A stretch of DNA of 64,000 bases from Marinitoga aeolica (GTDB lineage: Bacteria; Thermotogota; Thermotogae; Petrotogales; Petrotogaceae): contig NZ_CP069362.1 in assembly GCF_029910535.1 (NCBI RefSeq), positions 1,054,001-1,118,000 on the forward strand. Direction: 5' to 3'. A program made the translations under genes and the position numbers. How positions within the stretch are numbered: position 1 is the stretch's first letter; every line of letters begins with the position of its first letter. The notes beneath the pieces were generated by a model that was not told where the DNA came from, ran no database searches, and worked only from the letters and a program-made list of their open reading frames with translations. Positions 1 through 64,000 of this stretch are shown piece by piece.

Positions 1-1185
1 ACCTTCAGATGAACTTTCAACATTATTTGCAGATTTTAGTATTGCCTTTACAGCTTCATTTAAAGATTCAACCATTTCCGATTCTCTTTCAACTATTTCA
101 GAAAGTGTTTGAACATTAGAATTTACAGCCTCTGATACATTTTCCGTATCATTACTAATCTGTATTGAAGTATCGGCAACCTGTTGAGCTAAGTCTTGCA
201 TTGTATCTATAAGTTCTTTTAAATTATGTGCTGATTCATTAACTGTATTTACAGCTCCTTCAATTTCTTGAACATCTCCTGTTACTCCAAGTAATATTTT
301 TCTAAATTCATCTGTTAAATCATAAAAACCGTCTGTTATTTCTTTAATTTCCGTAGCACCTTCGAATTTGATAGGGTAATCAAAATTCCTCTTTTTATAA
401 TTATTCAATATTTCTAAAATTGTTCTATGCCCTTTTCCATATTCGCCAGTACTCAAATAAGATAATACAAAATAAATTATTCCTGTCACTATTGCTGCTA
501 TTAAATTATTATCAATATAATTAAAGGATAACCATGAAACTAAAATTATAAAAATAGGCATTAATATAATAAATACACTTTTCATTGATTTAAAAATACC
601 CAATGAAAAAATCTTGAAAAATTTCATTTTTTCTATCTTTACATAGGGTTTTTCAGCTGTTAATTTTACTTTTAAATAATTAAATTCTCCATCTTTACCC
701 TTTTCTATAATTTCAACATCAATCTTTTCATTAAAATAATCTGATACTCCTTCAATCAATCCTAAAAAATAATCTGAAAATTCTCTTTTAGATTTATAGA
801 TCAAATAAGATTGTGTAGAAGTTATTGGTTGGTATATAATTCGTGGTGGTAAAATTCCTAATCTTCTTGTCAATAACATATGAATAGTATCCATAGCTGC
901 TAAAAAAGATAATGCACTTGGTTTTTTAAAAAACAATGGATACCATTTTGAAAATGTTTTTATATTTTCTCGTCCAGTTTTTCTCATTACATCTGCTCGT
1001 GAAACGCCTGTACTTTCTGCAATTTCCTTGATAATCTTCTCCAATAGATTTTCATCAAAATCATCTAAAAGTGATCCCTTTTTTTCGGGGTTCACATTAT
1101 TATTTTTTAAAATTTTACTAATTTTCTCATCACCAAATATTTTTTTCCACGTTTCAATCCAGGTAAATACCAGTAATTTTTTCAT
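1..1185 (-). CDS. H-NOX (heme NO/O2-binding) methyl-accepting chemotaxis protein, 3' part outside window
   Basis: Residues 1-395 are visible; the end of the signalling domain lies beyond base 1. Residues 1-180 form an H-NOX heme domain that aligns without gaps at its start to the Thermoanaerobacter tengcongensis protein: Trp9, Asn74, proximal heme ligand His102 (MDTIHMLL), the Y-x-S-x-R heme-propionate motif at 130-134 (YKSKR) and the distal Tyr139 in SDYFLGLIEG. Two membrane segments follow at about 200-250, then the coiled-coil start of an MCP signalling domain. The start is ATG 1185 behind AGAGGTGA. It probably couples O2 (or NO) binding to CheA. The family match is from memory but rests on many identical motif residues. 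Confidence 0.92.
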   Translation of the reverse strand, partial: MKKLLVFTWIETWKKIFGDEKISKILKNNNVNPEKKGSLLDDFDENLLEKIIKEIAESTGVSRADVMRKTGRENIKTFSKWYPLFFKKPSALSFLAAMDTIHMLLTRRLGILPPRIIYQPITSTQSYLIYKSKREFSDYFLGLIEGVSDYFNEKIDVEIIEKGKDGEFNYLKVKLTAEKPYVKIEKMKFFKIFSLGIFKSMKSVFIILMPIFIILVSWLSFNYIDNNLIAAIVTGIIYFVLSYLSTGEYGKGHRTILEILNNYKKRNFDYPIKFEGATEIKEITDGFYDLTDEFRKILLGVTGDVQEIEGAVNTVNESAHNLKELIDTMQDLAQQVADTSIQISNDTENVSEAVNSNVQTLSEIVERESEMVESLNEAVKAILKSANNVESSSEG

Positions 1186-1292
1186 TTTTTCACCTCTTTA
1201 AAGATGTAATTTAACCTTTAAATAATATTTTCTTATTCTAATATAAATTATATCACATTTATTAATTTTTATGATATAATACTTTTTGAACA

Positions 1293-1368
1293 CGGGGAGT
1301 AGCGCAGATGGTAGCGTGTCAAATTCGGGATTTGAAGGTCGCCGGTTCGACTCCGGTCTCCCCGACCA
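1293..1368 (+). tRNA. tRNA-Pro (anticodon CGG)
   Basis: It folds as a complete cloverleaf. The acceptor CGGGGAG pairs with CTCCCCG, the D stem GCGC with GCGT and the anticodon stem TCAAA with TTTGA around loop TTCGGGA (anticodon CGG); the T arm GCCGG/CCGGT encloses TTCGACT. A CCA end is encoded at 1366-1368. A TATAAT -10 box lies at 1275-1280. The next hairpin serves as terminator. Confidence 0.95.
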
Positions 1369-1369
1369 A

Positions 1370-1399
1370 AATAAGCTGGGAAATCCCAGCTTATTTTTT
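1370..1399. terminator. Bidirectional terminator between tRNA-Pro and the adenosine-specific kinase gene
   Basis: An 11-bp stem (AATAAGCTGGG / CCCAGCTTATT) with an AAAT loop is followed by six or more T on the plus strand. On the minus strand it contains the stop codon of the convergent gene. Confidence 0.85.
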
Positions 1400-1882
1400 A
1401 TATCCTGTTATATTTCTTAAAAATTCGTATCTTTTCTTTTTATCTTCTTCTCCCTCAACACCTAATGGAGATTGTCCATCAACAACTCCCATTACTCCTC
1501 TACCTAAATCTGTTTCAGCTACTAATACCTGTAAAGGATTTGCTGTAGCAGCATATATATTTACAATTTCTTGAACTTGTTTTAATCTCGGTAATATATT
1601 AATTGGATATCCATTTCTTATTATTAAAACAAAAAAATGTCCTGCTCCAACATTCTTTGCATTTTCTATTGCAAGATTTGTTAATTCCTCATCATTTCCA
1701 TCAAATCTAATTAGTCTTGGACCACTTGCTTCGTTGAAAGCTAATCCAAATTTCATACCTGGTACTGTTGTCACAATTGTTTCATATATATCTTCTACTG
1801 TTTTTATAAAATGCGATTGGCCCACTATAACATTACAATCTTCTGGAAATTTAATATCTACTGCTTCAAATTTAATGTTCAT
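1391..1882 (-). CDS. Adenosine-specific kinase family protein (PF04008)
   Basis: 163 aa, soluble. The C-terminal stretch with [12 protein letters not shown] and the preceding [10 protein letters not shown] is the hallmark of the small archaeal/bacterial PF04008 family, annotated as adenosine-specific kinase from a Pyrobaculum structure; the reaction itself is little tested in bacteria. The ATG at 1882 overlaps the end of the upstream HD-GYP gene by 11 bases, so the two are translationally coupled. It ends inside the terminator shared with tRNA-Pro. Family assignment is firm, function less so. Confidence 0.82.
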
Positions 1883-4069
1883 TATTTACACCTCCACTTT
1901 TATTTATTTCTATCCAGATTTTATCTATTTCTTTATTATATTTTTTAAATATTTCTAATACATCATATCGAAAATGAGAAGGATTAGTCCTATTATCTCC
2001 TTCTGTAATTATTTTTACGCATTTTTCATGAGAAAAAGCTTCTTTATATGATCTTTTTGCCCTTAATGCATCATATATATCTGCTATTTTTACAATTGCC
2101 GCTTCTAATGGTATTTCATAACATTTTAATCCGTATGGATACCCACTTCCATCACAATTTTCATGATGATATAATGCAATATTTAAAGCAAAATCAAAAC
2201 ATTTATCCCCTGACAACAATCTCTTTGCATAAATAGTATGTTTTTTCATTATTTCAAACTCTTCTTTTGTTAATTTTCCTTCTTTATTTAAAATTTCATA
2301 TGGAACATATACTTTACCAATATCATGTAAAGGTGCAAACTTTTTTATTTTTTCAACTTCTTTTTCATCCAATCCAAGTTTTTGAGCTAAAAATGCTGAA
2401 ATTTCTCCTACTCTATATATGTGTTTTCCTGTTACATCATCATGCCCCTCTGCAACAGAGGCCAATTTCTCTGCAAAATTAAAATATATTTTTTGAATTT
2501 TCTCTATTTCAAATTTTTTATCTAAAAATATTTTTGCAAGATTAACCTGTGCTTTAAATATTTCTATACTTTCTCTTGAAAAAGTTTTACTTTCTGGCGT
2601 TTCCACTGAAATCATAAGGAGCATATTTTCTAATTCTACAACATACGTCATAGCATATTTAAACTTTTTTGTTGCTTCTTTCAACTCTTCATAAATTTTT
2701 TCATCTAAATATAGATTGTCATTTTTAAATATTTCATCATATGTAACTATATTAACTTTTTCTTTAATATGAAAATTTTCTGGACCTGAAAAAATTTCAA
2801 GTAATTTTAATTTATTTATGTCATGACCAATTGCTGTAATATATTTCCATTTTCTATTCACTAAAACTGATATACTTCCATATTTAGCTTCTCTAATGTG
2901 AGAGATCATATATTTTAAAATTGAATTAAAATATTCTTCCATACTTAAATCTTCATTTTCTATAAGACTGATTAGCTTAATAAATTCAAAAAATGCTTCA
3001 TTTACTGATTTTAAATTATTATACATTTTTCTTATTTCTTCTGTCAAAAGATTAAAATTCATTAAGGAAGAAATAGCGTTGTTAATCATTATTTCATAAC
3101 TATTTGCTATTTCTTTTATTTCTTTTATATCATAATTATCTCTGATAACTGGAACTTCTTTTTTTCTTAAATTCACAGAAACATTTTTCATGGATTTTGA
3201 GATTTCAAATATAGGATTTATTATTTTTTTATTTAGAAAATCATTAATTTTATACAAAAATAATAAAACAATCAAAAAAATGATTGTATATATAATAATA
3301 ATTTCCTTTATTACTAATTTAACCAGATCAGATTTATTATAAACATAAAGTATGTATATATCATCTATTATTTTATTATAGAAATATATATTTAATCCTG
3401 TTTTTATAATATGAAAATTATTATCATCTACTATTTTTATAAAACTACGTACATTTTTTATTTCTTTATTATTATATATAACCTCTCCATTTTTCTTGAA
3501 TATATATATTCTATCCATTCTTGGTAAATTTGCTATATTAATAATTCTATCTATAGAATCTTTTTTTAAATCCATACCCAAAACACCTATAACATTATTA
3601 TTTACTTTAATTGCTTTTGAAACAGTTTGAACAATTTTAGTTTTTTCAGGATCAGCAAATGAATTTGTTACAATAACCTTTTCAGGATTTTTTGTAGCTT
3701 TTATATACCAATCTTTTTTCCTCGGATCAAAATCTGGAGGTATTTTTATTTTTGGAGTAACTATTATATCTCCATTTTTATCTGCAAAATAGACGTATAT
3801 TATTTCATCTTTATTATAAAAATATATTTCCCTTAAAATGTCATCTACATTGTCTTTATTTATTTCATAAGTTACTTTAGTTATAAAATCTTCTTTTTTC
3901 TTAAAAAAATACTTAAAGTTTGAAGATATTAATTTTATTTCAAATTTGATTTTTTCAATATTATTATTGATTTCTTTTCTATATGAAATATATGTAAAAA
4001 CGCTTCCAAGAATAAATATAAATAACAAAAAAATTATAACAATTTTTTAAAAAAATCCTTTATACTCAT
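1872..4069 (-). CDS. Membrane Cache-GAF-HD-GYP cyclic-di-GMP phosphodiesterase, N-terminus apparently frameshifted
   Basis: The open frame covers 1872-4028 (718 codons). It contains a Cache-type extracytoplasmic sensor (FDPRKKDWY motif at about 80-90), a membrane segment near 235-262, a GAF-like region at about 350-510 and an HD-GYP domain with HDIGK at 568-572 and [11 protein letters not shown] from 621. Its first codon would be a TTG inside the first membrane helix with no ribosome site. A good ATG lies at 4069 behind AGAGTGAT and reads MSIKDFFKK before a stop. Adding one base in the T7A6 tract joins it to the long frame and restores a normal signal anchor. Either a homopolymer sequencing error or a real slippage/phase-variable tract explains this. 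Predicted to hydrolyse c-di-GMP in response to an extracellular ligand. Confidence 0.85.
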
Positions 4070-4199
4070 TTATATCACTCTACCATCTAAATTTTTATTC
4101 TTTTTTATTATAACACATTTATTTCAATTTTATGTTCTCTTAGTAAAAAAACACTTCTAATACATTTTTAAAATGATCTAAGTTTAATTAAAATTTTTA

Positions 4200-4243
4200 T
4201 CAATAAATTAAAATAACTCCAGCTTTAAAAAGCTGGAGTTATT
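4200..4243 (-). terminator. Terminator of the peroxiredoxin gene
   Basis: A 15-bp perfect stem (AATAACTCCAGCTTT and its complement) is followed on the minus strand by a T-rich stretch. Confidence 0.8.
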
Positions 4244-4257
4244 GGGGATGAATATTA

Positions 4258-4899
4258 TTAATCTTCTAATTTTTTATAAACAAACCACCAATCATAACCT
4301 TCATAATTCTTTAGTCTATCTTTTGCTGATTCTACATCAGATGCTGGAGGTATTATAACTTTATCTCCGATCAATTCATTGTTTGGCCAATTTGCTGGCA
4401 TAGCTGCTTTTGATTTATCTGATAATTGAAGTGCTTTTACAGCTCTTAAAATTTCATCAAGGTTTCTACCTAATTCTGGTGGGTAATAAATAATTGCTCT
4501 TACTACTCCATTTGGATCTACAATAAACACTGCTCTTACCGTATGTGAAGCTGAAGCATGAATCAAACCCAATCTTTCAGCTACTTGTCCTCTATCGTCT
4601 GCGATAACAGGATATTGAATTTCTACACCCATCTTCTCTTTTATCCAATTTATCCAGCTGATATGAGAAAACACTTGATCAATACTTAACCCTATCAATT
4701 CGGTATTTAATTTTTTAAAATCTTCATATCTCTTTTGAAAACCAACAAATTCTGTTGTACATACTGGAGTAAAATCTGCTGGATGACTAAATAATACAAA
4801 CCATTTATCTTTAAAAGCTTCTGGTAATTTCATTTTACCATGTGTTGTTACTACTTCTAATTCTGGGAATTTTTCTCCTATTAATGGAATATTTGCCAT
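4258..4899 (-). CDS. Peroxiredoxin, 1-Cys (Prx6/archaeal) type
   Basis: 213 aa from ATG 4899, chosen because GGAGGTGAT lies just upstream; the ATG 15 bases earlier overlaps that ribosome site. The AhpC/TSA fold is clear: the active-site loop is [12 protein letters not shown] with peroxidatic Cys47, Pro40 and Thr44 in place. No other cysteine exists. Archaeal relatives usually end in a Cys-x-x-x-WWFC segment; here the matching YDWWFVYKK lacks both. It should reduce H2O2 and organic peroxides in the cytoplasm with an external thiol donor. It is monocistronic, with its own promoter and terminator. Confidence 0.93.
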
Positions 4900-4949
4900 T
4901 AATATCACCTCCATAATTCTTATTTTATTTTTGTAATAATTTCATTTTT

Positions 4950-4978
4950 ATTATACAATTAATTTTTATTATTGTCAA
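4950..4978 (-). promoter_or_regulatory. Peroxiredoxin promoter
   Basis: On the minus strand TTGACA (4978-4973) and TATAAT (4955-4950) are separated by 17 bases, matching the sigma-70/SigA consensus exactly. Confidence 0.8.
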
Positions 4979-5046
4979 CAAATTTATGTAAATTATATTT
5001 TTCATATTTATGAATATTTTATATTTTTTTCGTATTAGTCAAAAAT

Positions 5047-5078
5047 ACTTGACATTTTGTCAAGTAAAGTTGTATAAT
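5047..5078 (+). promoter_or_regulatory. Promoter with overlapping palindromic operator for the XRE regulator
   Basis: TTGACA (5049-5054) and TATAAT (5073-5078) are 18 bases apart. The -35 lies inside a perfect inverted repeat ACTTGACA-TTT-TGTCAAGT (5047-5065). That is the expected design for autorepression by the downstream HTH protein. Confidence 0.75.
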
Positions 5079-5097
5079 AATAATAGGAGGGATTCCT

Positions 5098-5337
5098 ATG
5101 AAAAATAAACTAAAGGTTTATAGAGCTATGTTTGATATGACTCAAGAAGAATTGGCAAAAAGAGTAGGTGTATCACGACAAACTATTAATTATATAGAAA
5201 AAGGAAAATATTCACCATCTATATTGTTAGCTTTAAAAATAGCATATATATTTAATTGTAAGGTGGAGGATTTATTTATTTTAGAAAGTGAGGATTTGAA
5301 TGAAGAAAATTCATTTGCATTTAAAGGAGGTAATTAA
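5098..5337 (+). CDS. XRE-family HTH transcriptional regulator
   Basis: 79 aa, essentially one Cro/C1-type helix-turn-helix (residues 5-60; MTQEELAKRVGVSRQTI) with the ending KVEDLFI usual for the small YozG-like regulators. The ribosome site is AGGAGGG. Its stop overlaps the region giving the ribosome site of the next gene, a membrane protein, in the common regulator/membrane-protein pairing. It probably represses its own promoter through the adjacent palindrome. The signal it senses is unknown. Confidence 0.9.
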   Translation: MKNKLKVYRAMFDMTQEELAKRVGVSRQTINYIEKGKYSPSILLALKIAYIFNCKVEDLFILESEDLNEENSFAFKGGN

Positions 5338-5338
5338 A

Positions 5339-5959
5339 ATGAGAAAATATTTGTTTATAATTGAAATTGCTCTTTTATTTTTAATAACAATATTAGTATC
5401 ATTGAATTACTGGTTTTCGTTGTTATATTTAATAGTTATTCTAATAGAAATATATAAAGATATATTTTCAAAAAATATTGATGAAATGGATAGATATTTA
5501 AGGTACAAGACATCAAATATTACATTATATATTGTAATAGGAGTTTCTGCATTCTTTTTAACAATGGATTTTGTTCCAGAAAAAGAACTATTAATCTTTT
5601 ATACATTATTCCCATTATTATTGAAGAATTTATTATACATTGGTTATATGTTTAATAGAGAAAAAGTGATAAAAAGAACTGGGTATACTATATTTCTAAT
5701 ATTAGCATTATTCACTATATTATCACATGGATTTTCTGTAGTAACTTTGATAGAAATGTCACCATGGTTACTGGTATTATTTGCAACGTGGTTAGCAGTT
5801 AGATATAGGATTTTAGGGGCAATAGTTTTTTTTGGTGCAGCAGCTCTTTTAACATTCCTTATATTTAAAAATGAGGTTGATTCTGCACAAATATTAACCT
5901 TTTCATTAATAGTAACCCCTTTATTATTTTTAGGTTTTCAAACTATAAGAAAGGAGTGA
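5339..5959 (+). CDS. Membrane protein of unknown function, partner of the XRE regulator
   Basis: 206 aa from ATG 5339 behind AAAGGAGG (an in-frame upstream ATG lacks a ribosome site). Six hydrophobic segments with few charges make it an integral inner-membrane protein. No catalytic or transport motif was recognised. The operon with an XRE gene resembles Firmicutes pairs in which the membrane protein modulates or is controlled by the regulator. Translation is tightly spaced with its neighbours. Confidence 0.8.
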   Translation: MRKYLFIIEIALLFLITILVSLNYWFSLLYLIVILIEIYKDIFSKNIDEMDRYLRYKTSNITLYIVIGVSAFFLTMDFVPEKELLIFYTLFPLLLKNLLYIGYMFNREKVIKRTGYTIFLILALFTILSHGFSVVTLIEMSPWLLVLFATWLAVRYRILGAIVFFGAAALLTFLIFKNEVDSAQILTFSLIVTPLLFLGFQTIRKE

Positions 5960-5964
5960 GAGAG

Positions 5965-6450
5965 ATGAAAAAAATTATTATTATTTTTATTTTAATCTTA
6001 TCAATATTCTCTTTTTCAGCCACTTTTTCATATTCATTAGGAATAGCCGTATCTGGAGCTTTGTTTCCATATTTTGGTGTCTATTACAACATGGATAATA
6101 TTCAAATTGGTGGGTCTTTAGGGTTTATTTTTGGACCAGATGAAAAAAATCCAGAACAATGGAATTATATGTTTTCTCCATCTTTAAACATTGACTACTT
6201 TGTTACTAACAATCTGTCTATAGGAGTTAACACAAGAGTGCTTATTGTTGTACCATATCAGTATGAACAATTATATATGTCAGGTGTTGGGATAAAATAC
6301 GGAATTCCTGTAATTAACAATAAAATCAATTTATCTGTATCGGGTAATTTTATACTTCCATTCAGTGCCGGAAAAAGAGCATGGGAAAAGGGAAGAGATA
6401 TGAATCCTTTAATACCTATACCGTTTATTCAAGGAGAATATGAGTTTTAA
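5965..6450 (+). CDS. Secreted protein, probable small outer-membrane beta-barrel
   Basis: 161 aa from ATG 5965 (AAGGAG ribosome site; the preceding gene stops 6 bases upstream). A signal peptide (MKKIIIIFILILSIFSFSA) is followed by alternating hydrophobic, glycine and aromatic strands, ending in the terminal phenylalanine (EGEYEF) typical of outer-membrane barrels. The exact family is unknown. Third gene of the XRE operon, which ends at the following terminator. Confidence 0.7.
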   Translation: MKKIIIIFILILSIFSFSATFSYSLGIAVSGALFPYFGVYYNMDNIQIGGSLGFIFGPDEKNPEQWNYMFSPSLNIDYFVTNNLSIGVNTRVLIVVPYQYEQLYMSGVGIKYGIPVINNKINLSVSGNFILPFSAGKRAWEKGRDMNPLIPIPFIQGEYEF

Positions 6451-6480
6451 AAAAGCGAGGCCATTTGCCTCGCTTTTATG
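6451..6480 (+). terminator. Terminator of the XRE operon
   Basis: Stem AAAAGCGAGG / CCTCGCTTTT with a 7-base loop, directly after the stop codon. Confidence 0.85.
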
Positions 6481-6512
6481 TTATAATATTAATATAAGTT
6501 GCTGGAGGTGTA

Positions 6513-8189
6513 ATGATGAAAAAATTGAAACGATTACCAATAGGACGAAGTGATTTTAAAAGCATAATAGAAGATAATATGTATTATATAGATAAAAGCA
6601 TGCTGATAAAAGATATAATAGAAAGTGGTAATGTAGTATTAATAACCAGACCAAGAAGGTTTGGAAAAACATTAAATATGACCATGATGAAATACTTTTT
6701 TAGAAACGATCAGGATAATAAACATTTGTTTGAGGGATTAAAGATATGGGAAGAAAAAGAGATAAGAGAAAAGTATTTAAATAAGTATCCTACAATATTT
6801 ATTTCATTTAAAGATTTAAAACAACCAAATATTGAAGATATGATACTATCTTTAAAAGAGATCATATCAAGTTTATATAATAAATATACATATCTTTTAG
6901 AAACAAAAGAAATAACCCAATGGGATAAAAAGAAAATAGTGGAAATTCTTGATAAAACTGCTAATAAAGCCTCATTTGAAAATAGTATAAAAAATCTAAC
7001 AGAATATTTATATCGCTATTATAAGCAAAAAGTGATATTATTAATAGACGAATACGACACTCCAATACAACAATCATATTTAAACGGATACTATAATGAA
7101 TTCATAAATTTTATGGGAAATATATTAGGAAATGCATTAAAAGACAATGAGTATTTAGAAAAAGGAGTATTAACAGGAATAACAAGAGTAGCAAAAGAAA
7201 GTATATTTACAGGAGTAAATAATCTTCAAGCATCAACAGTATTGAGTGAATTATTCAATGACAAATTTGGATTGACATGGGAAGAAGTAGAAGAAACATT
7301 AAAATATTATGGATTAGAATATGAAAAAGAAAAAGTAATAGAATGGTATAATGGATATAATTTTGGTGGAAAAGAAATATACAATCCATATTCAATAATA
7401 AATCTGGCAAGAAATAATGGTGAAATAAAATACTATTGGATAAACAGCAGTGGAAATGAATTAATAAAACAATTAATAAGACAAAGTACAGCAGAAGTAA
7501 AAACAAAAATAGAAGAATTAATAGAAGGAAAAGAAATAGAAAGTAGTATAGATGAAAATTTAGTATATGGAGATTTAGACAAAAGCACAGAAGAAAGCAT
7601 ATGGACATTATTTCTATTCACAGGATACCTAACCTGGGTAGAACATGTAGGAGAAGAAGGAGAGCCAAAATATAAACTGAGAATAACTAATAAAGAAACA
7701 AAAAGATTCTTTGAGAACACTGTAATAAATATATTAGAAGAAAATAAAATAGAATATGAAAACATATTGTTATTACTAAAGCAAGGTAAAAAAATAGAAT
7801 TTTCTGAAAATTTTAAAAGAATGGTAGAAGAAACAATAAGTTATTTTGATGTAAGTGGAGAAGAACCAGAAAGATTCTATCATGGTTTAATCCTTGGAAT
7901 GATAGTAGGATTAAAAAATAAATATATAATAAAAAGTAATAGAGAAGCGGGATATGGAAGAGCAGATTTAATATTAATACCTAAAGAAAAAACAGAACCG
8001 GGAATAATATTTGAATTCAAAAAATATAGTGTAGACTTTGATAAAGATTTAAAAGACAGTGCGGAAAAAGGATTAAAACAAATAGAAGAAAGAGGTTATG
8101 AAAAGGAAATAAAGAGTTACGGAATAGAAAAAATTATAAAAGTTGCAATTGCTTTTTATAAAAAGAATATAGAAATAATTATAAAATAA
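6513..8189 (+). CDS. AAA-ATPase-like / PD-(D/E)XK nuclease superfamily protein (PF09820 + PF08011)
   Basis: 558 aa. The N-terminal AAA-ATPase-like domain starts with the family signature LPIGRSDFKSII and YYIDKS, with a Walker A variant TRPRRFGKT near residues 46-54 and a Walker B-like LLIDEYDTP. The C-terminal PDDEXK_9 region has GYGRADLILIP ... FEFKKY, a degenerate nuclease core. The family is multicopy in anaerobes and suspected to be mobile or defence-related; no activity is established. The coding strand is far richer in A than its neighbours, suggesting separate ancestry. The start is ATG 6513 or 6516 behind GGAGGTG. It reads directly into the ZIP gene 14 bases later. Confidence 0.88.
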   Translation: MMKKLKRLPIGRSDFKSIIEDNMYYIDKSMLIKDIIESGNVVLITRPRRFGKTLNMTMMKYFFRNDQDNKHLFEGLKIWEEKEIREKYLNKYPTIFISFKDLKQPNIEDMILSLKEIISSLYNKYTYLLETKEITQWDKKKIVEILDKTANKASFENSIKNLTEYLYRYYKQKVILLIDEYDTPIQQSYLNGYYNEFINFMGNILGNALKDNEYLEKGVLTGITRVAKESIFTGVNNLQASTVLSELFNDKFGLTWEEVEETLKYYGLEYEKEKVIEWYNGYNFGGKEIYNPYSIINLARNNGEIKYYWINSSGNELIKQLIRQSTAEVKTKIEELIEGKEIESSIDENLVYGDLDKSTEESIWTLFLFTGYLTWVEHVGEEGEPKYKLRITNKETKRFFENTVINILEENKIEYENILLLLKQGKKIEFSENFKRMVEETISYFDVSGEEPERFYHGLILGMIVGLKNKYIIKSNREAGYGRADLILIPKEKTEPGIIFEFKKYSVDFDKDLKDSAEKGLKQIEERGYEKEIKSYGIEKIIKVAIAFYKKNIEIIIK

Positions 8190-8203
8190 ATGGAGGAGAT
8201 AAG

Positions 8204-8977
8204 ATGGAATTAACTGGAAGTCAAATATTTACTTATGGAGCTTTAGCTAGTTTAATAGCAGGTAGTGCTACTGCCCTTGGAGCCATACCTATATTTTTTA
8301 TGAAAAAACAAATGACAGAAAAACAATTGGATATGGCTTTGGGGTTTGCAGCCGGAGTAATGCTTGCTGCTACAATGTTTTCATTAATTGTTCCAGCAAT
8401 TGACCTTGGTGGTATTACTATAACAGTCATTGGTATTATTGTAGGTGCTGTTATTTTAGAATTAATGGATACTTTTGCACCACATGAACATTTTTTAAAA
8501 GGTCATGAAGGTCCGAACATGGCAGTTGTAAAAAAAGTATGGTTATTTGTTATAGCTATTACTTTACATAATTTTCCAGAAGGTATGGCTGTTGGCGTAA
8601 GTTTTGGTGGTGGTACAACAGAAATGATTAAAAATGGTATTATTGTAGCAACAGCTATTGGAATACAAAATATTCCAGAAGGAACAGCTACTGCAGTTTC
8701 ATTTTTAAAGGCCGGTTATTCTAAAAAACAAGCTTTTTGGTATTCTGCATTTTCTGGATGGGTTGAACCTATAGGTGGAGTTATTGGTGCAGGATTTATT
8801 GTTTTAATGAGACCAGCTTTGCCTTTCTTTCTTGCGTTAGCTGCAGGAGCTATGTTATATGTAATTAGTGATGAAATTATTCCAGAAACACATTCACACG
8901 GTTATGAAAGAGCTGCAACATTCTCTTTAATTACTGGATTTTTGGTAATGATGATTCTTGATAATGCACTTGGATGA
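8204..8977 (+). CDS. ZIP-family divalent metal transporter (ZupT-like)
   Basis: 257 aa, eight predicted membrane helices. Helices IV and V carry the metal-binding signatures HNFPEGMAVGVSFGG and IGIQNIPEGTATAV. Between helices III and IV lies a short His-containing loop (HEHFLKGHEG). Expected to import Zn, Fe or similar cations through the inner membrane. The ribosome site is GGAGG; it is probably cotranscribed with the upstream AAA gene and the downstream EamA transporter. Confidence 0.9.
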   Translation: MELTGSQIFTYGALASLIAGSATALGAIPIFFMKKQMTEKQLDMALGFAAGVMLAATMFSLIVPAIDLGGITITVIGIIVGAVILELMDTFAPHEHFLKGHEGPNMAVVKKVWLFVIAITLHNFPEGMAVGVSFGGGTTEMIKNGIIVATAIGIQNIPEGTATAVSFLKAGYSKKQAFWYSAFSGWVEPIGGVIGAGFIVLMRPALPFFLALAAGAMLYVISDEIIPETHSHGYERAATFSLITGFLVMMILDNALG

Positions 8978-8991
8978 TACGGTGATTATAA

Positions 8992-9831
8992 ATGGTGTAT
9001 CTCTGGTTAATAATTAGAATTACATTATTAGGTTATGAAAGAATTGCTGGAAAGAAAATAACAACCCATGAAGATGAAATTCTATCTTCATGGGCATTTT
9101 TCTTTTTCTCTTTTTTAGCTTTTTTCCCATTTTTTAATCACATAAGTTTTATTTCATTAAAATCCGCTATCTTTAGTGGAACTATATATGCATTTTCATT
9201 CTTTTTATATGTTTACGCACTTGCAAATGAAGATGCTTCTGTAATCGCTCCTTTATACAATATGAACGTTATTTTTTTGATAATCACTACTGCTATTTTT
9301 TTAAATGAAAAAATTACTATTACTAAAATTTTGGGTAGTTTGTTAATGTTATATGGCGTTTCATTTTTAAAGAAAGATAATAATTTAAAGGAGTCATATA
9401 AAAATATTTTAAAAAGCAAAGGTGCTGTGGCAATGTTAATTTCTTCTGGATTAATGGCAATAGGTAGGACTATAGATGGATATTTCATAAGAAATATTGA
9501 TTCATTAAGCTATTCGATTTCGATATATTTAATAGTTAGTATATACTTTTTTATAGTTACTATGATAAAATATAAATCAATAAAACCTCATATAAAAATT
9601 ATTAAAAACAAAATTTCTCCTTTGATAAGTGGAGGAATTTCTAATGCTTATTCATATATTGCATTGTTAAATATGTTTAAGTATATTGATGTTAGTATAG
9701 CAGAACCTGTTTCTATGAGCTCTGCGCTTATTACTGCATTTTTTGCAAAATTTATTTTTAAAGAAAAAGTCGCTATTAGAATTTTAGGAACAATATTATT
9801 AATCTTAGGAGCTTTTATTATATATTTATAA
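8992..9831 (+). CDS. EamA/DMT-family transporter
   Basis: 279 aa with about ten hydrophobic helices arranged as two EamA repeats; the second halves of the repeats end in the usual EKITITKILGSLLML and EKVAIRILGTILLI type motifs. Substrate unknown (metabolite or drug exporter family). ATG 8992 follows GGTGAT, 14 bases after the ZIP stop, so it is in the same transcript. Confidence 0.85.
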   Translation: MVYLWLIIRITLLGYERIAGKKITTHEDEILSSWAFFFFSFLAFFPFFNHISFISLKSAIFSGTIYAFSFFLYVYALANEDASVIAPLYNMNVIFLIITTAIFLNEKITITKILGSLLMLYGVSFLKKDNNLKESYKNILKSKGAVAMLISSGLMAIGRTIDGYFIRNIDSLSYSISIYLIVSIYFFIVTMIKYKSIKPHIKIIKNKISPLISGGISNAYSYIALLNMFKYIDVSIAEPVSMSSALITAFFAKFIFKEKVAIRILGTILLILGAFIIYL

Positions 9832-9850
9832 AAAATTTTAAGGAGTTAAT

Positions 9851-11002
9851 ATGGCTAAAGAAGATTATAAAATTAAAAGGCTTGGTCAGGTTTTTACACC
9901 AGAAAATATCGCACAAAAAATGATTAAATTAATAAAAAGAGGAAACAGAATATTAGAGCCATCCTGTGGGGATGGTATTTTTATTCGTTTACTCAAAAAT
10001 AAAGATATTATTGGCATAGAAAAAGATTTAGAAATAACTAATTGTCTAAAAATGGATTTTTTTGATTATCCTGTTTCAGAAAAATTTGATACTATAATTG
10101 GAAATCCACCATATGTTGCTTTTAAAGATATTTTAAAAGATACAAAGAAAAAACTACCTATGGAAATTTTTGATAAAAGAGCTAATTTATTCTTATTCTT
10201 TATATATAAATCATTTTTACATTTGTCAAAAAACGGTGAAATTATATTTATTACCCCAAGGGATTTTTTTAGTCTAACCTCTGCTATAAAATTAAATAAT
10301 TTATTATTTGAAAATGGAACTATTACTGATGTAATTGAGTTTGGTGATGAAAGAGTTTTTGGTTATGAATTCTCACCTAATGTTATTATATGGAGATACG
10401 AAAAAAATAATTTTGATAGAAAAGTAAATTATAATGGTGAAATACGATATTTTTATAATGTTGAAGGTCATTTCTTGTTTTTAAAAAATAATGATTATAC
10501 TTTAAAACTTAAAGATATAGCATATGTAAAGGTTGGTGGAGCCAGCGGAGCAGATAAGATATTTACTCATGAAAGCGGTAATATAGATGTTGTTTGTTCA
10601 TATACAAAAAGAACAGGAAAAACAAAAAAAATGATATACAATATGGTTAATGATCACTTATTAAAAAATAAGAAAAAATTAATTAAAAGAAAGATTAGAA
10701 AATTTAACGAGGAAAACTGGTATAAATGGGGTAGAGATTTTTATATTTCTGATAAACCAAGAGTTTATGTAAATACAAGAACCAGAGATACTAAACCTTT
10801 TTTTCTTCATAATTCTATATATTATGATGGTAGTATATTGGGGATTTTTCCTAAAAAAAATATTGATATTATGGAATTTAAAGATATGCTAAATATTGTA
10901 GATTGGGAAGATTTGGGGTTTGTTTGTGATGGAAGATATATTTTTAATCAAAGAAAATTAGAAAATACATTATTACCCAGCTCTTTTGAAATATTTAAAT
11001 AA
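9851..11002 (+). CDS. Orphan N6-adenine DNA methyltransferase (TaqI/Eco57I-like)
   Basis: 383 aa. The class I SAM-binding motif LEPSCGDGIF is at 36-44, the acidic IGIEKDLEI follows, and the catalytic adenine-methylation motif NPPY is at 85-88. The N-terminal RLGQVFTPENIA is typical of M.TaqI-like gamma enzymes. The C-terminal half is a probable target-recognition domain. No restriction enzyme gene lies beside it, so it is either solitary or part of a degraded restriction-modification system. AAGGAGTT ribosome site; last gene of the run that begins at 6513. Confidence 0.88.
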   Translation: MAKEDYKIKRLGQVFTPENIAQKMIKLIKRGNRILEPSCGDGIFIRLLKNKDIIGIEKDLEITNCLKMDFFDYPVSEKFDTIIGNPPYVAFKDILKDTKKKLPMEIFDKRANLFLFFIYKSFLHLSKNGEIIFITPRDFFSLTSAIKLNNLLFENGTITDVIEFGDERVFGYEFSPNVIIWRYEKNNFDRKVNYNGEIRYFYNVEGHFLFLKNNDYTLKLKDIAYVKVGGASGADKIFTHESGNIDVVCSYTKRTGKTKKMIYNMVNDHLLKNKKKLIKRKIRKFNEENWYKWGRDFYISDKPRVYVNTRTRDTKPFFLHNSIYYDGSILGIFPKKNIDIMEFKDMLNIVDWEDLGFVCDGRYIFNQRKLENTLLPSSFEIFK

Positions 11003-11017
11003 TATTATTATTTTATT

Positions 11018-11045
11018 TTGATTTCATATTTAAATGTGTTATAAT
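11018..11045 (+). promoter_or_regulatory. Promoter of the aldo/keto reductase
   Basis: TTGATT (11018-11023) and TATAAT (11040-11045) with a 16-base spacer. Confidence 0.6.
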
Positions 11046-11079
11046 TAGTATAACGAATTAAAATTCAGGAGGGGTTAAA

Positions 11080-12048
11080 ATGGAATATAGAAGACTTGGA
11101 AAAGCTGGTATTAAAGTGAGTGAATTGTCTTTAGGTTCTTGGCTTACATTTGGAAATCAACTGGATGTTGCAAATGTAAAAGCTTGTATGAGAGAAGCTT
11201 TTAATCATGGAGTTAACTTTTTTGATAATGCAGAAGCATATGCAAATGGATTATCTGAATCATTGATGGGTTTAGCTTTAAAAGAATATAGAAGAACAGA
11301 TTTAGTTATTTCCACAAAAATTTTCTGGGGTGGTAACGGCCCAAATGATAGAGGTTTATCCAGAAAACATATTTTAGAAGGAACTTGGGAATCACTAAAA
11401 AGATTGCAACTTGATTATGTAGATTTGATTTTCTGTCATAGACCAGATCCAGAAACACCAATTGAAGAAACTGTTTTAGCAATGGATTATGTTATAAGAA
11501 ATGGCTTAGCGATGTATTGGGGTACTTCTGAATGGAGCGCTGAACAAATAGAAGCTGCTCATAAAGCTGCAAAAGAATTAAATTGTATTCCACCTACCAT
11601 GGAACAACCACAATATAATATGTTCGTAAGAGAAAAAGTAGAAAAGGAGTTTAAACCATTATACGAAAAATATGGTCTTGGTTTAACTACCTGGAGTCCT
11701 TTAGCAAGCGGTTTATTAACAGGAAAATATAATAATGGTATTCCAGAAGATAGTAGGTTGGCTAAATTTAAGAGTTTAGCTGAACGTATGAAAGAAAATG
11801 GTTTATTGTCAGATGAAAATATTGAAAAAGTTAAAAAATTAAGTAATATCGCTAAAGATTTAGGTGCATCAATGCCGCAACTCGCTTTAGCCTGGTTATT
11901 AAAAAATCCTAATGTTTCTACAGTTATTACTGGTGCAAGTAGAGTAGAACAAGTTAAAGAAAACATGAAAGCTGTTGAAGTAAAAGAAAAATTAACAGAG
12001 GATATAATGCAAGAAATTGAAAAAATATTAAATAATAAGCCAGAATAA
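11080..12048 (+). CDS. Aldo/keto reductase (AKR6, Kv-beta-like)
   Basis: 322 aa TIM-barrel oxidoreductase. The catalytic tetrad is visible: Asp49 and Tyr54 in [10 protein letters not shown], Lys80 in STKIFW, His120 in FCHRPD. The C-terminal NADPH-binding segment is [16 protein letters not shown]. Length and motifs fit the bacterial YghZ/Kv-beta-like group that reduces aldehydes such as methylglyoxal. Cytosolic, single-gene unit with own promoter and terminator. Confidence 0.92.
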
Positions 12049-12049
12049 T

Positions 12050-12076
12050 AAAAGGAGAGCTCGCGCTCTCCTTTTA
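12050..12076 (+). terminator. Terminator of the aldo/keto reductase gene
   Basis: 11-bp stem AAAAGGAGAGC / GCTCTCCTTTT with a TCGC tetraloop. Confidence 0.85.
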
Positions 12077-12108
12077 TTTATTATTATCTTCCAATTAAAA
12101 TCATATAT

Positions 12109-12136
12109 TTGACTTGTAATATGTATATATTATGAT
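12109..12136 (+). promoter_or_regulatory. Promoter of the MFS gene at 12173
   Basis: TTGACT (12109-12114) and TATGAT (12131-12136), 16-base spacer. Confidence 0.55.
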
Positions 12137-12172
12137 AAAATAATATGGATACTAATAAAAATGGAGGATAAT

Positions 12173-13345
12173 ATGAATTATATTTTGCAAATGAAAAAGA
12201 ATATTACTAGAGAATATATATACTCTTTTTTGAATAATTTTAATTTGTTAAGTACTGTTTGGATGTTATATTTAGCGTATAAGGGCATGAGTTTAACTCA
12301 AATTGGATTGCTCGAAGGATTATTTCATGTAACTTCATTTTTAATGGAAATACCTACTGGATCTGTTGCAGATATTTTTGGAAGAAAAACTAGTAGAGTT
12401 TTAGGAAGAGTTTTTTGGGTTATATCTAGTATTACAATGTTATATGGAAATAACTTTTTCCATTTTGCATTAGCAATGGCTTTAATGGCATTATCATATA
12501 ATTTAGAATCTGGAGCAGGACAAGCTTTAATATATGATTCTTTAAAAGAATTAAATAAAGATAATGAATATATGAAAATCGCTGGTAGAATTGAACTTTT
12601 AACTCAAATTGGTATGATTAGTGGATACTTATTAGGCGGTTATATTGCCAAAATTAAATATGAATATGTTTTTATATATGCTTCACTATTAGGATTAATT
12701 ACAATAATACATTCTCTTACTTTTAAAGAACCAAAAATAATAGAAAAGAAAGAAAAAACTACATTTAAAGATGTTTTTGTTAATGCCTATAATAGTTTCA
12801 TATTATTAAAAGATAAAAAGGATGTATTATATTTAATTTTTTTCTCTGAAGGTATGTTAGTTGTTGGAACTTTATTTTTCTTTTACTTACAAAATTATTT
12901 TTTATCACTTGGAATAAATCAATTTCAAATTGGTATAATAATGGCTTTATCAGGGATTTTTAGTGCTATAATGTCATTTTTTACTCACAAGATTGAAAAG
13001 AAATTTGGCTTAAAAAACTTATTAATCTTTATTCCTATTGCCTATTCATTATTATCATTTGGATTAATATCAAATATTCCATATATTTTTAATATACTAT
13101 TAGGAGGTTTAAATGGAATATTATATATTGTATACATTGATTATGTAAATAAAAGAATACCCAGTGAAAAAAGAGCCACAATATTATCTATGTGTTCTAT
13201 GGTATATAGCTTATATATGATTATATTTTTTCCAATTTTTGGAAGAATTGCGGATATTTATTCTTTTAATATTTCATTTATTTCTGTATCTATAATTCTG
13301 TTTATATTAAGCATTATAAACGGTATTATTTTAATTAAAAAATAA
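12173..13345 (+). CDS. MFS transporter
   Basis: 390 aa from ATG 12173; the upstream in-frame ATG 12161 forms part of the GGAGG ribosome-site region and is not used. Twelve hydrophobic helices; the cytoplasmic loop between helices 2 and 3 carries GSVADIFGRKTSR, the MFS motif A. The N-terminal sequence MEIPTGSVADIFGRK resembles bacterial MFS proteins of the multidrug or unknown-substrate type. Monocistronic, with promoter and terminator. Confidence 0.88.
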   Translation: MNYILQMKKNITREYIYSFLNNFNLLSTVWMLYLAYKGMSLTQIGLLEGLFHVTSFLMEIPTGSVADIFGRKTSRVLGRVFWVISSITMLYGNNFFHFALAMALMALSYNLESGAGQALIYDSLKELNKDNEYMKIAGRIELLTQIGMISGYLLGGYIAKIKYEYVFIYASLLGLITIIHSLTFKEPKIIEKKEKTTFKDVFVNAYNSFILLKDKKDVLYLIFFSEGMLVVGTLFFFYLQNYFLSLGINQFQIGIIMALSGIFSAIMSFFTHKIEKKFGLKNLLIFIPIAYSLLSFGLISNIPYIFNILLGGLNGILYIVYIDYVNKRIPSEKRATILSMCSMVYSLYMIIFFPIFGRIADIYSFNISFISVSIILFILSIINGIILIKK

Positions 13346-13354
13346 TATATATAT

Positions 13355-13383
13355 AATGGCTGCAATGCGGCCATTTTTTTTTG
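13355..13383 (+). terminator. Terminator of the MFS gene
   Basis: 9-bp stem AATGGCTGC / GCGGCCATT (one G-T pair), AAT loop, nine T. Confidence 0.85.
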
Positions 13384-13391
13384 CAATTTTT

Positions 13392-13448
13392 CTAAGGAAA
13401 CTCTAAGCAAACACTAAGTTTTCTTTAAGGATTATAAGTTATTATACT
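13392..13448 (+). promoter_or_regulatory. Promoter with four 11-bp direct repeats, OmpR/PhoB-type activator site
   Basis: CTAAG is repeated at 13392, 13403 and 13414, and TTAAG at 13425, exactly 11 bases apart, so all copies lie on one DNA face. The fourth repeat ends where a -35 box would be, and the TATACT -10 is at 13443-13448. There is no recognisable -35, as expected for an activator-dependent promoter. Winged-helix response regulators of the OmpR/PhoB family bind such tandem 11-bp repeats. A related two-repeat site precedes the DUF302/SHOCT operon at 40707-40723. Confidence 0.7.
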
Positions 13449-13502
13449 AGTGTCGAAAGACAAAAACAATAAAAAAACAAAAAATACTGTGGAGGTGTTA
13501 TT

Positions 13503-14219
13503 ATGAAAAAATTTTTAACTGTATTATTAGTCGGTGGTTTGATGGCAGGTTCTATTTTCGCTTTTAACGCTAATGCTCCTAGAGTAAATCAAGATCCTAA
13601 TGCTGCCCCTATTTATCAAAATTATCAAGGTACGCGTGGTGGATATATGTTCAATGAAGAAAATATGATTACAGTTACTGGCACCATTGATTCTATTGAA
13701 GAAAATAAAGATTTCCCTGGTATGTTGGAAATTAAAATCAAAACAGATAATGGTGACTTTGTAGAAATTCATGCAAATTCTTATTTCGCAAAAGATTTAG
13801 AAGTAGGTAAAAATATTGAAGTAAAAGGTTGGGAAATAGAATTCAATAATGAAAAAATATTTAGACCTGTTGAGTCCAAAGTTGATGGTAAAGATGTTGT
13901 TTTAAATGGTTTTAGAGGCGCTGCCAGGGGTATGGGAGTAAATACTCAATTACCAGGTTACACACCAAAGGCTCCAGTTGCAAATCAAGGATTTAGAGGA
14001 AGAAATATGAATCAAGCTCCAAGAGGGAGATACATGAATCAAGTTCCAAATGGAAATTATAATTTTGGACCAAGAGGAAATTACCAAATGCAAAATAATT
14101 GTTATGGACCACAAACTCCAAATGGAAACTTTGCTCCTAGAGGTAACTTCCAAATGCCAGGATATCAAGGACAACAACAATATCCAAATCAACAACCTAT
14201 GCCAAGAGGTAGATGGTAA
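13503..14219 (+). CDS. Secreted OB-fold protein (MamS/MamX-like) with Gly/Asn/Gln/Pro-rich tail
   Basis: 238 aa. A signal peptide (MKKFLTVLLVGGLMAGSIFA) precedes an OB-fold-like region at 55-140 (ITVTGTIDSIEENKDFPGM ... VEIHANSYF ... GKNIEVKGWEIEF), resembling the small periplasmic OB proteins related to magnetosome MamS. The last 90 residues are low-complexity repeats of RG, NQ and GN with aromatics. The same architecture recurs in the copper-region protein at 37495. Extracytoplasmic; metal or stress binding is a guess. It has a dedicated activator-type promoter. Confidence 0.72.
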   Translation: MKKFLTVLLVGGLMAGSIFAFNANAPRVNQDPNAAPIYQNYQGTRGGYMFNEENMITVTGTIDSIEENKDFPGMLEIKIKTDNGDFVEIHANSYFAKDLEVGKNIEVKGWEIEFNNEKIFRPVESKVDGKDVVLNGFRGAARGMGVNTQLPGYTPKAPVANQGFRGRNMNQAPRGRYMNQVPNGNYNFGPRGNYQMQNNCYGPQTPNGNFAPRGNFQMPGYQGQQQYPNQQPMPRGRW

Positions 14220-14233
14220 TCCATATATTATAT

Positions 14234-14256
14234 AAAGCGAGGCTCTTGCCTCGCTT
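14234..14256 (+). terminator. Terminator stem after the OB-fold gene, T-tract replaced by repeat element A
   Basis: Stem AAGCGAGG / CCTCGCTT with a 6-base loop. Only two T follow; base 14257 begins the long palindromic repeat. Confidence 0.7.
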
Positions 14257-14602
14257 CAGACTGTTGACAAAATAAAATATGAAAAAATAATATGAGAGAA
14301 TCCTTGAAAATTCCCGAAAAAATGTGAATGGAGCCATGTATATCATTGTAATTCAAAAATAAAATGAATGAAAACTCGAAGATTGCCTGAAAAAATTATG
14401 AATAATGGTTTCCAAAATCACAGGGATGTGATTTTGAGTGAAGCCGAGCATGGATGCGAGTCTGAACGGAAACCGAGAATGATTAATTTTTTCAGATCAG
14501 CAATCAAGCGTTTGAATGAGTTTTATTTTGATTACAACTTTGAGGATTTAGAATTTTCACCTGGTGAAGAACATTATTTTATAATTTTCTTCATTTTTTC
14601 AG
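14257..14602. repeat. Long imperfect palindromic repeat element, copy A
   Basis: Opens with CAGACTGTTGACAAA directly after the terminator stem. The two halves are complementary over most of their length. At the centre (14407-14474), GGTTTCC pairs with GGAAACC around an inner hairpin AAAATCACA-GGGA-TGTGATTTT, then GAGTGAAGCCGA, then a mini-hairpin GCAT-GG-ATGC and GAGTCTGAAC. Copies B (22394-22696) and C (24081-24318) share the plan and much of the sequence. No protein-coding gene is supported in this stretch. Confidence 0.8.
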
Positions 14603-14615
14603 AAATCAATCAAAT

Positions 14616-15266
14616 TTATTCATATATAATTCTATAATTCTCACCTATACCAAATGCTGTTAATTTCCCACCATATACACAACCTGTATCTATATCTATA
14701 CTAATAATATTATTATTTTCATCCTTATGAAAATATACATCATACTCTCCAGTTATATAAAATGTTGGAGTATGACCATGAATTACTATATAATCTTCAT
14801 ATCTTTCATTTTGCATATAAAAGTCATTTCTTATCCATAATAAATCTCTTTCACTTTGTTCTTCTAATTTTACTCCATACTTAACTCCACCATGAACAAA
14901 TAAATATTTCTGGCCATTTATTTTTTCTATATGATATAAATTCAATGATTTTATAAAATCCATATATTTATTTTCTATATTATTTTCAAAACTTTTTAAA
15001 GTGTATGCGGCACCATTTCTAAACCATACACCTTCAGCATAAATGCCTCTTTTTTCTATATAATCAATCATCATATCTTCATGATTTCCTTTTAAAAATA
15101 TAGCTCTATTTTTTAGTTTGAATAGTAAATCGAGGACCTGTTTAGATTCCGGTCCTCGATCAATATAATCTCCCAGGAAAATGATTTTATCATTTTCTGG
15201 TATTTTTCGTATTAATTTTAATAACTTTTCATACATTCCATGAATATCTGAAATTGCCCAAATCAT
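14616..15266 (-). CDS. Metallophosphoesterase, PrpA/ApaH-like protein phosphatase
   Basis: 216 aa. The calcineurin-like metal motifs are complete: SDIHGMYEKL near the start, FLGDYIDRGPES, LKGNHEDMM and VIHGHTP. Length and motif spacing match bacterial PPP-type Ser/Thr phosphatases and symmetric Ap4A hydrolases; which substrate is used cannot be decided. Last gene of the pncB-pdxS-pdxT operon, one base after the preceding stop. Its stop lies about 14 bases from repeat element A. Confidence 0.88.
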   Translation of the reverse strand: MIWAISDIHGMYEKLLKLIRKIPENDKIIFLGDYIDRGPESKQVLDLLFKLKNRAIFLKGNHEDMMIDYIEKRGIYAEGVWFRNGAAYTLKSFENNIENKYMDFIKSLNLYHIEKINGQKYLFVHGGVKYGVKLEEQSERDLLWIRNDFYMQNERYEDYIVIHGHTPTFYITGEYDVYFHKDENNNIISIDIDTGCVYGGKLTAFGIGENYRIIYE

Positions 15267-15267
15267 T

Positions 15268-15885
15268 TTAAAAAATTGCTTTCATTATCAAAATCCAAAT
15301 TGATGAAACTATAATACCATATAAAGGAGAAAACACCCATTCTTTAGATTTTTCTTTAACTATAAAAAATCTGTATAATAATCCTGCTAATATTGTAACC
15401 AATACCCATTCAATTTTGAATTTACTAATAAAAATATATATAGCCAATCTTTCTGACGCACCTGCTGTATCTTTTATTTGTTGATCAATTATATTATATG
15501 TTCTTTCAATAAATGAGCCAAAACTTGTTGCAAACATCATACCTATAATATAATAGATAAATTCATTTGATATATATGAATTAGTATAAGCTTTATAAAA
15601 TACTAAATTTATAATTAGAGCTATTGCTAAGTATAGTAATTCTTTTTTAAATGTTGTACCCTTTGTTCTATAAATATCAATAAAAACGTGATAAGATGCT
15701 AACACCAAAAAAGCTATTATACCTAATGGTGTTTTTAATGAATCAAATGTAAAGGCTAATATTGCTAAAACACTCCATACAATATGTGTTATCAAATTAT
15801 TTCTTACTTTTAATTTATCAGAATATACATTAGAAAATGCATGATCTGCAACAAAATGGGATAAAAATCCATGTAAAGGTATCAT
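15268..15885 (-). CDS. Integral membrane protein, DUF3307-like
   Basis: 205 aa with five or six hydrophobic segments. The N-terminus [18 protein letters not shown], with two His and an Asp near the membrane face, resembles DUF3307 proteins (consensus H-x-x-x-D in the first helix). Function unknown. The start overlaps the pdxT stop by one base, so it is cotranslated with the vitamin B6 genes. Confidence 0.7.
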   Translation of the reverse strand: MIPLHGFLSHFVADHAFSNVYSDKLKVRNNLITHIVWSVLAILAFTFDSLKTPLGIIAFLVLASYHVFIDIYRTKGTTFKKELLYLAIALIINLVFYKAYTNSYISNEFIYYIIGMMFATSFGSFIERTYNIIDQQIKDTAGASERLAIYIFISKFKIEWVLVTILAGLLYRFFIVKEKSKEWVFSPLYGIIVSSIWILIMKAIF

Positions 15886-16472
15886 TATTTCACCTGCTTT
15901 TTAGCCACCATATTTTCTACAAAGTATTGATGGACTGAAGGATCATCTTCTATTTCTGGATGAAATGACGCAGCTAATATATTGTTTTCTCTTACTAAAA
16001 CGGGTGCGTCTTTAAATTCTATTAATTTTTCAACACCATTACCATATTTTACTATTTTTGGTGCCCTTATGAACGTAACTTTTATCTCATTTCCATTAAA
16101 TTTTAAAACTTCTTCAAATGAAAACACCTGTCTTCCATATGCATTTCTTTCAACATATATATCTATTAATCCCATTGTTTCTTGTTGTGGATAATTAGCT
16201 ATACCTTTTGATACAACTATCATACCTGCACAGGTTCCAAAAATAGGAAATCCTTCTTGTGCTTTTTTCTTTAATTCTTCCCAAATACCTGTTTTTTTCA
16301 TTAATTTAGAAATAGTTGTACTTTCTCCACCAGGAATTATTAAACCTTCAACTTCATTTAATGTTTCTACCGATTTAACTCTAACTGGTGTATGTCCAAT
16401 TTTTTCTATCATGTTTGCATGTTCTCGAATATCTCCTTGAACAGCTAATACACCAATTTTCAAGTTTACCAT
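15885..16472 (-). CDS. pdxT: Pyridoxal 5'-phosphate synthase, glutaminase subunit
   Basis: 195 aa from ATG 16472, which overlaps the pdxS stop; a TTG 9 bases further in gives the family-typical N-terminus [10 protein letters not shown] and has better spacing from AGAGG, so the true start may be internal. Class I glutaminase: nucleophile Cys81 in FGTCAGM, with His171 and Glu173 in SFHPEIE; the GGGEST loop is present. It supplies ammonia to PdxS for PLP synthesis from ribose-5-phosphate and glyceraldehyde-3-phosphate. Confidence 0.95.
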
Positions 16473-17341
16473 CCTCTTTCTTGTAATTTTACATCTAATT
16501 GATCAATTTCTAATCCTTCCATTGCTTCTCCGATATCTTCACTAATTTGAGCTAATTTTTCTGGATCATCATAATGTAATACAGCTTCAACTATTGCTTT
16601 TGCCATTTTCTTTGGTTCTTTTGATTTGAATATACCTGATCCAACAAATACACCATCTGCACCTAATAACATCATTAATGCAGCATCTGCAGGTGTTGCA
16701 ACTCCACCAGCTGCAAAATTAACTACAGGCAATCTTCCTAATTTTTTAACTTCTGCTACTAAATCTACAGGTGCACCTATTTGTTTTGCATATGTTACTA
16801 ATTCCTCTTCTGGCATATTTTGAACTAATCTTACTTCATCCATTACCTGTCTCATATGCTTTACAGCTTCTACAACATTTCCTGTTCCTGCTTCACCTTT
16901 TGTTCTTATCATTGCTGCACCTTCTGCAATTCTTCTCAATGCTTCACCTAAGTTTCTTGCACCACATACAAATGGAACTTTATAATCGTGTTTATTTAAA
17001 TGATATTTATCATCTGCTGGAGTTAAAACTTCTGACTCATCAATAAAATCTACGCCTAATGCTTCTAAAATTCTTGCTTCTGCTATATGTCCTATTCTTA
17101 CTTTAGCCATAACAGGAATAGATACTGCTTCCATAATTTCTTTAATTTTTGAAATACTTGCCATTCTTGCAACTCCACCAGCTTTTCTAATATCTGCTGG
17201 TACTCTTTCAAGAGCCATAACCGCTACAGCACCTGCTTCTTCAGCAATTTTTGCTTGTTCGGCTGTAGTTACATCCATAATTACACCGTTTTTAAACATT
17301 TCAGCAAAACCTTTCTTTACAACCCATGTACCTTTTTCCAT
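16466..17341 (-). CDS. pdxS: Pyridoxal 5'-phosphate synthase, synthase subunit
   Basis: 291 aa, full length. The (beta/alpha)8 synthase is unmistakable: Asp23 in NGVIMDVTT, Schiff-base Lys80 in [10 protein letters not shown], the second Lys148 in [11 protein letters not shown] and the phosphate loop near [12 protein letters not shown]. It forms the dodecameric PLP synthase with PdxT, encoded immediately downstream with overlapping codons. The ribosome site is GGAGG. Confidence 0.97.
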
Positions 17342-17363
17342 TTTATATTCCTCCCTTTATATT

Positions 17364-18659
17364 TTATTCTTCCCAATAATTTTTTGAAACCATACTTAAT
17401 CTTGATAAATCACCTTTTTTCCTTCCTACTTTTGCACAATGTTTTCCATTTACTTCTACTATATCTGCAGTAAAATCTATTTTTTCTTTTAATAATTTTG
17501 AACCTACTCCATAACTATCAACCGGAACATCTAACATTTCAAAAAGCTTTATTTTATCCGCATCAAAACCTCCAGATACTAATATCTTTAAATCTTTTAA
17601 TCCATTATTATCAAAAATCTGTCTTGCACGCCATACTAACTCTGGATTTACTCCTAATGAAGACTTATCCTTAGGAACAACACTTTTATCCCTTAAACTT
17701 CCAGAAGTATCAAATCTTACACCCCATATTTTATTTTTACCTGGTCCTATTATTTTTGAAGGATTGCTAATTCCTGGTTTAAATTTCTCACCTGTTATAT
17801 ATTCATAAAATCTTGAAACTACTTTCATTGTTGTTCCAATTACATCATTATCCCAATCAACAAGAACTATTCTATTCACATTACCATCAATATGTTTATC
17901 AAATGCAATAGCTGCTTCTGCAGTATCTCCACCATATGAAGCAATCAATGCATGTGGAATTGTTCCAAGCGATTCTATTCCCCAATAATCAGCATTTGCA
18001 TCAGTAGATACACCAAATGCCCCTGCTTTTAATGCTGCATATCCATCTGTTGCCTGAACCCAAAAATGATCAAAACGAGCACTGAAAAATAATATTGGTT
18101 TTCCATTTGCCACGTCAACAACTTTTTTTACAGATGTTGCTGTTGATGTTGCCCTTGCTAATACACCTAAAAGAATCGTTTCAAGATAGCCATAATATGC
18201 TGGATCTCCTTCAATTGTTAAAACAGGTTCCATATCTTTTGCTTCATCACCATCGTATAATGCTTTTACTTCTATTTCATTCCATTTATCTACCCATAAA
18301 TCATTTAATAACATTCTTAAATCCCATTTCTTAGATGTTATGTTTAATAATTCCTCTTTATCCATTTTATGCGCAGCATTTTGAAGAGCTTTTTCAAGGG
18401 ATAATATTTGATTAAACAATTCATTAGCTCTATTTTCATCTTTATAATAACCAGTTCCAAACCTTAAAATAGCTAAAGCTTCATCAATTCCCACTACTAC
18501 ACAATCTTTTCTTGGAAAATATTGATAAAGCACATTTACATGTTTATTATCTTTTTTTAATACTTCGACATATCTCGTAAAATACTTATCAGAATAATAT
18601 CCCATTCTAATTCTATCTATTGGCACTTTAAATAATTTTGGATGCAATCTTTTTGGCAT
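17364..18659 (-). CDS. pncB: Nicotinate phosphoribosyltransferase
   Basis: 431 aa from ATG 18659 behind GAGGTGAT; the upstream GTG is inside that site. NAPRTase-type fold: an N-terminal substrate-channel domain, the EGDPAYYGYLETILLG segment, then a phosphoribosyl-binding part with LVSGGFDADKI and SYGVGSKLL. It makes nicotinate mononucleotide from nicotinate and PRPP, the NAD salvage route that complements nadX-nadA-nadC at 24-27 kb. First gene of a five-gene operon with pdxS, pdxT, the membrane protein and the phosphatase. Confidence 0.88.
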   Translation of the reverse strand: MPKRLHPKLFKVPIDRIRMGYYSDKYFTRYVEVLKKDNKHVNVLYQYFPRKDCVVVGIDEALAILRFGTGYYKDENRANELFNQILSLEKALQNAAHKMDKEELLNITSKKWDLRMLLNDLWVDKWNEIEVKALYDGDEAKDMEPVLTIEGDPAYYGYLETILLGVLARATSTATSVKKVVDVANGKPILFFSARFDHFWVQATDGYAALKAGAFGVSTDANADYWGIESLGTIPHALIASYGGDTAEAAIAFDKHIDGNVNRIVLVDWDNDVIGTTMKVVSRFYEYITGEKFKPGISNPSKIIGPGKNKIWGVRFDTSGSLRDKSVVPKDKSSLGVNPELVWRARQIFDNNGLKDLKILVSGGFDADKIKLFEMLDVPVDSYGVGSKLLKEKIDFTADIVEVNGKHCAKVGRKKGDLSRLSMVSKNYWEE

Positions 18660-18717
18660 TCTAATCACCTCAAGTTTAATTATATATTTAAATTTATTCT
18701 TAAATGTTTTATAAACG

Positions 18718-19206
18718 TTAAAGTTTGTTACATGAAATCACTTTATCCTCTTTTATATTCACACCTTCAAGTTCTAAAAAATATTTTTTCCAATGACTTC
18801 CTCCACCGTAATTTCCTATTTTACCATCGCTTTTTATTACTCTATGACATGGAAATATTAAAGGAAGTCTATTTTTAGCCATTACTGTTCCAACAGCTCT
18901 TGCAGCATTTGGATAACCTGAAAGTATTGCTAACCCTTTATACGACACCACATTTCCAAATTTTATACTTTTTAAAGTCGTTAATACTTTCTTTTCAAAT
19001 TCATTTCTAAATACAATATCATATGGTAATTCATCTAATACATCTTTACCCTCTAAATATTCTTTAATCTTATAATAAAAATCCATGGTATAAGCATCAT
19101 AGTATTCTTTTAATTTTTCATTTAAAATTTCTACTTCTACTATTTTATTATTTTTAACAAATCCAATTATACTACCATAAATCACACTTACAATAAACTT
19201 ATTCAT
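18718..19206 (-). CDS. ogt: Methylated-DNA-protein cysteine methyltransferase
   Basis: 162 aa. The alkyl-acceptor motif is FPCHRVI with Cys120 and His121, followed by GKIGNYGGG, and the DNA-binding helix (YPNAARAVGTVMAKNRLP) precedes it. It removes methyl groups from O6-methylguanine by suicide transfer. The ribosome site is AGGAGATG. Probably its own unit upstream of the pncB operon; a TATACT -10 lies near 19240. Confidence 0.93.
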   Translation of the reverse strand: MNKFIVSVIYGSIIGFVKNNKIVEVEILNEKLKEYYDAYTMDFYYKIKEYLEGKDVLDELPYDIVFRNEFEKKVLTTLKSIKFGNVVSYKGLAILSGYPNAARAVGTVMAKNRLPLIFPCHRVIKSDGKIGNYGGGSHWKKYFLELEGVNIKEDKVISCNKL

Positions 19207-19450
19207 ATTTTCATCTCCTAAGTTTTGTTCTTTAGTAGTATACCAGAAAATTTTTCATATTCATACATCAATTTACTTTAAATATTTACAAATATCTTTT
19301 AATATCTCAAATTTTCTTATTATTCTTAAAAATATCTATAATATGAAAATTTTTTCACACTCGCTAATTTTTTTTATTTATATTTAAAATGGATATTTTT
19401 ATGATATAATTATAAAAAAAGTATTTAATAAAATGCTTAGGAGGATTTAT

Positions 19451-20278
19451 ATGACAACAGGATTTTTAGGAACATTACTATGGTTAATATTTATTTTTTA
19501 TGTTTTAATGGGACCACAAATGAAATTTGCTCAATTAATTGCAGGTAGAAAAAGTATTTTATCTTCTCTTTCAAAAAAGAGAAATTCTACTATCATTACA
19601 TTAATTCACAGACAGGAAAGTATGGGATTTTTAGGTTTTCCTTTCTACAAATATATAAATGTAGAAGATAGTGAAGAAATCTTAAGAGCTATTAGAAAAG
19701 CTCCAAAAGATAAACCCATTGATTTGATAATTCACACTCCAGGTGGACTTGTTTTGGCTGCTACTCAAATAGCAAAAGCTTTACATGACCATCCTGCAGA
19801 AACAAGAGTTATTGTTCCTCATTATGCAATGAGTGGTGGTACATTGATTTCATTAGCTGCAGATCAAATCATTATGGATGAACATGCTGTTTTAGGACCT
19901 GTTGATCCTCAATTAGGGCAAAACCCTGCTCCAAGTATTGTAAAAGCTGTAGAACAAAAAGGATTTGATAAAGTTGATGATCAAACTCTTATTTTAGCTG
20001 ATGTAGCAAAAAAATCTATATCTCAAGTTCAAAAATTTATATTCAATCTACTGAAAAATAAAATGGATGAAAATAAAGCTGAAAAATTGGCACAAACTTT
20101 AACGGAAGGCCGTTGGACACATGATTATCCTATTACTGTTGAAGAAGCTAAAGAACTTGGATTAAATGTTTCGACAGAGGTACCAGAAGAAGTATATACT
20201 TTAATGGATTTATATTCACAACCAGTTAGACAAAGAGGAACTGTAGAATTTGTATCATATAATGATAAAAAGCTCTGA
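19451..20278 (+). CDS. Membrane-anchored Clp-fold serine protease (SDH-type, PF01972)
   Basis: 275 aa from ATG 19451 (AGGAGG ribosome site; an earlier in-frame start has none). The N-terminal hydrophobic anchor at 4-22 is followed by a crotonase/ClpP-like fold: IIHTPGGLVLAA for the oxyanion turn and probable nucleophile Ser128 in PHYAMSGGTLISLAA, then GPVDPQLGQ. These match the serine dehydrogenase proteinase family, related to SppA. Likely membrane-protein quality control. The stop lies within the terminator stem. A TATAAT lies at 19405-19410. Confidence 0.88.
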   Translation: MTTGFLGTLLWLIFIFYVLMGPQMKFAQLIAGRKSILSSLSKKRNSTIITLIHRQESMGFLGFPFYKYINVEDSEEILRAIRKAPKDKPIDLIIHTPGGLVLAATQIAKALHDHPAETRVIVPHYAMSGGTLISLAADQIIMDEHAVLGPVDPQLGQNPAPSIVKAVEQKGFDKVDDQTLILADVAKKSISQVQKFIFNLLKNKMDENKAEKLAQTLTEGRWTHDYPITVEEAKELGLNVSTEVPEEVYTLMDLYSQPVRQRGTVEFVSYNDKKL

Positions 20279-20301
20279 GGCAAAAACCTCAGAGTTTTTT
20301 T
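20272..20301 (+). terminator. Terminator of the SDH-type protease gene
   Basis: Stem CTCTGAGG / CCTCAGAG with loop CAAAAA and eight T; overlaps the stop codon. Confidence 0.88.
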
Positions 20302-20344
20302 CGACTTGGTCGACAGCTTCGACAATTTTCGTCAACCTTCGACA
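20300..20344. repeat. 45-bp direct repeat, left copy (TCGAC iterons)
   Basis: Identical over 45 bases to 21616-21660. It contains four CGAC plus one CGTC core spaced 9, 9, 10 and 10 bases. It lies 7 bases after the stop of the ATPase gene (minus strand). Confidence 0.9.
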
Positions 20345-20350
20345 CTGAAT

Positions 20351-21496
20351 TTATTTATTATATAAATATTTATATTTACCAGATAATCTATAAATACCAT
20401 TTTGCTCAATTATTATCCCAAGTTCATATAATCTATCAAAAATAGAATATGCTGTTGAACGAGCTAATTTAAATTTATCTATTGCATTTTTTACTATTTC
20501 TTCTCTAATTCCTGGATATAATTTTTCATTTATCAAAAGTTTTTGTTTTTCTGTTAATGAAACTTCATTCAAATACTCATTCACTATATCTTTTATAGTA
20601 TTTTTTGCAAAAGTAAATTCTATTCTATTTATTTTTTTTGATAATGCTTCAAATATAATTTTCTGCATAATCCAAAAAGCATCTCTCGGATTTCCATCAG
20701 AATAATCAACTATTAAATCTATAACTTTTTCATCAAAAAATTGTATATCATCTTTTATTCTTTTTATTATTATTTCTTTTATTTCACTATTTGTAAACTC
20801 TCTTAAATAAATAATATCCTTAATTACATTTTCCAAATTCCCACTTTCATTTTTATGCATTCTATCATATTTATACTCTCTATATATCGAATAAGGTAAA
20901 GATACCATAACTATAATACCGTCCTTTTGGAGTTCTAATTTTAAGTTATCTAATACCAACAAAACTTCCTTTTTACTTTCTTTATCTAATTCATCTATAA
21001 TTAATATAACTTTCTTATACTTTTTTACCAATTCATCAGTCAAATTATTCAGATACTCTTTTGCTTTAAAATAATTAAATCTTGGTATTTTTTGATTTTG
21101 TGTCGCTAAATTTGCATTTCCAACAAAATTCATCCCCATCGAAAAACCCTTTATATATGAAACTTCTTCTAAAATCCAATCCTTTATTTCCCTTGATATT
21201 TTTATATCTTCCTCCGTTTTTAGTGCTATATTATACAAGATATCATATAATATTGTATCTTGGTTTTCTCTCTGAGTTAGAGATATTTTAATAGAATAAT
21301 AATCAGTATATATATTATTTATTACTGTTGTTTTTCCTATACCAGTTTCTCCACATATTCCATATATGCCGTATGGTTGATAGCTAATTATTAAATTTAT
21401 TTTTTCAAATTCTTTTTCTCTATTAACCAATAAATTTTTATTTTTTGAATTTAATGGTTTATCTGCTATTTTTTCTATTATTTTTCCCAATTCCAT
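20351..21496 (-). CDS. Archaeal-type ATPase (PF01637-like) with C-terminal winged helix
   Basis: 381 aa. The P-loop is GETGIGKTT (49-57) after the usual NREKEFEKI start, and Walker B is VILIIDELDKES near 162-172. The last 60 residues look like a winged helix (KLARSTAYSIFDRLYELGII ... YRLSGKY). Such STAND-related ATPases are widespread in archaea and thermophiles with unknown roles, often in variable regions. Two identical 45-bp iteron repeats flank the gene, the upstream one covering its -35 region, while a TATAAT lies about 100 bases before the start. It may bind them. Confidence 0.85.
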   Translation of the reverse strand: MELGKIIEKIADKPLNSKNKNLLVNREKEFEKINLIISYQPYGIYGICGETGIGKTTVINNIYTDYYSIKISLTQRENQDTILYDILYNIALKTEEDIKISREIKDWILEEVSYIKGFSMGMNFVGNANLATQNQKIPRFNYFKAKEYLNNLTDELVKKYKKVILIIDELDKESKKEVLLVLDNLKLELQKDGIIVMVSLPYSIYREYKYDRMHKNESGNLENVIKDIIYLREFTNSEIKEIIIKRIKDDIQFFDEKVIDLIVDYSDGNPRDAFWIMQKIIFEALSKKINRIEFTFAKNTIKDIVNEYLNEVSLTEKQKLLINEKLYPGIREEIVKNAIDKFKLARSTAYSIFDRLYELGIIIEQNGIYRLSGKYKYLYNK

Positions 21497-21615
21497 ATTA
21501 TCACCTCTTCAAGGAATTATTCTTGATTGCTCTCTCTGATTTTGTTTTTTTGGTTTTCATTTAAATTTTCTTATAATTCTATTGTGTTTTACAATTACAT
21601 TATATCATAATCAAC

Positions 21616-21660
21616 TTCGACTTGGTCGACAGCTTCGACAATTTTCGTCAACCTTCGACA
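21616..21660. repeat. 45-bp direct repeat, right copy (TCGAC iterons)
   Basis: Exact copy of 20300-20344 in the same orientation. On the minus strand it ends a few bases upstream of the TATAAT that serves the ATPase gene, so it occupies the -35 position, where no consensus hexamer is visible. Confidence 0.9.
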
Positions 21661-21694
21661 AAAAAATCCCCTCTAATTTAAGAGGGGATTTTTT
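21661..21694. terminator. Terminator downstream of the toxin-antitoxin pair
   Basis: 14-bp stem AAAAAATCCCCTCT / AGAGGGGATTTTTT, T-runs on both strands. Nearly the same hairpin occurs at 24051 and 24320. Confidence 0.85.
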
Positions 21695-21757
21695 GAATTT
21701 ATTATCACATTGGATATTATAAATGTGAACATAAATAATATTATCAAAATCATTTAA
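21690..21757 (-). pseudogene. Relic of the MFS gene at 22668-23897
   Basis: This stretch is a roughly 90% identical copy of part of the MFS gene (about 22884-22955), in the same strand orientation, with a short internal deletion. It is not open and abuts the toxin stop codon. It points to an earlier duplication or recombination in this patch. Confidence 0.7.
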
Positions 21758-22079
21758 AATGCTTTTTTGTATACACATCTTTTCTATGCATAACATTAAT
21801 AATTAAAATTACTAATTTTCCATGATTAATTGTAAATATAATTCTATAATCTCCACTACGTAATCTAAAAAAACCTCTTCCTTCATCTTTTAATTTTTTT
21901 ACATCTAAACTTACCTCAACATCTTTATTATAATAATTAATTAACTTTTTTAAATCCTCCTTAATTTGTTTTTGGAATTTAGGATCTATCTTTTCAAAAG
22001 ATTTATAGGCTTTTTTAGTCCAATGCAATTCCCATTCTTGATTAGAGTTTTTCAATCTTAACCACTTCCATATCTTCAT
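21750..22079 (-). CDS. RelE/ParE-superfamily toxin
   Basis: 109 aa as the full open frame. The RelE fold is recognisable from WTKKAYKSFEKIDPKFQ, then GFFRLRSGDYRIIFTINHGKLVILIINVMHRKDVY. ATG 22079 lies inside the antitoxin gene without a ribosome site; a TTG at 22055 with GGAAGTGG upstream would give a more usual length of about 101 aa. It probably acts as an mRNA interferase or gyrase poison neutralised by the overlapping antitoxin. Confidence 0.85.
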   Translation of the reverse strand: MKIWKWLRLKNSNQEWELHWTKKAYKSFEKIDPKFQKQIKEDLKKLINYYNKDVEVSLDVKKLKDEGRGFFRLRSGDYRIIFTINHGKLVILIINVMHRKDVYTKKHFK

Positions 22080-22329
22080 TTGTTAGTTTTTTTAATTCAT
22101 TAAGTATTTCAATATTTTCTTCATCGCTAACTTCTGGAAGTGTTGATAACAGTTTAAAATAAAGAGTATTATATTCTGAATCTTTTAGGTATTTATCAAC
22201 AGCCTCATCGATAATATTGCTTATGCTTTTATTTTTAATTTTTTTCAATTCTTGAAGAATCATCCAGGTCTTATTTTTAAGATTTATATTATGCCTGCTC
22301 TTTTTTTCAAAATCTTTAATAGTACTCAT
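22042..22329 (-). CDS. Ribbon-helix-helix antitoxin
   Basis: 95 aa. The N-terminal region RHNINLKNKTWMILQELKK ... SISNIIDEAVDKYL reads as a CopG/RHH DNA-binding domain, with an acidic C-terminal tail (LPEVSDEENIEILNELKK) that would wrap the toxin. It precedes and overlaps the RelE-like gene, the standard antitoxin-toxin order. Expected to autorepress; a TATATACACAAA region lies upstream, followed by repeat element B. Confidence 0.85.
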   Translation of the reverse strand: MSTIKDFEKKSRHNINLKNKTWMILQELKKIKNKSISNIIDEAVDKYLKDSEYNTLYFKLLSTLPEVSDEENIEILNELKKLTNEDMEVVKIEKL

Positions 22330-22393
22330 ATTAAATCACCTCAATTCTTTTTTTGTGTATATACACAAACATTATATCATATAATGATATCGT

Positions 22394-22696
22394 CTGTCAA
22401 TGAAAATATTTTCTAAAAAAATAATATGAGCGAATATTTGAAATTTATAAAAATAATGTGATGAACCATTGAAAATTCCCGAGAAAATTCTAATGGAGCA
22501 GGTCAATTTTGCATGGATGCAAAATTGAGTGAAGCCGAACACGGATGTGAGTCTGACACGACCTGCAAAATGAGAATTTTCGAGGACTCAGAATTTTCGA
22601 GGACTCAGAATTTTCACCTGGTGAAGAACATTATTTTATAATTTTCTTCATTTTTTCAGATTAGCAATCAAGCGTTTAAATGAGTTTTATTTTGAT
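22394..22696. repeat. Long imperfect palindromic repeat element, copy B
   Basis: Same design as copy A. The core at 22498-22566 has outer stem GCAGGTC / GACCTGC, inner hairpin AATTTTGCA-TGGA-TGCAAAATT, the conserved GAGTGAAGCCGA, a mini-hairpin ACA/TGT and GAGTCTGA. Both stems differ in sequence from copies A and C yet remain complementary. A segment near 22580-22600 is tandemly duplicated. The right end overlaps the last codons of the MFS gene. Confidence 0.8.
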
Positions 22697-23897
22697 AATT
22701 TGGAATTATATAAAATATTGTTATTAATAATCCTGTTATACCTAAAAATATTAAATAATACCCACTATGAATTTTATCTATTACTTTTCCACCTATAGAT
22801 ATACCTATTATTGTTGATATTTGCGTTATCACCATTTTTAATGATCCAATTCTTCCTCTTATTTCATTATCTATACTCATTTGAAATTTTGAATTTATTA
22901 TTACATTGGATATTATAAAGGATATATTAAACATAAATAATATTATCGAAATTATCAAAAATTTTATAATTTTATTTGAAAAATTCCAAAGTATTACTAT
23001 TCCTAAGAATAAAATTGTAATATTCAAAATAATATTTGACAATTTAAAATATTTTGTTTTTTTATTGTTTGTCATTATAAAGGTTATTAATGAAGCTCCG
23101 GCTAAAGAACCTATTGTCATAGCCGTTTCGGATAAACCCACATATGTTGGTGAAAAACCTCCGTCCCTTTTTATTATTACAGGTATAAATACTGCAAAAA
23201 TTGGTATCATCCATACAGAATAAAATATCATCATATTCAATAAATGTTTTAGCTCTTTTTTAACTTTCAAATATTTTATTCCATTTTTTATTTCATTAAA
23301 AAACGATATTTCTGATAATTTTTTCTTGTTTTCTATATTAAATTTATATTCAATATAAATTTCGCTTATTCCTGATAATATGAATGTTATACCATTAACA
23401 AATAGTAAAATTTTAATTCCGTATATGCTATATAAAAAAGCACCTATTGGAGGACCTGCCAGCGAAGAAATATTTGAAACAATCAGAAGATATGAATTTG
23501 CTTTTTCAAGATATTGATTTTCCACAATTTCTGGCAACATTGCATATGTTGAGGTATCAAATAATGTACTTATAATAGATTGTATAACTAAATATACAAA
23601 TATCATCCATACACTTATAATATTATTTGCTATAAGAAATGCCATAACTAAACACAATATCCCACTGATAAAATCCATTTCAACCATTATTTTCTTCCTA
23701 TTATAATTATCAGCTATAACTCCCAAAAAAGGTCTTATTAATATTTCAAAAACCATGATAAATATTGTTGCTAACCCAAGTATTGTTGCTGATTGTGTCA
23801 TATCCAATAATAATAGTGGAAAACCTATAACTTGAATTGTATCTCCTAAATTTGATATAAATCTTCCAAATATATATAATTTGAAATTTTTATTCAT
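22668..23897 (-). CDS. MFS transporter (MFS_3/EntS-like)
   Basis: 409 aa, twelve hydrophobic helices. The N-terminal sequence FGRFISNLGDTIQVIGFPLLL and the motif A loop ADNYNRKKIM fit the MFS_3 exporters. Substrate unknown. The final residues (about QNKTHLNA) are encoded by sequence shared with the arm of repeat element A, so the element has replaced the original 3' end and supplies the stop codon. The start follows GAGGTGAA. Confidence 0.87.
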   Translation of the reverse strand: MNKNFKLYIFGRFISNLGDTIQVIGFPLLLLDMTQSATILGLATIFIMVFEILIRPFLGVIADNYNRKKIMVEMDFISGILCLVMAFLIANNIISVWMIFVYLVIQSIISTLFDTSTYAMLPEIVENQYLEKANSYLLIVSNISSLAGPPIGAFLYSIYGIKILLFVNGITFILSGISEIYIEYKFNIENKKKLSEISFFNEIKNGIKYLKVKKELKHLLNMMIFYSVWMIPIFAVFIPVIIKRDGGFSPTYVGLSETAMTIGSLAGASLITFIMTNNKKTKYFKLSNIILNITILFLGIVILWNFSNKIIKFLIISIILFMFNISFIISNVIINSKFQMSIDNEIRGRIGSLKMVITQISTIIGISIGGKVIDKIHSGYYLIFLGITGLLITIFYIIPNYQNKTHLNA

Positions 23898-24050
23898 ATT
23901 TTCACCTCATCATATTATTTCAATACAATTTATTCCAAAATAATTATTTCTTATATGGTTTAAAGCTATTAAAATATTTTTAATTTTATTTATTATATCA
24001 TATAATATATATTTATCGTTAATTTTTTGGTTAATTAGATTTTATTGATA

Positions 24051-24080
24051 AAAAATCCCCTCTAATTTTAGAGGGGATTT
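24051..24080. terminator. Terminator-like hairpin adjoining repeat element C (left)
   Basis: Stem AAATCCCCTCTAA / TTAGAGGGGATTT; the element begins directly after the stem instead of a T-run. Identical in sequence to the hairpin at the other end of the element. Confidence 0.7.
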
Positions 24081-24318
24081 CAGACTGTTGACAAAGTATT
24101 TTCTAAAAAAATAATATGAACGAATACTTGAAAATTCCCGAAAAAATATGAATGAAGGCGGATAAAATCACATGGATGTGATTTTAAGCGAAACCAATCA
24201 GGATGTGCGTTTGAGCGACCGCCGGGAATGAATATTTTTGAGGATTTAGAATTTTCCGTATGAGTGAATATTATTTTTTGAAAATACTTTGTATTTATTT
24301 TTGAGTTTGTCTACAAAC
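24081..24318. repeat. Long imperfect palindromic repeat element, copy C
   Basis: Begins CAGACTGTTGACAAA like copy A. About 75 bases at each end are complementary (for example ACAAAGTATTTTC on the left and GAAAATACTTTGT on the right). The core at 24157-24223 has outer stem GGCGG / CCGCC and inner hairpin AAAATCACA-TGGA-TGTGATTTT. The stretch between the MFS and nadC genes holds nothing else but the two flanking hairpins. Confidence 0.8.
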
Positions 24319-24319
24319 T

Positions 24320-24350
24320 TAAATCCCCTCTAATTTTAGAGGGGATTTAA
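24320..24350 (-). terminator. Terminator of the nad operon
   Basis: Same hairpin as at 24051, placed 5 bases after the nadC stop on the minus strand; the T-run is short. Confidence 0.7.
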
Positions 24351-24354
24351 GTTA

Positions 24355-25179
24355 TCACTTTTTTATCTCTAAAGAAAAATCTATATACTTCACTTCTGTC
24401 GTTAATTTTCCCATAGAAATTATATCAATACTATCATCAACATAATTTAAATAATTATCTTCATTAATACCACCAGAAACCTCAACAATTATATGTGGAT
24501 ATTTTTCTTTTAGTTTTTTTGCTGTTTTTTTAGCATTTTCTGATGGAAAATTATCCAACATTATAATATCAACATTATTTTTTGCTGCTAAAATTGCATC
24601 TTCTTCATTTTCCACTTCAATTTCTATTTTTTTTGTAAAAGATTTATATTTTTTCACAATATTTATTGCATTTTCAATGCCACCATATAATGCTATATGA
24701 TTATCTTTTATCATTATACTTTCTGATAAATTCCATCTATGCGTATCTCCACCACCATGAATTACTGCTAATTTTTCTAAATTACCTAACCCTGGAAATA
24801 CTTTTCTCGTTGCTGCAAGTTTTGTTTTACCATTTATTTTACTAACAAGATTATATGTTTTAGTCGATATCGCGCTCATTAATGATAATACATTAAGCAT
24901 TGTTCTTTCTACAATCAATATATTATATGCATTTCCTTTTATTTTTCCAATTATAGTTTTATTTAATTTATCTCCATCATTATAATAAAATTCTGATTCT
25001 ATATTAAATTCATTTAATAGTCTTTGTATTATTTCTATTCCTGATACTACAACATTAGAATTTTTTAATAATATTTCTGCTGTTGTTTCTTTATTTCTTA
25101 ATTCATATGAGGCTATATCAAAAAAATTATTGTCTTTCTCTATCCATTCTTTTAATAATTTTATTTCATAATCAAACAT
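24355..25179 (-). CDS. nadC: Nicotinate-nucleotide pyrophosphorylase (carboxylating)
   Basis: 274 aa, usual length. Quinolinate phosphoribosyltransferase motifs: ATRKVFPGLGNLEKLAV, HGGGDTHRWNLSESIMIKDNH and the C-terminal VEVSGGINEDNYLNY. It converts quinolinate and PRPP to nicotinate mononucleotide, CO2 and PPi. Last gene of nadX-nadA-nadC, one base after the nadA stop. Confidence 0.96.
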   Translation of the reverse strand: MFDYEIKLLKEWIEKDNNFFDIASYELRNKETTAEILLKNSNVVVSGIEIIQRLLNEFNIESEFYYNDGDKLNKTIIGKIKGNAYNILIVERTMLNVLSLMSAISTKTYNLVSKINGKTKLAATRKVFPGLGNLEKLAVIHGGGDTHRWNLSESIMIKDNHIALYGGIENAINIVKKYKSFTKKIEIEVENEEDAILAAKNNVDIIMLDNFPSENAKKTAKKLKEKYPHIIVEVSGGINEDNYLNYVDDSIDIISMGKLTTEVKYIDFSLEIKK

Positions 25180-25180
25180 T

Positions 25181-26119
25181 TTATCCCTCCATTAATTTAA
25201 ACATATTCATTATAGGGATTTTAGCCTTTTCAATTATTTCTTCTGGTAAATTAATTTCATTTTCTTCATTTAATAATGCTTCATATACATTTTTCAAATT
25301 ATTCTTTTTCATGTTATTACATATACCTAATTCTTTTAAAGGATAGAATTTTTTATCTTTAAATGTTTTAGGCAATTTATGAATCATTCCTATTTCTGTT
25401 CCTATAATAAACTCTTCTGTTTCGTCTTCTTTAGGAAATTTCATCATTTGCCCAGTACTACCAATATATTCACACAAATCTCTAACCTCTTTTGATGATT
25501 CTGGATGAACAATAATTTTAGCATTTGGATATTTTTCTTTTGCTTTTCTCACATCTTCAACAGAAAATCTATTATGCACATAGCAATACCCTGTTTCTCC
25601 TGGAATTGGTATTATTTTCTTTCCTGTCTTTTCTGCTACATATGAACCCAAATTTTTATCTGGACCAAATAATATAGTGTCGGAATCTATTTTACTTACA
25701 ATTTCTACAGCATTTGCTGATGTACATGTATAATCTGCCAATGCTTTACATTCAGCAGTGCTATTAACATACAATACTACTGGTGCATTTGGATATTTTT
25801 CTTTAAAGGATTTTATTATTTCTGGTGTTAAAGAATTAGCCATAGGACATGTTGAACCTTTTGTTGGAACTATTATTTTCTTTGATGGATTTAATATTTT
25901 TAATGTTTCTGCCATGAAATCTACACCAAGAAATAAAATTTTGTCGTTTTCTATTTCTGTAGCTAATCTTGCTAATTGTAATGAATCACCTGTTATATCT
26001 GATAAATCCTGTAATTCAGAAATTACATAATTATGACCTAATATTGTATATCCTTTTTTTTCTTTTAATTCTTTTATTTTTTCAATTAATTCCCTTTCAA
26101 TAGCGGTTTCTTTTATCAT
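25181..26119 (-). CDS. nadA: Quinolinate synthase (4Fe-4S)
   Basis: 312 aa. The three cluster cysteines are placed as in T. maritima NadA: Cys91 in STCPMAN, Cys179 in [10 protein letters not shown] and Cys267 in GICNNMKKN; substrate-binding HNY near 29-31 and GDSLQLA are present. It condenses iminoaspartate from NadX with dihydroxyacetone phosphate. The cluster is oxygen-labile, in line with an anaerobe. One base separates it from nadX. Confidence 0.97.
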
Positions 26120-26120
26120 A

Positions 26121-26879
26121 TTATCCTCCTATTCTAAAATTTGTATTTAGATTCTTTAATAAACCAACAATTGATAATGGCGCAAGATAACTGGTTTTTG
26201 GATTTTTTGATGGGAAATTCTCAAATTCAAACTTATAATTTCCAGCTTTTGAAATTATTTCAACTGTATGTATATTTCTTTCAACTTTCGGATCTGCAAT
26301 TATTCTTACTTCAACTTTTTCAAAATTTCTTGCTGCTAAAGACAAAGTAACTGCAACATTTACATTTTTTGGAAACCTTTCAATTGCTTCAATGGAATTT
26401 CCTTCAAAAATTATTTTTTCTTCTGTTATTTCTAACCCTAAACTTTTTGGTGGTTTTCTCGTTGTTAAAGTTATTTTTTCTATCTTATCGTATATTGCAT
26501 TTATTAAATCTATTCCACCAATAGCTCCAGAAACAACATATACTTTATTATTAGTGCTGTTTAATTTTTTCACAAAATTATATCTAAAAATTTTATCTGC
26601 AAAAGCACCTGTACTCAATACTATTAAATCTTTATTCATATCAAGTATTTTTAAACCATATTCTTTTAACGCTTCAACAGACGCAACTTCAATAACATAA
26701 TCAACTTCTAAATCTTTTATCTGATTTATCTCTTTATATTCAACATTGTCAAAAATATACTTAAGCTTATCAACTTGTTCTTTGTTTTTGTCATATATAT
26801 AAGCTTTTTCAATAAAATCATACATTTCTTCTAAAATGATTTTTGCTGAATTACCTCCACCAAGAAAAAATAATTTCAT
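26121..26879 (-). CDS. nadX: L-aspartate dehydrogenase
   Basis: 252 aa. Rossmann start [18 protein letters not shown] with the NAD loop GGGNSA; the catalytic/substrate part includes [14 protein letters not shown] and the C-terminal [16 protein letters not shown]. It replaces NadB (aspartate oxidase) as source of iminoaspartate and needs no oxygen, as first shown for TM1643. First gene of the operon, GGAGG ribosome site. Confidence 0.93.
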
Positions 26880-26908
26880 ATTATCCCTCCATTACCTTAC
26901 TTTACTTT

Positions 26909-26937
26909 ATTATACTCTTATAGTAAATAATAGTCAA
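26909..26937 (-). promoter_or_regulatory. Promoter of nadX-nadA-nadC
   Basis: TTGACT (26937-26932) and TATAAT (26914-26909) with a 17-base spacer. The spacer and -10 include a loose inverted repeat TACT-N5-AGTA, a possible NAD-repressor site (NiaR type would be expected in Thermotogota). Confidence 0.75.
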
Positions 26938-27019
26938 GAAAATAATATAAACTACAAAATCACTTAACAAATTTTATTAATATTTGAAATATTCATACAT
27001 AAATAACGTATTTTCTTTG

Positions 27020-27070
27020 TTGACATTTTTTTAATTTTAGTATATAATAAATATGAACAACTATTCATAT
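27020..27070 (+). promoter_or_regulatory. SmtB/CadC-type promoter-operator of the ArsR-family regulator
   Basis: TTGACA (27020-27025), 17 bases, TATAAT (27043-27048). Directly downstream, over the transcription start, lies ATATGAA-CAACTA-TTCATAT (27051-27070), essentially the Synechococcus smt operator half-site pattern TGAACA-N2-TATTCA. Autoregulation by the next gene is expected. Confidence 0.8.
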
Positions 27071-27089
27071 GTGAAAGATGGTGAACTAA

Positions 27090-27473
27090 ATGAGTAAAGA
27101 TAAAAATACTACAAAAGATAATATTGAAGTTTGTCAAACAATTGAAATTCATGAAGATATTATAAAAAAAGTTCATGAAAATACACCAGATGAAAACACT
27201 TTAAATAAATTAAGTGATCTATTTAAAGTTATTGGAGATAAAACACGAATGAAAATTTTATATGCTTTAATGCAGGTAGAAGAGATGTGTGTATGTGATA
27301 TATCTGTTGTTCTTAATAAAACAACTTCTGCTATTTCACATCAATTAAGGGTTTTAAGGCAAGCTGATCTTGTAAAATATCGAAAAGAAGGAAAAGTTGT
27401 TTATTATTCCTTAAATGATGAACACGTAAAAGAATTAATCGAAGTTGGATATATTCATGTAACTGAAAAATAA
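27090..27473 (+). CDS. ArsR/SmtB-family metal-sensing repressor, CadC-like
   Basis: 127 aa. Winged HTH with recognition helix TTSAISHQLRVLRQADLV. The alpha3 metal site is MCVCDI (Cys67, Cys69), and the N-terminal arm carries Cys15 and His21 (EVCQTIEIHED). That is the CadC/SmtB thiolate site for Cd, Pb or Zn. It is divergent in function but convergent in direction with the metal ATPase, which it presumably represses through the TGAA-N6-TTCA operators at 29633 and 30050. Confidence 0.92.
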   Translation: MSKDKNTTKDNIEVCQTIEIHEDIIKKVHENTPDENTLNKLSDLFKVIGDKTRMKILYALMQVEEMCVCDISVVLNKTTSAISHQLRVLRQADLVKYRKEGKVVYYSLNDEHVKELIEVGYIHVTEK

Positions 27474-27484
27474 ACTTTTTATAT

Positions 27485-27514
27485 AAAAAACACTCGCATC
27501 AACGAGTGTTTTTT
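27485..27514. terminator. Bidirectional terminator between the metal regulator and ATPase genes
   Basis: 12-bp stem AAAAAACACTCG / CGAGTGTTTTTT with a CATCAA loop; serves both convergent genes. Confidence 0.88.
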
Positions 27515-27516
27515 AT

Positions 27517-29610
27517 TTATATTATATATTTTACTCTCAATATTCTTAATGTATTAAATACTGCTATTATAGTTATTCCAACATCTGCAAAAACTGCTCC
27601 CCACATATCTGTTTTACCTAATGCACCTAAAATAAGGAATAATATTTTTACTCCAAGCACTATTGTTATATTTTGCCATGTAATCTTTAAGGTTTTTCTG
27701 GATATTTTCATTGAATCTGATAATTTAGAAATATCATCATCCATTATGACAACATCTGCTGCTTCTATTGCTGCATCTGAACCAAGACCACCCATAGCAA
27801 TACCAACATCTGCTCTGGTTAATACAGGAGCATCATTTATTCCATCTCCAACGAAAGCTGTAGAAACCCCTTCACTAAACTTTTCAAAAAAGTTAACTTT
27901 ATCTCCTGGAAGTAGCTCAGCATAATATTCATCAATTCCAATTTCTTTTGCAACTGATTGAGCAACCTTTTCACTATCTCCTGTAAGCATCACTGTTTTT
28001 TTAACTCCTAAATTTTTAAGATTTTTTATTACATCTTTTACTCCCGGTTTTATTTTATCTGATATTCCAATATAACCGGCAAATTTTCCATCAATTGCAA
28101 CAAATACTATAGTTCCGCTAAAGTTTATTTCAGGTGTTTTTATCTTAAATTTATTCATTAATTTTCTATTTCCTACAAGTATTTCTTTTCCTTCTATTTT
28201 TGCTCTTATACCATGTCCTGAAATTTCTTCATAATCTTCAATAATGTTTTTGTTTATTTCCTTTCCAAATTTTTTCTTTATCGATTCTGCAATAGGATGA
28301 TTTGAATGTTCTTCAGCATAAGCTGCTATTTTAAGTATTTCATCTTTTTTGAATCCATTAAATGTTTTTATCTCTACAACTTCAAAAACTCCTTCTGTTA
28401 ATGTTCCTGTTTTATCAAAAATAACCGTATCTAAATTTTTTAGTCGCTCCAGATAATTTCCACCTTTTACAAGAACCCCTTGTTTTGACAATGCGCCTAC
28501 ACCTGCAAAATATCCAAGAGGAATAGAAACAACAAGACCACATGGACAGGAAATAACAAGGAAAATTAAGGCTCTATATAACCATTCATTAAATGGTGCT
28601 CCTGTAATTAATGGTGGTAAAGCAGCTAATGCAATAGCTAAAAAGACTACTACTGGTGTGTAATATTTAGCGAATTTTGTAATAAGTTTTTCTGTTTTAG
28701 CTTTTTTTGCTGCTGCATTTTCAACCATATCAAGTATCTTGGATATTGTAGATTCAGAATATTCTTTTTCAACTTTCACAGTAATAAGTCCATTAAGATT
28801 TATAAACCCACTCATAACTTCATCATTTTCTTTTATGGTTCGCGGAATTGATTCTCCAGTTAATGCTGAAGTATCTACCATCGAATTTCCTTTAATAACT
28901 ATTCCGTCTAAAGGTACTCTTTCGCCAGGTTTTACTATTATTAAATCACCTTTTTCAACCTCTTCTGGTGATACTCTTATTTCTTTACCTTCTTTTAAAA
29001 GATTTGCATAATCTGGTCTTATATCCAGCAATGCTTTTATTGATTTTTTTGAATTATCTACTGCCATATCCTGTAATAATTCACCTATTTCAAAAAACAC
29101 CATAACTCCAACAGCTTCTGGAAATTCTCCTATTGAAAAAGCTCCAATTGTTGCAACACTCATTAAAAAGTTTTCATCAAAAACATTCCCTCTTATAATA
29201 TTTTTAAATGATCTTAATAATACTTTTCCACCAGAAATTAAATATGCAACTATGTATAATGTTACCTGTAACCAGAATGGTTCTTTTACAAATAAAGCTG
29301 CTATAAATACACCAAGGGCTGAAACTAATCTGATAATTTCTAGCTTTCTATTAAACTCTTCTTCTTCTTCCTCTTTATTTTTTCTTTTTCTTTCATTTTT
29401 CTCATAAACTTCTACATCTGGTTCTATTTTTTTTACTATTTTTTTTATTTCTTCTATTTTCTCTTCATCTTCTACTTTAATAGATAAAGTTTTTGTTATG
29501 AAATTAAGTTCCACACCATCTACATTATCTAAATTTTTTACAGTATCTTCTATCTTTGCAGCACAACTTGCACAATCTAACCCTTCAAGCACAAGTTCTT
29601 TTTTCTCCAT
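27517..29610 (-). CDS. cadA: Zn/Cd/Pb-transporting P1B-type ATPase
   Basis: 697 aa from ATG 29610 (GAGGAGGG ribosome site; the ORF is open 9 codons further up). The HMA domain has GLDCASCA (Cys13, Cys16), followed by an acidic/basic linker. The transmembrane metal site is SCPCG (355-357), the phosphorylation motif DKTGTLTEG has Asp399, and the C-terminal [16 protein letters not shown]-type hinge is followed by AMGGLGSDAAIE, the variant typical of Zn/Cd pumps rather than Cu pumps. It exports soft divalent metals. Its leader is unusually long and contains gene remnants. Confidence 0.93.
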   Translation of the reverse strand: MEKKELVLEGLDCASCAAKIEDTVKNLDNVDGVELNFITKTLSIKVEDEEKIEEIKKIVKKIEPDVEVYEKNERKRKNKEEEEEEFNRKLEIIRLVSALGVFIAALFVKEPFWLQVTLYIVAYLISGGKVLLRSFKNIIRGNVFDENFLMSVATIGAFSIGEFPEAVGVMVFFEIGELLQDMAVDNSKKSIKALLDIRPDYANLLKEGKEIRVSPEEVEKGDLIIVKPGERVPLDGIVIKGNSMVDTSALTGESIPRTIKENDEVMSGFINLNGLITVKVEKEYSESTISKILDMVENAAAKKAKTEKLITKFAKYYTPVVVFLAIALAALPPLITGAPFNEWLYRALIFLVISCPCGLVVSIPLGYFAGVGALSKQGVLVKGGNYLERLKNLDTVIFDKTGTLTEGVFEVVEIKTFNGFKKDEILKIAAYAEEHSNHPIAESIKKKFGKEINKNIIEDYEEISGHGIRAKIEGKEILVGNRKLMNKFKIKTPEINFSGTIVFVAIDGKFAGYIGISDKIKPGVKDVIKNLKNLGVKKTVMLTGDSEKVAQSVAKEIGIDEYYAELLPGDKVNFFEKFSEGVSTAFVGDGINDAPVLTRADVGIAMGGLGSDAAIEAADVVIMDDDISKLSDSMKISRKTLKITWQNITIVLGVKILFLILGALGKTDMWGAVFADVGITIIAVFNTLRILRVKYII

Positions 29611-29632
29611 TTTAATCCCTCCTCTATATTTG

Positions 29633-29658
29633 AACATTTGAATATTAATTCAAATGTT
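29633..29658. promoter_or_regulatory. Metal-regulator operator next to the cadA ribosome site
   Basis: Perfect inverted repeat with 11-bp arms AACATTTGAAT / ATTCAAATGTT and ATTA spacer, containing TGAA-N6-TTCA. It sits 23 bases before the cadA start codon with no clear promoter at that position. Confidence 0.75.
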
Positions 29659-29728
29659 GGTTTTTTTAAAAGGGATGATTTACTCCCCTTTTATTTTTCT
29701 ATATACAAAATCAAGAATATTTTTTATA

Positions 29729-29809
29729 TTATTTCCATTTAATGATATCACTATGAGTTTCTTTAACTTCACAAATATCCATATCTTTTTCATATTCTAT
29801 AGTATTCAT
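29729..29809 (-). pseudogene. Truncated CadC-like regulator N-terminus
   Basis: A 26-codon frame from ATG 29809 with a good ribosome site (GTGGAGATGAT). Its peptide DICEVKETHSDIIK matches the metal-binding arm of the regulator at 27090 (EVCQTIEIHEDIIKK). It stops before any HTH. Probably a relic of a second cadC in this operon. Confidence 0.45.
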
Positions 29810-29831
29810 AATTAATCATCTCCACTTTATC

Positions 29832-30014
29832 TTAAAATGAATATTCTTTGAATATTCCTAAACTTCTGATTTGTAAATTTAATTCTAATCTTAATTTGGT
29901 ATTGTATTTTTCTGCTGTATTATAGGCATCAAATACTTCTCTTTAGATAAATCTTATCTGAAAAACCAACCAAAGATAAAATCAATACCACCAATACTAT
30001 AAACTTTTTTTCAT
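29832..30014 (-). pseudogene. Frameshifted small secreted-protein gene
   Basis: From ATG 30014 the reading MKKS stops at once. Shifting one base in the A7 run gives a normal signal peptide (KKFIVLVVLILSLVGFS), and a second shift gives REVFDAYNTAEKYNTKLRL to a stop at 29832. Two disruptions indicate a decayed gene in the cadA leader. The family was not recognised. Confidence 0.5.
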
Positions 30015-30049
30015 ACTCAAACCTTCGTTAATTTTATTTTTATTTGAAT

Positions 30050-30100
30050 AATTGAATTATTATTCAATTATATTATAACAAAAATCATTTATAAAGTCAA
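30050..30100 (-). promoter_or_regulatory. Promoter and operator of the cadA transcript
   Basis: Minus strand TTGACT (30100-30095), 17 bases, TATAAT (30077-30072), then inverted repeat AATTGAAT-TATT-ATTCAATT (30050-30069) with the TGAA-N6-TTCA core over the start site. It gives a leader of about 450 bases before cadA. Confidence 0.75.
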
Positions 30101-30144
30101 CTCTATGCGTTTATTTAGGGTGTATTTTTTATTTCTTTGATGAA

Positions 30145-30363
30145 ATGTATTTACCTAATGGAATATTTGGTTATGGATCTAATACATTTAATTACTGGAT
30201 TAAATTATATTCTACATCAAATATCACACCGATAAAAATTAATAGATGGAATGAATTTTCGTCGATTTTAAAAAATAGAAATTATGCAGAAATTATAATA
30301 GAAGATATATGGAACAACACAAAAAAATATAAATTTATTTTAGTTAATACAAATGAACTATAA
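30145..30363 (+). CDS. Hypothetical protein, possibly a gene fragment
   Basis: A 72-codon frame with ordinary composition (WIKLYSTSNITPIKINRW ... FILVNTNEL) that ends at a good terminator. No ribosome site precedes the ATG, and the frame is open further upstream, so it may be the tail of a lost gene. No family recognised. Confidence 0.35.
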   Translation: MYLPNGIFGYGSNTFNYWIKLYSTSNITPIKINRWNEFSSILKNRNYAEIIIEDIWNNTKKYKFILVNTNEL

Positions 30364-30394
30364 AAAATATAGCTGGAAATCCAGCTATATTTTA
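30364..30394. terminator. Bidirectional terminator
   Basis: 13-bp stem AAAATATAGCTGG / CCAGCTATATTTT with AAAT loop, at the ends of the convergent genes 30145 and 30385. Confidence 0.85.
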
Positions 30395-30573
30395 TTTAGT
30401 AATTCTTCAACAGTATCTGCTGAAATTACTTCACCGTCTTTTTTTATAAAAACTTTTGAGTGACATATCTCACATTCATCAAGACAGTTAGCTACAAAAT
30501 ATTCTATATTTTTACTTTCTAAATATTCTACAACTTTTTCTGTTCCTTTGTTGTGTTTACATAATTCTACCAT
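30385..30573 (-). CDS. DUF1450-like small Cys-rich protein (YuzB type)
   Basis: 62 aa with a thioredoxin/ferredoxin-like outline: Cys5, then NCLDECEIC and FIKKDGEVISADTVEELLNKI, which match the DUF1450 pattern (C-x-x-x-C-x-x-C and a final V/I-A-x-T-x-E-E-L). Role unknown; four cysteines may bind metal or a cluster. The leader has AACCCCATATAGGAGGGG, which contains the ribosome site and resembles a G/C metal-sensor box. Confidence 0.75.
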   Translation of the reverse strand: MVELCKHNKGTEKVVEYLESKNIEYFVANCLDECEICHSKVFIKKDGEVISADTVEELLNKI

Positions 30574-30652
30574 CTTTATACCTCCCCTCCTATATGGGGT
30601 TATATTTTTATTATATTCTATAAACTTTAAATATTTTTGAAATTATAATAAC

Positions 30653-30686
30653 AAAACCCCTCAAAAAAATATTCGAGGGGTTTTTG
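30653..30686. terminator. Terminator of copB-type ATPase gene
   Basis: Stem AAAACCCCTC / GAGGGGTTTT with A/T-rich loop and T-runs on both strands. Confidence 0.8.
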
Positions 30687-30688
30687 TT

Positions 30689-32755
30689 TTAGTGTTCTAA
30701 TTTCAATAATTTTGCATTTATTGCAACTATAACTGTACTTAAAGACATAAATACAGCACCTACTGCTGGACTTAAAAGAATTCCCCACTTATACAAAACA
30801 CCCGCTGCAAGAGGTATAGCTATAGCATTATAGCCTGTTGCCCATAATAAATTTTCTATCATTTTTTTATACGTATTTTTAGCAAGACCTATTATTGAAA
30901 CAACATCTCTTGGATCGCTTCTAACTAATATTATATCCGCAGATTCAACTGCAACATCTGTACCTGCTCCAATTGCTATACCAACATCCGCTTGAACCAA
31001 AGCAGGTGCATCGTTTACTCCATCTCCAGTCATTGCAACAACTAAATTTCGGGATTGAATTTCCTTTATCTTTTGTGATTTTTCATGCGGTAAAACCTCT
31101 GCAAAGTATTCATCAAGTTCTAATTCTTCAGCAACCCATTTTGCTACCTGTTTATTGTCACCTGTTAACATCATACACTTTATACCCATTTCTTTCAATT
31201 TTGCTATTGCTTCTTTTGATTCTGGTCTTATAATATCGGCAAGACCAATTGCTCCTTTTAATTCAGAATCTATCAATACATAAACTACTGTTTTTCCTGC
31301 TGATAACATTTCATTTATTTTTTCATTTTCAATTTTTATATTTTTTTCCCTCAAATATCCAGGACTAACTACCATAACATGTTTTCCATTTACATTACCT
31401 TCAGCTCCTTTTCCCGGAATGGCTCTGAAGTTTTCTACCTTCATTGGATTTTCAGCAGATTTTGCAATAGATTTCGCAATTGGATGTTCTGAATGTGCTT
31501 CAACTGAGGCAGCATAATTTAAAATATCTTCTTCATTTATATCATTTGAAAGATTAACTACATCAGTTACACCAAATTTTCCCATTGTCAAGGTACCAGT
31601 TTTATCAAACACTATAGCCTGAATATTTCTTGCTCTTTCAAAAGCTACACGATCTCTAATAAGTAATCCATTTTTTGCTGATATTGCTGTTGAAACTGCA
31701 ACAACTAATGGAACTGCCAGCCCCAGTGCATGAGGACAAGTTATTACCATAACTGTAACTGTTCTTTCAAGAGCAAAAACAAAGCTTTTTTCCATTAGCC
31801 ACGTCCAGATGAAAAACGTTATTGCACCGCCTGATAATGCAATAAAAGTTAACCATACTGCTGCACGATTAGCGAGATCCTGTGTTTTAGATTTGCTTTC
31901 CTGTGCTTCTTTTACAAGCTCAATTACCTGAGAAAGATATGAATCTTTTCCTGTATTTTTAACTTTTACTTTTAATGAACCTTCACCATTTATTGAACCA
32001 CCAATTACAAGATCATTTTTCTTTTTTGATACAGGTTTACTTTCACCTGTTAACATTGATTCATTTAATGAACTTTCTCCCTCTATTATAATACCATCGG
32101 CAGGAACTTTTTCACCTGGTTTTACAACAACAATATCCCCTGTTTTCAATTCTTCAAGAGGAATATCCATTAACGAACCATCTGGCATAAGTTTATGAGC
32201 ATCTGAAGGCATCAATTTTGCTAATTCTTCTAATGCACGTGAAGCTCCCATTACTGATCTCATTTCAATCCAGTGACCAAGCAACATAATATCAATTAAT
32301 GTTGCTAATTCCCAGAAAAATATACCTCCTTCTAAACCAAAAACAACCACACTACTATATACATACGCTGTACTAATTGCAACTGCTATCAAAGTCATCA
32401 TTCCGGGTTTTTTACCTTTGACTTCTTCATAAAAACCTTTTAAAAACGGATAACCACCATAAAAATAGATAAAAGTTGAAATAGCAAAAAGTACATACAA
32501 ATCTCCTGGAAAAGATAGCAACTTTTCGAGTCCAAGTAATTTCTGAACCAATGGAGATAATATTAAAACTGGAATTGTTAAAATTAATGATATCCAAAAA
32601 CGTTTTTTAAAATCTTCAACCATCTGAGCATGATGACTGTGATGATCGTGATGTTCATGATTATGTTTCATTGAATGATCATGATGTTCTGAATGTTCAT
32701 CTTTCATATTATGATTATGATGATCATGACTCATATTCATTCCCTCTTTATCCAT
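30689..32755 (-). CDS. copB: CopB-type copper P1B-ATPase with His-rich N-terminus
   Basis: 688 aa from ATG 32755 after GGGGGGAA; an internal ATG at codon 6 or 8 with its own GAGGG is an alternative. The N-terminus (first 45 residues) is packed with His and Met and replaces an HMA domain. The membrane motif is ITCPHAL (CPH at 340-342), the mark of the CopB/P1B-3 class. Catalytic Asp384 is in FDKTGTLTMG, and TGDGVNDAPALVQADVG follows. Predicted to export copper, possibly Cu(II) or Ag. Separate from the copA operon 9 kb away. Confidence 0.92.
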   Translation of the reverse strand: MDKEGMNMSHDHHNHNMKDEHSEHHDHSMKHNHEHHDHHSHHAQMVEDFKKRFWISLILTIPVLILSPLVQKLLGLEKLLSFPGDLYVLFAISTFIYFYGGYPFLKGFYEEVKGKKPGMMTLIAVAISTAYVYSSVVVFGLEGGIFFWELATLIDIMLLGHWIEMRSVMGASRALEELAKLMPSDAHKLMPDGSLMDIPLEELKTGDIVVVKPGEKVPADGIIIEGESSLNESMLTGESKPVSKKKNDLVIGGSINGEGSLKVKVKNTGKDSYLSQVIELVKEAQESKSKTQDLANRAAVWLTFIALSGGAITFFIWTWLMEKSFVFALERTVTVMVITCPHALGLAVPLVVAVSTAISAKNGLLIRDRVAFERARNIQAIVFDKTGTLTMGKFGVTDVVNLSNDINEEDILNYAASVEAHSEHPIAKSIAKSAENPMKVENFRAIPGKGAEGNVNGKHVMVVSPGYLREKNIKIENEKINEMLSAGKTVVYVLIDSELKGAIGLADIIRPESKEAIAKLKEMGIKCMMLTGDNKQVAKWVAEELELDEYFAEVLPHEKSQKIKEIQSRNLVVAMTGDGVNDAPALVQADVGIAIGAGTDVAVESADIILVRSDPRDVVSIIGLAKNTYKKMIENLLWATGYNAIAIPLAAGVLYKWGILLSPAVGAVFMSLSTVIVAINAKLLKLEH

Positions 32756-32823
32756 ATATTTCCCCCCTCTTTTTTCAAAAAATTAATGACATATTGAAAA
32801 TTTCCAGATGTCATATTATCTTT

Positions 32824-34026
32824 TTAATGATTTCCTGTTGTAGGTAGTTTATAAACAGGGTATGTTAAAGAATATCCTGCTATCCTTCCTATAATCCTTG
32901 GTATATCAGTATTATCATAAAAACCTTTAAAATTCTCTGCTCCAGAACCAAAAGCATAAACAGCAACTGGAGCACCTGTGTGATCAAAAGTAGTCCAACC
33001 AATATGTGCTTTTCTACTAACTACTCTACCAATAGCATTTGAAAATGCATAATAGGAACCAGCCTGTTCTTTAACAAGCGTATCAAAATATTCCATATCC
33101 TCATTTGTTAAATCAATATTATAATATTTTTTTACTAATTCTTTTACTTTATTTTTATCATTATTTGCTTGTTTAGATATAAAATCTGTATTTTTAGTAA
33201 AATTCCTACCATTTCAACATCAAAATAATATCCACCTGTTGAAAGGTCTAATCCACCCGTTTCATGATCTGCTGTTATTACCACTAATGTATCAGGATTA
33301 TTTTTTACAAAATCCATTACAACATTGAATGCTTTTTCAAATTCTAAAACTTCTTTCCATACACCATATGGATCATTTCCGTGTGCTTCCCAATCTATTT
33401 GTGATCCTTCAACCATTAAGAAAAAAGGACTATTATCTTTTGATAAAACTTCAAGAGCTTTTTTTGTCATATCAGCTAACATAGGCTCTTTAACTCTATC
33501 TGATGCAGCCGGAAGATGACTATAGTTAAATAATCCTAAAACTTTATTTCCATTATAATTCATCAATTCTTCTTTAGTTGTAATATAATCAAATCCTTTT
33601 TCTTGTGCTAATTTTATTAAATCTTTTCCATCTTTTCGTGTTGATACATGTCCATATACAGCTCCTGGTGTAGCATGCGTAATTCTTGATGTGGATAAAC
33701 TCCAATTTTTACTCCATTTTGAGCTGCAATTTCAGCAATTGTTGGGACAATTGTTCCATCTGGTAACATTCCTATCATTCCATTATTTGTTTTAAACCCA
33801 GAAAATAAAGCTGTTCCAGCTGCTGCTGAATCTGTTACATTACTATTAGCAGAGTTACAAGACCTATATTTTGAGTTTTCATAAAATTCATTAATCGGCC
33901 TTCTAAATAACTTGCAAGCATAACTTGATTTATTCCCATTCCATCACCAATCATGTAAATAACATTTTTCACAGAAAAACTTAACAATGTTAACAATAAA
34001 AAAATGAGTATAAAAACTTTCTTCAT
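32824..34026 (-). pseudogene. Alkaline phosphatase (PhoA family), broken by at least three frameshifts
   Basis: Pieces in successive frames reconstruct one secreted phosphatase: a signal peptide and VIYMIGDGMGINQVMLASY (from 34026), then SNVTDSAAAGTALFSG with the nucleophile serine, ITHATPGAVYGHVSTR, EGSQIDWEAHGND, VITADHETGG and KAHIGWTTFDHTG up to 32824. Frames change near 33850, 33685 and 33195. The active-site residues themselves persist, so decay is recent or the breaks are sequencing errors. The ribosome site is an odd G8 run (34037-34044 region). Confidence 0.85.
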
Positions 34027-34136
34027 AATATAACCCCCCCGTATATGATTCGGTACTTATTATTATATCATATTATATAATTTTTATCAAATATTATTCA
34101 AAAAATTTTAATAAATGAAGTAATATCGGCAAAATA

Positions 34137-34190
34137 GTAAAGTTGCAATATTTTTATTTTTATCCAGATATTTATCTTTTACATATTCAA
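34137..34190 (-). pseudogene. Short relic of an RND permease gene
   Basis: About 50 bases closely matching the RND gene at 35495-35545 on the same strand (shared AAAGTTGCAATATTTTT and CAGATATTTATCTTTTA). No open frame of length. Left from a duplication. Confidence 0.5.
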
Positions 34191-34267
34191 TTTTATTTTG
34201 CATCTTATTTTAAAAGTTTTATTTTCGAGTTATAATATAATTAAAATAATAAGGAAAGGGTGTTTTT

Positions 34268-34870
34268 ATGAATACATCAAAAAAATATGATAATGTAGCA
34301 AAGTGGTATGACTATTTTGAAGGATATATTGAAAAAAAGTTATTTTCGAACTTTAGAAAAAAATTATTTGAAAATATTGATGGAAAATTTCTGGAATTAG
34401 GTGTTGGAACAGGTAAAAATCTACTATATTATCCAGAAAATTTTGAGGGATATGCAATTGATTTCAGTAAAAAAATGATTGAAATAGCTAAAAAACGAAA
34501 AAATCAATTAGGATTTAAAAATATAGAAATTTTACAGATGGATATTGAAAATCTTCAATTTGAGGATAATACTTTTGATACGGTTTTTTCTTCATTTGTA
34601 TTTTGTACAGTTCCAGATCCCATTAAAGGTTTAAAAGAAGCCAGAAGAGTGTTAAAAAACACAGGTAAAGCAGTTTTTTTAGAACATATGAAAAGTGCTA
34701 GTTTTATAAATAATATATTTTTATATATGATGAATCCATTTACAAAATTGCTTCTTGGAACGTCAATGATTAGAGAAACAGAAAAAAATATTGAAAAATC
34801 TGGATTTAAAATTGAAAAGACATATTATTTATACAAAGATATTGTCAGATTAATTATAGCAAGAAAATAA
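34268..34870 (+). CDS. Class I SAM-dependent methyltransferase (UbiE/PmtA-like)
   Basis: 200 aa. Motif I LELGVGTGKNLLYYP, motif II AIDFSKKMIEIAKKR, then DTVFSSFVFCTVPDP and EARRVLKNTGKAVFLEHMKS, as in UbiE/phospholipid methyltransferases of Methyltransf_11. Substrate not determinable. Own terminator; AAGGAAAGGG ribosome site. Confidence 0.88.
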   Translation: MNTSKKYDNVAKWYDYFEGYIEKKLFSNFRKKLFENIDGKFLELGVGTGKNLLYYPENFEGYAIDFSKKMIEIAKKRKNQLGFKNIEILQMDIENLQFEDNTFDTVFSSFVFCTVPDPIKGLKEARRVLKNTGKAVFLEHMKSASFINNIFLYMMNPFTKLLLGTSMIRETEKNIEKSGFKIEKTYYLYKDIVRLIIARK

Positions 34871-34872
34871 TT

Positions 34873-34905
34873 AATATGTCCCCGTAAAGGGGACATATTT
34901 TATTT
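34873..34905. terminator. Bidirectional terminator
   Basis: 11-bp stem AATATGTCCCC / GGGGACATATT, GTAAA loop, between the methyltransferase and the convergent RND gene. Confidence 0.88.
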
Positions 34906-37407
34906 TTGATTAAAAATTGATTTTTTAAATAATTGTATAAAAAGTGGTAGAATTGTAAGGGAAATGATTAAGCAGAAGAAAATCCCAAAAAATAACAAAA
35001 ATCCCATTTGTGAAACTAAAGGGTCTTTAACAAAGTATAAGGAACCAAATCCTATCATACTCGTCAATGAAGTAATTATTACAGCTTTACCGGATTGTTT
35101 TATCATTTCAATTATACTTCTATTTATTAAATAATTATGAATCATATGTATTCCATCATCTATTCCTATACCCAGTATTAAAGGGATTACCACAATATTT
35201 GCTATGTTAAACTTTATATTAAGTAGAGACATAAAATTCAAAAGCCATAAAGCTCCAAGTATTACTGGAGTTAAAGTTAATAGAGTTATTTTCAATTTTC
35301 TAAAATAAATAAGCACTATAAAAAATATTAAAATAAAAACATAAATTGAACTTCTTAATAAATCTTCTCTGATATAATCTATTAATTTAACCCATACAAA
35401 TGTAGTTCCTGTAGAATTTTCATCAATATTTCTTAAAATGGTATAAACTTTTTTCATGCTTTTTTCATCCCATAAACCATCTTTTAAGAAAACGAAAGTT
35501 GCAATATTTTTGTTTTTACTCAGATATTTATCTTTTAAGTATTCAGGTAAATCATCAATTGAAATTTCACCTTTTGTTGTAGCATTTTCCATACTTTTAA
35601 TTACATAATAAAAATATTCTTTTATATTTTTCTGAAGATTATCCAGTTCGTTTTTATTTAAGTTATTTAGATAATTCAATACTTCTTTGGTTTTATCAAT
35701 ATAAAAAGTGTTATCAATTTTTTTGTTTTCTATCAAATTTTGAACAAGCATAATTACTAATTTTAAAGACACATTTGCAATTTTAGGTTTTTCTGTAGTT
35801 AAATATTTATTATATAAATCTTTTAAAATGGGGATTTTTTCAGATTGATTATCAGGAATTAATAATGCCAGAGAATCAATTTCAGAATATATATCAGTTT
35901 TTTTCAATTCTTCATATTGCCGTTTGCTTTCTTCAATTGAATTTGCAACTAATATATTATATTCAAAAGAATTATTGTATTCTTCTTTTAAAGAATTTTC
36001 CAGACGAACAGAAGGGATATCAGGTAATAAATCAAAAGCATTATAATTGAACTCAATCCTGAAATTTATTAAGAGTGGTATGAATATAATTGCAAGTATT
36101 AAAATCACTACAATATAATTATATTTTATAATAGTATCTGTAAACCTTTTACTTATCACATTTTTTTGAATTTTTGATGGTTTTATTTTTGAATAAGATA
36201 AAATTGCTGTCAAAATGAAAGTTATAGTTATAAGAGACATTAAAATGCCAGTTCCTGCAATAAAACCAAGTTCAAATAATCCTTTGAATTTTGAAAACAT
36301 CAAAACATAAAAAGATGCAGCTGTAGTTATTGCACCGGCAAAGATTCCAGGAAGGGTTTGATGAAATACCATCTCCAAACTGTCTAAAACATTTTTCCCT
36401 GAATTTATTTCATAGTAAAATTTGGTTAAAAAGTGCAATGAAAAATCTACTCCAAGTCCCAGAAGTAAAATAGAAAAAATACTTGTAACTATATTCAATC
36501 TTCCTATTATTAAATAATTTATACCAAGTGTCCAGATGATGGCTATTAAGATTGGAATTACAATATATATTGATGCAGAAAATTTTTTGAATGAAAAGAT
36601 AAAAAGAATTATTAAAAGAAATAATACAATAGTAGATATGGTTGCAATTTTTGTATTTAAATTATCCTGTTGTTCTGACATAATTTTTGGCATTCCTGTA
36701 ATTCCAATATTTAATGAAGGATATTTTTGCATTATAGGATTTAAACTTTTTTCAACTGCATTAACCATATTTTGAAAAAATTTCATGTCATGTGTTGCAT
36801 CTGTTGGCCTTAAAAAAATGAGTAAATTTTTTTTGTCTTCATTATAATAATATTTCATATCTAATATTTTGAAAAAATCTTCATTTTCATCATTAAATAA
36901 TTCTGTTAAAAAATTCAAGTCCTGTTCATTAAAAGAATTTTTGGAGCTTAGATATAATAACATTTTTGAAAGGTTATTTTTTTCCTGGGATAATTTTAAT
37001 ACCTTTGGATTATTTTTTAGAAGTTCAACGCTTTTATAAAATAAATCATCATTTATATAAAGTAAAATATTTTCTTTTATAAAATCTACAGGATATTTAT
37101 AATCAACATATTTTATAAATTCTGATAATCCTTTTATTTTTTTGGCAATTTCTTCAGTTGCCTGTTCCATTTTTAAATTGTCATTTCCTTTTATTGTAAT
37201 AATTAAATTATCGAAGCCACCAAAATTTTCAGATATTTGTTTGAATTTAATTATTTCCGGATCATTCTCTGGCAATAATGTGTAGGTTCCCATATCAATA
37301 TTTGTTTTTGAGGCAAATATGCCCAAAAAAATTGTAAGAATTATTGAAATAATAATTATCCAGAGCCGGTATTTTATAATAAATCTAAATAGATTTCTGT
37401 TTTTCAT
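34900..37407 (-). CDS. RND-superfamily exporter (MMPL/HpnN-like)
   Basis: 835 aa. Two repeats, each with one N-terminal helix, a large extracytoplasmic loop and five helices: helix at 12-30, loop to about 235, helices to 400, second loop 425-690, helices 700-830. Conserved membrane sequences such as LLLGLGVDFSLHFLTKFY and LILGIGIDDGIHMIHNYL carry the paired acidic residues used for proton relay. The MMPL group exports lipids or hydrophobic compounds. Separated by a terminator from the copper envelope operon upstream. Confidence 0.88.
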   Translation of the reverse strand: MKNRNLFRFIIKYRLWIIIISIILTIFLGIFASKTNIDMGTYTLLPENDPEIIKFKQISENFGGFDNLIITIKGNDNLKMEQATEEIAKKIKGLSEFIKYVDYKYPVDFIKENILLYINDDLFYKSVELLKNNPKVLKLSQEKNNLSKMLLYLSSKNSFNEQDLNFLTELFNDENEDFFKILDMKYYYNEDKKNLLIFLRPTDATHDMKFFQNMVNAVEKSLNPIMQKYPSLNIGITGMPKIMSEQQDNLNTKIATISTIVLFLLIILFIFSFKKFSASIYIVIPILIAIIWTLGINYLIIGRLNIVTSIFSILLLGLGVDFSLHFLTKFYYEINSGKNVLDSLEMVFHQTLPGIFAGAITTAASFYVLMFSKFKGLFELGFIAGTGILMSLITITFILTAILSYSKIKPSKIQKNVISKRFTDTIIKYNYIVVILILAIIFIPLLINFRIEFNYNAFDLLPDIPSVRLENSLKEEYNNSFEYNILVANSIEESKRQYEELKKTDIYSEIDSLALLIPDNQSEKIPILKDLYNKYLTTEKPKIANVSLKLVIMLVQNLIENKKIDNTFYIDKTKEVLNYLNNLNKNELDNLQKNIKEYFYYVIKSMENATTKGEISIDDLPEYLKDKYLSKNKNIATFVFLKDGLWDEKSMKKVYTILRNIDENSTGTTFVWVKLIDYIREDLLRSSIYVFILIFFIVLIYFRKLKITLLTLTPVILGALWLLNFMSLLNIKFNIANIVVIPLILGIGIDDGIHMIHNYLINRSIIEMIKQSGKAVIITSLTSMIGFGSLYFVKDPLVSQMGFLLFFGIFFCLIISLTILPLFIQLFKKSIFNQK

Positions 37408-37442
37408 TGTTTAGATTCGCTCCTTATATAAATATTATCAAA

Positions 37443-37479
37443 ATGCCCCCCATTAACCTTATTATTAAGGGGGCTTTTA
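37443..37479 (-). terminator. Terminator of the copper envelope operon
   Basis: GCCCCC pairs with GGGGGC, extended inward by TTAA/TTAA; in minus orientation it follows the Met-rich protein gene. Confidence 0.75.
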
Positions 37480-37494
37480 TATAATTATTTACTT

Positions 37495-38130
37495 TTAATT
37501 ATTTCCCATCATATTATTATTATCCATTTCTGGTTCTTGTGTATTACCTGGAGTATCTGGGTAACCATAATTATTAATATTTCCCGGGTATCCATATCCA
37601 TTCATCATATTTCCACCCATCATTCCTGGATAACCATATCCATTCATCATATTTCCACCCATCATTCCTGGATAGCCATATCCATTCATCATATTTCCGC
37701 CCATCATTCCTGGATAGCCATATCCATTCATCATGTTTCCACCCATCATTCCTGGGTATCCGTAGCCAAAGTTTTTAGGTATAATATATTCTTTATTGTC
37801 TATTTCAATCGATGTTACTAATAATTCTTCTACTTTTGAAAAACTATATAATGTTGTTGCTTTTACGTTTACTTCTTTTCCAGCTTCTATTGGTAAATTA
37901 TTATAAAACATAAACATATTTTCTAATCTTAATATATAATATGTTCCTTTTTCATCAACAGCCAATGCTATAGGTACCTGCTCGTTTATTTCCATAATTT
38001 TTAAATCTATACTAACTGTTGGAATATTTGTATAATATCCATTACTCTGATTTTCTATATCTCCACCATGTGCGAAAATTAATGATAAGCTAAAAATTAA
38101 CATTAAACCCAATAAAAATCTACTTTTCAT
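37495..38130 (-). CDS. Secreted OB-fold-like protein with Met/Gly/Tyr tandem repeats
   Basis: 211 aa. Signal peptide (KSRFLLGLMLIFSLSLIFA), then a region at 35-120 (VSIDLKIMEINEQVPIALAV ... GKEVNVKATTLYSF ... IEIDNKEYIIP) with the same OB-like layout as the protein at 13503. The tail has four exact 14-residue units GYGYPGMMGGNMMN plus a partial fifth and an Asn-rich end. Met clusters of this kind bind Cu(I) in periplasmic copper proteins, and the operon position agrees, but binding is inferred. Last gene of the envelope operon. Confidence 0.78.
   Translation of the reverse strand: MKSRFLLGLMLIFSLSLIFAHGGDIENQSNGYYTNIPTVSIDLKIMEINEQVPIALAVDEKGTYYILRLENMFMFYNNLPIEAGKEVNVKATTLYSFSKVEELLVTSIEIDNKEYIIPKNFGYGYPGMMGGNMMNGYGYPGMMGGNMMNGYGYPGMMGGNMMNGYGYPGMMGGNMMNGYGYPGNINNYGYPDTPGNTQEPEMDNNNMMGNN
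37601..37768 (-). repeat. Four 42-bp tandem repeats inside the Met-rich protein gene
   Basis: Units start at 37601, 37643, 37685 and 37727 and differ by only a few synonymous bases, each encoding the same 14 residues. In-frame, so copy number could vary without breaking the gene. Confidence 0.92.
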
Positions 38131-38141
38131 ATTATTCCCTC

Positions 38142-38393
38142 CTATTCGATAAGTTTCTTTTTTCTTATATATTCTTCTTCGGTAATTTCACCTTTAACAA
38201 ATTTTTCATTTAAAATTTTTAAGACATCTTCATTACTTACTTTATTTTTCTGATTTTGTCTTGAATGATTGTTTTTAAATAAATTTTTAAATATGAAATA
38301 TATTAAAATTAAAAATAAAATCATAAATCCAAATCCAACTAAAGAGCCAATTATTCCATATCCATAAAATCCACTCCAACCCCAACATGGCAT
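38142..38393 (-). CDS. SHOCT-domain membrane protein (fourth in operon)
   Basis: 83 aa from ATG 38393, behind GGGAGGTG. The N-terminal MPCWGWSGFYGYG carries Cys and Trp, one membrane helix follows (IIGSLVGFGFMILFLILIYF), and the C-terminus is a SHOCT domain: DVLKILNEKFVKGEITEEEY. The N-terminal WGWSGF-YG pattern is shared with the paralogue at 39948. SHOCT proteins are frequent near copper and silver pumps, role unproven. Confidence 0.85.
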   Translation of the reverse strand: MPCWGWSGFYGYGIIGSLVGFGFMILFLILIYFIFKNLFKNNHSRQNQKNKVSNEDVLKILNEKFVKGEITEEEYIRKKKLIE

Positions 38394-38408
38394 AATTTCA
38401 CCTCCCAA

Positions 38409-38984
38409 TTAAAATATATTGTATCTAAAACCTATTAACCAATTAAGTTTAAATGATGAGTTTATAATATTTTCTATATTATCTTTTACTCCCACTTCTA
38501 TCATATATTTATCTTTAAATACAATTCCACTACTTAAAACAATTTCTATTTTCTTATAATCATTTAAATTTTTAATTTCATTTTCTACAGCAACTCTAAA
38601 AGGAATATATATGTTATTTTCAATATTATTTTCTCTTTTTACTCTTCTAAAATACATCATATGCATCATAGGAAAAAAAGTTAATCTATTTGTTTTAAAA
38701 CTTGTATTTACAACATCTACTCCAATTTTTATATTTTCTAAATTTAAATTTTTATCTGGATATATTCTGATTTCACTAAAATCTGTTTTATAAAAATTAT
38801 TAAGTGCCAATGGTATGTTTGTATATAATGAAAATACACTAACTCTTCCATAAATGTCAAAATACCCTTTACTTTCATCGTTAAGATATGGTTTATATAC
38901 TTTTTCAACAGATAAATCTATAATATTACTAAACGAAAATATTATCAAATTCAACATAACAAATACTAATATTAATTTCTTCAT
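38409..38984 (-). CDS. Secreted protein, probable outer-membrane beta-barrel
   Basis: 191 aa from ATG 38984 (AGAGGTG). Signal peptide KKLILVFVMLNLIIFSFS. The rest alternates amphipathic strands and ends in NWLIGFRYNIF with a terminal Phe, as outer-membrane barrels do. A Met-rich spot FFPMMHMMYF could touch metal. Family not recognised. Lies between two SHOCT genes in the copper envelope operon. Confidence 0.7.
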   Translation of the reverse strand: MKKLILVFVMLNLIIFSFSNIIDLSVEKVYKPYLNDESKGYFDIYGRVSVFSLYTNIPLALNNFYKTDFSEIRIYPDKNLNLENIKIGVDVVNTSFKTNRLTFFPMMHMMYFRRVKRENNIENNIYIPFRVAVENEIKNLNDYKKIEIVLSSGIVFKDKYMIEVGVKDNIENIINSSFKLNWLIGFRYNIF

Positions 38985-38999
38985 ATTAAACACCTCTTG

Positions 39000-39248
39000 C
39001 TATCCTGCAATATTACTTAATATAATTTTTTTCTTTCTGAGATATTCTTCTTCGGTTATTTCTCCAGTAACAAATTTTTCATCTAATATATCAAGTGCTT
39101 TACTTTTTCTATTAGTTTCTTCTAACATCGGCTGTCGGTTTTGTCTATAATAATCTTCTGATCTTCTAGGATAATCCTCAGAATGATGATGTCGATTATT
39201 AAATAATCCTCTCCCATGATAACCAAATATTCCGCCTCCACATGACAT
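39000..39248 (-). CDS. SHOCT-domain protein with His-rich N-terminus (third in operon)
   Basis: 82 aa without a membrane helix. The N-terminus is Cys/Gly/His rich (MSCGGGIFGYHGRGLF, NRHHHSED), the middle is polar and the C-terminus is SHOCT (ALDILDEKFVTGEITEEEY). Possibly a soluble metal-binding variant of its membrane paralogues. Confidence 0.83.
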   Translation of the reverse strand: MSCGGGIFGYHGRGLFNNRHHHSEDYPRRSEDYYRQNRQPMLEETNRKSKALDILDEKFVTGEITEEEYLRKKKIILSNIAG

Positions 39249-39259
39249 ATTCTCACCTC

Positions 39260-39694
39260 CTATATCTGAAAAGTTTTATAAATTCCAACTTTTTCTATGA
39301 TTTCTGGAACATACTTTGTTTTTGCAACTTTTTTATCATACAAATGTATGAAATAATATGATATCAACATACCAGTTAATCCTAAAATAAAAGATATTAT
39401 TTCATTTAAACCAAATGAGAATAGAAGTACAGTAATTATAACCATTGTCAGCAAAGGTATTCCATACATTATAAATGCTACCTTGGATTCCAGCGAATCT
39501 ATTTTTTTTATATAAACAAATTCATTTCTATTTAAATCTAATTTATTGGAATTAATTGCTTTAATTTTTCTATTTGGATCTCCTGTTAAATTACATGAAC
39601 CTTTTATTGCACATGAACTACAATTTGACGCTTCAAGAGCCTGCAAATATACATATTCTTCATCTATATCAACTATTCTCATTAATTCATTCAT
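39260..39694 (-). CDS. RseC/MucC-family membrane protein
   Basis: 144 aa from ATG 39694 behind GAGGTGAT. The Cys cluster NCSSCAIKGSC (Cys25, 28, 34) in the cytoplasmic N-domain and two membrane helices (about 75-95 and 100-120) match RseC (PF04246), which takes part in SoxR reduction and RnfG/ApbE-linked envelope redox. Here it is embedded among copper genes, which suggests a link between metal and redox state. Confidence 0.85.
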   Translation of the reverse strand: MNELMRIVDIDEEYVYLQALEASNCSSCAIKGSCNLTGDPNRKIKAINSNKLDLNRNEFVYIKKIDSLESKVAFIMYGIPLLTMVIITVLLFSFGLNEIISFILGLTGMLISYYFIHLYDKKVAKTKYVPEIIEKVGIYKTFQI

Positions 39695-39736
39695 AAAAAT
39701 CACCTCATATATTCCAGATATTCATAAATATTTCCA

Positions 39737-39937
39737 TCATTCAATAAGTTTCTTTTTCCTTAAATATTCTTCTTCTGTAATTTCACCATTTACAAATTTT
39801 TCATTTAATATTTTTAAAGCTTCTTTTTTGGAATCTTCTGTACTATTTTGAAATTCTCCTAATTTTTTAGCTGCATCAGGATTTTTCATAAAATACCAGA
39901 TTATAAATAGTATTAATATAAGAAACAAAAACATCAT
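39737..39937 (-). CDS. SHOCT-domain small membrane protein (second in operon)
   Basis: 66 aa from ATG 39937 behind GAGGTGAT. One N-terminal helix (MMFLFLILILFIIWYFM), short linker, SHOCT domain ALKILNEKFVNGEITEEEY. It lacks the Trp/Gly-rich leader of the first and fourth paralogues. Confidence 0.83.
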   Translation of the reverse strand: MMFLFLILILFIIWYFMKNPDAAKKLGEFQNSTEDSKKEALKILNEKFVNGEITEEEYLRKKKLIE

Positions 39938-39947
39938 ACCAATCACC

Positions 39948-40238
39948 TCACTTTAAATTTTTTAAAATTAATTCTTTTTTTCTGATATACTCATCTTCTG
40001 TAATTTCACCTTTGACCAATTTTTCATTTAAAATCTTTAATACATCGTAATCTTCATTTTTACTACTTCTATTAATATTTTTAAAATTAAAATTTCCATT
40101 AAAAAATATCTTTTTTATTACAAAATAAATCACCACAAGAAATATTATTAAAAATATAAAACTTATAAATGATCCTATTAAACTATATCCTCCAAAACCA
40201 TACGGCCCAAAACCTGACCAACCCCAACCATGCATCAT
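39948..40238 (-). CDS. SHOCT-domain membrane protein (first in operon)
   Basis: 96 aa. N-terminal MMHGWGWSGFGPYGFGG with Met, His and Trp, one helix (IGSFISFIFLIIFLVVIYFV), SHOCT domain VLKILNEKLVKGEITEDEY. Directly after the DUF302 gene; AAAGGAGATG ribosome site. Confidence 0.85.
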   Translation of the reverse strand: MMHGWGWSGFGPYGFGGYSLIGSFISFIFLIIFLVVIYFVIKKIFFNGNFNFKNINRSSKNEDYDVLKILNEKLVKGEITEDEYIRKKELILKNLK

Positions 40239-40255
40239 AATTTCATCTCCTTTCT

Positions 40256-40639
40256 TTAAAGATTATCAATAACTCTTGTTAAAGCATCTTCAATTTCTTT
40301 AGCTATTTCATATACTTTTTCATTATTTGATGATTCCATTGCTACTGTTGGTTTTATTGCTGCAATAACTGTTTTTTCATCTTTTTCATACACTATTACA
40401 TTACATGGTAAAAATAAACCTATATTTTCTTCTGCTAATATTGCTTTGTGGGCATTCTTTGGGTTACATGCTCCTAATATTGTGTATTTTTTAAATTCTA
40501 TACCCAATTTTGCTTTAAATTTTTCATTTAAATCTATTCTTGTTAAAATTCCAAATCCTTCTTTTTGTAACTCTGTATTTATTTTTGATATTGCTTCTTC
40601 AAATCCATAATTTGTTTCTTTTAATATTCCATATTTCAT
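40256..40639 (-). CDS. DUF302 domain protein
   Basis: 127 aa from ATG 40639 behind AAAGGAGGTG. The DUF302 fold is shown by FGILTRIDLNEKFKAKLG, YTILGACNPKNAHKAI and IGLFLPCNVIVYE. The family is common in copper- and sulfur-related operons of anaerobes; its two Cys (GAC, PC) could bind a ligand. First gene of the envelope operon, which starts at its own promoter with a CsoR-like box. Confidence 0.88.
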   Translation of the reverse strand: MKYGILKETNYGFEEAISKINTELQKEGFGILTRIDLNEKFKAKLGIEFKKYTILGACNPKNAHKAILAEENIGLFLPCNVIVYEKDEKTVIAAIKPTVAMESSNNEKVYEIAKEIEDALTRVIDNL

Positions 40640-40665
40640 AATTTCCACCTCCTTTTATTTTTTAA

Positions 40666-40723
40666 CACCCCCATACGGGTGGGACAATTGTAGTATAACA
40701 TACATTCCTTAAAATTTCCTTAG
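40666..40723 (-). promoter_or_regulatory. Promoter of the copper envelope operon: 11-bp repeats, -10 and CsoR-like box
   Basis: On the minus strand CTAAGGAAATT and TTAAGGAATGT (40723-40702) are adjacent 11-bp repeats like those at 13392. TATACT (40697-40692) follows at similar distance, then the G/C box CCCACCCGTATGGGGGTG (40685-40668) over the start region, resembling CsoR operators. Confidence 0.65.
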
Positions 40724-40725
40724 AA

Positions 40726-40956
40726 TTATTCATTTTCTGAAATTAATTTTTCTATATAATTTATTTCCTCTACAACATCATTTAATTTTCTTACAACCAC
40801 ATTCACATTTAAACCTTTATCTTTACAGCTATCTTTTAAACTACTCATTTTTGCACAACAAATATCAAATCCAAAATTTTTTAATTCATCAAATAATTTA
40901 TTATCCATATCCATAATTTCTTTTAAACTCATATTTTCATTTATTTCTGGCAACAT
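40726..40956 (-). CDS. DUF1858/ScdA-N-like small protein
   Basis: 76 aa. Reads like the N-terminal domain of ScdA/RIC iron-sulfur repair proteins: MSLKEIMDMD near the start, GFDICCAKMSSLKDSC (Cys33, Cys34, Cys44) and a NVVVRKLND end. It may sense or carry metal or NO-damaged clusters. Cotranscribed downstream of csoR. Confidence 0.72.
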   Translation of the reverse strand: MLPEINENMSLKEIMDMDNKLFDELKNFGFDICCAKMSSLKDSCKDKGLNVNVVVRKLNDVVEEINYIEKLISENE

Positions 40957-40970
40957 GTTTATTCGCCTCC

Positions 40971-41246
40971 TTATAAATTTTTACTTATATAATTCATTAC
41001 CTCTTCCAATTCTAATATTTTTACATTTATCTCTTTTGGATCATTTGAATAGGCAGCGTTTTTGACACAACTTTCAAGATGATTATTCAATATTTTTGTA
41101 TTTGCTTTTTTTAATAATGCAACAGAAGCTAATATTTGCCTCGATATATCTATACAATATCTGTTATCTTCAATCATTCTTATTATTGCTTCTATTTGCC
41201 CTTTTGCTGTTTTTAATATATTTAAACTATTTTTATTATTATGCAT
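40971..41246 (-). CDS. csoR: Copper-sensing repressor CsoR
   Basis: 91 aa, all-helical DUF156 protein. The Cu(I) ligand set is complete: Cys31 (RYCIDI), His56 and Cys60 (NNHLESCV). It should release DNA on binding Cu(I). Likely targets are the G/C boxes at 44107-44132 before copA and 40666-40685 before DUF302. Third gene of the copA transcript. Confidence 0.93.
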   Translation of the reverse strand: MHNNKNSLNILKTAKGQIEAIIRMIEDNRYCIDISRQILASVALLKKANTKILNNHLESCVKNAAYSNDPKEINVKILELEEVMNYISKNL

Positions 41247-41268
41247 TGTTTTTCACCTCGTTTTTTAT

Positions 41269-41298
41269 AATCTAAGGAGAGGTCCTCTCCTTAGATTT
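41269..41298. other. Strong hairpin between copZ and csoR
   Basis: A nearly perfect 29-base palindrome with 14-base arms (AATCTAAGGAGAGG and its complement). A T-run follows it only in plus direction; in the direction of transcription none follows, so it is not a normal terminator for copZ. It could be a processing or mRNA-stability signal, or stop antisense transcription. Confidence 0.6.
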
Positions 41299-41299
41299 T

Positions 41300-41587
41300 T
41301 TAATGACAATGTCCTTTATGATGCATTTTTTTATGTTTCATATGATGTCCATGACTTTCATGAATGTTTTCATGATGTTCATCCTCATCTTTTATTTCTT
41401 TAACATCATAACCTGCTTCATCTATAGCTTCTTTAATAGCTTCATCTTTTAAAACATCTCCTTCTATAACTGCTTTTCCAATTTCAACAGATAACACATT
41501 TACATTTTCTAATTTTTCTAATTCTTTTCTTACTCTTTTTACACAATGCTCACATGACATACCTTCAATAATAATTACTTTTTTCAT
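41300..41587 (-). CDS. copZ: Copper chaperone CopZ with His-rich tail
   Basis: 95 aa. HMA fold with GMSCEHC (Cys12, Cys15) and the usual DEAGYDVKEI end at 60-70, extended by about 25 residues rich in His, Met and acidic side chains (HHENIHESHGHHM ...). It passes Cu(I) to CopA, encoded 15 bases upstream. The tail may store copper. Confidence 0.93.
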   Translation of the reverse strand: MKKVIIIEGMSCEHCVKRVRKELEKLENVNVLSVEIGKAVIEGDVLKDEAIKEAIDEAGYDVKEIKDEDEHHENIHESHGHHMKHKKMHHKGHCH

Positions 41588-41601
41588 AATATCTCCTCCT
41601 T

Positions 41602-44091
41602 TTAATTTTTAGGTTTAAAGTTTTTTAATCTAAGTGCATTCAATAAAACTGATACAGAACTGAAAGACATTGCTGCTGCTGCAATCATAGGACTTAATAA
41701 TGGACCACCAAAAACATGTAATAAACCTGCTGCTATTGGAATACCTGCTGTATTGTAACCAAATGCCCAGAATAAGTTTTGTTTAATGTTTCTTATTGTA
41801 GCTTTACTTAATTGAATAGCAGTAACTACATCTTCAAGATCACTTTTCATTAAAACTATATCCGCTGATTCCATTGCAACATCTGTACCAGAACCTATTG
41901 CTATACCAACATCTGCCTGAGCTAAAGCTGGTGCATCATTTATTCCATCTCCCACCATTGCTACAACATTTCCATCTTTTTGTAATTTTTTTACTTCATT
42001 TGCTTTATCCTGTGGTAAAACTTCTGCAAGAACTATATCTATTCCAACCTGTTTTGCTATTGCTTCTGCCGTTCTTTTATTATCACCAGTTATCATTGCA
42101 ACTTTAATTCCCATTTTATGAAGTCTTTTAATAGCATTTGCACTGGATGGTTTTACTGTATCAGCAACTGCTATTATTCCTTCTAATTTTCCATCAATTG
42201 CTATAAACATAGGTGTTTTTCCTTCATCTGCCAATTTACTTGCTTCTTCATTTAAACTTATTTCTATATTTTTATCTTTCATAAGCTTTAAATTTCCAAG
42301 ATAAATGTCCATATTATCTATTATTACTTCAATACCATGTCCCGGAATAGCCATGAACTTATCTACTTTTTTCAATGCTAATTTCTTTTCTTCTGCTGCT
42401 TTTACAATAGCCTCACCTAATGGATGTTCTGAACCTTTTTCTGCAGATGCCGCTATAATAAGTATTTCATCTTTAGAGTATTTTCCTGTTGTATAAATAT
42501 CAGTAACCTTAGGCTTTCCTTCTGTTATTGTTCCAGTTTTATCAAATACTATAGTATTTATTTTATGTGTTGTTTCAAGTGGTTCTCCACCTTTTATCAA
42601 TACACCATATTCTGCGCCTTTACCTGTTCCAACCATTATTGCTGTAGGTGTTGCCAATCCCAATGCACATGGACATGCTATAACCAATACAGAAATAAAT
42701 ATCGTTAATGCAAATATTTGACCTGCTCCTGTTAAATACCATGCTATTGCTGCAACGATAGCTATTGTTATAACTATTGGAACAAAATATCCAGAAATAA
42801 CATCTGCCATTTTTGCAATTGGAGCTTTTGAACCCTGTGCTTCTTCTACTAATTTTATTATTTGAGCTAATGCTGTATCTTTTCCGACTTTCGTTGCTTT
42901 AAATTTTATACTTCCATTTTTGTTTATAGATCCTCCTATAACCTTATCCCCTATATTTTTTTCTACTGGAATACTTTCTCCTGTAAGCATTGATTCATCA
43001 ATAGAGGTATGACCTTCAATAATAGTTCCATCAACTGGTATTTTTTCACCAGGTTTAACTATTACTATATCTCCTACTTCTACTTCATCAACCGGTATTT
43101 CAATTTCTTTTCCATCTTGAAAAACGAGCGCTGTTTTTGGTTGTAATCCCATTAATTTTTTTATCGCTTCTGATGTTCTACCTTTAGTAACACTTTCAAG
43201 ATATTTACCTAAAAGAATTAGTGTAACTATAACTCCCGCAGTTTCAAAATATAAATCATTTGCATATTTTGTATTTCCAAAATAAATTTGAATTGTTCCA
43301 AAAACACCATAAATTATTGCGGCTGATGTACCTATTGCAATTAATGAATCCATATTTGGACTTAATTTAAATAAATTTCTAAACCCTATTGTATAAAATT
43401 TATAACCTGCTATAGCTATAGGAATAACCAATAATAGTTGAATTAAAGCAAAATTAAACGGATTAATTTCTGGATTTATAATTCCTGGTAATTTTAACCC
43501 CAATAGATGCCCCATTGAAATATATAATAATGGAATAGAAAAAACTGCCGAAACTATAAATTTTCTCCATAACGTTTTAATTTCTTTTTCACGCCTTTCT
43601 TTTTCAAAATCCACATTATCTTTAGAATCTGCTTCCAGTGGTTTATAACCTGCTTCTTCAATAGCCTTTTTTATTTTGGATAATCTTGTAATATTTGGAT
43701 CATATGAAACAACCGCTTTCTCTGTTGCAAAGTTTACATTCACTGTTTTGATTCCATCGAGTTTATTGATTTCTTTTGTAATTGCATTAGCACATGATGC
43801 ACATGTCATTCCCTCAATTGGAATAGTAACTGTTTTATTTTCTACAGGAGCTTCAACATCATATCCAACATCTTTAACTACTTCTTTTATAAGTTTTTCA
43901 TCAACTTTTTCTGGATCAAATTTTAATGAAAGCTTTTCTGTTGCAAAATTCACATTTACTTTTTCTACACCTTCCAACTTTCCTAATTTTTTTTCTATTG
44001 CAAGAGCGCATGAGGTACATGTCATTCCAATAACACTGAGTTCTTTTTCAACAATTTTATTATTTTCAGTTATAACTTTATTTTCACTCAT
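41602..44091 (-). CDS. copA: Cu(I)-exporting P1B-ATPase with two HMA domains
   Basis: 829 aa. HMA1 has GMTCTSC (Cys25, Cys28) and HMA2 GMTCASC (Cys97, Cys100). The membrane site is IACPCALG (473-475), catalytic Asp517 is in [10 protein letters not shown], and the [16 protein letters not shown] hinge and SEHPLG nucleotide-binding motif are present. Full length for CopA. First gene of copA-copZ-csoR-DUF1858, controlled from a G/C box at 44107-44132. Confidence 0.96.
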
Positions 44092-44106
44092 AATAATCCC
44101 TCCTTT

Positions 44107-44132
44107 TATACCCCTCTACCCCGGGGGTGGTT
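44107..44132 (-). promoter_or_regulatory. CsoR-like operator before copA
   Basis: In an AT-rich context the sequence TACCCCTCTACCCC is joined to GGGGGTGG, a pseudo-inverted G/C tract flanked by TATA and TTAC, like published CsoR boxes. It lies between a TATACT-type -10 near 44145 and the copA ribosome site. Confidence 0.7.
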
Positions 44133-44251
44133 ACATCTATAGTATAAACCTTTTTTGTTACAAACAAAATATTTTTGTTTCTTTATGATTTCTAAATAGT
44201 TAAAATATAACAAACAAAATTAGAAGAATATTATAGGTTATCCAAAAAGTT

Positions 44252-44300
44252 AAAATCACTCAGACAGCTTGATTGCTTATCTTTAAAAATTATTCATTTT
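44252..44300 (-). repeat. Degenerate fragment of the palindromic repeat family
   Basis: CAGCTTGATTGCTTATCT followed by TAAAAATTATTCATT matches, at roughly 75-80%, the complement of the arm of copy A near 14484-14530 (GCTTGATTGCTGATCTG). No core remains. Confidence 0.4.
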
Positions 44301-44304
44301 TTAG

Positions 44305-44333
44305 TTGACATTTTACTACTGTAATAGTATAAT
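44305..44333 (+). promoter_or_regulatory. Promoter of the GntR/ABC operon
   Basis: TTGACA (44305-44310), 17 bases, TATAAT (44328-44333). The spacer has inverted repeat TACTA-N6-TAGTA (44314-44329), likely the autoregulatory site of the GntR protein. Confidence 0.75.
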
Positions 44334-44353
44334 AGTACACCGAGGTGATAATT

Positions 44354-44716
44354 ATGTGGTTTTATATAGATTTTCATTCACATATTCCTGTATATGCACA
44401 AATAAAAAATAAAATAAAGGAAAAAATTGCTAAAAAAGAAATTCAAAAAGATGAATTTATTCCTTCAATAAGAGTATTAGCTAAAGAAATTGGAGTAAAT
44501 TTAAATACTGTGGCAAGAGCTTATAGAGAGCTTGAACAAGAAGGAATAATAAAATCTGTTAGAGGATCAGGATATATTGTCATAGGTATAGATAAGGATA
44601 GATTGTTAAATGACAAAATAGAAGAATTCAAAAAAGTTGTCCTCTCTGCAAAAAATTTAAAGATAGAGAAAAATAAATTATTAAAGGTAATTGATGAAAT
44701 ATATGGAGGTGAATAA
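44354..44716 (+). CDS. GntR-family regulator, YtrA type
   Basis: 120 aa from ATG 44354 behind GAGGTGAT. Winged HTH at 10-75 (IPVYAQIKNKIKEKIAKKEI ... LAKEIGVNLNTVARAYRELEQEGI) with the VRGSGYIV wing, then a short helical tail and no ligand domain, as in YtrA regulators of ABC operons. It precedes the ABC genes it should repress. Confidence 0.92.
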   Translation: MWFYIDFHSHIPVYAQIKNKIKEKIAKKEIQKDEFIPSIRVLAKEIGVNLNTVARAYRELEQEGIIKSVRGSGYIVIGIDKDRLLNDKIEEFKKVVLSAKNLKIEKNKLLKVIDEIYGGE

Positions 44717-44717
44717 T

Positions 44718-45491
44718 GTGATTTTAAAAGTATCTAATTTAGTAAAAAAATATGGAAATTTAACTGCAGTTAATAATATTTCTTTTGAAGTAAATAAGGG
44801 TGAAGTTTTTGGATTATTAGGACCAAACGGTGCTGGTAAAACATCTACATTAAAATGCATATTAGGTTTAAGAAAAAAAGATAGCGGTAATATTGAAGTT
44901 AATGGAAAAATTGCATATTTACCAGAAAAAAAAGAATTATACAAAAGTTATACTGTAGAAAAAATGATAGAAATAACAGAGTCTATTACAAATAATTTTT
45001 CTAAGGAAAAAGCATATAACTTAATAAATGAATTTAAATTAGATAAAAAAACAAAAATATCTAATTTATCCCACGGAATGCTAACTCAACTATATATTTC
45101 ATTAACTCTTGCACAAGATGCAGACTTATATATATTAGATGAACCAACATGGGGATTAGATCCGTTGATGAGAAATACTATATTAGATTTAATAAGAGAA
45201 TTAACATATGATGGAAAAAGTATATTATACACAAGCCATATACTTTCTGAAGTAGAAAAGATTGCAGATAGAATTGCTATTATGTCAAAAGGAAAAATTT
45301 TAGAAAATGATTATTTAGATGATATAAAAAATAATTATTCTGCAATAGCATTACCAAAAAATGAAAAAACAAAAGGTTATCTATGGAAAGAATTAGAAAA
45401 TGAAAATATATGGATTGTAAAAAGTAGTGAAGGTGAAAAGGTGACTATTGATGAAATATTTGAAGCTATTGTGAAGGGGGAATGGAAATGA
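44718..45491 (+). CDS. ABC transporter ATP-binding protein
   Basis: 257 aa from GTG 44718, 8 bases after GGAGGTG; the ATG at 44691 lies inside the GntR gene. Walker A GPNGAGKTST, signature-like LSHGMLTQLY, Walker B YILDEPTWGLDP, switch His in TSHI. YtrB/CcmA-type subunit that partners the next membrane protein. The signature departs from LSGGQ as often in this group. Confidence 0.92.
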   Translation: MILKVSNLVKKYGNLTAVNNISFEVNKGEVFGLLGPNGAGKTSTLKCILGLRKKDSGNIEVNGKIAYLPEKKELYKSYTVEKMIEITESITNNFSKEKAYNLINEFKLDKKTKISNLSHGMLTQLYISLTLAQDADLYILDEPTWGLDPLMRNTILDLIRELTYDGKSILYTSHILSEVEKIADRIAIMSKGKILENDYLDDIKNNYSAIALPKNEKTKGYLWKELENENIWIVKSSEGEKVTIDEIFEAIVKGEWK

Positions 45492-46243
45492 GAAAAGAAT
45501 TTTTAGATATGAAAGTTAGAGCAATTGTAATTTTTATAATAACTCTTATTTTATTCTTTTCTATTGCTCCATTTCAAAATATTTTACTTGGTGTATTAGA
45601 AAAAAATAAAGCTGTAATTGAAACATATGCAAATAAATTTGGTCTTAATAGTATGATTTCACAATTACATGATTGGAATTTTTATATATTCACACAATGG
45701 TTTGGAAAAAATTTTGGTCAAATGATACCTATTTTTGCAATTATTTTAGCATTTCCTCTTTTTTCAAGAGAAATAGAAAATGGAACTATGGAATTTTTAT
45801 TGGTTAGAAAATCTCGTGATTATGTATTTTATTCAAAAGTTTTTTCAAGTTTAATTATTGGATTTTCTATTATTATAATAGGTAGCATTTTACCAATAAT
45901 ATACTCATTTTTTACTGGAAAAGATTTCTTAAATGAATATGCATTAAAGTATATTGTTCATGGTTTAATTACTGTGTGGTTTTGGAATAATATTACAGTA
46001 TTCTTTTCTATAATTTTCAATGACCAAGTTAAACCAATTTTATCTTCTGCTGGATTATTAGCAATTATTACTGCACTTGGATTCATAAAACCATTAAAAT
46101 GGTTAAATACTTATAGTTATGCATTGGGTGAAAAAATACTATCAGAAGGCAAAATAAATTGGATATATTCTGAAAGCTTATTTGTTGTTGGTGGTTTTAT
46201 ATTATTAGCCAGTTATTATATATTTAAAAACAAAGAAATTTAA
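45488..46243 (+). CDS. ABC-2 type permease
   Basis: 252 aa from ATG 45488, overlapping the ATPase stop (ATGA). Six hydrophobic helices; helix 2-3 region FPLFSREIENGTMEFLLVRKSR carries the coupling-helix motif E-x-x-x-G-T of ABC-2 permeases. Exports an unknown substrate, perhaps a peptide or drug, under control of the GntR protein. Confidence 0.87.
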   Translation: MRKEFLDMKVRAIVIFIITLILFFSIAPFQNILLGVLEKNKAVIETYANKFGLNSMISQLHDWNFYIFTQWFGKNFGQMIPIFAIILAFPLFSREIENGTMEFLLVRKSRDYVFYSKVFSSLIIGFSIIIIGSILPIIYSFFTGKDFLNEYALKYIVHGLITVWFWNNITVFFSIIFNDQVKPILSSAGLLAIITALGFIKPLKWLNTYSYALGEKILSEGKINWIYSESLFVVGGFILLASYYIFKNKEI

Positions 46244-46256
46244 AGGGGGATTTTCT

Positions 46257-47513
46257 ATGAAAAAATTAGCTATTTTTCTTGTATTAATACTATCAATTGT
46301 TGGATTTTCAAAATATCAAAATACAGCTATTATTTATTTAAAATACTTATACTCACATCAATTTGATAAAGCTATTGATATGAGTATAGAAATTATGAAA
46401 AAACAATTACCCGAATCAAAATTAAAGCAAACATGGGAAACAATAGAAAAAGCATATGGAAATTTTCAAGGTATAGAAAAAATAGATTTTACAAAAAATG
46501 GTGAATATGAAGTATATATAATTACATCAAAATTTGAAAAAACAAAATTATCTATAATTATTAGTGTAGATAAAAATGGAAAAATTGCTGGATTATTTTT
46601 TAATCAGGCAAAAAATTATACATATAATATACCAAGTTATGCAGATACATCTAAATTCAAAGAAATAGACATAACATTAGGTGAAAAATGGAAATTAAAT
46701 GGAAAACTAACTGTACCAAATGGAAAAGGACCATTTTCTGCTGTTATTTTAATACACGGCTCTGGCCCAAATGACATGGATGAAACTATTGGCCCAAATA
46801 AGCCTTTTAGGGATTTAGCATATGGATTATCAACAAATGGAATTGTTGTTTTAAGATATGATAAAAGAACTAAAATATACGGAAATAAAATGAAAAATAT
46901 TACTTTAAACGATGAAGTATTTGAAGATGTAAATTATGCAATAGATTATCTAAAAAAACTAAATTATGTTGATAAAATTTATATTTTAGGTCATAGTTTA
47001 GGTGGATATTTAGCTCCATATATTGCAAAAAATAATGATAATATATCTGGTATAATATTAATGGCAGCACCAGCTAGAGCATTAGAAGATTTAAGTATAG
47101 AACAATTGCAATATTTAAAAAAATTCGAAGATGCTGAAAATATTAAGGTTTATGATATTCTTATTGAACAATTAAAAAAGATTAAAAATAATGAGTTAGA
47201 TGATAATGTAAATGTACTTGGTGCACCAGTATATTATTATAAAGAATTAAGGGAATATATGCCTACTAAATATTTACCTGATTTAAATTTACCTATTTTA
47301 ATATTACAGGGAAAAAGAGATTATCAAGTAACAGAAAAAGATTATGATATTTTAAAAAAATATACAAAAAAAGAACAGTCTAAATTATATGATGATTTAA
47401 ATCATTTATTCATTAAGGGTGAAGGGGATCCAAATCCATATGAATATTATAGTGAAGGACATGTTGATAAAAAAGTTATTAAAGATATTGTTGATTGGAT
47501 AAAAGATAATTGA
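46257..47513 (+). CDS. Secreted alpha/beta hydrolase with N-terminal DUF3887-like domain
   Basis: 418 aa. Signal peptide (MKKLAIFLVLILSIVGFS), a helical DUF3887-like region to about 125, then a serine hydrolase: oxyanion HGSGPND, nucleophile Ser in GHSLGG, acid Asp in QGKRDYQV and His in DLNHLF. This matches secreted esterases associated with YtrA-type operons. Substrate unknown. Ribosome site AAGGGGG. Confidence 0.88.
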   Translation: MKKLAIFLVLILSIVGFSKYQNTAIIYLKYLYSHQFDKAIDMSIEIMKKQLPESKLKQTWETIEKAYGNFQGIEKIDFTKNGEYEVYIITSKFEKTKLSIIISVDKNGKIAGLFFNQAKNYTYNIPSYADTSKFKEIDITLGEKWKLNGKLTVPNGKGPFSAVILIHGSGPNDMDETIGPNKPFRDLAYGLSTNGIVVLRYDKRTKIYGNKMKNITLNDEVFEDVNYAIDYLKKLNYVDKIYILGHSLGGYLAPYIAKNNDNISGIILMAAPARALEDLSIEQLQYLKKFEDAENIKVYDILIEQLKKIKNNELDDNVNVLGAPVYYYKELREYMPTKYLPDLNLPILILQGKRDYQVTEKDYDILKKYTKKEQSKLYDDLNHLFIKGEGDPNPYEYYSEGHVDKKVIKDIVDWIKDN

Positions 47514-47527
47514 AAGGGGGAAATTAT

Positions 47528-47851
47528 ATGATAGTAACAACAGTTGGATATGTTCCAGGATACGAATTTGAGGAAGTTTTAGGTGTAGTTATAGGAAACA
47601 CTGTTCATTCAAAACATTTAGGAAGAGATATTGCTGCTGCTTTTAAGACTTTAGCTGGTGGTGAAATTAAAGGATATACAGAAATGCTTACAGAAGCAAG
47701 AAATGTTGCATATAACAGGATGATTGATGAAGCAGAAAAATTAGGTGCAGACGCTATTATAGGTATGAGATTTTCAAGCTCCGCTGTAATGCAAGGTGCT
47801 GCTGAAATACTTGCTTACGGTACTGCTGTAAAATTAAGAAAAAAGGATTAA
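47528..47851 (+). CDS. YbjQ/UPF0145 family protein
   Basis: 107 aa from ATG 47528 (AAGGGGG upstream). Strong family pattern: TTVGYVPGYEFEEVLGVV, GRDIAAAFKTLAGGEIKGY and EKLGADAIIGMRF. It is a pentameric ring protein of unknown role (PF01906). Last gene of the GntR operon; the transcript continues into an AT-rich region without a strong terminator. Confidence 0.92.
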   Translation: MIVTTVGYVPGYEFEEVLGVVIGNTVHSKHLGRDIAAAFKTLAGGEIKGYTEMLTEARNVAYNRMIDEAEKLGADAIIGMRFSSSAVMQGAAEILAYGTAVKLRKKD

Positions 47852-48036
47852 TTAAAAAATTAATGTTTTTGTGTTATTTTGTTAATTTTCTTTAATGTTA
47901 TATAGATTTTAGTTTATAATAATAAATAATATGACGTAATTAGCTATAATCAATATTAGTTCTTTTTTTCTCTTTTTTTATTATGTGTTATTATAGGATT
48001 GTATAAAAATATAAATTTTCGAGAGGAGGTTATCAC

Positions 48037-48132
48037 ATGTTAATTAAAAGATTATTTGCGCTCACATTATCAGATAGTGGGAATAGTGTGTCTATTTTCT
48101 GTGATAACCTTGCTCACATCAATTATTATTGA
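48037..48132 (+). CDS. 31-residue leader peptide
   Basis: ATG 48037 behind a strong GAGGAGG. It starts MLIKRLFALTL and ends in AHINYY. Its codons 22-25 form the central pairing arm of the attenuator, so ribosome position would decide which hairpin forms. Not like a functional enzyme; no homologue recognised. Confidence 0.7.
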   Translation: MLIKRLFALTLSDSGNSVSIFCDNLAHINYY

Positions 48133-48149
48133 TGATAAAGTATTTAATT

Positions 48150-48183
48150 TGGGCTATGGTTATCACACCATAGCCCATTTTTT
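48150..48183 (+). terminator. Attenuator terminator hairpin
   Basis: 10-bp stem TGGGCTATGG / CCATAGCCCA, loop TTATCACA, then six T. It would stop transcription before the ABC exporter genes. Confidence 0.85.
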
Positions 48184-48244
48184 GTTTTGTATGGGCTATG
48201 GTATATACCATAGCCCATTATATTTTATAGAAAGGAGTGGAAGA

Positions 48245-48280
48245 ATGATTTTAAAATTTGTAAGGTGGGTTTTTAATTAA
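48245..48280 (+). CDS. 11-residue second leader ORF
   Basis: ATG 48245 behind AAGGAGTGG; peptide MILKFVRWVFN. It lies between the second hairpin and the next small gene. Coding is supported only by the ribosome site. Confidence 0.4.
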   Translation: MILKFVRWVFN

Positions 48281-48307
48281 CGAAATTGTGGAAAAGGGGG
48301 TGATTTT

Positions 48308-48430
48308 ATGTTTGAAAAAAAGAAAAAGGTTTATAACAAAAATAATAAACCAAAATCTTATTATGAAGGTTTTAATGAAATGGAAAAAATTAAAGACTTA
48401 TTATTAGAACTCAAACGATGCAATTATTGA
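48308..48430 (+). CDS. Small protein (40 aa) before the ABC exporter
   Basis: ATG 48308 behind GGGGGTGAT. The N-terminus is very basic (MFEKKKKVYNKNNKPK) and the C-terminus helical (EMEKIKDLLLELKRCNY). It is placed directly before the exporter genes, like BmrB-type small ORFs. Function unknown. Confidence 0.6.
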   Translation: MFEKKKKVYNKNNKPKSYYEGFNEMEKIKDLLLELKRCNY

Positions 48431-48448
48431 TTTACAGGAGGTTATATA

Positions 48449-50179
48449 ATGAAAAGTATATTAAAATATGTATTTAATCAAAAAAAGTTTATATTAATAG
48501 CTGCAATAGGTATGATAGGTGGTGTAGCTGCTGAATTAATACTTCCATATTTAAATAAAGTTGTTATTGATAATATAATTATCAACAAACAAACGAATTT
48601 ATTGTTCATAACTTTATTATCCATATTTTTTATCACCATATTCAGAGCATTAATGGGTTATGTTCAAGAATTTACTTTTGATTATGTTGGTTCAAGAATA
48701 AGTAAATCATTAAAATATGATGTTTTTAAACATATACAAAAATTATCATTTAAATATTTTGATAAGACAAATACAGGAGAATTAATGTCAAGAATTAGTG
48801 AAGATATTGATAATATATGGATGGCATTTGGTTTTGGTATTGGGTTAGCTATTGAATTTTCATTATATTTTATTTTAGGTAGTATTGTATTATTCTATTT
48901 AAATTGGAAATTAGCATTAATTAGTTTAATATCTGCACCGTTTATAGCTTATTTAGCAACAAAATTAGAAAATGAAATAGGAAAAGCTTTTGATAAGATT
49001 AGTGATCAAACTGCTGTTATTAATACAACAGCACAAGAAAATATTTCTGGTGTAAGATTAGTTAAAGCATTTGCAAGAGAAAAACATGAAATATTGAAAT
49101 TTTTGAAATTAAATGATGAGAATTATAATTTAAACATTATGAAATCAAGAATATGGGGTAAATATTTTCCAACAATAGAATTTTTAGGAAATGCTGCTTT
49201 GATTTTAGTAGTCACAATAGGAGGTATGTTTGTTATCAATGAAAATATATCTTTAGGTACATTAGTTGCATTTAATGGCTATATGTGGATGATTGTATGG
49301 CCAATGAGATTAATTGGATGGTTATCAAACATTTTATCTCAAGCAAATGCATCTGCTAAAAAAATTGAAAAAATATTTAATGAAAAAGAAGAAAATTATG
49401 ATGGAATTAATTTAGAAAATGTAAAAGGTACATTAGAATTTAAAAATGTAAGTTTTAAATACGAAAATGAATATGTATTAAAAAATATTAATTTTAAAAT
49501 TGAAGCAGAAAAAACTTTAGCTATTATGGGACCTACAGGTTCCGGAAAAAGTACTTTAATTTCTTTAATATCCAGATTCTACGAAGATTATGAAGGTGAA
49601 ATATTACTCGATGGCATAAATATAAAAGATATTTCATTAAAATCATTAAGAAAGAATATTAGTTATATTTTCCAGGATACATTTCTATTTTCTGAATCTG
49701 TAAAAGAAAACATTAAATATGGAAATGAAAATGCTACTGATGAAGATATTATTAATGCATGTATTGAAGCTCAAGCACATGATTTTATTATTAATTTACC
49801 AGAAAAATATGATACCGTTGTAGGAGAAAGAGGACTTGGGTTATCTGGAGGTCAAAAACAACGTTTAACAATAGCTAGAGGATTATTAAAACATGCTCCT
49901 ATTATTATATTTGATGATGCTACGTCCGCACTTGATATGGATACAGAATATGAATTATTGAAAAGTATATATTCTAAAGAAAAACAAAATACAAAAATCA
50001 TTATAGCTCATAGGATATCTGCTGTAAAAAATGCTGATGAAATTATTTTCTTAGAAAATGGCGAAATAGTTGAAAGAGGAAATCATGAGGAATTATTAGA
50101 GAAGCGTGGAAAATACTATGATATATTTAAAGAACAATTTAAAGACTTTGAAGATTTAGTAAGAGATGAGGTGATCTAA
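48449..50179 (+). CDS. Heterodimeric ABC multidrug exporter, subunit with degenerate Walker B (TM287/BmrC-like)
   Basis: 576 aa, six membrane helices and a nucleotide-binding domain. Walker A GPTGSGKST (361-369), canonical signature LSGGQ (465-469), Walker B ends IIFDDATS so the catalytic Glu is Asp490. Exactly this substitution marks the degenerate half of heterodimeric exporters such as T. maritima TM287. It pairs with the next gene, one base overlap. AGGAGG ribosome site; controlled by the leader attenuator. Confidence 0.93.
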   Translation: MKSILKYVFNQKKFILIAAIGMIGGVAAELILPYLNKVVIDNIIINKQTNLLFITLLSIFFITIFRALMGYVQEFTFDYVGSRISKSLKYDVFKHIQKLSFKYFDKTNTGELMSRISEDIDNIWMAFGFGIGLAIEFSLYFILGSIVLFYLNWKLALISLISAPFIAYLATKLENEIGKAFDKISDQTAVINTTAQENISGVRLVKAFAREKHEILKFLKLNDENYNLNIMKSRIWGKYFPTIEFLGNAALILVVTIGGMFVINENISLGTLVAFNGYMWMIVWPMRLIGWLSNILSQANASAKKIEKIFNEKEENYDGINLENVKGTLEFKNVSFKYENEYVLKNINFKIEAEKTLAIMGPTGSGKSTLISLISRFYEDYEGEILLDGINIKDISLKSLRKNISYIFQDTFLFSESVKENIKYGNENATDEDIINACIEAQAHDFIINLPEKYDTVVGERGLGLSGGQKQRLTIARGLLKHAPIIIFDDATSALDMDTEYELLKSIYSKEKQNTKIIIAHRISAVKNADEIIFLENGEIVERGNHEELLEKRGKYYDIFKEQFKDFEDLVRDEVI

Positions 50180-51927
50180 TGAAGTTTGAAAAAATAAATA
50201 CCGTTTTTAGAATATTTAAATATTTAAAACCATTTATACCAAAAACTATTTTAGTTATATTTTTAATGGTAACAGTTATGGTAATTAATTTAATTAATCC
50301 TTATTTTTTTAAAGTGGCTATTGATGATTATATATCTAATAAAGACATAAGAGGTTTAATTATTATTGGTGGAATATTATTATTATTAAATATTATTGCT
50401 TTAGTTTTATCAAGAATAAGAATTGTAGAAATGGGAAAGATTACTAATAAGATTGTATTGAATATACGTCATGAATTATATGAACATATACAAAAATTAT
50501 CTTTTTCATTTTTTGATAGTCGTCCTGTGGGTAAAATATTAGCCAGGGTTGTAAATGATGTAAATTCATTAGAACAATTATTTTCTAATAGTATTACCAG
50601 TTTAATACCAGAATTATTAACTTTGATCTTTGTTGCTGGAATCATGTTCTATATGAATTATAAACTTGCATTAGCTTCTATGATTATTTTACCCTTATTA
50701 ATATTTGGATTATTTTTAATAGAAAGTATAAGTAGAAAAAGATGGATGGAATATAGGAATAACAGGTCTGAATTAAACGCTTTTACACATGAGGATATTT
50801 CGGGTATTAGAGTTGTTAAATCATTTACTGCAGAAAATAAGACAAATAGAAAATTTAAGTTTTTAACAGATAAAATGATGAATTCTTTTGTAAATGCTGT
50901 TAAGGTTAATGATTGGTTCTGGGCAATGGTTTTTATATCCTGGGGAATTGGAAGCGTATTAGTATTTTATTTAAGTGTTAAAATGATTGATTTAAATCAA
51001 GTTACTGTAGGTACTGTTGTTGCTTTCGTTGGATATATTGGAATGTTTTGGAGACCTATAATGAATTTAAGTAATTTCTATAATTCATTGGTTACTAATA
51101 TTTCGGCAGGTGAGAGAATATTTGAAATTTTAGATACAAAACCAGATATTGTAAATCCAAAAGATGCTAAAATAATGCCAAAAATAAAAGGTGAAGTTGA
51201 ATTCAAAAATGTTACTTTTGCATACGATAGAGAAATTGTATTGAATAATGTATCTTTTAAAATCAAACCTGGTGAAACTATTGCTTTGGTTGGACCAACA
51301 GGAGCAGGAAAAACAACAATAGTAAATTTAATTAGTAGATTTTATGATCCACAAAAAGGTCAAATATTAATAGATGGTCATGATATTAAAAAGGTTGATT
51401 TAGAATCATTACGTTCTCAAATGGGAATTATGCTACAAGATACATTTTTATTTTCTGATACAATAAAAAATAATATTAGATATGGAAAATTAGATGCTAC
51501 TGATGAAGAAATAATAGAAGCAGCTAAAGCTGTACATGCACATGATTTTATAATCAAATTAGAAAAAGGATATAATACTGATGTAAATGAAAGAGGGGTT
51601 AGATTATCAATTGGTGAAAGACAATTAATATCCTTTGCAAGAGCATTATTAGCAAATCCAAGAATATTAATTCTTGATGAAGCTACTTCTAATATTGACA
51701 CATATACAGAAAAATTAGTACAGGATGGAATTAAAAAATTATTAAAGGGTAGAACATCATTTGTTATTGCTCATAGGTTATCTACAATTAGGAATGCTGA
51801 CAGAATATTCTATATTGATAATGGAGAAATTCTTGAAGTAGGTAATCATGAAGAATTAATGGCTAAAAAAGGTCATTATTATAATCTATATATTTCACAA
51901 TTTAAATTTTTAGAATTAGGAGCATAA
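50179..51927 (+). CDS. Heterodimeric ABC multidrug exporter, catalytic subunit (TM288/BmrD-like)
   Basis: 582 aa. Six helices, Walker A GPTGAGKTT (372-380), Walker B ILDEATS with catalytic Glu501. Its signature is altered to LSIGE (476-480), so the nucleotide site formed by this signature and the partner's Asp490 is the inactive one, while its own Walker B with the partner's LSGGQ is active. This reciprocal pattern confirms the pairing with the previous gene. Confidence 0.93.
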   Translation: MKFEKINTVFRIFKYLKPFIPKTILVIFLMVTVMVINLINPYFFKVAIDDYISNKDIRGLIIIGGILLLLNIIALVLSRIRIVEMGKITNKIVLNIRHELYEHIQKLSFSFFDSRPVGKILARVVNDVNSLEQLFSNSITSLIPELLTLIFVAGIMFYMNYKLALASMIILPLLIFGLFLIESISRKRWMEYRNNRSELNAFTHEDISGIRVVKSFTAENKTNRKFKFLTDKMMNSFVNAVKVNDWFWAMVFISWGIGSVLVFYLSVKMIDLNQVTVGTVVAFVGYIGMFWRPIMNLSNFYNSLVTNISAGERIFEILDTKPDIVNPKDAKIMPKIKGEVEFKNVTFAYDREIVLNNVSFKIKPGETIALVGPTGAGKTTIVNLISRFYDPQKGQILIDGHDIKKVDLESLRSQMGIMLQDTFLFSDTIKNNIRYGKLDATDEEIIEAAKAVHAHDFIIKLEKGYNTDVNERGVRLSIGERQLISFARALLANPRILILDEATSNIDTYTEKLVQDGIKKLLKGRTSFVIAHRLSTIRNADRIFYIDNGEILEVGNHEELMAKKGHYYNLYISQFKFLELGA

Positions 51928-51931
51928 TTAA

Positions 51932-51960
51932 CACACCTCCTCATAGCATTGAGGAGGTGT
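51932..51960 (+). terminator. Terminator-like hairpin after the ABC exporter
   Basis: 11-bp stem ACACCTCCTCA / TGAGGAGGTGT with TAGCAT loop; the T-run is poor. Confidence 0.65.
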
Positions 51961-51997
51961 ATATTTATACTTTTCAAGTACAATAGATAATTTTTCA

Positions 51998-52108
51998 TCA
52001 ATCATTTAAAGTTTTTGCCAAAATTGGCATAGATTCTGGATGAAACATTGAATCAATTTCTTCTATTAAATGTACAGAATTTTGATACATAACCATATTT
52101 TCTATTTC
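51998..52108 (-). pseudogene. Relic of an AAA/ABC-type ATPase gene
   Basis: One frame reads NSVHLIEEIDSMFHPESM followed by PILAKTLND and a stop, which looks like the Walker B region of OLD/RecF-like ATPases (LIEEID with HPE). It is closed upstream by stops and has no start. Nothing else is visible between the exporter terminator and the HD-GYP gene. Confidence 0.4.
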
Positions 52109-52125
52109 TCATCCCCTTAATGTAA

Positions 52126-53880
52126 TTACTTTTTATCAATCTCTTTTAATAACTCCAGTAATTTTGAACTATTCTGATTTATTTTTTCCCATAATTCCCT
52201 TATTTCAAATTCATATTCTTTCAAAATCATTAAGACATCTGGATGAAAATCTTCTGGATTCGTTCTTTCATCTCCATTAATAAGTATATCCATTGTTTTT
52301 TCATGGGAAAATGCTGGTTTATATGGTCTCTCCGAACGTAAAGCATCATATACATCAACAACTGATACTATTGCAGCACATAATGGAATTTCTTCACCTT
52401 TTAAACCATATGGATATCCATTACCATTGTATTTTTCATGATGATATAAAGCTATATTTCTAGCTATTTCAAATTTTGGCGAATCTCCTATTAACAAAGA
52501 TCCATAAATAGTATGTTTTTTCATTATTTCAAATTCTTCTTCTGTTAATCTACCTTTTTTTTCTAATATTTCTTTTGGTATCATTATTTTACCAATATCA
52601 TGCAACGGGGCATAATATCTTATTTTTTCAACTGTTTCTTCTTTTACTCCCATTTTTTGAGCAATAAATGCTGATAATTCTCCTACTCTATTTACGTGGT
52701 TACCAGTTGTTTCATCATAACCTTCTGCAATTATTGAAAGCTGTGTACTGAAATTCAAATAGGCCTCTTCTAATTCGTTATTAACCTTTTCTATTTCTTT
52801 ATATGATGATTCCAATTCTTCATTCATAGCATTTATTTCTTCAAATGATGACATAATATCTTCTGTCATTTTTTGATATTCTGTCATTAATTCATTTATT
52901 TCTTTAATATCACATTTTTCCATAATTTTATCAAATTCAAGATATCTCGTTTCTTGAAATTTTTTCATGTTATCCAGCATAATTTCAAAAGGCTTGGATA
53001 TTTGTTTTGAAACTCTGTGTGCTTTTTTTGAAATGATATATAAAATAAATCCAAGAGCTATAATAAACATTAAAAAGTTAATAAACATACTTGTTTTAAA
53101 TTGGCTAAAATCAAGTTTTAATACAATTCCTATAGGTCTAAAAAGGGTTTTTTCATCTTCATATTTCCATATACTATAAAAGTTAATCCCATTTCTTTTT
53201 TCAATTATTACTTCTTTTTCTGTATCAAAAGCTTTCATCAAATATTCTATATCTTCTTTGTTTAATTCCGGAAATTTATCAGATAACCCTTCAAATGTGT
53301 GTGTACAGATATTTATGTCTTTTATAAAATCATATTTTTCTTTTAAAAGTGCAAGATTACTTATAATATTTTCGATTTTTCCAACAGGTAACAATGTTTT
53401 CAACATATAGAAGTTATCATTTAATTTTAAATAAACATTTCTGATAAGATTTTTAGAAGTTAAATCAAGTTCTACAAAATAATCAAAATTTTTTAAATCT
53501 TTTATTTTGTTTTTAATTTTTGAATTGAGAGTGTTCATATCCACTTTAGTTATGGTTGCTTCTTCACCTAATCTTTTGTTTACATACATAAAATCCATTA
53601 TTTTTTTATCTAAATCTTCTTGATCTGTTTTTAAATATTCTATAAACATGTCCAACCCTTTATAATATCTAGCATCGAAATCGTATATTGTGCTGTATAA
53701 TGAATTAAAAGTTATACTTACAAGTTGTTTGGCATTTTCTCTAAATGAATTTTCAATTTTTTGAAAATTTAAATAACTTATTGTCGTTATAACGATTAAA
53801 ACTGCTACTATACCAGTTATAACTATAGTCATAATATTTTTTGATATTAACCGATATAAAGTTATTTTATTTTTTTTCAT
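52126..53880 (-). CDS. Membrane HD-GYP domain protein
   Basis: 584 aa. Helix at 14-36, extracytoplasmic sensor to about 255, second helix 258-283, a HAMP/coiled-coil stretch to 370, then HD-GYP with HDIGK at 427-431 and HHEKYNGNGYP from 480. The canonical HHE-x-x-DG-x-GYP has Asn in place of Asp here, which may change metal binding. Predicted c-di-GMP phosphodiesterase. The HD-GYP half is very similar to that of the protein at 1872. Ribosome site GAGGAGG. Confidence 0.93.
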   Translation of the reverse strand: MKKNKITLYRLISKNIMTIVITGIVAVLIVITTISYLNFQKIENSFRENAKQLVSITFNSLYSTIYDFDARYYKGLDMFIEYLKTDQEDLDKKIMDFMYVNKRLGEEATITKVDMNTLNSKIKNKIKDLKNFDYFVELDLTSKNLIRNVYLKLNDNFYMLKTLLPVGKIENIISNLALLKEKYDFIKDINICTHTFEGLSDKFPELNKEDIEYLMKAFDTEKEVIIEKRNGINFYSIWKYEDEKTLFRPIGIVLKLDFSQFKTSMFINFLMFIIALGFILYIISKKAHRVSKQISKPFEIMLDNMKKFQETRYLEFDKIMEKCDIKEINELMTEYQKMTEDIMSSFEEINAMNEELESSYKEIEKVNNELEEAYLNFSTQLSIIAEGYDETTGNHVNRVGELSAFIAQKMGVKEETVEKIRYYAPLHDIGKIMIPKEILEKKGRLTEEEFEIMKKHTIYGSLLIGDSPKFEIARNIALYHHEKYNGNGYPYGLKGEEIPLCAAIVSVVDVYDALRSERPYKPAFSHEKTMDILINGDERTNPEDFHPDVLMILKEYEFEIRELWEKINQNSSKLLELLKEIDKK

Positions 53881-53981
53881 TATATATCCTCCTCAATCTA
53901 TTTTTAATGCATAACATTAAAAATAGATAAACGTATTTATTTTTTTACAAAGCTTGTACTTACATTAGTAATTATAACATA

Positions 53982-55220
53982 TTATTTCATAAAACCGTTG
54001 AGTCTTCCATTGGTATCTGTATATAATACTACTCCAGAAATAACATCTTTCTTTTTTTGATAACCAACAGATATAATAACACTATTATTTATCAATTTTG
54101 AATTTAAAATTCTTTCATCATAATCTTTTCCATAATAATTTTCTTTTAATAAAATGCCATCAATTTTATTTAGTAAAGCTATAAAACCATCAAAATCATC
54201 ATTTCTTTCTAAAGCATATCCAGAAATTATTATTCTATTATTGAGAATATTTGCTGAAAATCCTCTTGATGATCTTTTTAAAAGATAGTCTTTTCTCCAT
54301 ATTGTATTAAATTTATTATCTGTTTTTATTGTTAGTATTTTCCATGGAAAGTTATTAAATGTAGTGCTATATCCTATAATATAAAAGTTTTTATCTTCTT
54401 TCAATAATGAATATCCATATTCATTAAGTTGTTCTTTTCCGAATTTTGATATTGAATAGTCATTATAATTTAGTTTATTGAGTTTTACTAAAAATATATC
54501 ATTATTATTGTTAGCTGTAGAATTTGTATTTCCAAGTAAATATATATAATCTCTATCAGTAACGATATCAGTTAGAAATTCATTATTATACCATGTGATT
54601 TTATAATCATTTAATTTTTCCAAATTTTTGTTAATTTCAAGAAAGTATCCTGTTTTTTTTGATTTTTCTATTATATAACCAACAATATATATACTATCAT
54701 AATCATCCTTTATAATTTTTAAAAACTCACCATTTTTTTCAAAAATTTTTGATTTCAACATTTCTCCAGATTTATCTATTATGTATATAACTGGTTTGTA
54801 ATCTTGTGTTCCTACTATATAGAAATTGTTATAAATATATTCAACTTTATTGATTTTAGTTGTTGATGGTATTCTTATTTCTTTTTGAAATAGAATATTT
54901 CCCTTATTATCCATGTTTAATATAAATAAATTTTTATTTATTTTTTCATTTTGTCCAAAAATATAAATTTGGTCGTTGATAAAAATAACATCTTTGAATA
55001 TTAAAGATTTTCCATCTGTTATTATTTTAAACCATGTTTTTGTTTTTATTTCTTCTTGAGAATTATTAGTATTTATATTTAGTATATCTTTTATCTGTGT
55101 ATCAGTATTTTTAATTTTTAGTGTTTTTAAATCTTTATTTGTGGATGTGTTTATGAATATAATATCAAGTAAAAATAAGATAGAAATAGTTAATAGAGTA
55201 AACAACAAAATTTTTTTCAT
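53982..55220 (-). CDS. Secreted or membrane-anchored protein, probable beta-propeller
   Basis: 412 aa. N-terminal hydrophobic anchor or signal (KKILLFTLLTISILFLLDIIF). The remainder has about seven repeats of the type D-x-x-Y-I-x-G-Y/N followed by a polar turn (for example SIYIVGYIIEKS, YIYLLGNTNS, NFYIIGYSTTFN, RIIISGYALE), the look of a propeller. No catalytic residues recognised. AAGGAG ribosome site. Confidence 0.7.
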   Translation of the reverse strand: MKKILLFTLLTISILFLLDIIFINTSTNKDLKTLKIKNTDTQIKDILNINTNNSQEEIKTKTWFKIITDGKSLIFKDVIFINDQIYIFGQNEKINKNLFILNMDNKGNILFQKEIRIPSTTKINKVEYIYNNFYIVGTQDYKPVIYIIDKSGEMLKSKIFEKNGEFLKIIKDDYDSIYIVGYIIEKSKKTGYFLEINKNLEKLNDYKITWYNNEFLTDIVTDRDYIYLLGNTNSTANNNNDIFLVKLNKLNYNDYSISKFGKEQLNEYGYSLLKEDKNFYIIGYSTTFNNFPWKILTIKTDNKFNTIWRKDYLLKRSSRGFSANILNNRIIISGYALERNDDFDGFIALLNKIDGILLKENYYGKDYDERILNSKLINNSVIISVGYQKKKDVISGVVLYTDTNGRLNGFMK

Positions 55221-55811
55221 TTTAAATCTCCTTTATATATATTATTTATAGGTGTAGGTGCTATAGTGATGTTATTTGTTAATAAGTAATAAAAATCCTT
55301 TATTTAAACCTTTTATAATACGTTGAAAAGTTTGAAAAAAATTTTTGATTTTCATAGTAGATTTTGTTTAAAGTGAAATATAGGTATATTTGTTCTATAT
55401 TTTTTGTTATTAAATTTTTTTAGGTTTTTAAATTACAAACTTTCAACGTTTATAGTTGTTATTAGCGTTTATAATGAAAAATTCTGAACACACAATTGTT
55501 GGAAATTAATTAACTAAAAACATAGTTATAAACATTTCATGTTGTTAACTTACGTAATAATTATGAATAAAAATTTTTATAAAATGAACTTCGTTGAAAA
55601 TTATAAACTTTATATTTATATTATAACATATATAAATATTTTGTAGAGCAGAATATTTTTTCAGTTACAAACCGTTTAAGCTTTGATTTAAAAAGGGTTT
55701 TAGAATTAATAATTATCATTAAATTAATAATAGGGTAAAAAAAATACATGCGATTTTAACTTTCATAGTTTAAAGTTGACAGGAAAAGTTAAGAATAGAT
55801 AATTCAGGAGG
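55221..55811. other. Long AT-rich intergenic region with recurrent TAYAAAC motifs
   Basis: No ORF, tRNA or convincing terminator is seen. TAYAAAC occurs in either orientation at 55434, 55448, 55467, 55527, 55602 and 55676. An imperfect 20-base inverted repeat links 55314-55334 with 55436-55454 (core CAAACTTT-CAACGT). Possible regulatory region for the flanking divergent genes. Confidence 0.5.
55776..55803 (+). promoter_or_regulatory. Promoter of the MFS gene at 55821
   Basis: TTGACA (55776-55781), 16 bases, GATAAT (55798-55803). It implies a very short leader, since AGGAGG starts at 55806. Confidence 0.6.
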
Positions 55812-55820
55812 TTGAAGACA

Positions 55821-56948
55821 TTGAAAAAAAATTTAAGATATATTCTTATATTACCCTTTTTACAGGTTTTTGTTCAGGTAGGTATAGCTTCGTCTTTTCC
55901 ACAATTAACAAAAATATTTGATTCTACCTTACTTGCAAGTACATTTATAGGAATTACGCCTTTAGTATCGATTATTTTTGGTTCTTTTTGGGGAAAAATA
56001 TTAGAGAGTAAAGGTGAAAGTAAAACATTTTTATATTCAATGGCTTTATGGAGTACAGCAATATATTTATCAGGTTTATCTTTAAAATTGCCTATATTAG
56101 CAATAATTTTTCGTGCAATTCAGGGTATAGCTGATTCGGCATTATTTTCTAACGCTTTAACTGTAATTTCAAAAGCAGAATTCTCACAAAAAGAACAAAC
56201 GAAATATTTTGGATTGGTAGAATTCTTAGCAAGTTTTGGTGCTGTAATGGGTCCTATAATAATAGGAACAGGTTTTATTTATATGTCTCATTATATATTA
56301 ATGACTGTGGGAGTTATATTATTTATAGGAACATTATTTGTTTATAAGCAATTACCAATTATAGAAATACATTCAGAAAATGTTAAAAAACAGGTTACTA
56401 AATTTTCGCCAAGAATATTTTTGGCAGCATTTTTTGGAATTTTAACTCTTGCTGTTATTGTCGGATTTCAAGCAACAATGCCTTTATTTATAGAAAAACA
56501 TATTAGTAACCCTATTTTTGGAAAGATTTATATATCAATATTCGCTTTATCTTTGATGCTCGGAAATCTTTTTAAACATAAAATTAGTGGAGTAAAAATA
56601 TGGATTCCATTAGCAACATTTGCAACATTAATATTAGCAATATTTTTAAGTACATTTTCTATAGTTGTATTTTTATTGTTAATAGTTATTTCAGGTTTAT
56701 TCCTTGGATTATCATTAACAATGAGCAGCGAATATGCATCATATCTTTCAGTAGGATTTGAAGAAAAAGGAATGGCAGTATTTTCTGCATTTAGAATAAG
56801 TGGAAATTTCTTTGGACCATATTTATCTTTATTTTATTCAATGGGTGGAATGAATTTCTTTATGCTGGTATTATCAATTATAAGTTTAATATCAACCATA
56901 TTTTTGTTTAATTTTAAAAGAAATTATAATGAAATAAAAGAAATATAA
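55821..56948 (+). CDS. MFS transporter
   Basis: 375 aa from TTG 55821, 9 bases after AGGAGG; the earlier TTG at 55812 is too close to that site. Twelve hydrophobic helices, with GSFWGKILESKGESKT as a motif A-like loop and an AIQGIADSAL helix 4-type motif. Resembles drug-exporter MFS proteins; substrate unknown. Confidence 0.86.
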   Translation: MKKNLRYILILPFLQVFVQVGIASSFPQLTKIFDSTLLASTFIGITPLVSIIFGSFWGKILESKGESKTFLYSMALWSTAIYLSGLSLKLPILAIIFRAIQGIADSALFSNALTVISKAEFSQKEQTKYFGLVEFLASFGAVMGPIIIGTGFIYMSHYILMTVGVILFIGTLFVYKQLPIIEIHSENVKKQVTKFSPRIFLAAFFGILTLAVIVGFQATMPLFIEKHISNPIFGKIYISIFALSLMLGNLFKHKISGVKIWIPLATFATLILAIFLSTFSIVVFLLLIVISGLFLGLSLTMSSEYASYLSVGFEEKGMAVFSAFRISGNFFGPYLSLFYSMGGMNFFMLVLSIISLISTIFLFNFKRNYNEIKEI

Positions 56949-56976
56949 AAAATTGGCCGTTTTGGCCAATTTTTTA
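56947..56976. terminator. Bidirectional terminator
   Basis: 11-bp stem AAAAATTGGCC / GGCCAATTTTT, GTTTT loop, between the MFS and trmB genes. Confidence 0.88.
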
Positions 56977-56988
56977 TATATAGATTTT

Positions 56989-57933
56989 TTATCTTTCAAC
57001 TAATTCAGCAATTTTGTATATAGTGAATTTAACAGCTGGTGTTCTATAAGGTATGGTAGTTGAATCTAGTTTAACAAGCCAATCATTAGTTTTTTTATAA
57101 ATTGATACATAATATTGTTGCATAAAATCATCATCAGTTGAAACTACTCTTAATAAGTATCTATCGTTTAAAAGGTCTTCATATATAGAACTTACTGTAA
57201 AGCTCATGTTATTTTCTTTAATATGTTTATCTTTTAATTGTTTTAATTTATCAATATCAATATTTTTAATGGATTTGTGTGGCAATTCACTCACTCCTTC
57301 CAAAACTCTTTTGATTTTATTATCTTTAACTTTTTTTGCTATAAATAAATATTTGTTTCTTCCTTCTTTATCCCATTTTAATTCATATTTTGTTTTTATA
57401 GGTCTTTCGAAATTCTCTATTATTTCTTCTGCTTCAAAAAATTCAGATTCTTTGAAATTATTATATACTTCATTTGCATACCAATCAACATCTGTTGCTA
57501 ATTCTATTGTTCCTCCCTTTTTCAAAACATCCGCAAGGGTATTTATAAATGATTCTATGAATATACGTCTCTCTTTGTGCCTTTGTTTTGGCCATGGACA
57601 TGGAAAATTAACTATTAATTTTGAAATTGAATTTGAAGGAAATAATTCTCTGATCAATAATCTTGCATCACCTTGAATAACACGTGCATTTTTTATATAG
57701 TTTTTATAAAATTTCACCTGTGCTTTATATAGGGCAGTTAATGAAGTTTCGAATCCAATAAAATTAATATCTGGATTATTCTTGGCTAAAGCAGTCATAT
57801 ATTCACCGCTACCAAACCCAATTTCCACATATATCTTTTTTTTATTTCCAAAAATTTCACTCCATTTTAATGGATATTTATCATAATGTTGGGGTTTGAG
57901 AAAGTACTTTAATACCCCGATTTTATCATGCAT
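56989..57933 (-). CDS. trmB: tRNA (guanine-N7-)-methyltransferase with C-terminal extension
   Basis: 314 aa, about 100 longer than the usual enzyme. SAM motif VEIGFGSGEYMTALA at 36-50, IQGDAR at 86-91, and the family motif reads NFPCPWPKQRHKERR with Cys112 where most TrmB proteins have Asp (FPDPWPK). IELATDVDWYANEVY follows. The extra domain from about 205 resembles the extension known in Aquifex TrmB. It methylates G46 of tRNA. GGAGG ribosome site. Confidence 0.9.
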   Translation of the reverse strand: MHDKIGVLKYFLKPQHYDKYPLKWSEIFGNKKKIYVEIGFGSGEYMTALAKNNPDINFIGFETSLTALYKAQVKFYKNYIKNARVIQGDARLLIRELFPSNSISKLIVNFPCPWPKQRHKERRIFIESFINTLADVLKKGGTIELATDVDWYANEVYNNFKESEFFEAEEIIENFERPIKTKYELKWDKEGRNKYLFIAKKVKDNKIKRVLEGVSELPHKSIKNIDIDKLKQLKDKHIKENNMSFTVSSIYEDLLNDRYLLRVVSTDDDFMQQYYVSIYKKTNDWLVKLDSTTIPYRTPAVKFTIYKIAELVER

Positions 57934-58164
57934 TCTTAATCCTCCTTATCATTTTAAGCTTGAAATATATTTTAAAAGACACAATTATTTTAATGTGAAA
58001 CTTAATATAATAATATCATATATACCAAAAAATATTATTATTTTAATGTAAAAATAATTCATATTATTTATATTTATTTGAATTTTATACTAAATATAAA
58101 AAAGAAGTATGATATAATATGTATACAATATAAAATTATAATATTTTTTAAAAGGGGTGAAAAA

Positions 58165-60201
58165 ATGAAAATTAAAACAAAAATGCTTGTGTTGGTACTT
58201 TTGGGTATTGTTATATTTTCTATTATTGGTTTTTTTGTAGTTAATGAAATGAAAGGTTTAAAATTAAAATGGGAGAATTACATTAGTACTGTAACCGAAA
58301 GACAAAAGCTTCTTTCTGACATAAAAGAGCAATTTGGTTATGGTGGAGGAATTCATTTATTTAAAAATTATGTATTAAGAGGTAGTGATAAGTATATAGA
58401 TAGATTTAAAAATAAAGAAGAACAGGTTTTAAAAGATTTTGAAAAGTATAAGAAAATTCCCGATGTTTCACAGGAAGAAATAAAATATCTTGATATAATA
58501 GAAGCAACTTTTAGAAAATATGGAGAAAATATTATATTAACCTCAAAGTTAAAAAAACAGGGCTTATCAATAGCAGAAATAGATAAAACAATAAAAATTG
58601 ATGATGGACCTGCATTGAATGCATTTGATGAGTTAGAAAAGATAAACGATAATTTAACAGTTACTAAAACAAATAATTTTGAAAATTCGATATTGAGATT
58701 AGAAATGATAATTATCACTATATCAGTAATAATTATTCTGGTTTTAATAGTTTTATATTTATTTATTTCCAGATTAATGAAACCATTATATAATGTAAGA
58801 GATAAATTAGGAGAATTATCTAAAAATGGTGGAGATTTAATTACGAAATTAGAAGATAATAGAACAGATGAAATAGGCGAAATATCCAGATTTTTTAATA
58901 TATTTATAGAATCATTTAGAATATCTTTAAAGAATTTCTTCAATAGATTTAGGAATAACATTGCTCAATTTAATTCTATAAATACCGAATTAAAGAATTT
59001 CAATGATAATTTTGAAAGAATTGATAAATCATTGATGAAAAATCAAGAGTCGTTAAATAATATTACAAGTTATGTTGAAGAGCAAAATGCAAGTACATTT
59101 GAAATTTCAGATAATATCCAGAGTTTAGCAAACACTGCTGTAGAGTTAAGTAGCATTGCGCATGAAATAACAGATATAGCAGAAAATGGAAGAACAGGAT
59201 TGGATAATGTAAATGAAACTATGAATGAAATATCTGACAATATGATTCCTATAGTGGAAAAGGTAAAATCAGTTTCACAGAAAGCAGAAATTATTAATGA
59301 TGTTGTTGAAACCATAACGAGTATCTCAGAGCAAACCAATTTATTGGCATTAAATGCAGCAATAGAAGCAGCAAGAGCCGGAGAAGCTGGAAAAGGTTTT
59401 GCTGTAGTTGCAGATGAAATTAGAAAATTAGCTGAAGAAAGTAGAAAAGCTGCAGAAAGCATAAGGGAAAATCTTGGAGAAGTTATGAATGGTGTAAATG
59501 AAACTTCTGAGATGGTTATAGAAATGTCTGGAAATATAAATAACGTTTTATCCATAAATAAAGAAACAGCTGAAAAACTTTATGAACTTATAGATTCTGT
59601 TGAAAAGATTTCAAATTATTCAGATAATCTTGCAGCAAGTGCTGAAGAACAGGGAGCAGCAGTAGAAGAACTTTCTGCATCATCACAAAATATTACAGAA
59701 TTAGTTAATTCATTGAAAGAAGATATGGAGGAAATTGTAAAAGAACAGGAATATGTTAAAGAAAGAAATGATAAATTATTGAATAAAGTTGAAAAAGAAT
59801 CATATGAATTAATTAAAACAGTAAATATTTTCTCAGCATTTAAATTGTTTACAAAAGAAGATTTAGTTGTTGAATTGGAAAGTGCAAAAGAAGCTCATAG
59901 AAAATGGGTAGAAAGCTTTGAAGATTCAACAAACAATAATTTAAGACTATTAGCAGAAGATAATCCTGAAAAATGTGGATTTGGAGTATTTATTAAGGTT
60001 GTTTCGACTAATATCCCAGATGAAGTTAAGGAAAAATGGAATAAGGTTTTGTCATTACATGAGAGATTACATCATTATGCTAAAGAATTTGAATATAAAA
60101 ATAAAAAACATAATGAGAATTTATTGAAAGAAGTAAAAATAACATCTGATGAATTAATGAAACATATAGATGAAATTAAGAATATACTTTTAAATAAATA
60201 A
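58165..60201 (+). CDS. Methyl-accepting chemotaxis protein with C-terminal CZB (zinc-binding) domain
   Basis: 678 aa from ATG 58165 (AAGGGGTGA). Helix at 8-27, a helical extracytoplasmic sensor of about 150 residues, helix near 182-202, HAMP, then the signalling hairpin tip ([37 protein letters not shown]). The last 105 residues form a CZB domain: His578 (AHRKWVESF), Cys604 (EKCGFGVF), His632 and His636 (LHERLHHY). CZB sensors in other bacteria bind zinc and respond to zinc or hypochlorous acid. Monocistronic. Confidence 0.93.
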
Positions 60202-60209
60202 ACTAGGGA

Positions 60210-60238
60210 AAAATCCAGCCTAAAGGCTGGATTTTATT
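60210..60238 (+). terminator. Terminator of the CZB chemoreceptor gene
   Basis: 11-bp stem AAAATCCAGCC / GGCTGGATTTT, TAAA loop. Confidence 0.88.
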
Positions 60239-60299
60239 ATTATTAGAACATAATTACTTTTAAAGATATTAAAAAAGAAAATAATTGGTGTTATAGAAT

Positions 60300-60328
60300 T
60301 TGACAAAATAAGAAAAAAGGTGTAACAT
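60300..60328 (+). promoter_or_regulatory. Promoter of the secreted phosphoesterase
   Basis: TTGACA (60300-60305), 17 bases, TAACAT (60323-60328). Confidence 0.55.
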
Positions 60329-60386
60329 TATATTCTATACGCATATATATTTTCTAAGGATATATTACTTTAAAGGAGGGGTTAGA

Positions 60387-62546
60387 ATGCATAAAAAGTT
60401 TTTTGTTTTATTATTGTTAGTGGCATTATTAGCTATATCCGTATTTCCAAATGCTAAAGCTTTTAAAGTTACGGATAAAAGTCAATTATTACCAGGACCT
60501 GCTGCAGATGGTAAGGTTGGAGATTATATTTTAGCCAATGAAAAAGTTGAATTTTTAATAGGGAATCTTGGTAATTACCATGGATATATGAAATCAGGCG
60601 GAAACCTTCTTGACGCTGTTTATCTTGGAGGAGAAGATCAATTTGATGAAATGCATACATATTTCGGCTGGCCAAAACAGGCAATTTACGAAAATGTATT
60701 TGTATTAAATAATGGTTCTGATGGTGGACCAGCTGTTTTAAAACTTGTAGGACATCATTCAGATATACCAGGAGTTAAAATAACTTCAACATATATGTTA
60801 TTACCTGGAGTAAATTATTTAATAATGAAAACAACTTTAGAAAATCAAAGTGGAAAAGATAAAGATAAAATGATTTTAGGTGATGCAACATTCTTTGGTT
60901 ATGCAAGACCATTTACATTTGGTCTTGGATATAAAGTAAATAGAATTGATACAGATTTATTAGGTGCTCAAGGTGAAGAGATTGCCTATGGTGTTACAAC
61001 AACAGAAACAGGAGAAAAAGGAAAATTAAGAGATATTCATATTTCTTATATTTTTGCTGATCCGGAAATTAAGACTGTTTCTATTAAAAATGGTGAAAAA
61101 GTAACATTCCAGAGAATATTCATGGTTGATAGAGATTTATCTTCATTATTAAAAACAGCATTTGATTTAAGAAGTGTTGATTATACATTAGTAAAAGGAA
61201 AAGCTACTTTTGAAAATGGAAATCCAATAAAAAATACAAAGGTTAATGTATATGATAAAAATGGAATATTATATGTTGTTGCATATACAAATGAAAACGG
61301 AGAATATACATTCCCTGCTAAAGAAGGAAATTATACAGTTAAAATTGATTTAGCTGGAATGAATACAGTTAAATCTCCAGAAATAACAGTTAAAGGCGAA
61401 GAAATGCTAACAGCATCTCCTGTTATTGGAAAATATGCAGAAGAAAATAAAGTATTATGGGGTCCTTATTTATCAGATTTAACCAAAGATAGCGTTTATG
61501 TAAATTGGAAAACTTTAGTTCCTGCTAAAGGTAAGGTTATAGTTAATGGAAAAGTTTATGAAGATGTAAATGATACAGTTATGCATCATTTAAAAATAAC
61601 AGGATTGAATCCTGGAACTGAATATACTTATAAATTAGTTATTGAAAAAGGATCAGCTAAAGGTCTTGAAACAGAAAGTTATACATTTAAAACAATACCT
61701 GAGAAAGTTAAAGAATTTAAATTTGTAGTATATGGGGATACAAGAACATATAATAAGAGACATAAATTAGTTGCTGATAAAATTGCTGAGCAAAAACCAG
61801 CATTTGTTATAAATGATGGTGATTTAGTAATGGATGGTAGAATTTTAGGAGATTGGGATGGATTCTTCTGGGCAATTAAAAATATGGCAGCAACATCTCC
61901 ATTCTATCCAGTATTAGGTAATCATGAATATAATTCTAAATTCTATTTCAGTTCATTTGTAACTCCACAAGGTGGAGGAGATTATAACGAGCAATATTAT
62001 TCATTTGATTATGGACCTGCACATTTTATTGTTTTAGATGCAGATGTATTATTGATGCAAAAAGATAAAGAAGGTATGGAAAAAGAGACACAATGGTTAA
62101 TCAATGATTTAGAAAAGAATAAAGATGCAAAATGGAAATTTGTATTCTTCCATGAACCATTCTGGACGAATTGTACGGAATATGGAGTAGAACCTGTAAG
62201 TCCAACAGTTAATTATTGGAAATCAGTATTTGAAAAATATGGTGTAGATATTGTATTTAACAGTCATTTCCATATGTATGAAAGATTTGAAAATAATGGT
62301 ATAGACTATATTGTAACTGGTGGTGGAGGCGCACCATTATATACTAAAGTAAAATCATATGAAGATAAATATCCATTTACAATTAAAGATATAGTAGGTC
62401 TACATCATTTTGTAGAATTATATGTTACTGAAAATCAAGTAAAGGTTGTTGTAAAAGGTGTTGCACAACAAACTGATAAGAAAAAAGAAGATGGATTTAT
62501 CCCTGTTAATGTAATTCTCGATCATTTTGTAATAAATAAATATTAA
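60387..62546 (+). CDS. Secreted metallophosphoesterase, purple acid phosphatase-like
   Basis: 719 aa. Signal peptide to about 25, an N-terminal beta-rich domain to 265, a carboxypeptidase-regulatory-like domain at about 270-335 (NENGEYTFPAKEGNYTVKI), an FN3-type PAP domain at 350-445 (LWGPYLSDLTKDSVYVNW), then a calcineurin-like catalytic domain: YGDTR, NDGDLV, GNHEY, FFHEPFW and SHFHMYER. The metal ligands are complete. It may release phosphate outside the cytoplasm, which could compensate for the broken phoA at 32824. GGAGG ribosome site. Confidence 0.9.
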   Translation: MHKKFFVLLLLVALLAISVFPNAKAFKVTDKSQLLPGPAADGKVGDYILANEKVEFLIGNLGNYHGYMKSGGNLLDAVYLGGEDQFDEMHTYFGWPKQAIYENVFVLNNGSDGGPAVLKLVGHHSDIPGVKITSTYMLLPGVNYLIMKTTLENQSGKDKDKMILGDATFFGYARPFTFGLGYKVNRIDTDLLGAQGEEIAYGVTTTETGEKGKLRDIHISYIFADPEIKTVSIKNGEKVTFQRIFMVDRDLSSLLKTAFDLRSVDYTLVKGKATFENGNPIKNTKVNVYDKNGILYVVAYTNENGEYTFPAKEGNYTVKIDLAGMNTVKSPEITVKGEEMLTASPVIGKYAEENKVLWGPYLSDLTKDSVYVNWKTLVPAKGKVIVNGKVYEDVNDTVMHHLKITGLNPGTEYTYKLVIEKGSAKGLETESYTFKTIPEKVKEFKFVVYGDTRTYNKRHKLVADKIAEQKPAFVINDGDLVMDGRILGDWDGFFWAIKNMAATSPFYPVLGNHEYNSKFYFSSFVTPQGGGDYNEQYYSFDYGPAHFIVLDADVLLMQKDKEGMEKETQWLINDLEKNKDAKWKFVFFHEPFWTNCTEYGVEPVSPTVNYWKSVFEKYGVDIVFNSHFHMYERFENNGIDYIVTGGGGAPLYTKVKSYEDKYPFTIKDIVGLHHFVELYVTENQVKVVVKGVAQQTDKKKEDGFIPVNVILDHFVINKY

Positions 62547-62547
62547 A

Positions 62548-62580
62548 AAAATATCCCTGGCTAAACCAGGGATATTTTAA
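62548..62580 (+). terminator. Terminator of the secreted phosphoesterase gene
   Basis: 13-bp stem AAAATATCCCTGG / CCAGGGATATTTT, CTAAA loop. Confidence 0.88.
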
Positions 62581-62632
62581 TTTGTAGACAAAAAGCATTT
62601 AATGCTGCGTTGTGCACATTAAAAGTGAAATA

Positions 62633-62663
62633 AAAAATTCCCGACAAAGCCGGGAATTTTTTA
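62633..62663 (-). terminator. Terminator of rpsT
   Basis: Stem AAATTCCCG / CGGGAATTT with flanking A and T runs, directly at the rpsT stop on the minus strand. Confidence 0.85.
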
Positions 62664-62942
62664 TTAGGCATCTTCTCCTAAATATTCTTTAACTTTAACA
62701 TGTAATCTTGATTTTTTTCTTGATGCATTATTTCTATGAATAACACCTTTTTTAGCAGCTTTATCAATTACAGAAAATGCTGAATTTAATAAACCCATAA
62801 CTTCTTCTTTTTCTTTTTTTGCTTCAATAGCAGCTAATACTTTTTTGATTGAATTTTTAACTCTTGTCTTATAAGCTTTGTTTCTTAATCTTCTTTTTGC
62901 TGTTTGTCTTACTCTTTTTTTAGCTGATTTAACGTTTGGCAC
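62664..62942 (-). CDS. rpsT: 30S ribosomal protein S20
   Basis: 92 aa. Starts at GTG 62942 (AAGGAGG upstream). The basic N-terminus [20 protein letters not shown], the [10 protein letters not shown] helix and the C-terminal [19 protein letters not shown] are standard S20. It binds 16S rRNA during 30S assembly. Lies 31 bases downstream of metK on the same strand. Confidence 0.97.
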
Positions 62943-62973
62943 TTTGATATTCCTCCTTTATATTATTATTTTA

Positions 62974-64000
62974 TTATAGTCCAAAAGCTGCTCTTAAATC
63001 GTTAACTCTATCAGTTCTTTCCCATGGGAATTCAACATCTGTTCTTCCAAAATGACCATAAGCAGCAGTTTTTTTGTAAATTGGTTTCAATAAGTCTAAA
63101 TTTTTAATGATTGCACCAGGTCTGAAATCGAACATTTCAGTTACTACATTGTATAATTTTTCTTCGTCTACTTTTGCAGTGCCTTTTGTGTCTATTAAAA
63201 TAGAAACTGGTTTTGCAACACCTATAGCATAACCTAATTGAATTAAAACTTCATCAGCTAAGCCAGCTGCAACGATATTTTTTGCAACATAACGTGCCAT
63301 ATAGTGAGCTGATCTGTCTACTTTTGTAGGGTCTTTTCCAGAGAAAGCTCCTCCTCCGTGTGGTACCCAACCGCCATATGTATCAACAATAATTTTTCTT
63401 CCTGTTAATCCTGTATCGGCATGTGGACCACCTAATACAAATCTTCCTGTTGGATTAACTAAAATTCTTGTATTGTTTGTTAAGAATTTTTCAGGAATAA
63501 TTGGTTTTATTACATGCTCGATTAAAGCTTCTCTAATTTCTTCAATAGTTACATCTGGTTCATGCTGTGTAGATATTAAAACTGTTTCTACTTCAACAGG
63601 TTTTCCGTTTTCATCATATTCAACAGTAACCTGTGTTTTTCCGTCTGGTCTTAAGAATTTTAATGTTCCATTTTTTCTAACTTCAGCAAGTCTATATGCT
63701 AATTTATGAGCTAAAACAATTGGTAAAGGCATCATTTCTGGAGTTTCGTTTGTAGCATAACCGAACATAATACCCTGGTCACCAGCACCTAATTTTTCAT
63801 ATGGATCTTCTTCTTTTATTTCTCCAGTTTTAGCTTCTAATGCTTTATCTACTCCCATAGCTATATCTGGTGATTGTTCGTCTATAGAAACCAATACTGC
63901 TGAAGTTTCACCATCAAAACCAAACTTTGCTCTTGTATATCCAATGTCCAATATTGTTTGTCTTACGATTTTTGGAATATCAACATATGCTTTTGTTGAT
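62974..64000 (-). CDS. metK: S-adenosylmethionine synthetase, 5' part outside window
   Basis: The frame is open to the window edge (342 codons visible), so the N-terminal ATP-binding part is missing. Motifs present: [30 protein letters not shown], the P-loop [19 protein letters not shown] and the C-terminal [14 protein letters not shown]. It forms SAM from methionine and ATP. Any SAM riboswitch upstream would lie outside this window. Confidence 0.97.

Follow-up and report, generated by a model that had tools for sequence, protein, structure and literature searches.

A putative ribosome-mediated transcription attenuator with same-stem tandem terminators ahead of a heterodimeric ABC exporter operon in Marinitoga, with equivalent leaders in other Petrotogaceae and in Clostridia

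Introduction

How might transcription of a multidrug-type exporter operon be controlled when the operon is preceded by a short, apparently translated leader and two closely spaced terminator hairpins? This question is raised by a locus of Marinitoga aeolica contained in a 64,000-nucleotide stretch of DNA (hereafter the window, i.e., the whole stretch that was analysed; its genome is denoted G000), in which a YbjQ-like gene (end at 47851) is followed by a leader of ~450 bases and then by an ABC exporter operon (48449-51927). Attenuators of the trp type are governed by a 1:2, 2:3, 3:4 pairing logic with three ribosome states. The present element has this logic in common with them; however, its leaders hold no run of regulatory amino-acid codons, and trp-type codon sensing was ruled out because no codon run for one amino acid exists. 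Likewise, identity with a riboswitch or a known leader was ruled out since Rfam 15 returned no relevant match, either for the window at the gathering threshold or for 11 loci at a cutoff of E 0.5, and the apparent novelty of the sequence that had been proposed for this locus holds against that database.

The element displays a short ORF with a ribosome site ahead of an intrinsic terminator and structural genes, together with mutually exclusive protector, antiterminator and terminator helices. Judging from the sequences, it is very probably a ribosome-mediated transcription attenuator and belongs to a wider, uncatalogued set built in the same way, with members among both Petrotogaceae and Clostridia. 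In this work, we describe its organization, predicted folding, conservation and probable mode of action, and we weigh the alternative explanations.

Organization of the leader and the exporter operon

The operon encodes subunit 1 (48449-50179, + strand) and subunit 2 (50179-51927, + strand) of an ABC exporter of the TM287/288, YheI and Sav1866 type. Both subunits match Pfam PF00664 and PF00005, and the PDB sequences matched by subunit 1 are TM_0288, TM287 and YheI; by these matches the cargo is a heterodimeric exporter of the BmrCD type, in agreement with the multidrug exporter called here in the original prediction. The exporter of the window genome is 92% identical to that of Marinitoga lauensis. 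In the latter species (L011 / L033), subunit 1 is interrupted, its frame being broken after residue ~314 and resuming at 398, and the attenuator is intact. Upstream, a possible extended -10 promoter (TGT TATTAT, 47986-47994, + strand) was recognized by its sequence, with TGTGTTATTAT found at the equivalent position in G003 and G004, and transcription would be expected to start near 48000.

The leader ORF (48037-48132, + strand) encodes 31 aa (MLIKRLFALTLSDSGNSVSIFCDNLAHINYY) and has a strong ribosome site. Its Shine-Dalgarno region constitutes arm 1 (GAGGTTATCACA, 48026-48037, + strand), which pairs with arm 2 (TGTGATAACCTT, 48100-48111, + strand), located inside the ORF; the core of arm 1 is AGGTTATCACA (48027-48037), extending to 12 bp (48026-48037) when one wobble is counted, and that of arm 2 is TGTGATAACCT (48100-48110). 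Arm 2 can alternatively pair with arm 3 (GGTTATCACA, 48158-48167, + strand). The three competing 10-base segments originally described are present, at 48027-48037, 48100-48110 and 48158-48167. The third had been assigned to the terminator loop; it does include the loop, and it also extends into the stem of the first terminator, by three bases at the top of the 5' arm and by one at the top of the 3' arm.

This terminator, T1 (48150-48177, + strand), starts 18 nt past the last base of the leader stop codon and consists of an 11-bp stem (TGGGCTATGGT/ACCATAGCCCA, 48150-48160/48167-48177) followed by TTTTTT, and it was found in all relatives read. A second, terminator-like hairpin, T2 (48191-48218, + strand; arms ATGGGCTATGGTAT/ATACCATAGCCCAT, 48191-48204/48205-48218), repeats the stem sequence of T1, which bears out the duplicated hairpin arms noticed earlier; its T-tract is weak here (TATATTTTAT), and such shared stems occur also in other genera and in Tissierellales. 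The T1 3' arm (48167-48178) can pair with the T2 5' arm (48191-48202) over 12 bp. Two small ORFs follow, as had been anticipated. One is a tiny ORF of 11 aa (MILKFVRWVFN, 48245-48280, + strand) with a good ribosome site, similar to ORFs of 5-12 codons found after T2 in G001, G003, G004, G011 and G013; the other encodes 40 aa (MFEKKKKVYNKNNKPKSYYEGFNEMEKIKDLLLELKRCNY, 48308-48430, + strand), is kept in G002 and G004 and lost in G001 and G003, and matches no Pfam or NCBIfam family.

Chance and folding of the competing helices

For the assessment of chance complementarity, the leader ORF was shuffled while the ribosome site and T1 were held fixed. In the window, the resulting P values were 0.0008 for pairing with the ribosome site, 0.009 for pairing with the T1 loop and 0.0004 for both jointly; the joint value was <=0.0004 in 7/8 genomes from three genera, G011 being the exception (0.047). 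Chance repeats as a source of the arms were ruled out by these shuffles together with conservation. Pattern searches for the arms across the order returned one orphan copy besides the loci already known; the other matches were chance ones within coding genes.

Partition functions were computed at 55 C for nascent RNA ending just past arm 3, with the T1 3' arm still inside the polymerase. For G000, the 1:2 helix had a probability of 0.93 and the 2:3 helix of 0.03 when no ribosome was present; a ribosome footprint on the start codon raised 2:3 to 0.96, and a footprint over arm 2 left neither helix. The switch proposed at the outset, in which a ribosome at the leader start frees the middle arm, is thus reproduced by the folding model when a ribosome is placed there. 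Moreover, with 2:3 held and the RNA extended to the T2 5' arm, the predicted pairing between the T1 3' arm and the T2 5' arm reached 0.90. The other Marinitoga genomes and G007 folded like G000 at 55 C, G004 being intermediate (1:2 of 0.49 without a ribosome). Without a ribosome, 2:3 was favoured over 1:2 in G013 and, at 37 C, also in G001, G002 and G004; in G011 the pairings are weak, and T1 was not abolished in the model when 2:3 was held. The preference for 2:3 in G013 and the retention of T1 in G011 therefore call for caution.

Conservation in Marinitoga and other Petrotogaceae

Five further Marinitoga genomes (G001-G005) share the architecture of G000, as do three other genera of Petrotogaceae (g2, g6, g8). 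In G001-G004 the orthologous exporter is preceded by the same leader. In G005 (L145), leader and T1 survive as an orphan: a tRNA-Asn-like gene follows them and no exporter is present, an apparent loss of the operon behind its leader. Marinitoga leader ORFs comprise 28-35 codons, and their indels are multiples of three.

The 1:2 pairing is kept despite changed sequences in G001, G002, G007, G011 and G013. For instance, the ribosome-site arm of G002 is altered (GGGTATCACA), and the two arms pair instead at TATCACATGAA/TTCATGTGATA (11 bp). In the other three genera the arm sequences differ, and 1:2, 2:3 and T1 persist: in G007, GAGGTAAAGTTAT and ATAGCTTTACCTC form 13 bp, and the T1 loop contributes AGCTATCC as the partner of GGATAGCT; in G013, GAGGTAAGGC pairs with GCCTTGCCTC and TGGATAGCC with GGTTATCCA; and G011 has the weaker pairings GAGGTAG/CTGCCTC and GGATAG/CTATCC. 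The partner of the ribosome site lies just 3' of the T1 partner, or overlaps it, in G007, G013 and G011, whereas in Marinitoga a single segment serves both; the logic is therefore kept while its register has shifted. Compensatory changes were found in the helices, most weakly in G011, and in a cross-genus energy matrix own pairings were strong and most swapped pairings weaker. The original prediction had named absence of conserved pairings among related genomes as evidence against it; instead, the search in these genomes found mutually exclusive pairings conserved with compensating changes between genera of Petrotogaceae, and equivalent pairings are conserved in Tissierellales and Clostridia.

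G011 also shows (L010 735-1044) a stretch resembling the Marinitoga core (GGGAATAGTGTCCCAATTT) in a different frame; downstream of it is a second arm that looks functional, and the first may be an old arm superseded by the newer one.

Equivalent attenuators in Tissierellales and other Clostridia

Among the upstream regions of related exporters in other phyla, that of Tissierella sp. P1 (L072) carries tandem same-stem terminators ahead of the exporter. From Tissierellales and near relatives, 30 orthologous exporter loci were taken. Most of them have a leader in which AAGGAGGTCGTGAAGATG is present, the ORF (20-33 codons) ends in arm CACGACCTATG, and the stems of both terminators read CCATAGG/CCTATGG. 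In a 20-sequence Tissierellales alignment, the 1:2 helix was paired in 99.4% of cells, T1 in 98.1% and the alternative 2:3 helix in 86.9%, and changes on both sides occurred in 13 cells, compared with 3.8 in shuffles. Diverged versions of the first pairing include AGGCCATG (ribosome site) with TATGGCCT in L185 and L188, and AGGTTGCG with CGCAACCT in L184, which is not part of that alignment.

A covariance model of the OFF fold of the Tissierellales/Clostridia attenuator (R1) matched 32/391 genomes of the class Clostridia at E <=0.01, the weakest of which are probably chance matches. The genes behind strong matches encode exporters of this type (with 43-52% identity to the Tissierella protein), EamA-type transporters or small proteins. 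For the class as a whole, 45 clearer members were considered, eight weak or truncated model matches being excluded, and uORF lengths range over 20-42 codons. Two terminator-like hairpins follow the arm in 38/45. Arm 2 falls in all three reading frames (26, 4 and 11 of 41), and is therefore conserved as RNA rather than as peptide, so peptide-level conservation of this arm was ruled out for the wider class. The distance from the arm to the end of the stop codon is most commonly 15 nt (18/53), a spacing at which a terminating ribosome would cover part of the arm. Pairing energies between ribosome site and arm were stronger for own than for permuted partners (P = 5e-5).

The best score of the Marinitoga attenuator under R1 was 24.1 bits (E 0.035 in 100 kb), and an R1 search at genome scale did not find it. 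Direct homology between the Marinitoga and Clostridia elements was therefore set aside, and the claim is limited to a shared design, not common descent. Class-level R1 matches in other Thermotogota (L227-L234) were rejected as attenuators.

Proposed mechanism and alternative explanations

In the mechanism that we favour, the absence of a ribosome would let 1:2 form, and T1 and T2 would terminate transcription. Under normal translation, synthesis of T1 would coincide with passage of the leading ribosome across arm 2, and with that arm hidden T1 would terminate. If ribosomes were instead detained at the opening codons, for example by an antibiotic that targets the ribosome, they would cover arm 1 and leave arm 2 free to pair with arm 3 before the T1 3' arm emerges, and T1 would fail; the unpaired T1 3' arm could then pair with the T2 5' arm, whereby T2 would fail too and the exporter operon would be transcribed. 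The bases that 2:3 occupies are those of the T1 loop and upper stem, so its expected effect is to keep this hairpin from nucleating rather than to compete for the whole stem, and since T1 is more stable than 2:3 at equilibrium, antitermination must be kinetic. The use of the duplicated terminator arms as a route to open T2, like the existence of a widespread class, was absent from the original prediction.

The step at T2 has the strongest competitor. T2 may be a back-up terminator only, resembling T1 through duplication or gene conversion, with read-through in the ON state occurring without any pairing of the T1 3' arm; this is a substantial possibility, if somewhat short of even. The tandem terminators of ermK are a known case for which coupling is not described in the available part of the source (PMC4335068), and the energy matrix for T1 3' and T2 5' arms does not have a clean diagonal among related stems. 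On the other hand, own pairs of these two arms beat permuted ones across the class (P = 5e-5), shared stems persist in many lineages while the stem sequences diverge, and a strong T2 would still block expression after T1 had been skipped unless it were opened.

The nature of the signal admits a second alternative, in which the attenuator is the same and responds whenever translation slows down in general (after a temperature shift, in starvation or when initiation is low), the exporter serving housekeeping or peptide export. No known arrest motif is common to all leader peptides, and clostridial members also stand ahead of EamA-type transporters (a label given by sequence likeness, not by family search), a GNAT-like protein and small proteins, all of which would suit such a signal. 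However, heterodimeric ABC exporters of the multidrug type were the most frequent cargo, and the relatives in logic with proven function, in the available part of PMC4191407 and in PMC10201436, answer to ribosome antibiotics. We consider general slowing possible but rather unlikely, and infer antibiotic sensing by analogy with those systems.

Two further readings would dispense with ribosome-controlled termination. It is improbable that the pairing governs leader translation only, as self-repression through the ribosome site with constitutive terminators: arm 1 coincides exactly with the ribosome site, which 1:2 would sequester, but arm 2 also matches the T1 loop in every genus, and two terminators stand between the leader and the exporter, no promoter being evident downstream of them. 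A ligand- or protein-binding riboregulator, which could explain conservation of arm 2 at the RNA level whatever the reading frame, is very improbable given that an ORF with a good ribosome site, read from the first start codon after that site, stays open through arm 2 in 45/45 members against 7.0 expected from base shuffling, that Marinitoga leader indels preserve the frame, and that neither a conserved aptamer-like core nor an Rfam match was found.

Ribosome-mediated attenuation being the preferred reading, a broader proposal, which we regard as evenly balanced between true and false, is that these leaders form a widespread and uncatalogued class that reads ribosome dwell on the leader start. 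One arm would be contested by the ribosome site and the terminator loop, 'domino' same-stem terminators would be disarmed one after the other by one ribosome event, and drug exporters and small proteins of Thermotogota and Clostridia would be the genes controlled. If true, this would place translation-sensing control of a multidrug exporter in Thermotogota, at the thermophilic end of bacteria, and covariation would define an attenuator design spread over Clostridia and outside every RNA family. Coupled tandem terminators would give a tight OFF and a full ON state from one ribosome event, and the small proteins under shared control would be candidate drug-response factors.

Relation to known systems

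The logic of the element resembles that of the ARE-ABCF uORF and bmrBCD attenuators, the nearest described systems. ARE-ABCF attenuators include those of C. difficile cplR, L. monocytogenes lmo0919/vgaL, vmlR and lsaA; in them, a 5' hairpin (anti-SD element) sequesters the uORF and its start region, a ribosome held on the first codons brings about the antiterminator, and an intrinsic terminator lies ahead of the resistance gene (PMC10201436). Sequestration of the uORF ribosome site by an anti-SD arm is found here as well. However, the uORFs of that group have 3-4 codons and an ABC-F cargo, whereas those described here have 20-42 codons and mostly a heterodimeric exporter, and the uORF crosses the competing arm and is then followed by two shared-stem terminators.

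The precedent cited in the original prediction, bmrB-bmrC/bmrD of Bacillus subtilis, proved apt: according to the available part of the source (PMC4191407), translation-dependent induction by antibiotics was shown for it, and its leader ORF, with terminator, antiterminator and anti-antiterminator, likewise precedes a heterodimeric multidrug ABC exporter. That same part places the bmrB terminator inside the 53-codon leader coding region, unlike the present element, where both terminators come after the stop codon, and describes no tandem terminator. As far as the accessible text of PMC4335068 goes, ermK (cited there as having two adjacent terminators) and mef(E)/mel share with the present element a leader peptide, intrinsic terminator(s), alternative folds and an antibiotic-resistance cargo, and differ in the type of leader peptide (with an MTASMRLR arrest motif in mef) and in the cargo itself. 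In the hflXr / rli80 system, a further precedent for antibiotic-sensing logic, premature termination is likewise controlled through a short ORF together with antiterminator and anti-antiterminator regions, but its ORF has 14 codons and an RLR arrest motif, its terminator is single and its cargo is another (PMC6310831). No description of shared-arm coupling between two terminators was found in the open-access literature, as far as the available portions of these texts extend, and one may exist elsewhere. Coupled tandem terminators and the phylogenetic breadth of the design appear to be new.

Small proteins and neighbouring features

Small proteins of 40-94 aa without a Pfam or NCBIfam family are encoded directly after the attenuator in the window (48308-48430) and in L005, L113, L157 and L221-L226; the clostridial ones often carry a D-x-G-[FY]-x-x-Y-x-[STA]-L-E-[YF] motif and have no adjacent exporter. 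Stand-alone 37-aa genes of other Petrotogaceae (L231 1500-1640, MFKPTYKKLRKNESYYTAYDNLDKELYYFYLENIKRL; L233 1500-1640, MLRSLQKKIKKVESYPTAYDLLSEELWQVYLENIRKL) have their own promoter-like sequence and resemble the 40-aa ORF of the window. Elsewhere in the window, a TwoAYGGAY RNA (Rfam RF01731) scores just over the gathering score at 14365-14520 (+ strand), and a short GntR-type regulator, an ABC ATPase and a permease are encoded at 44345-46243 (+ strand), an arrangement like that of export operons under PmtR-type regulation.
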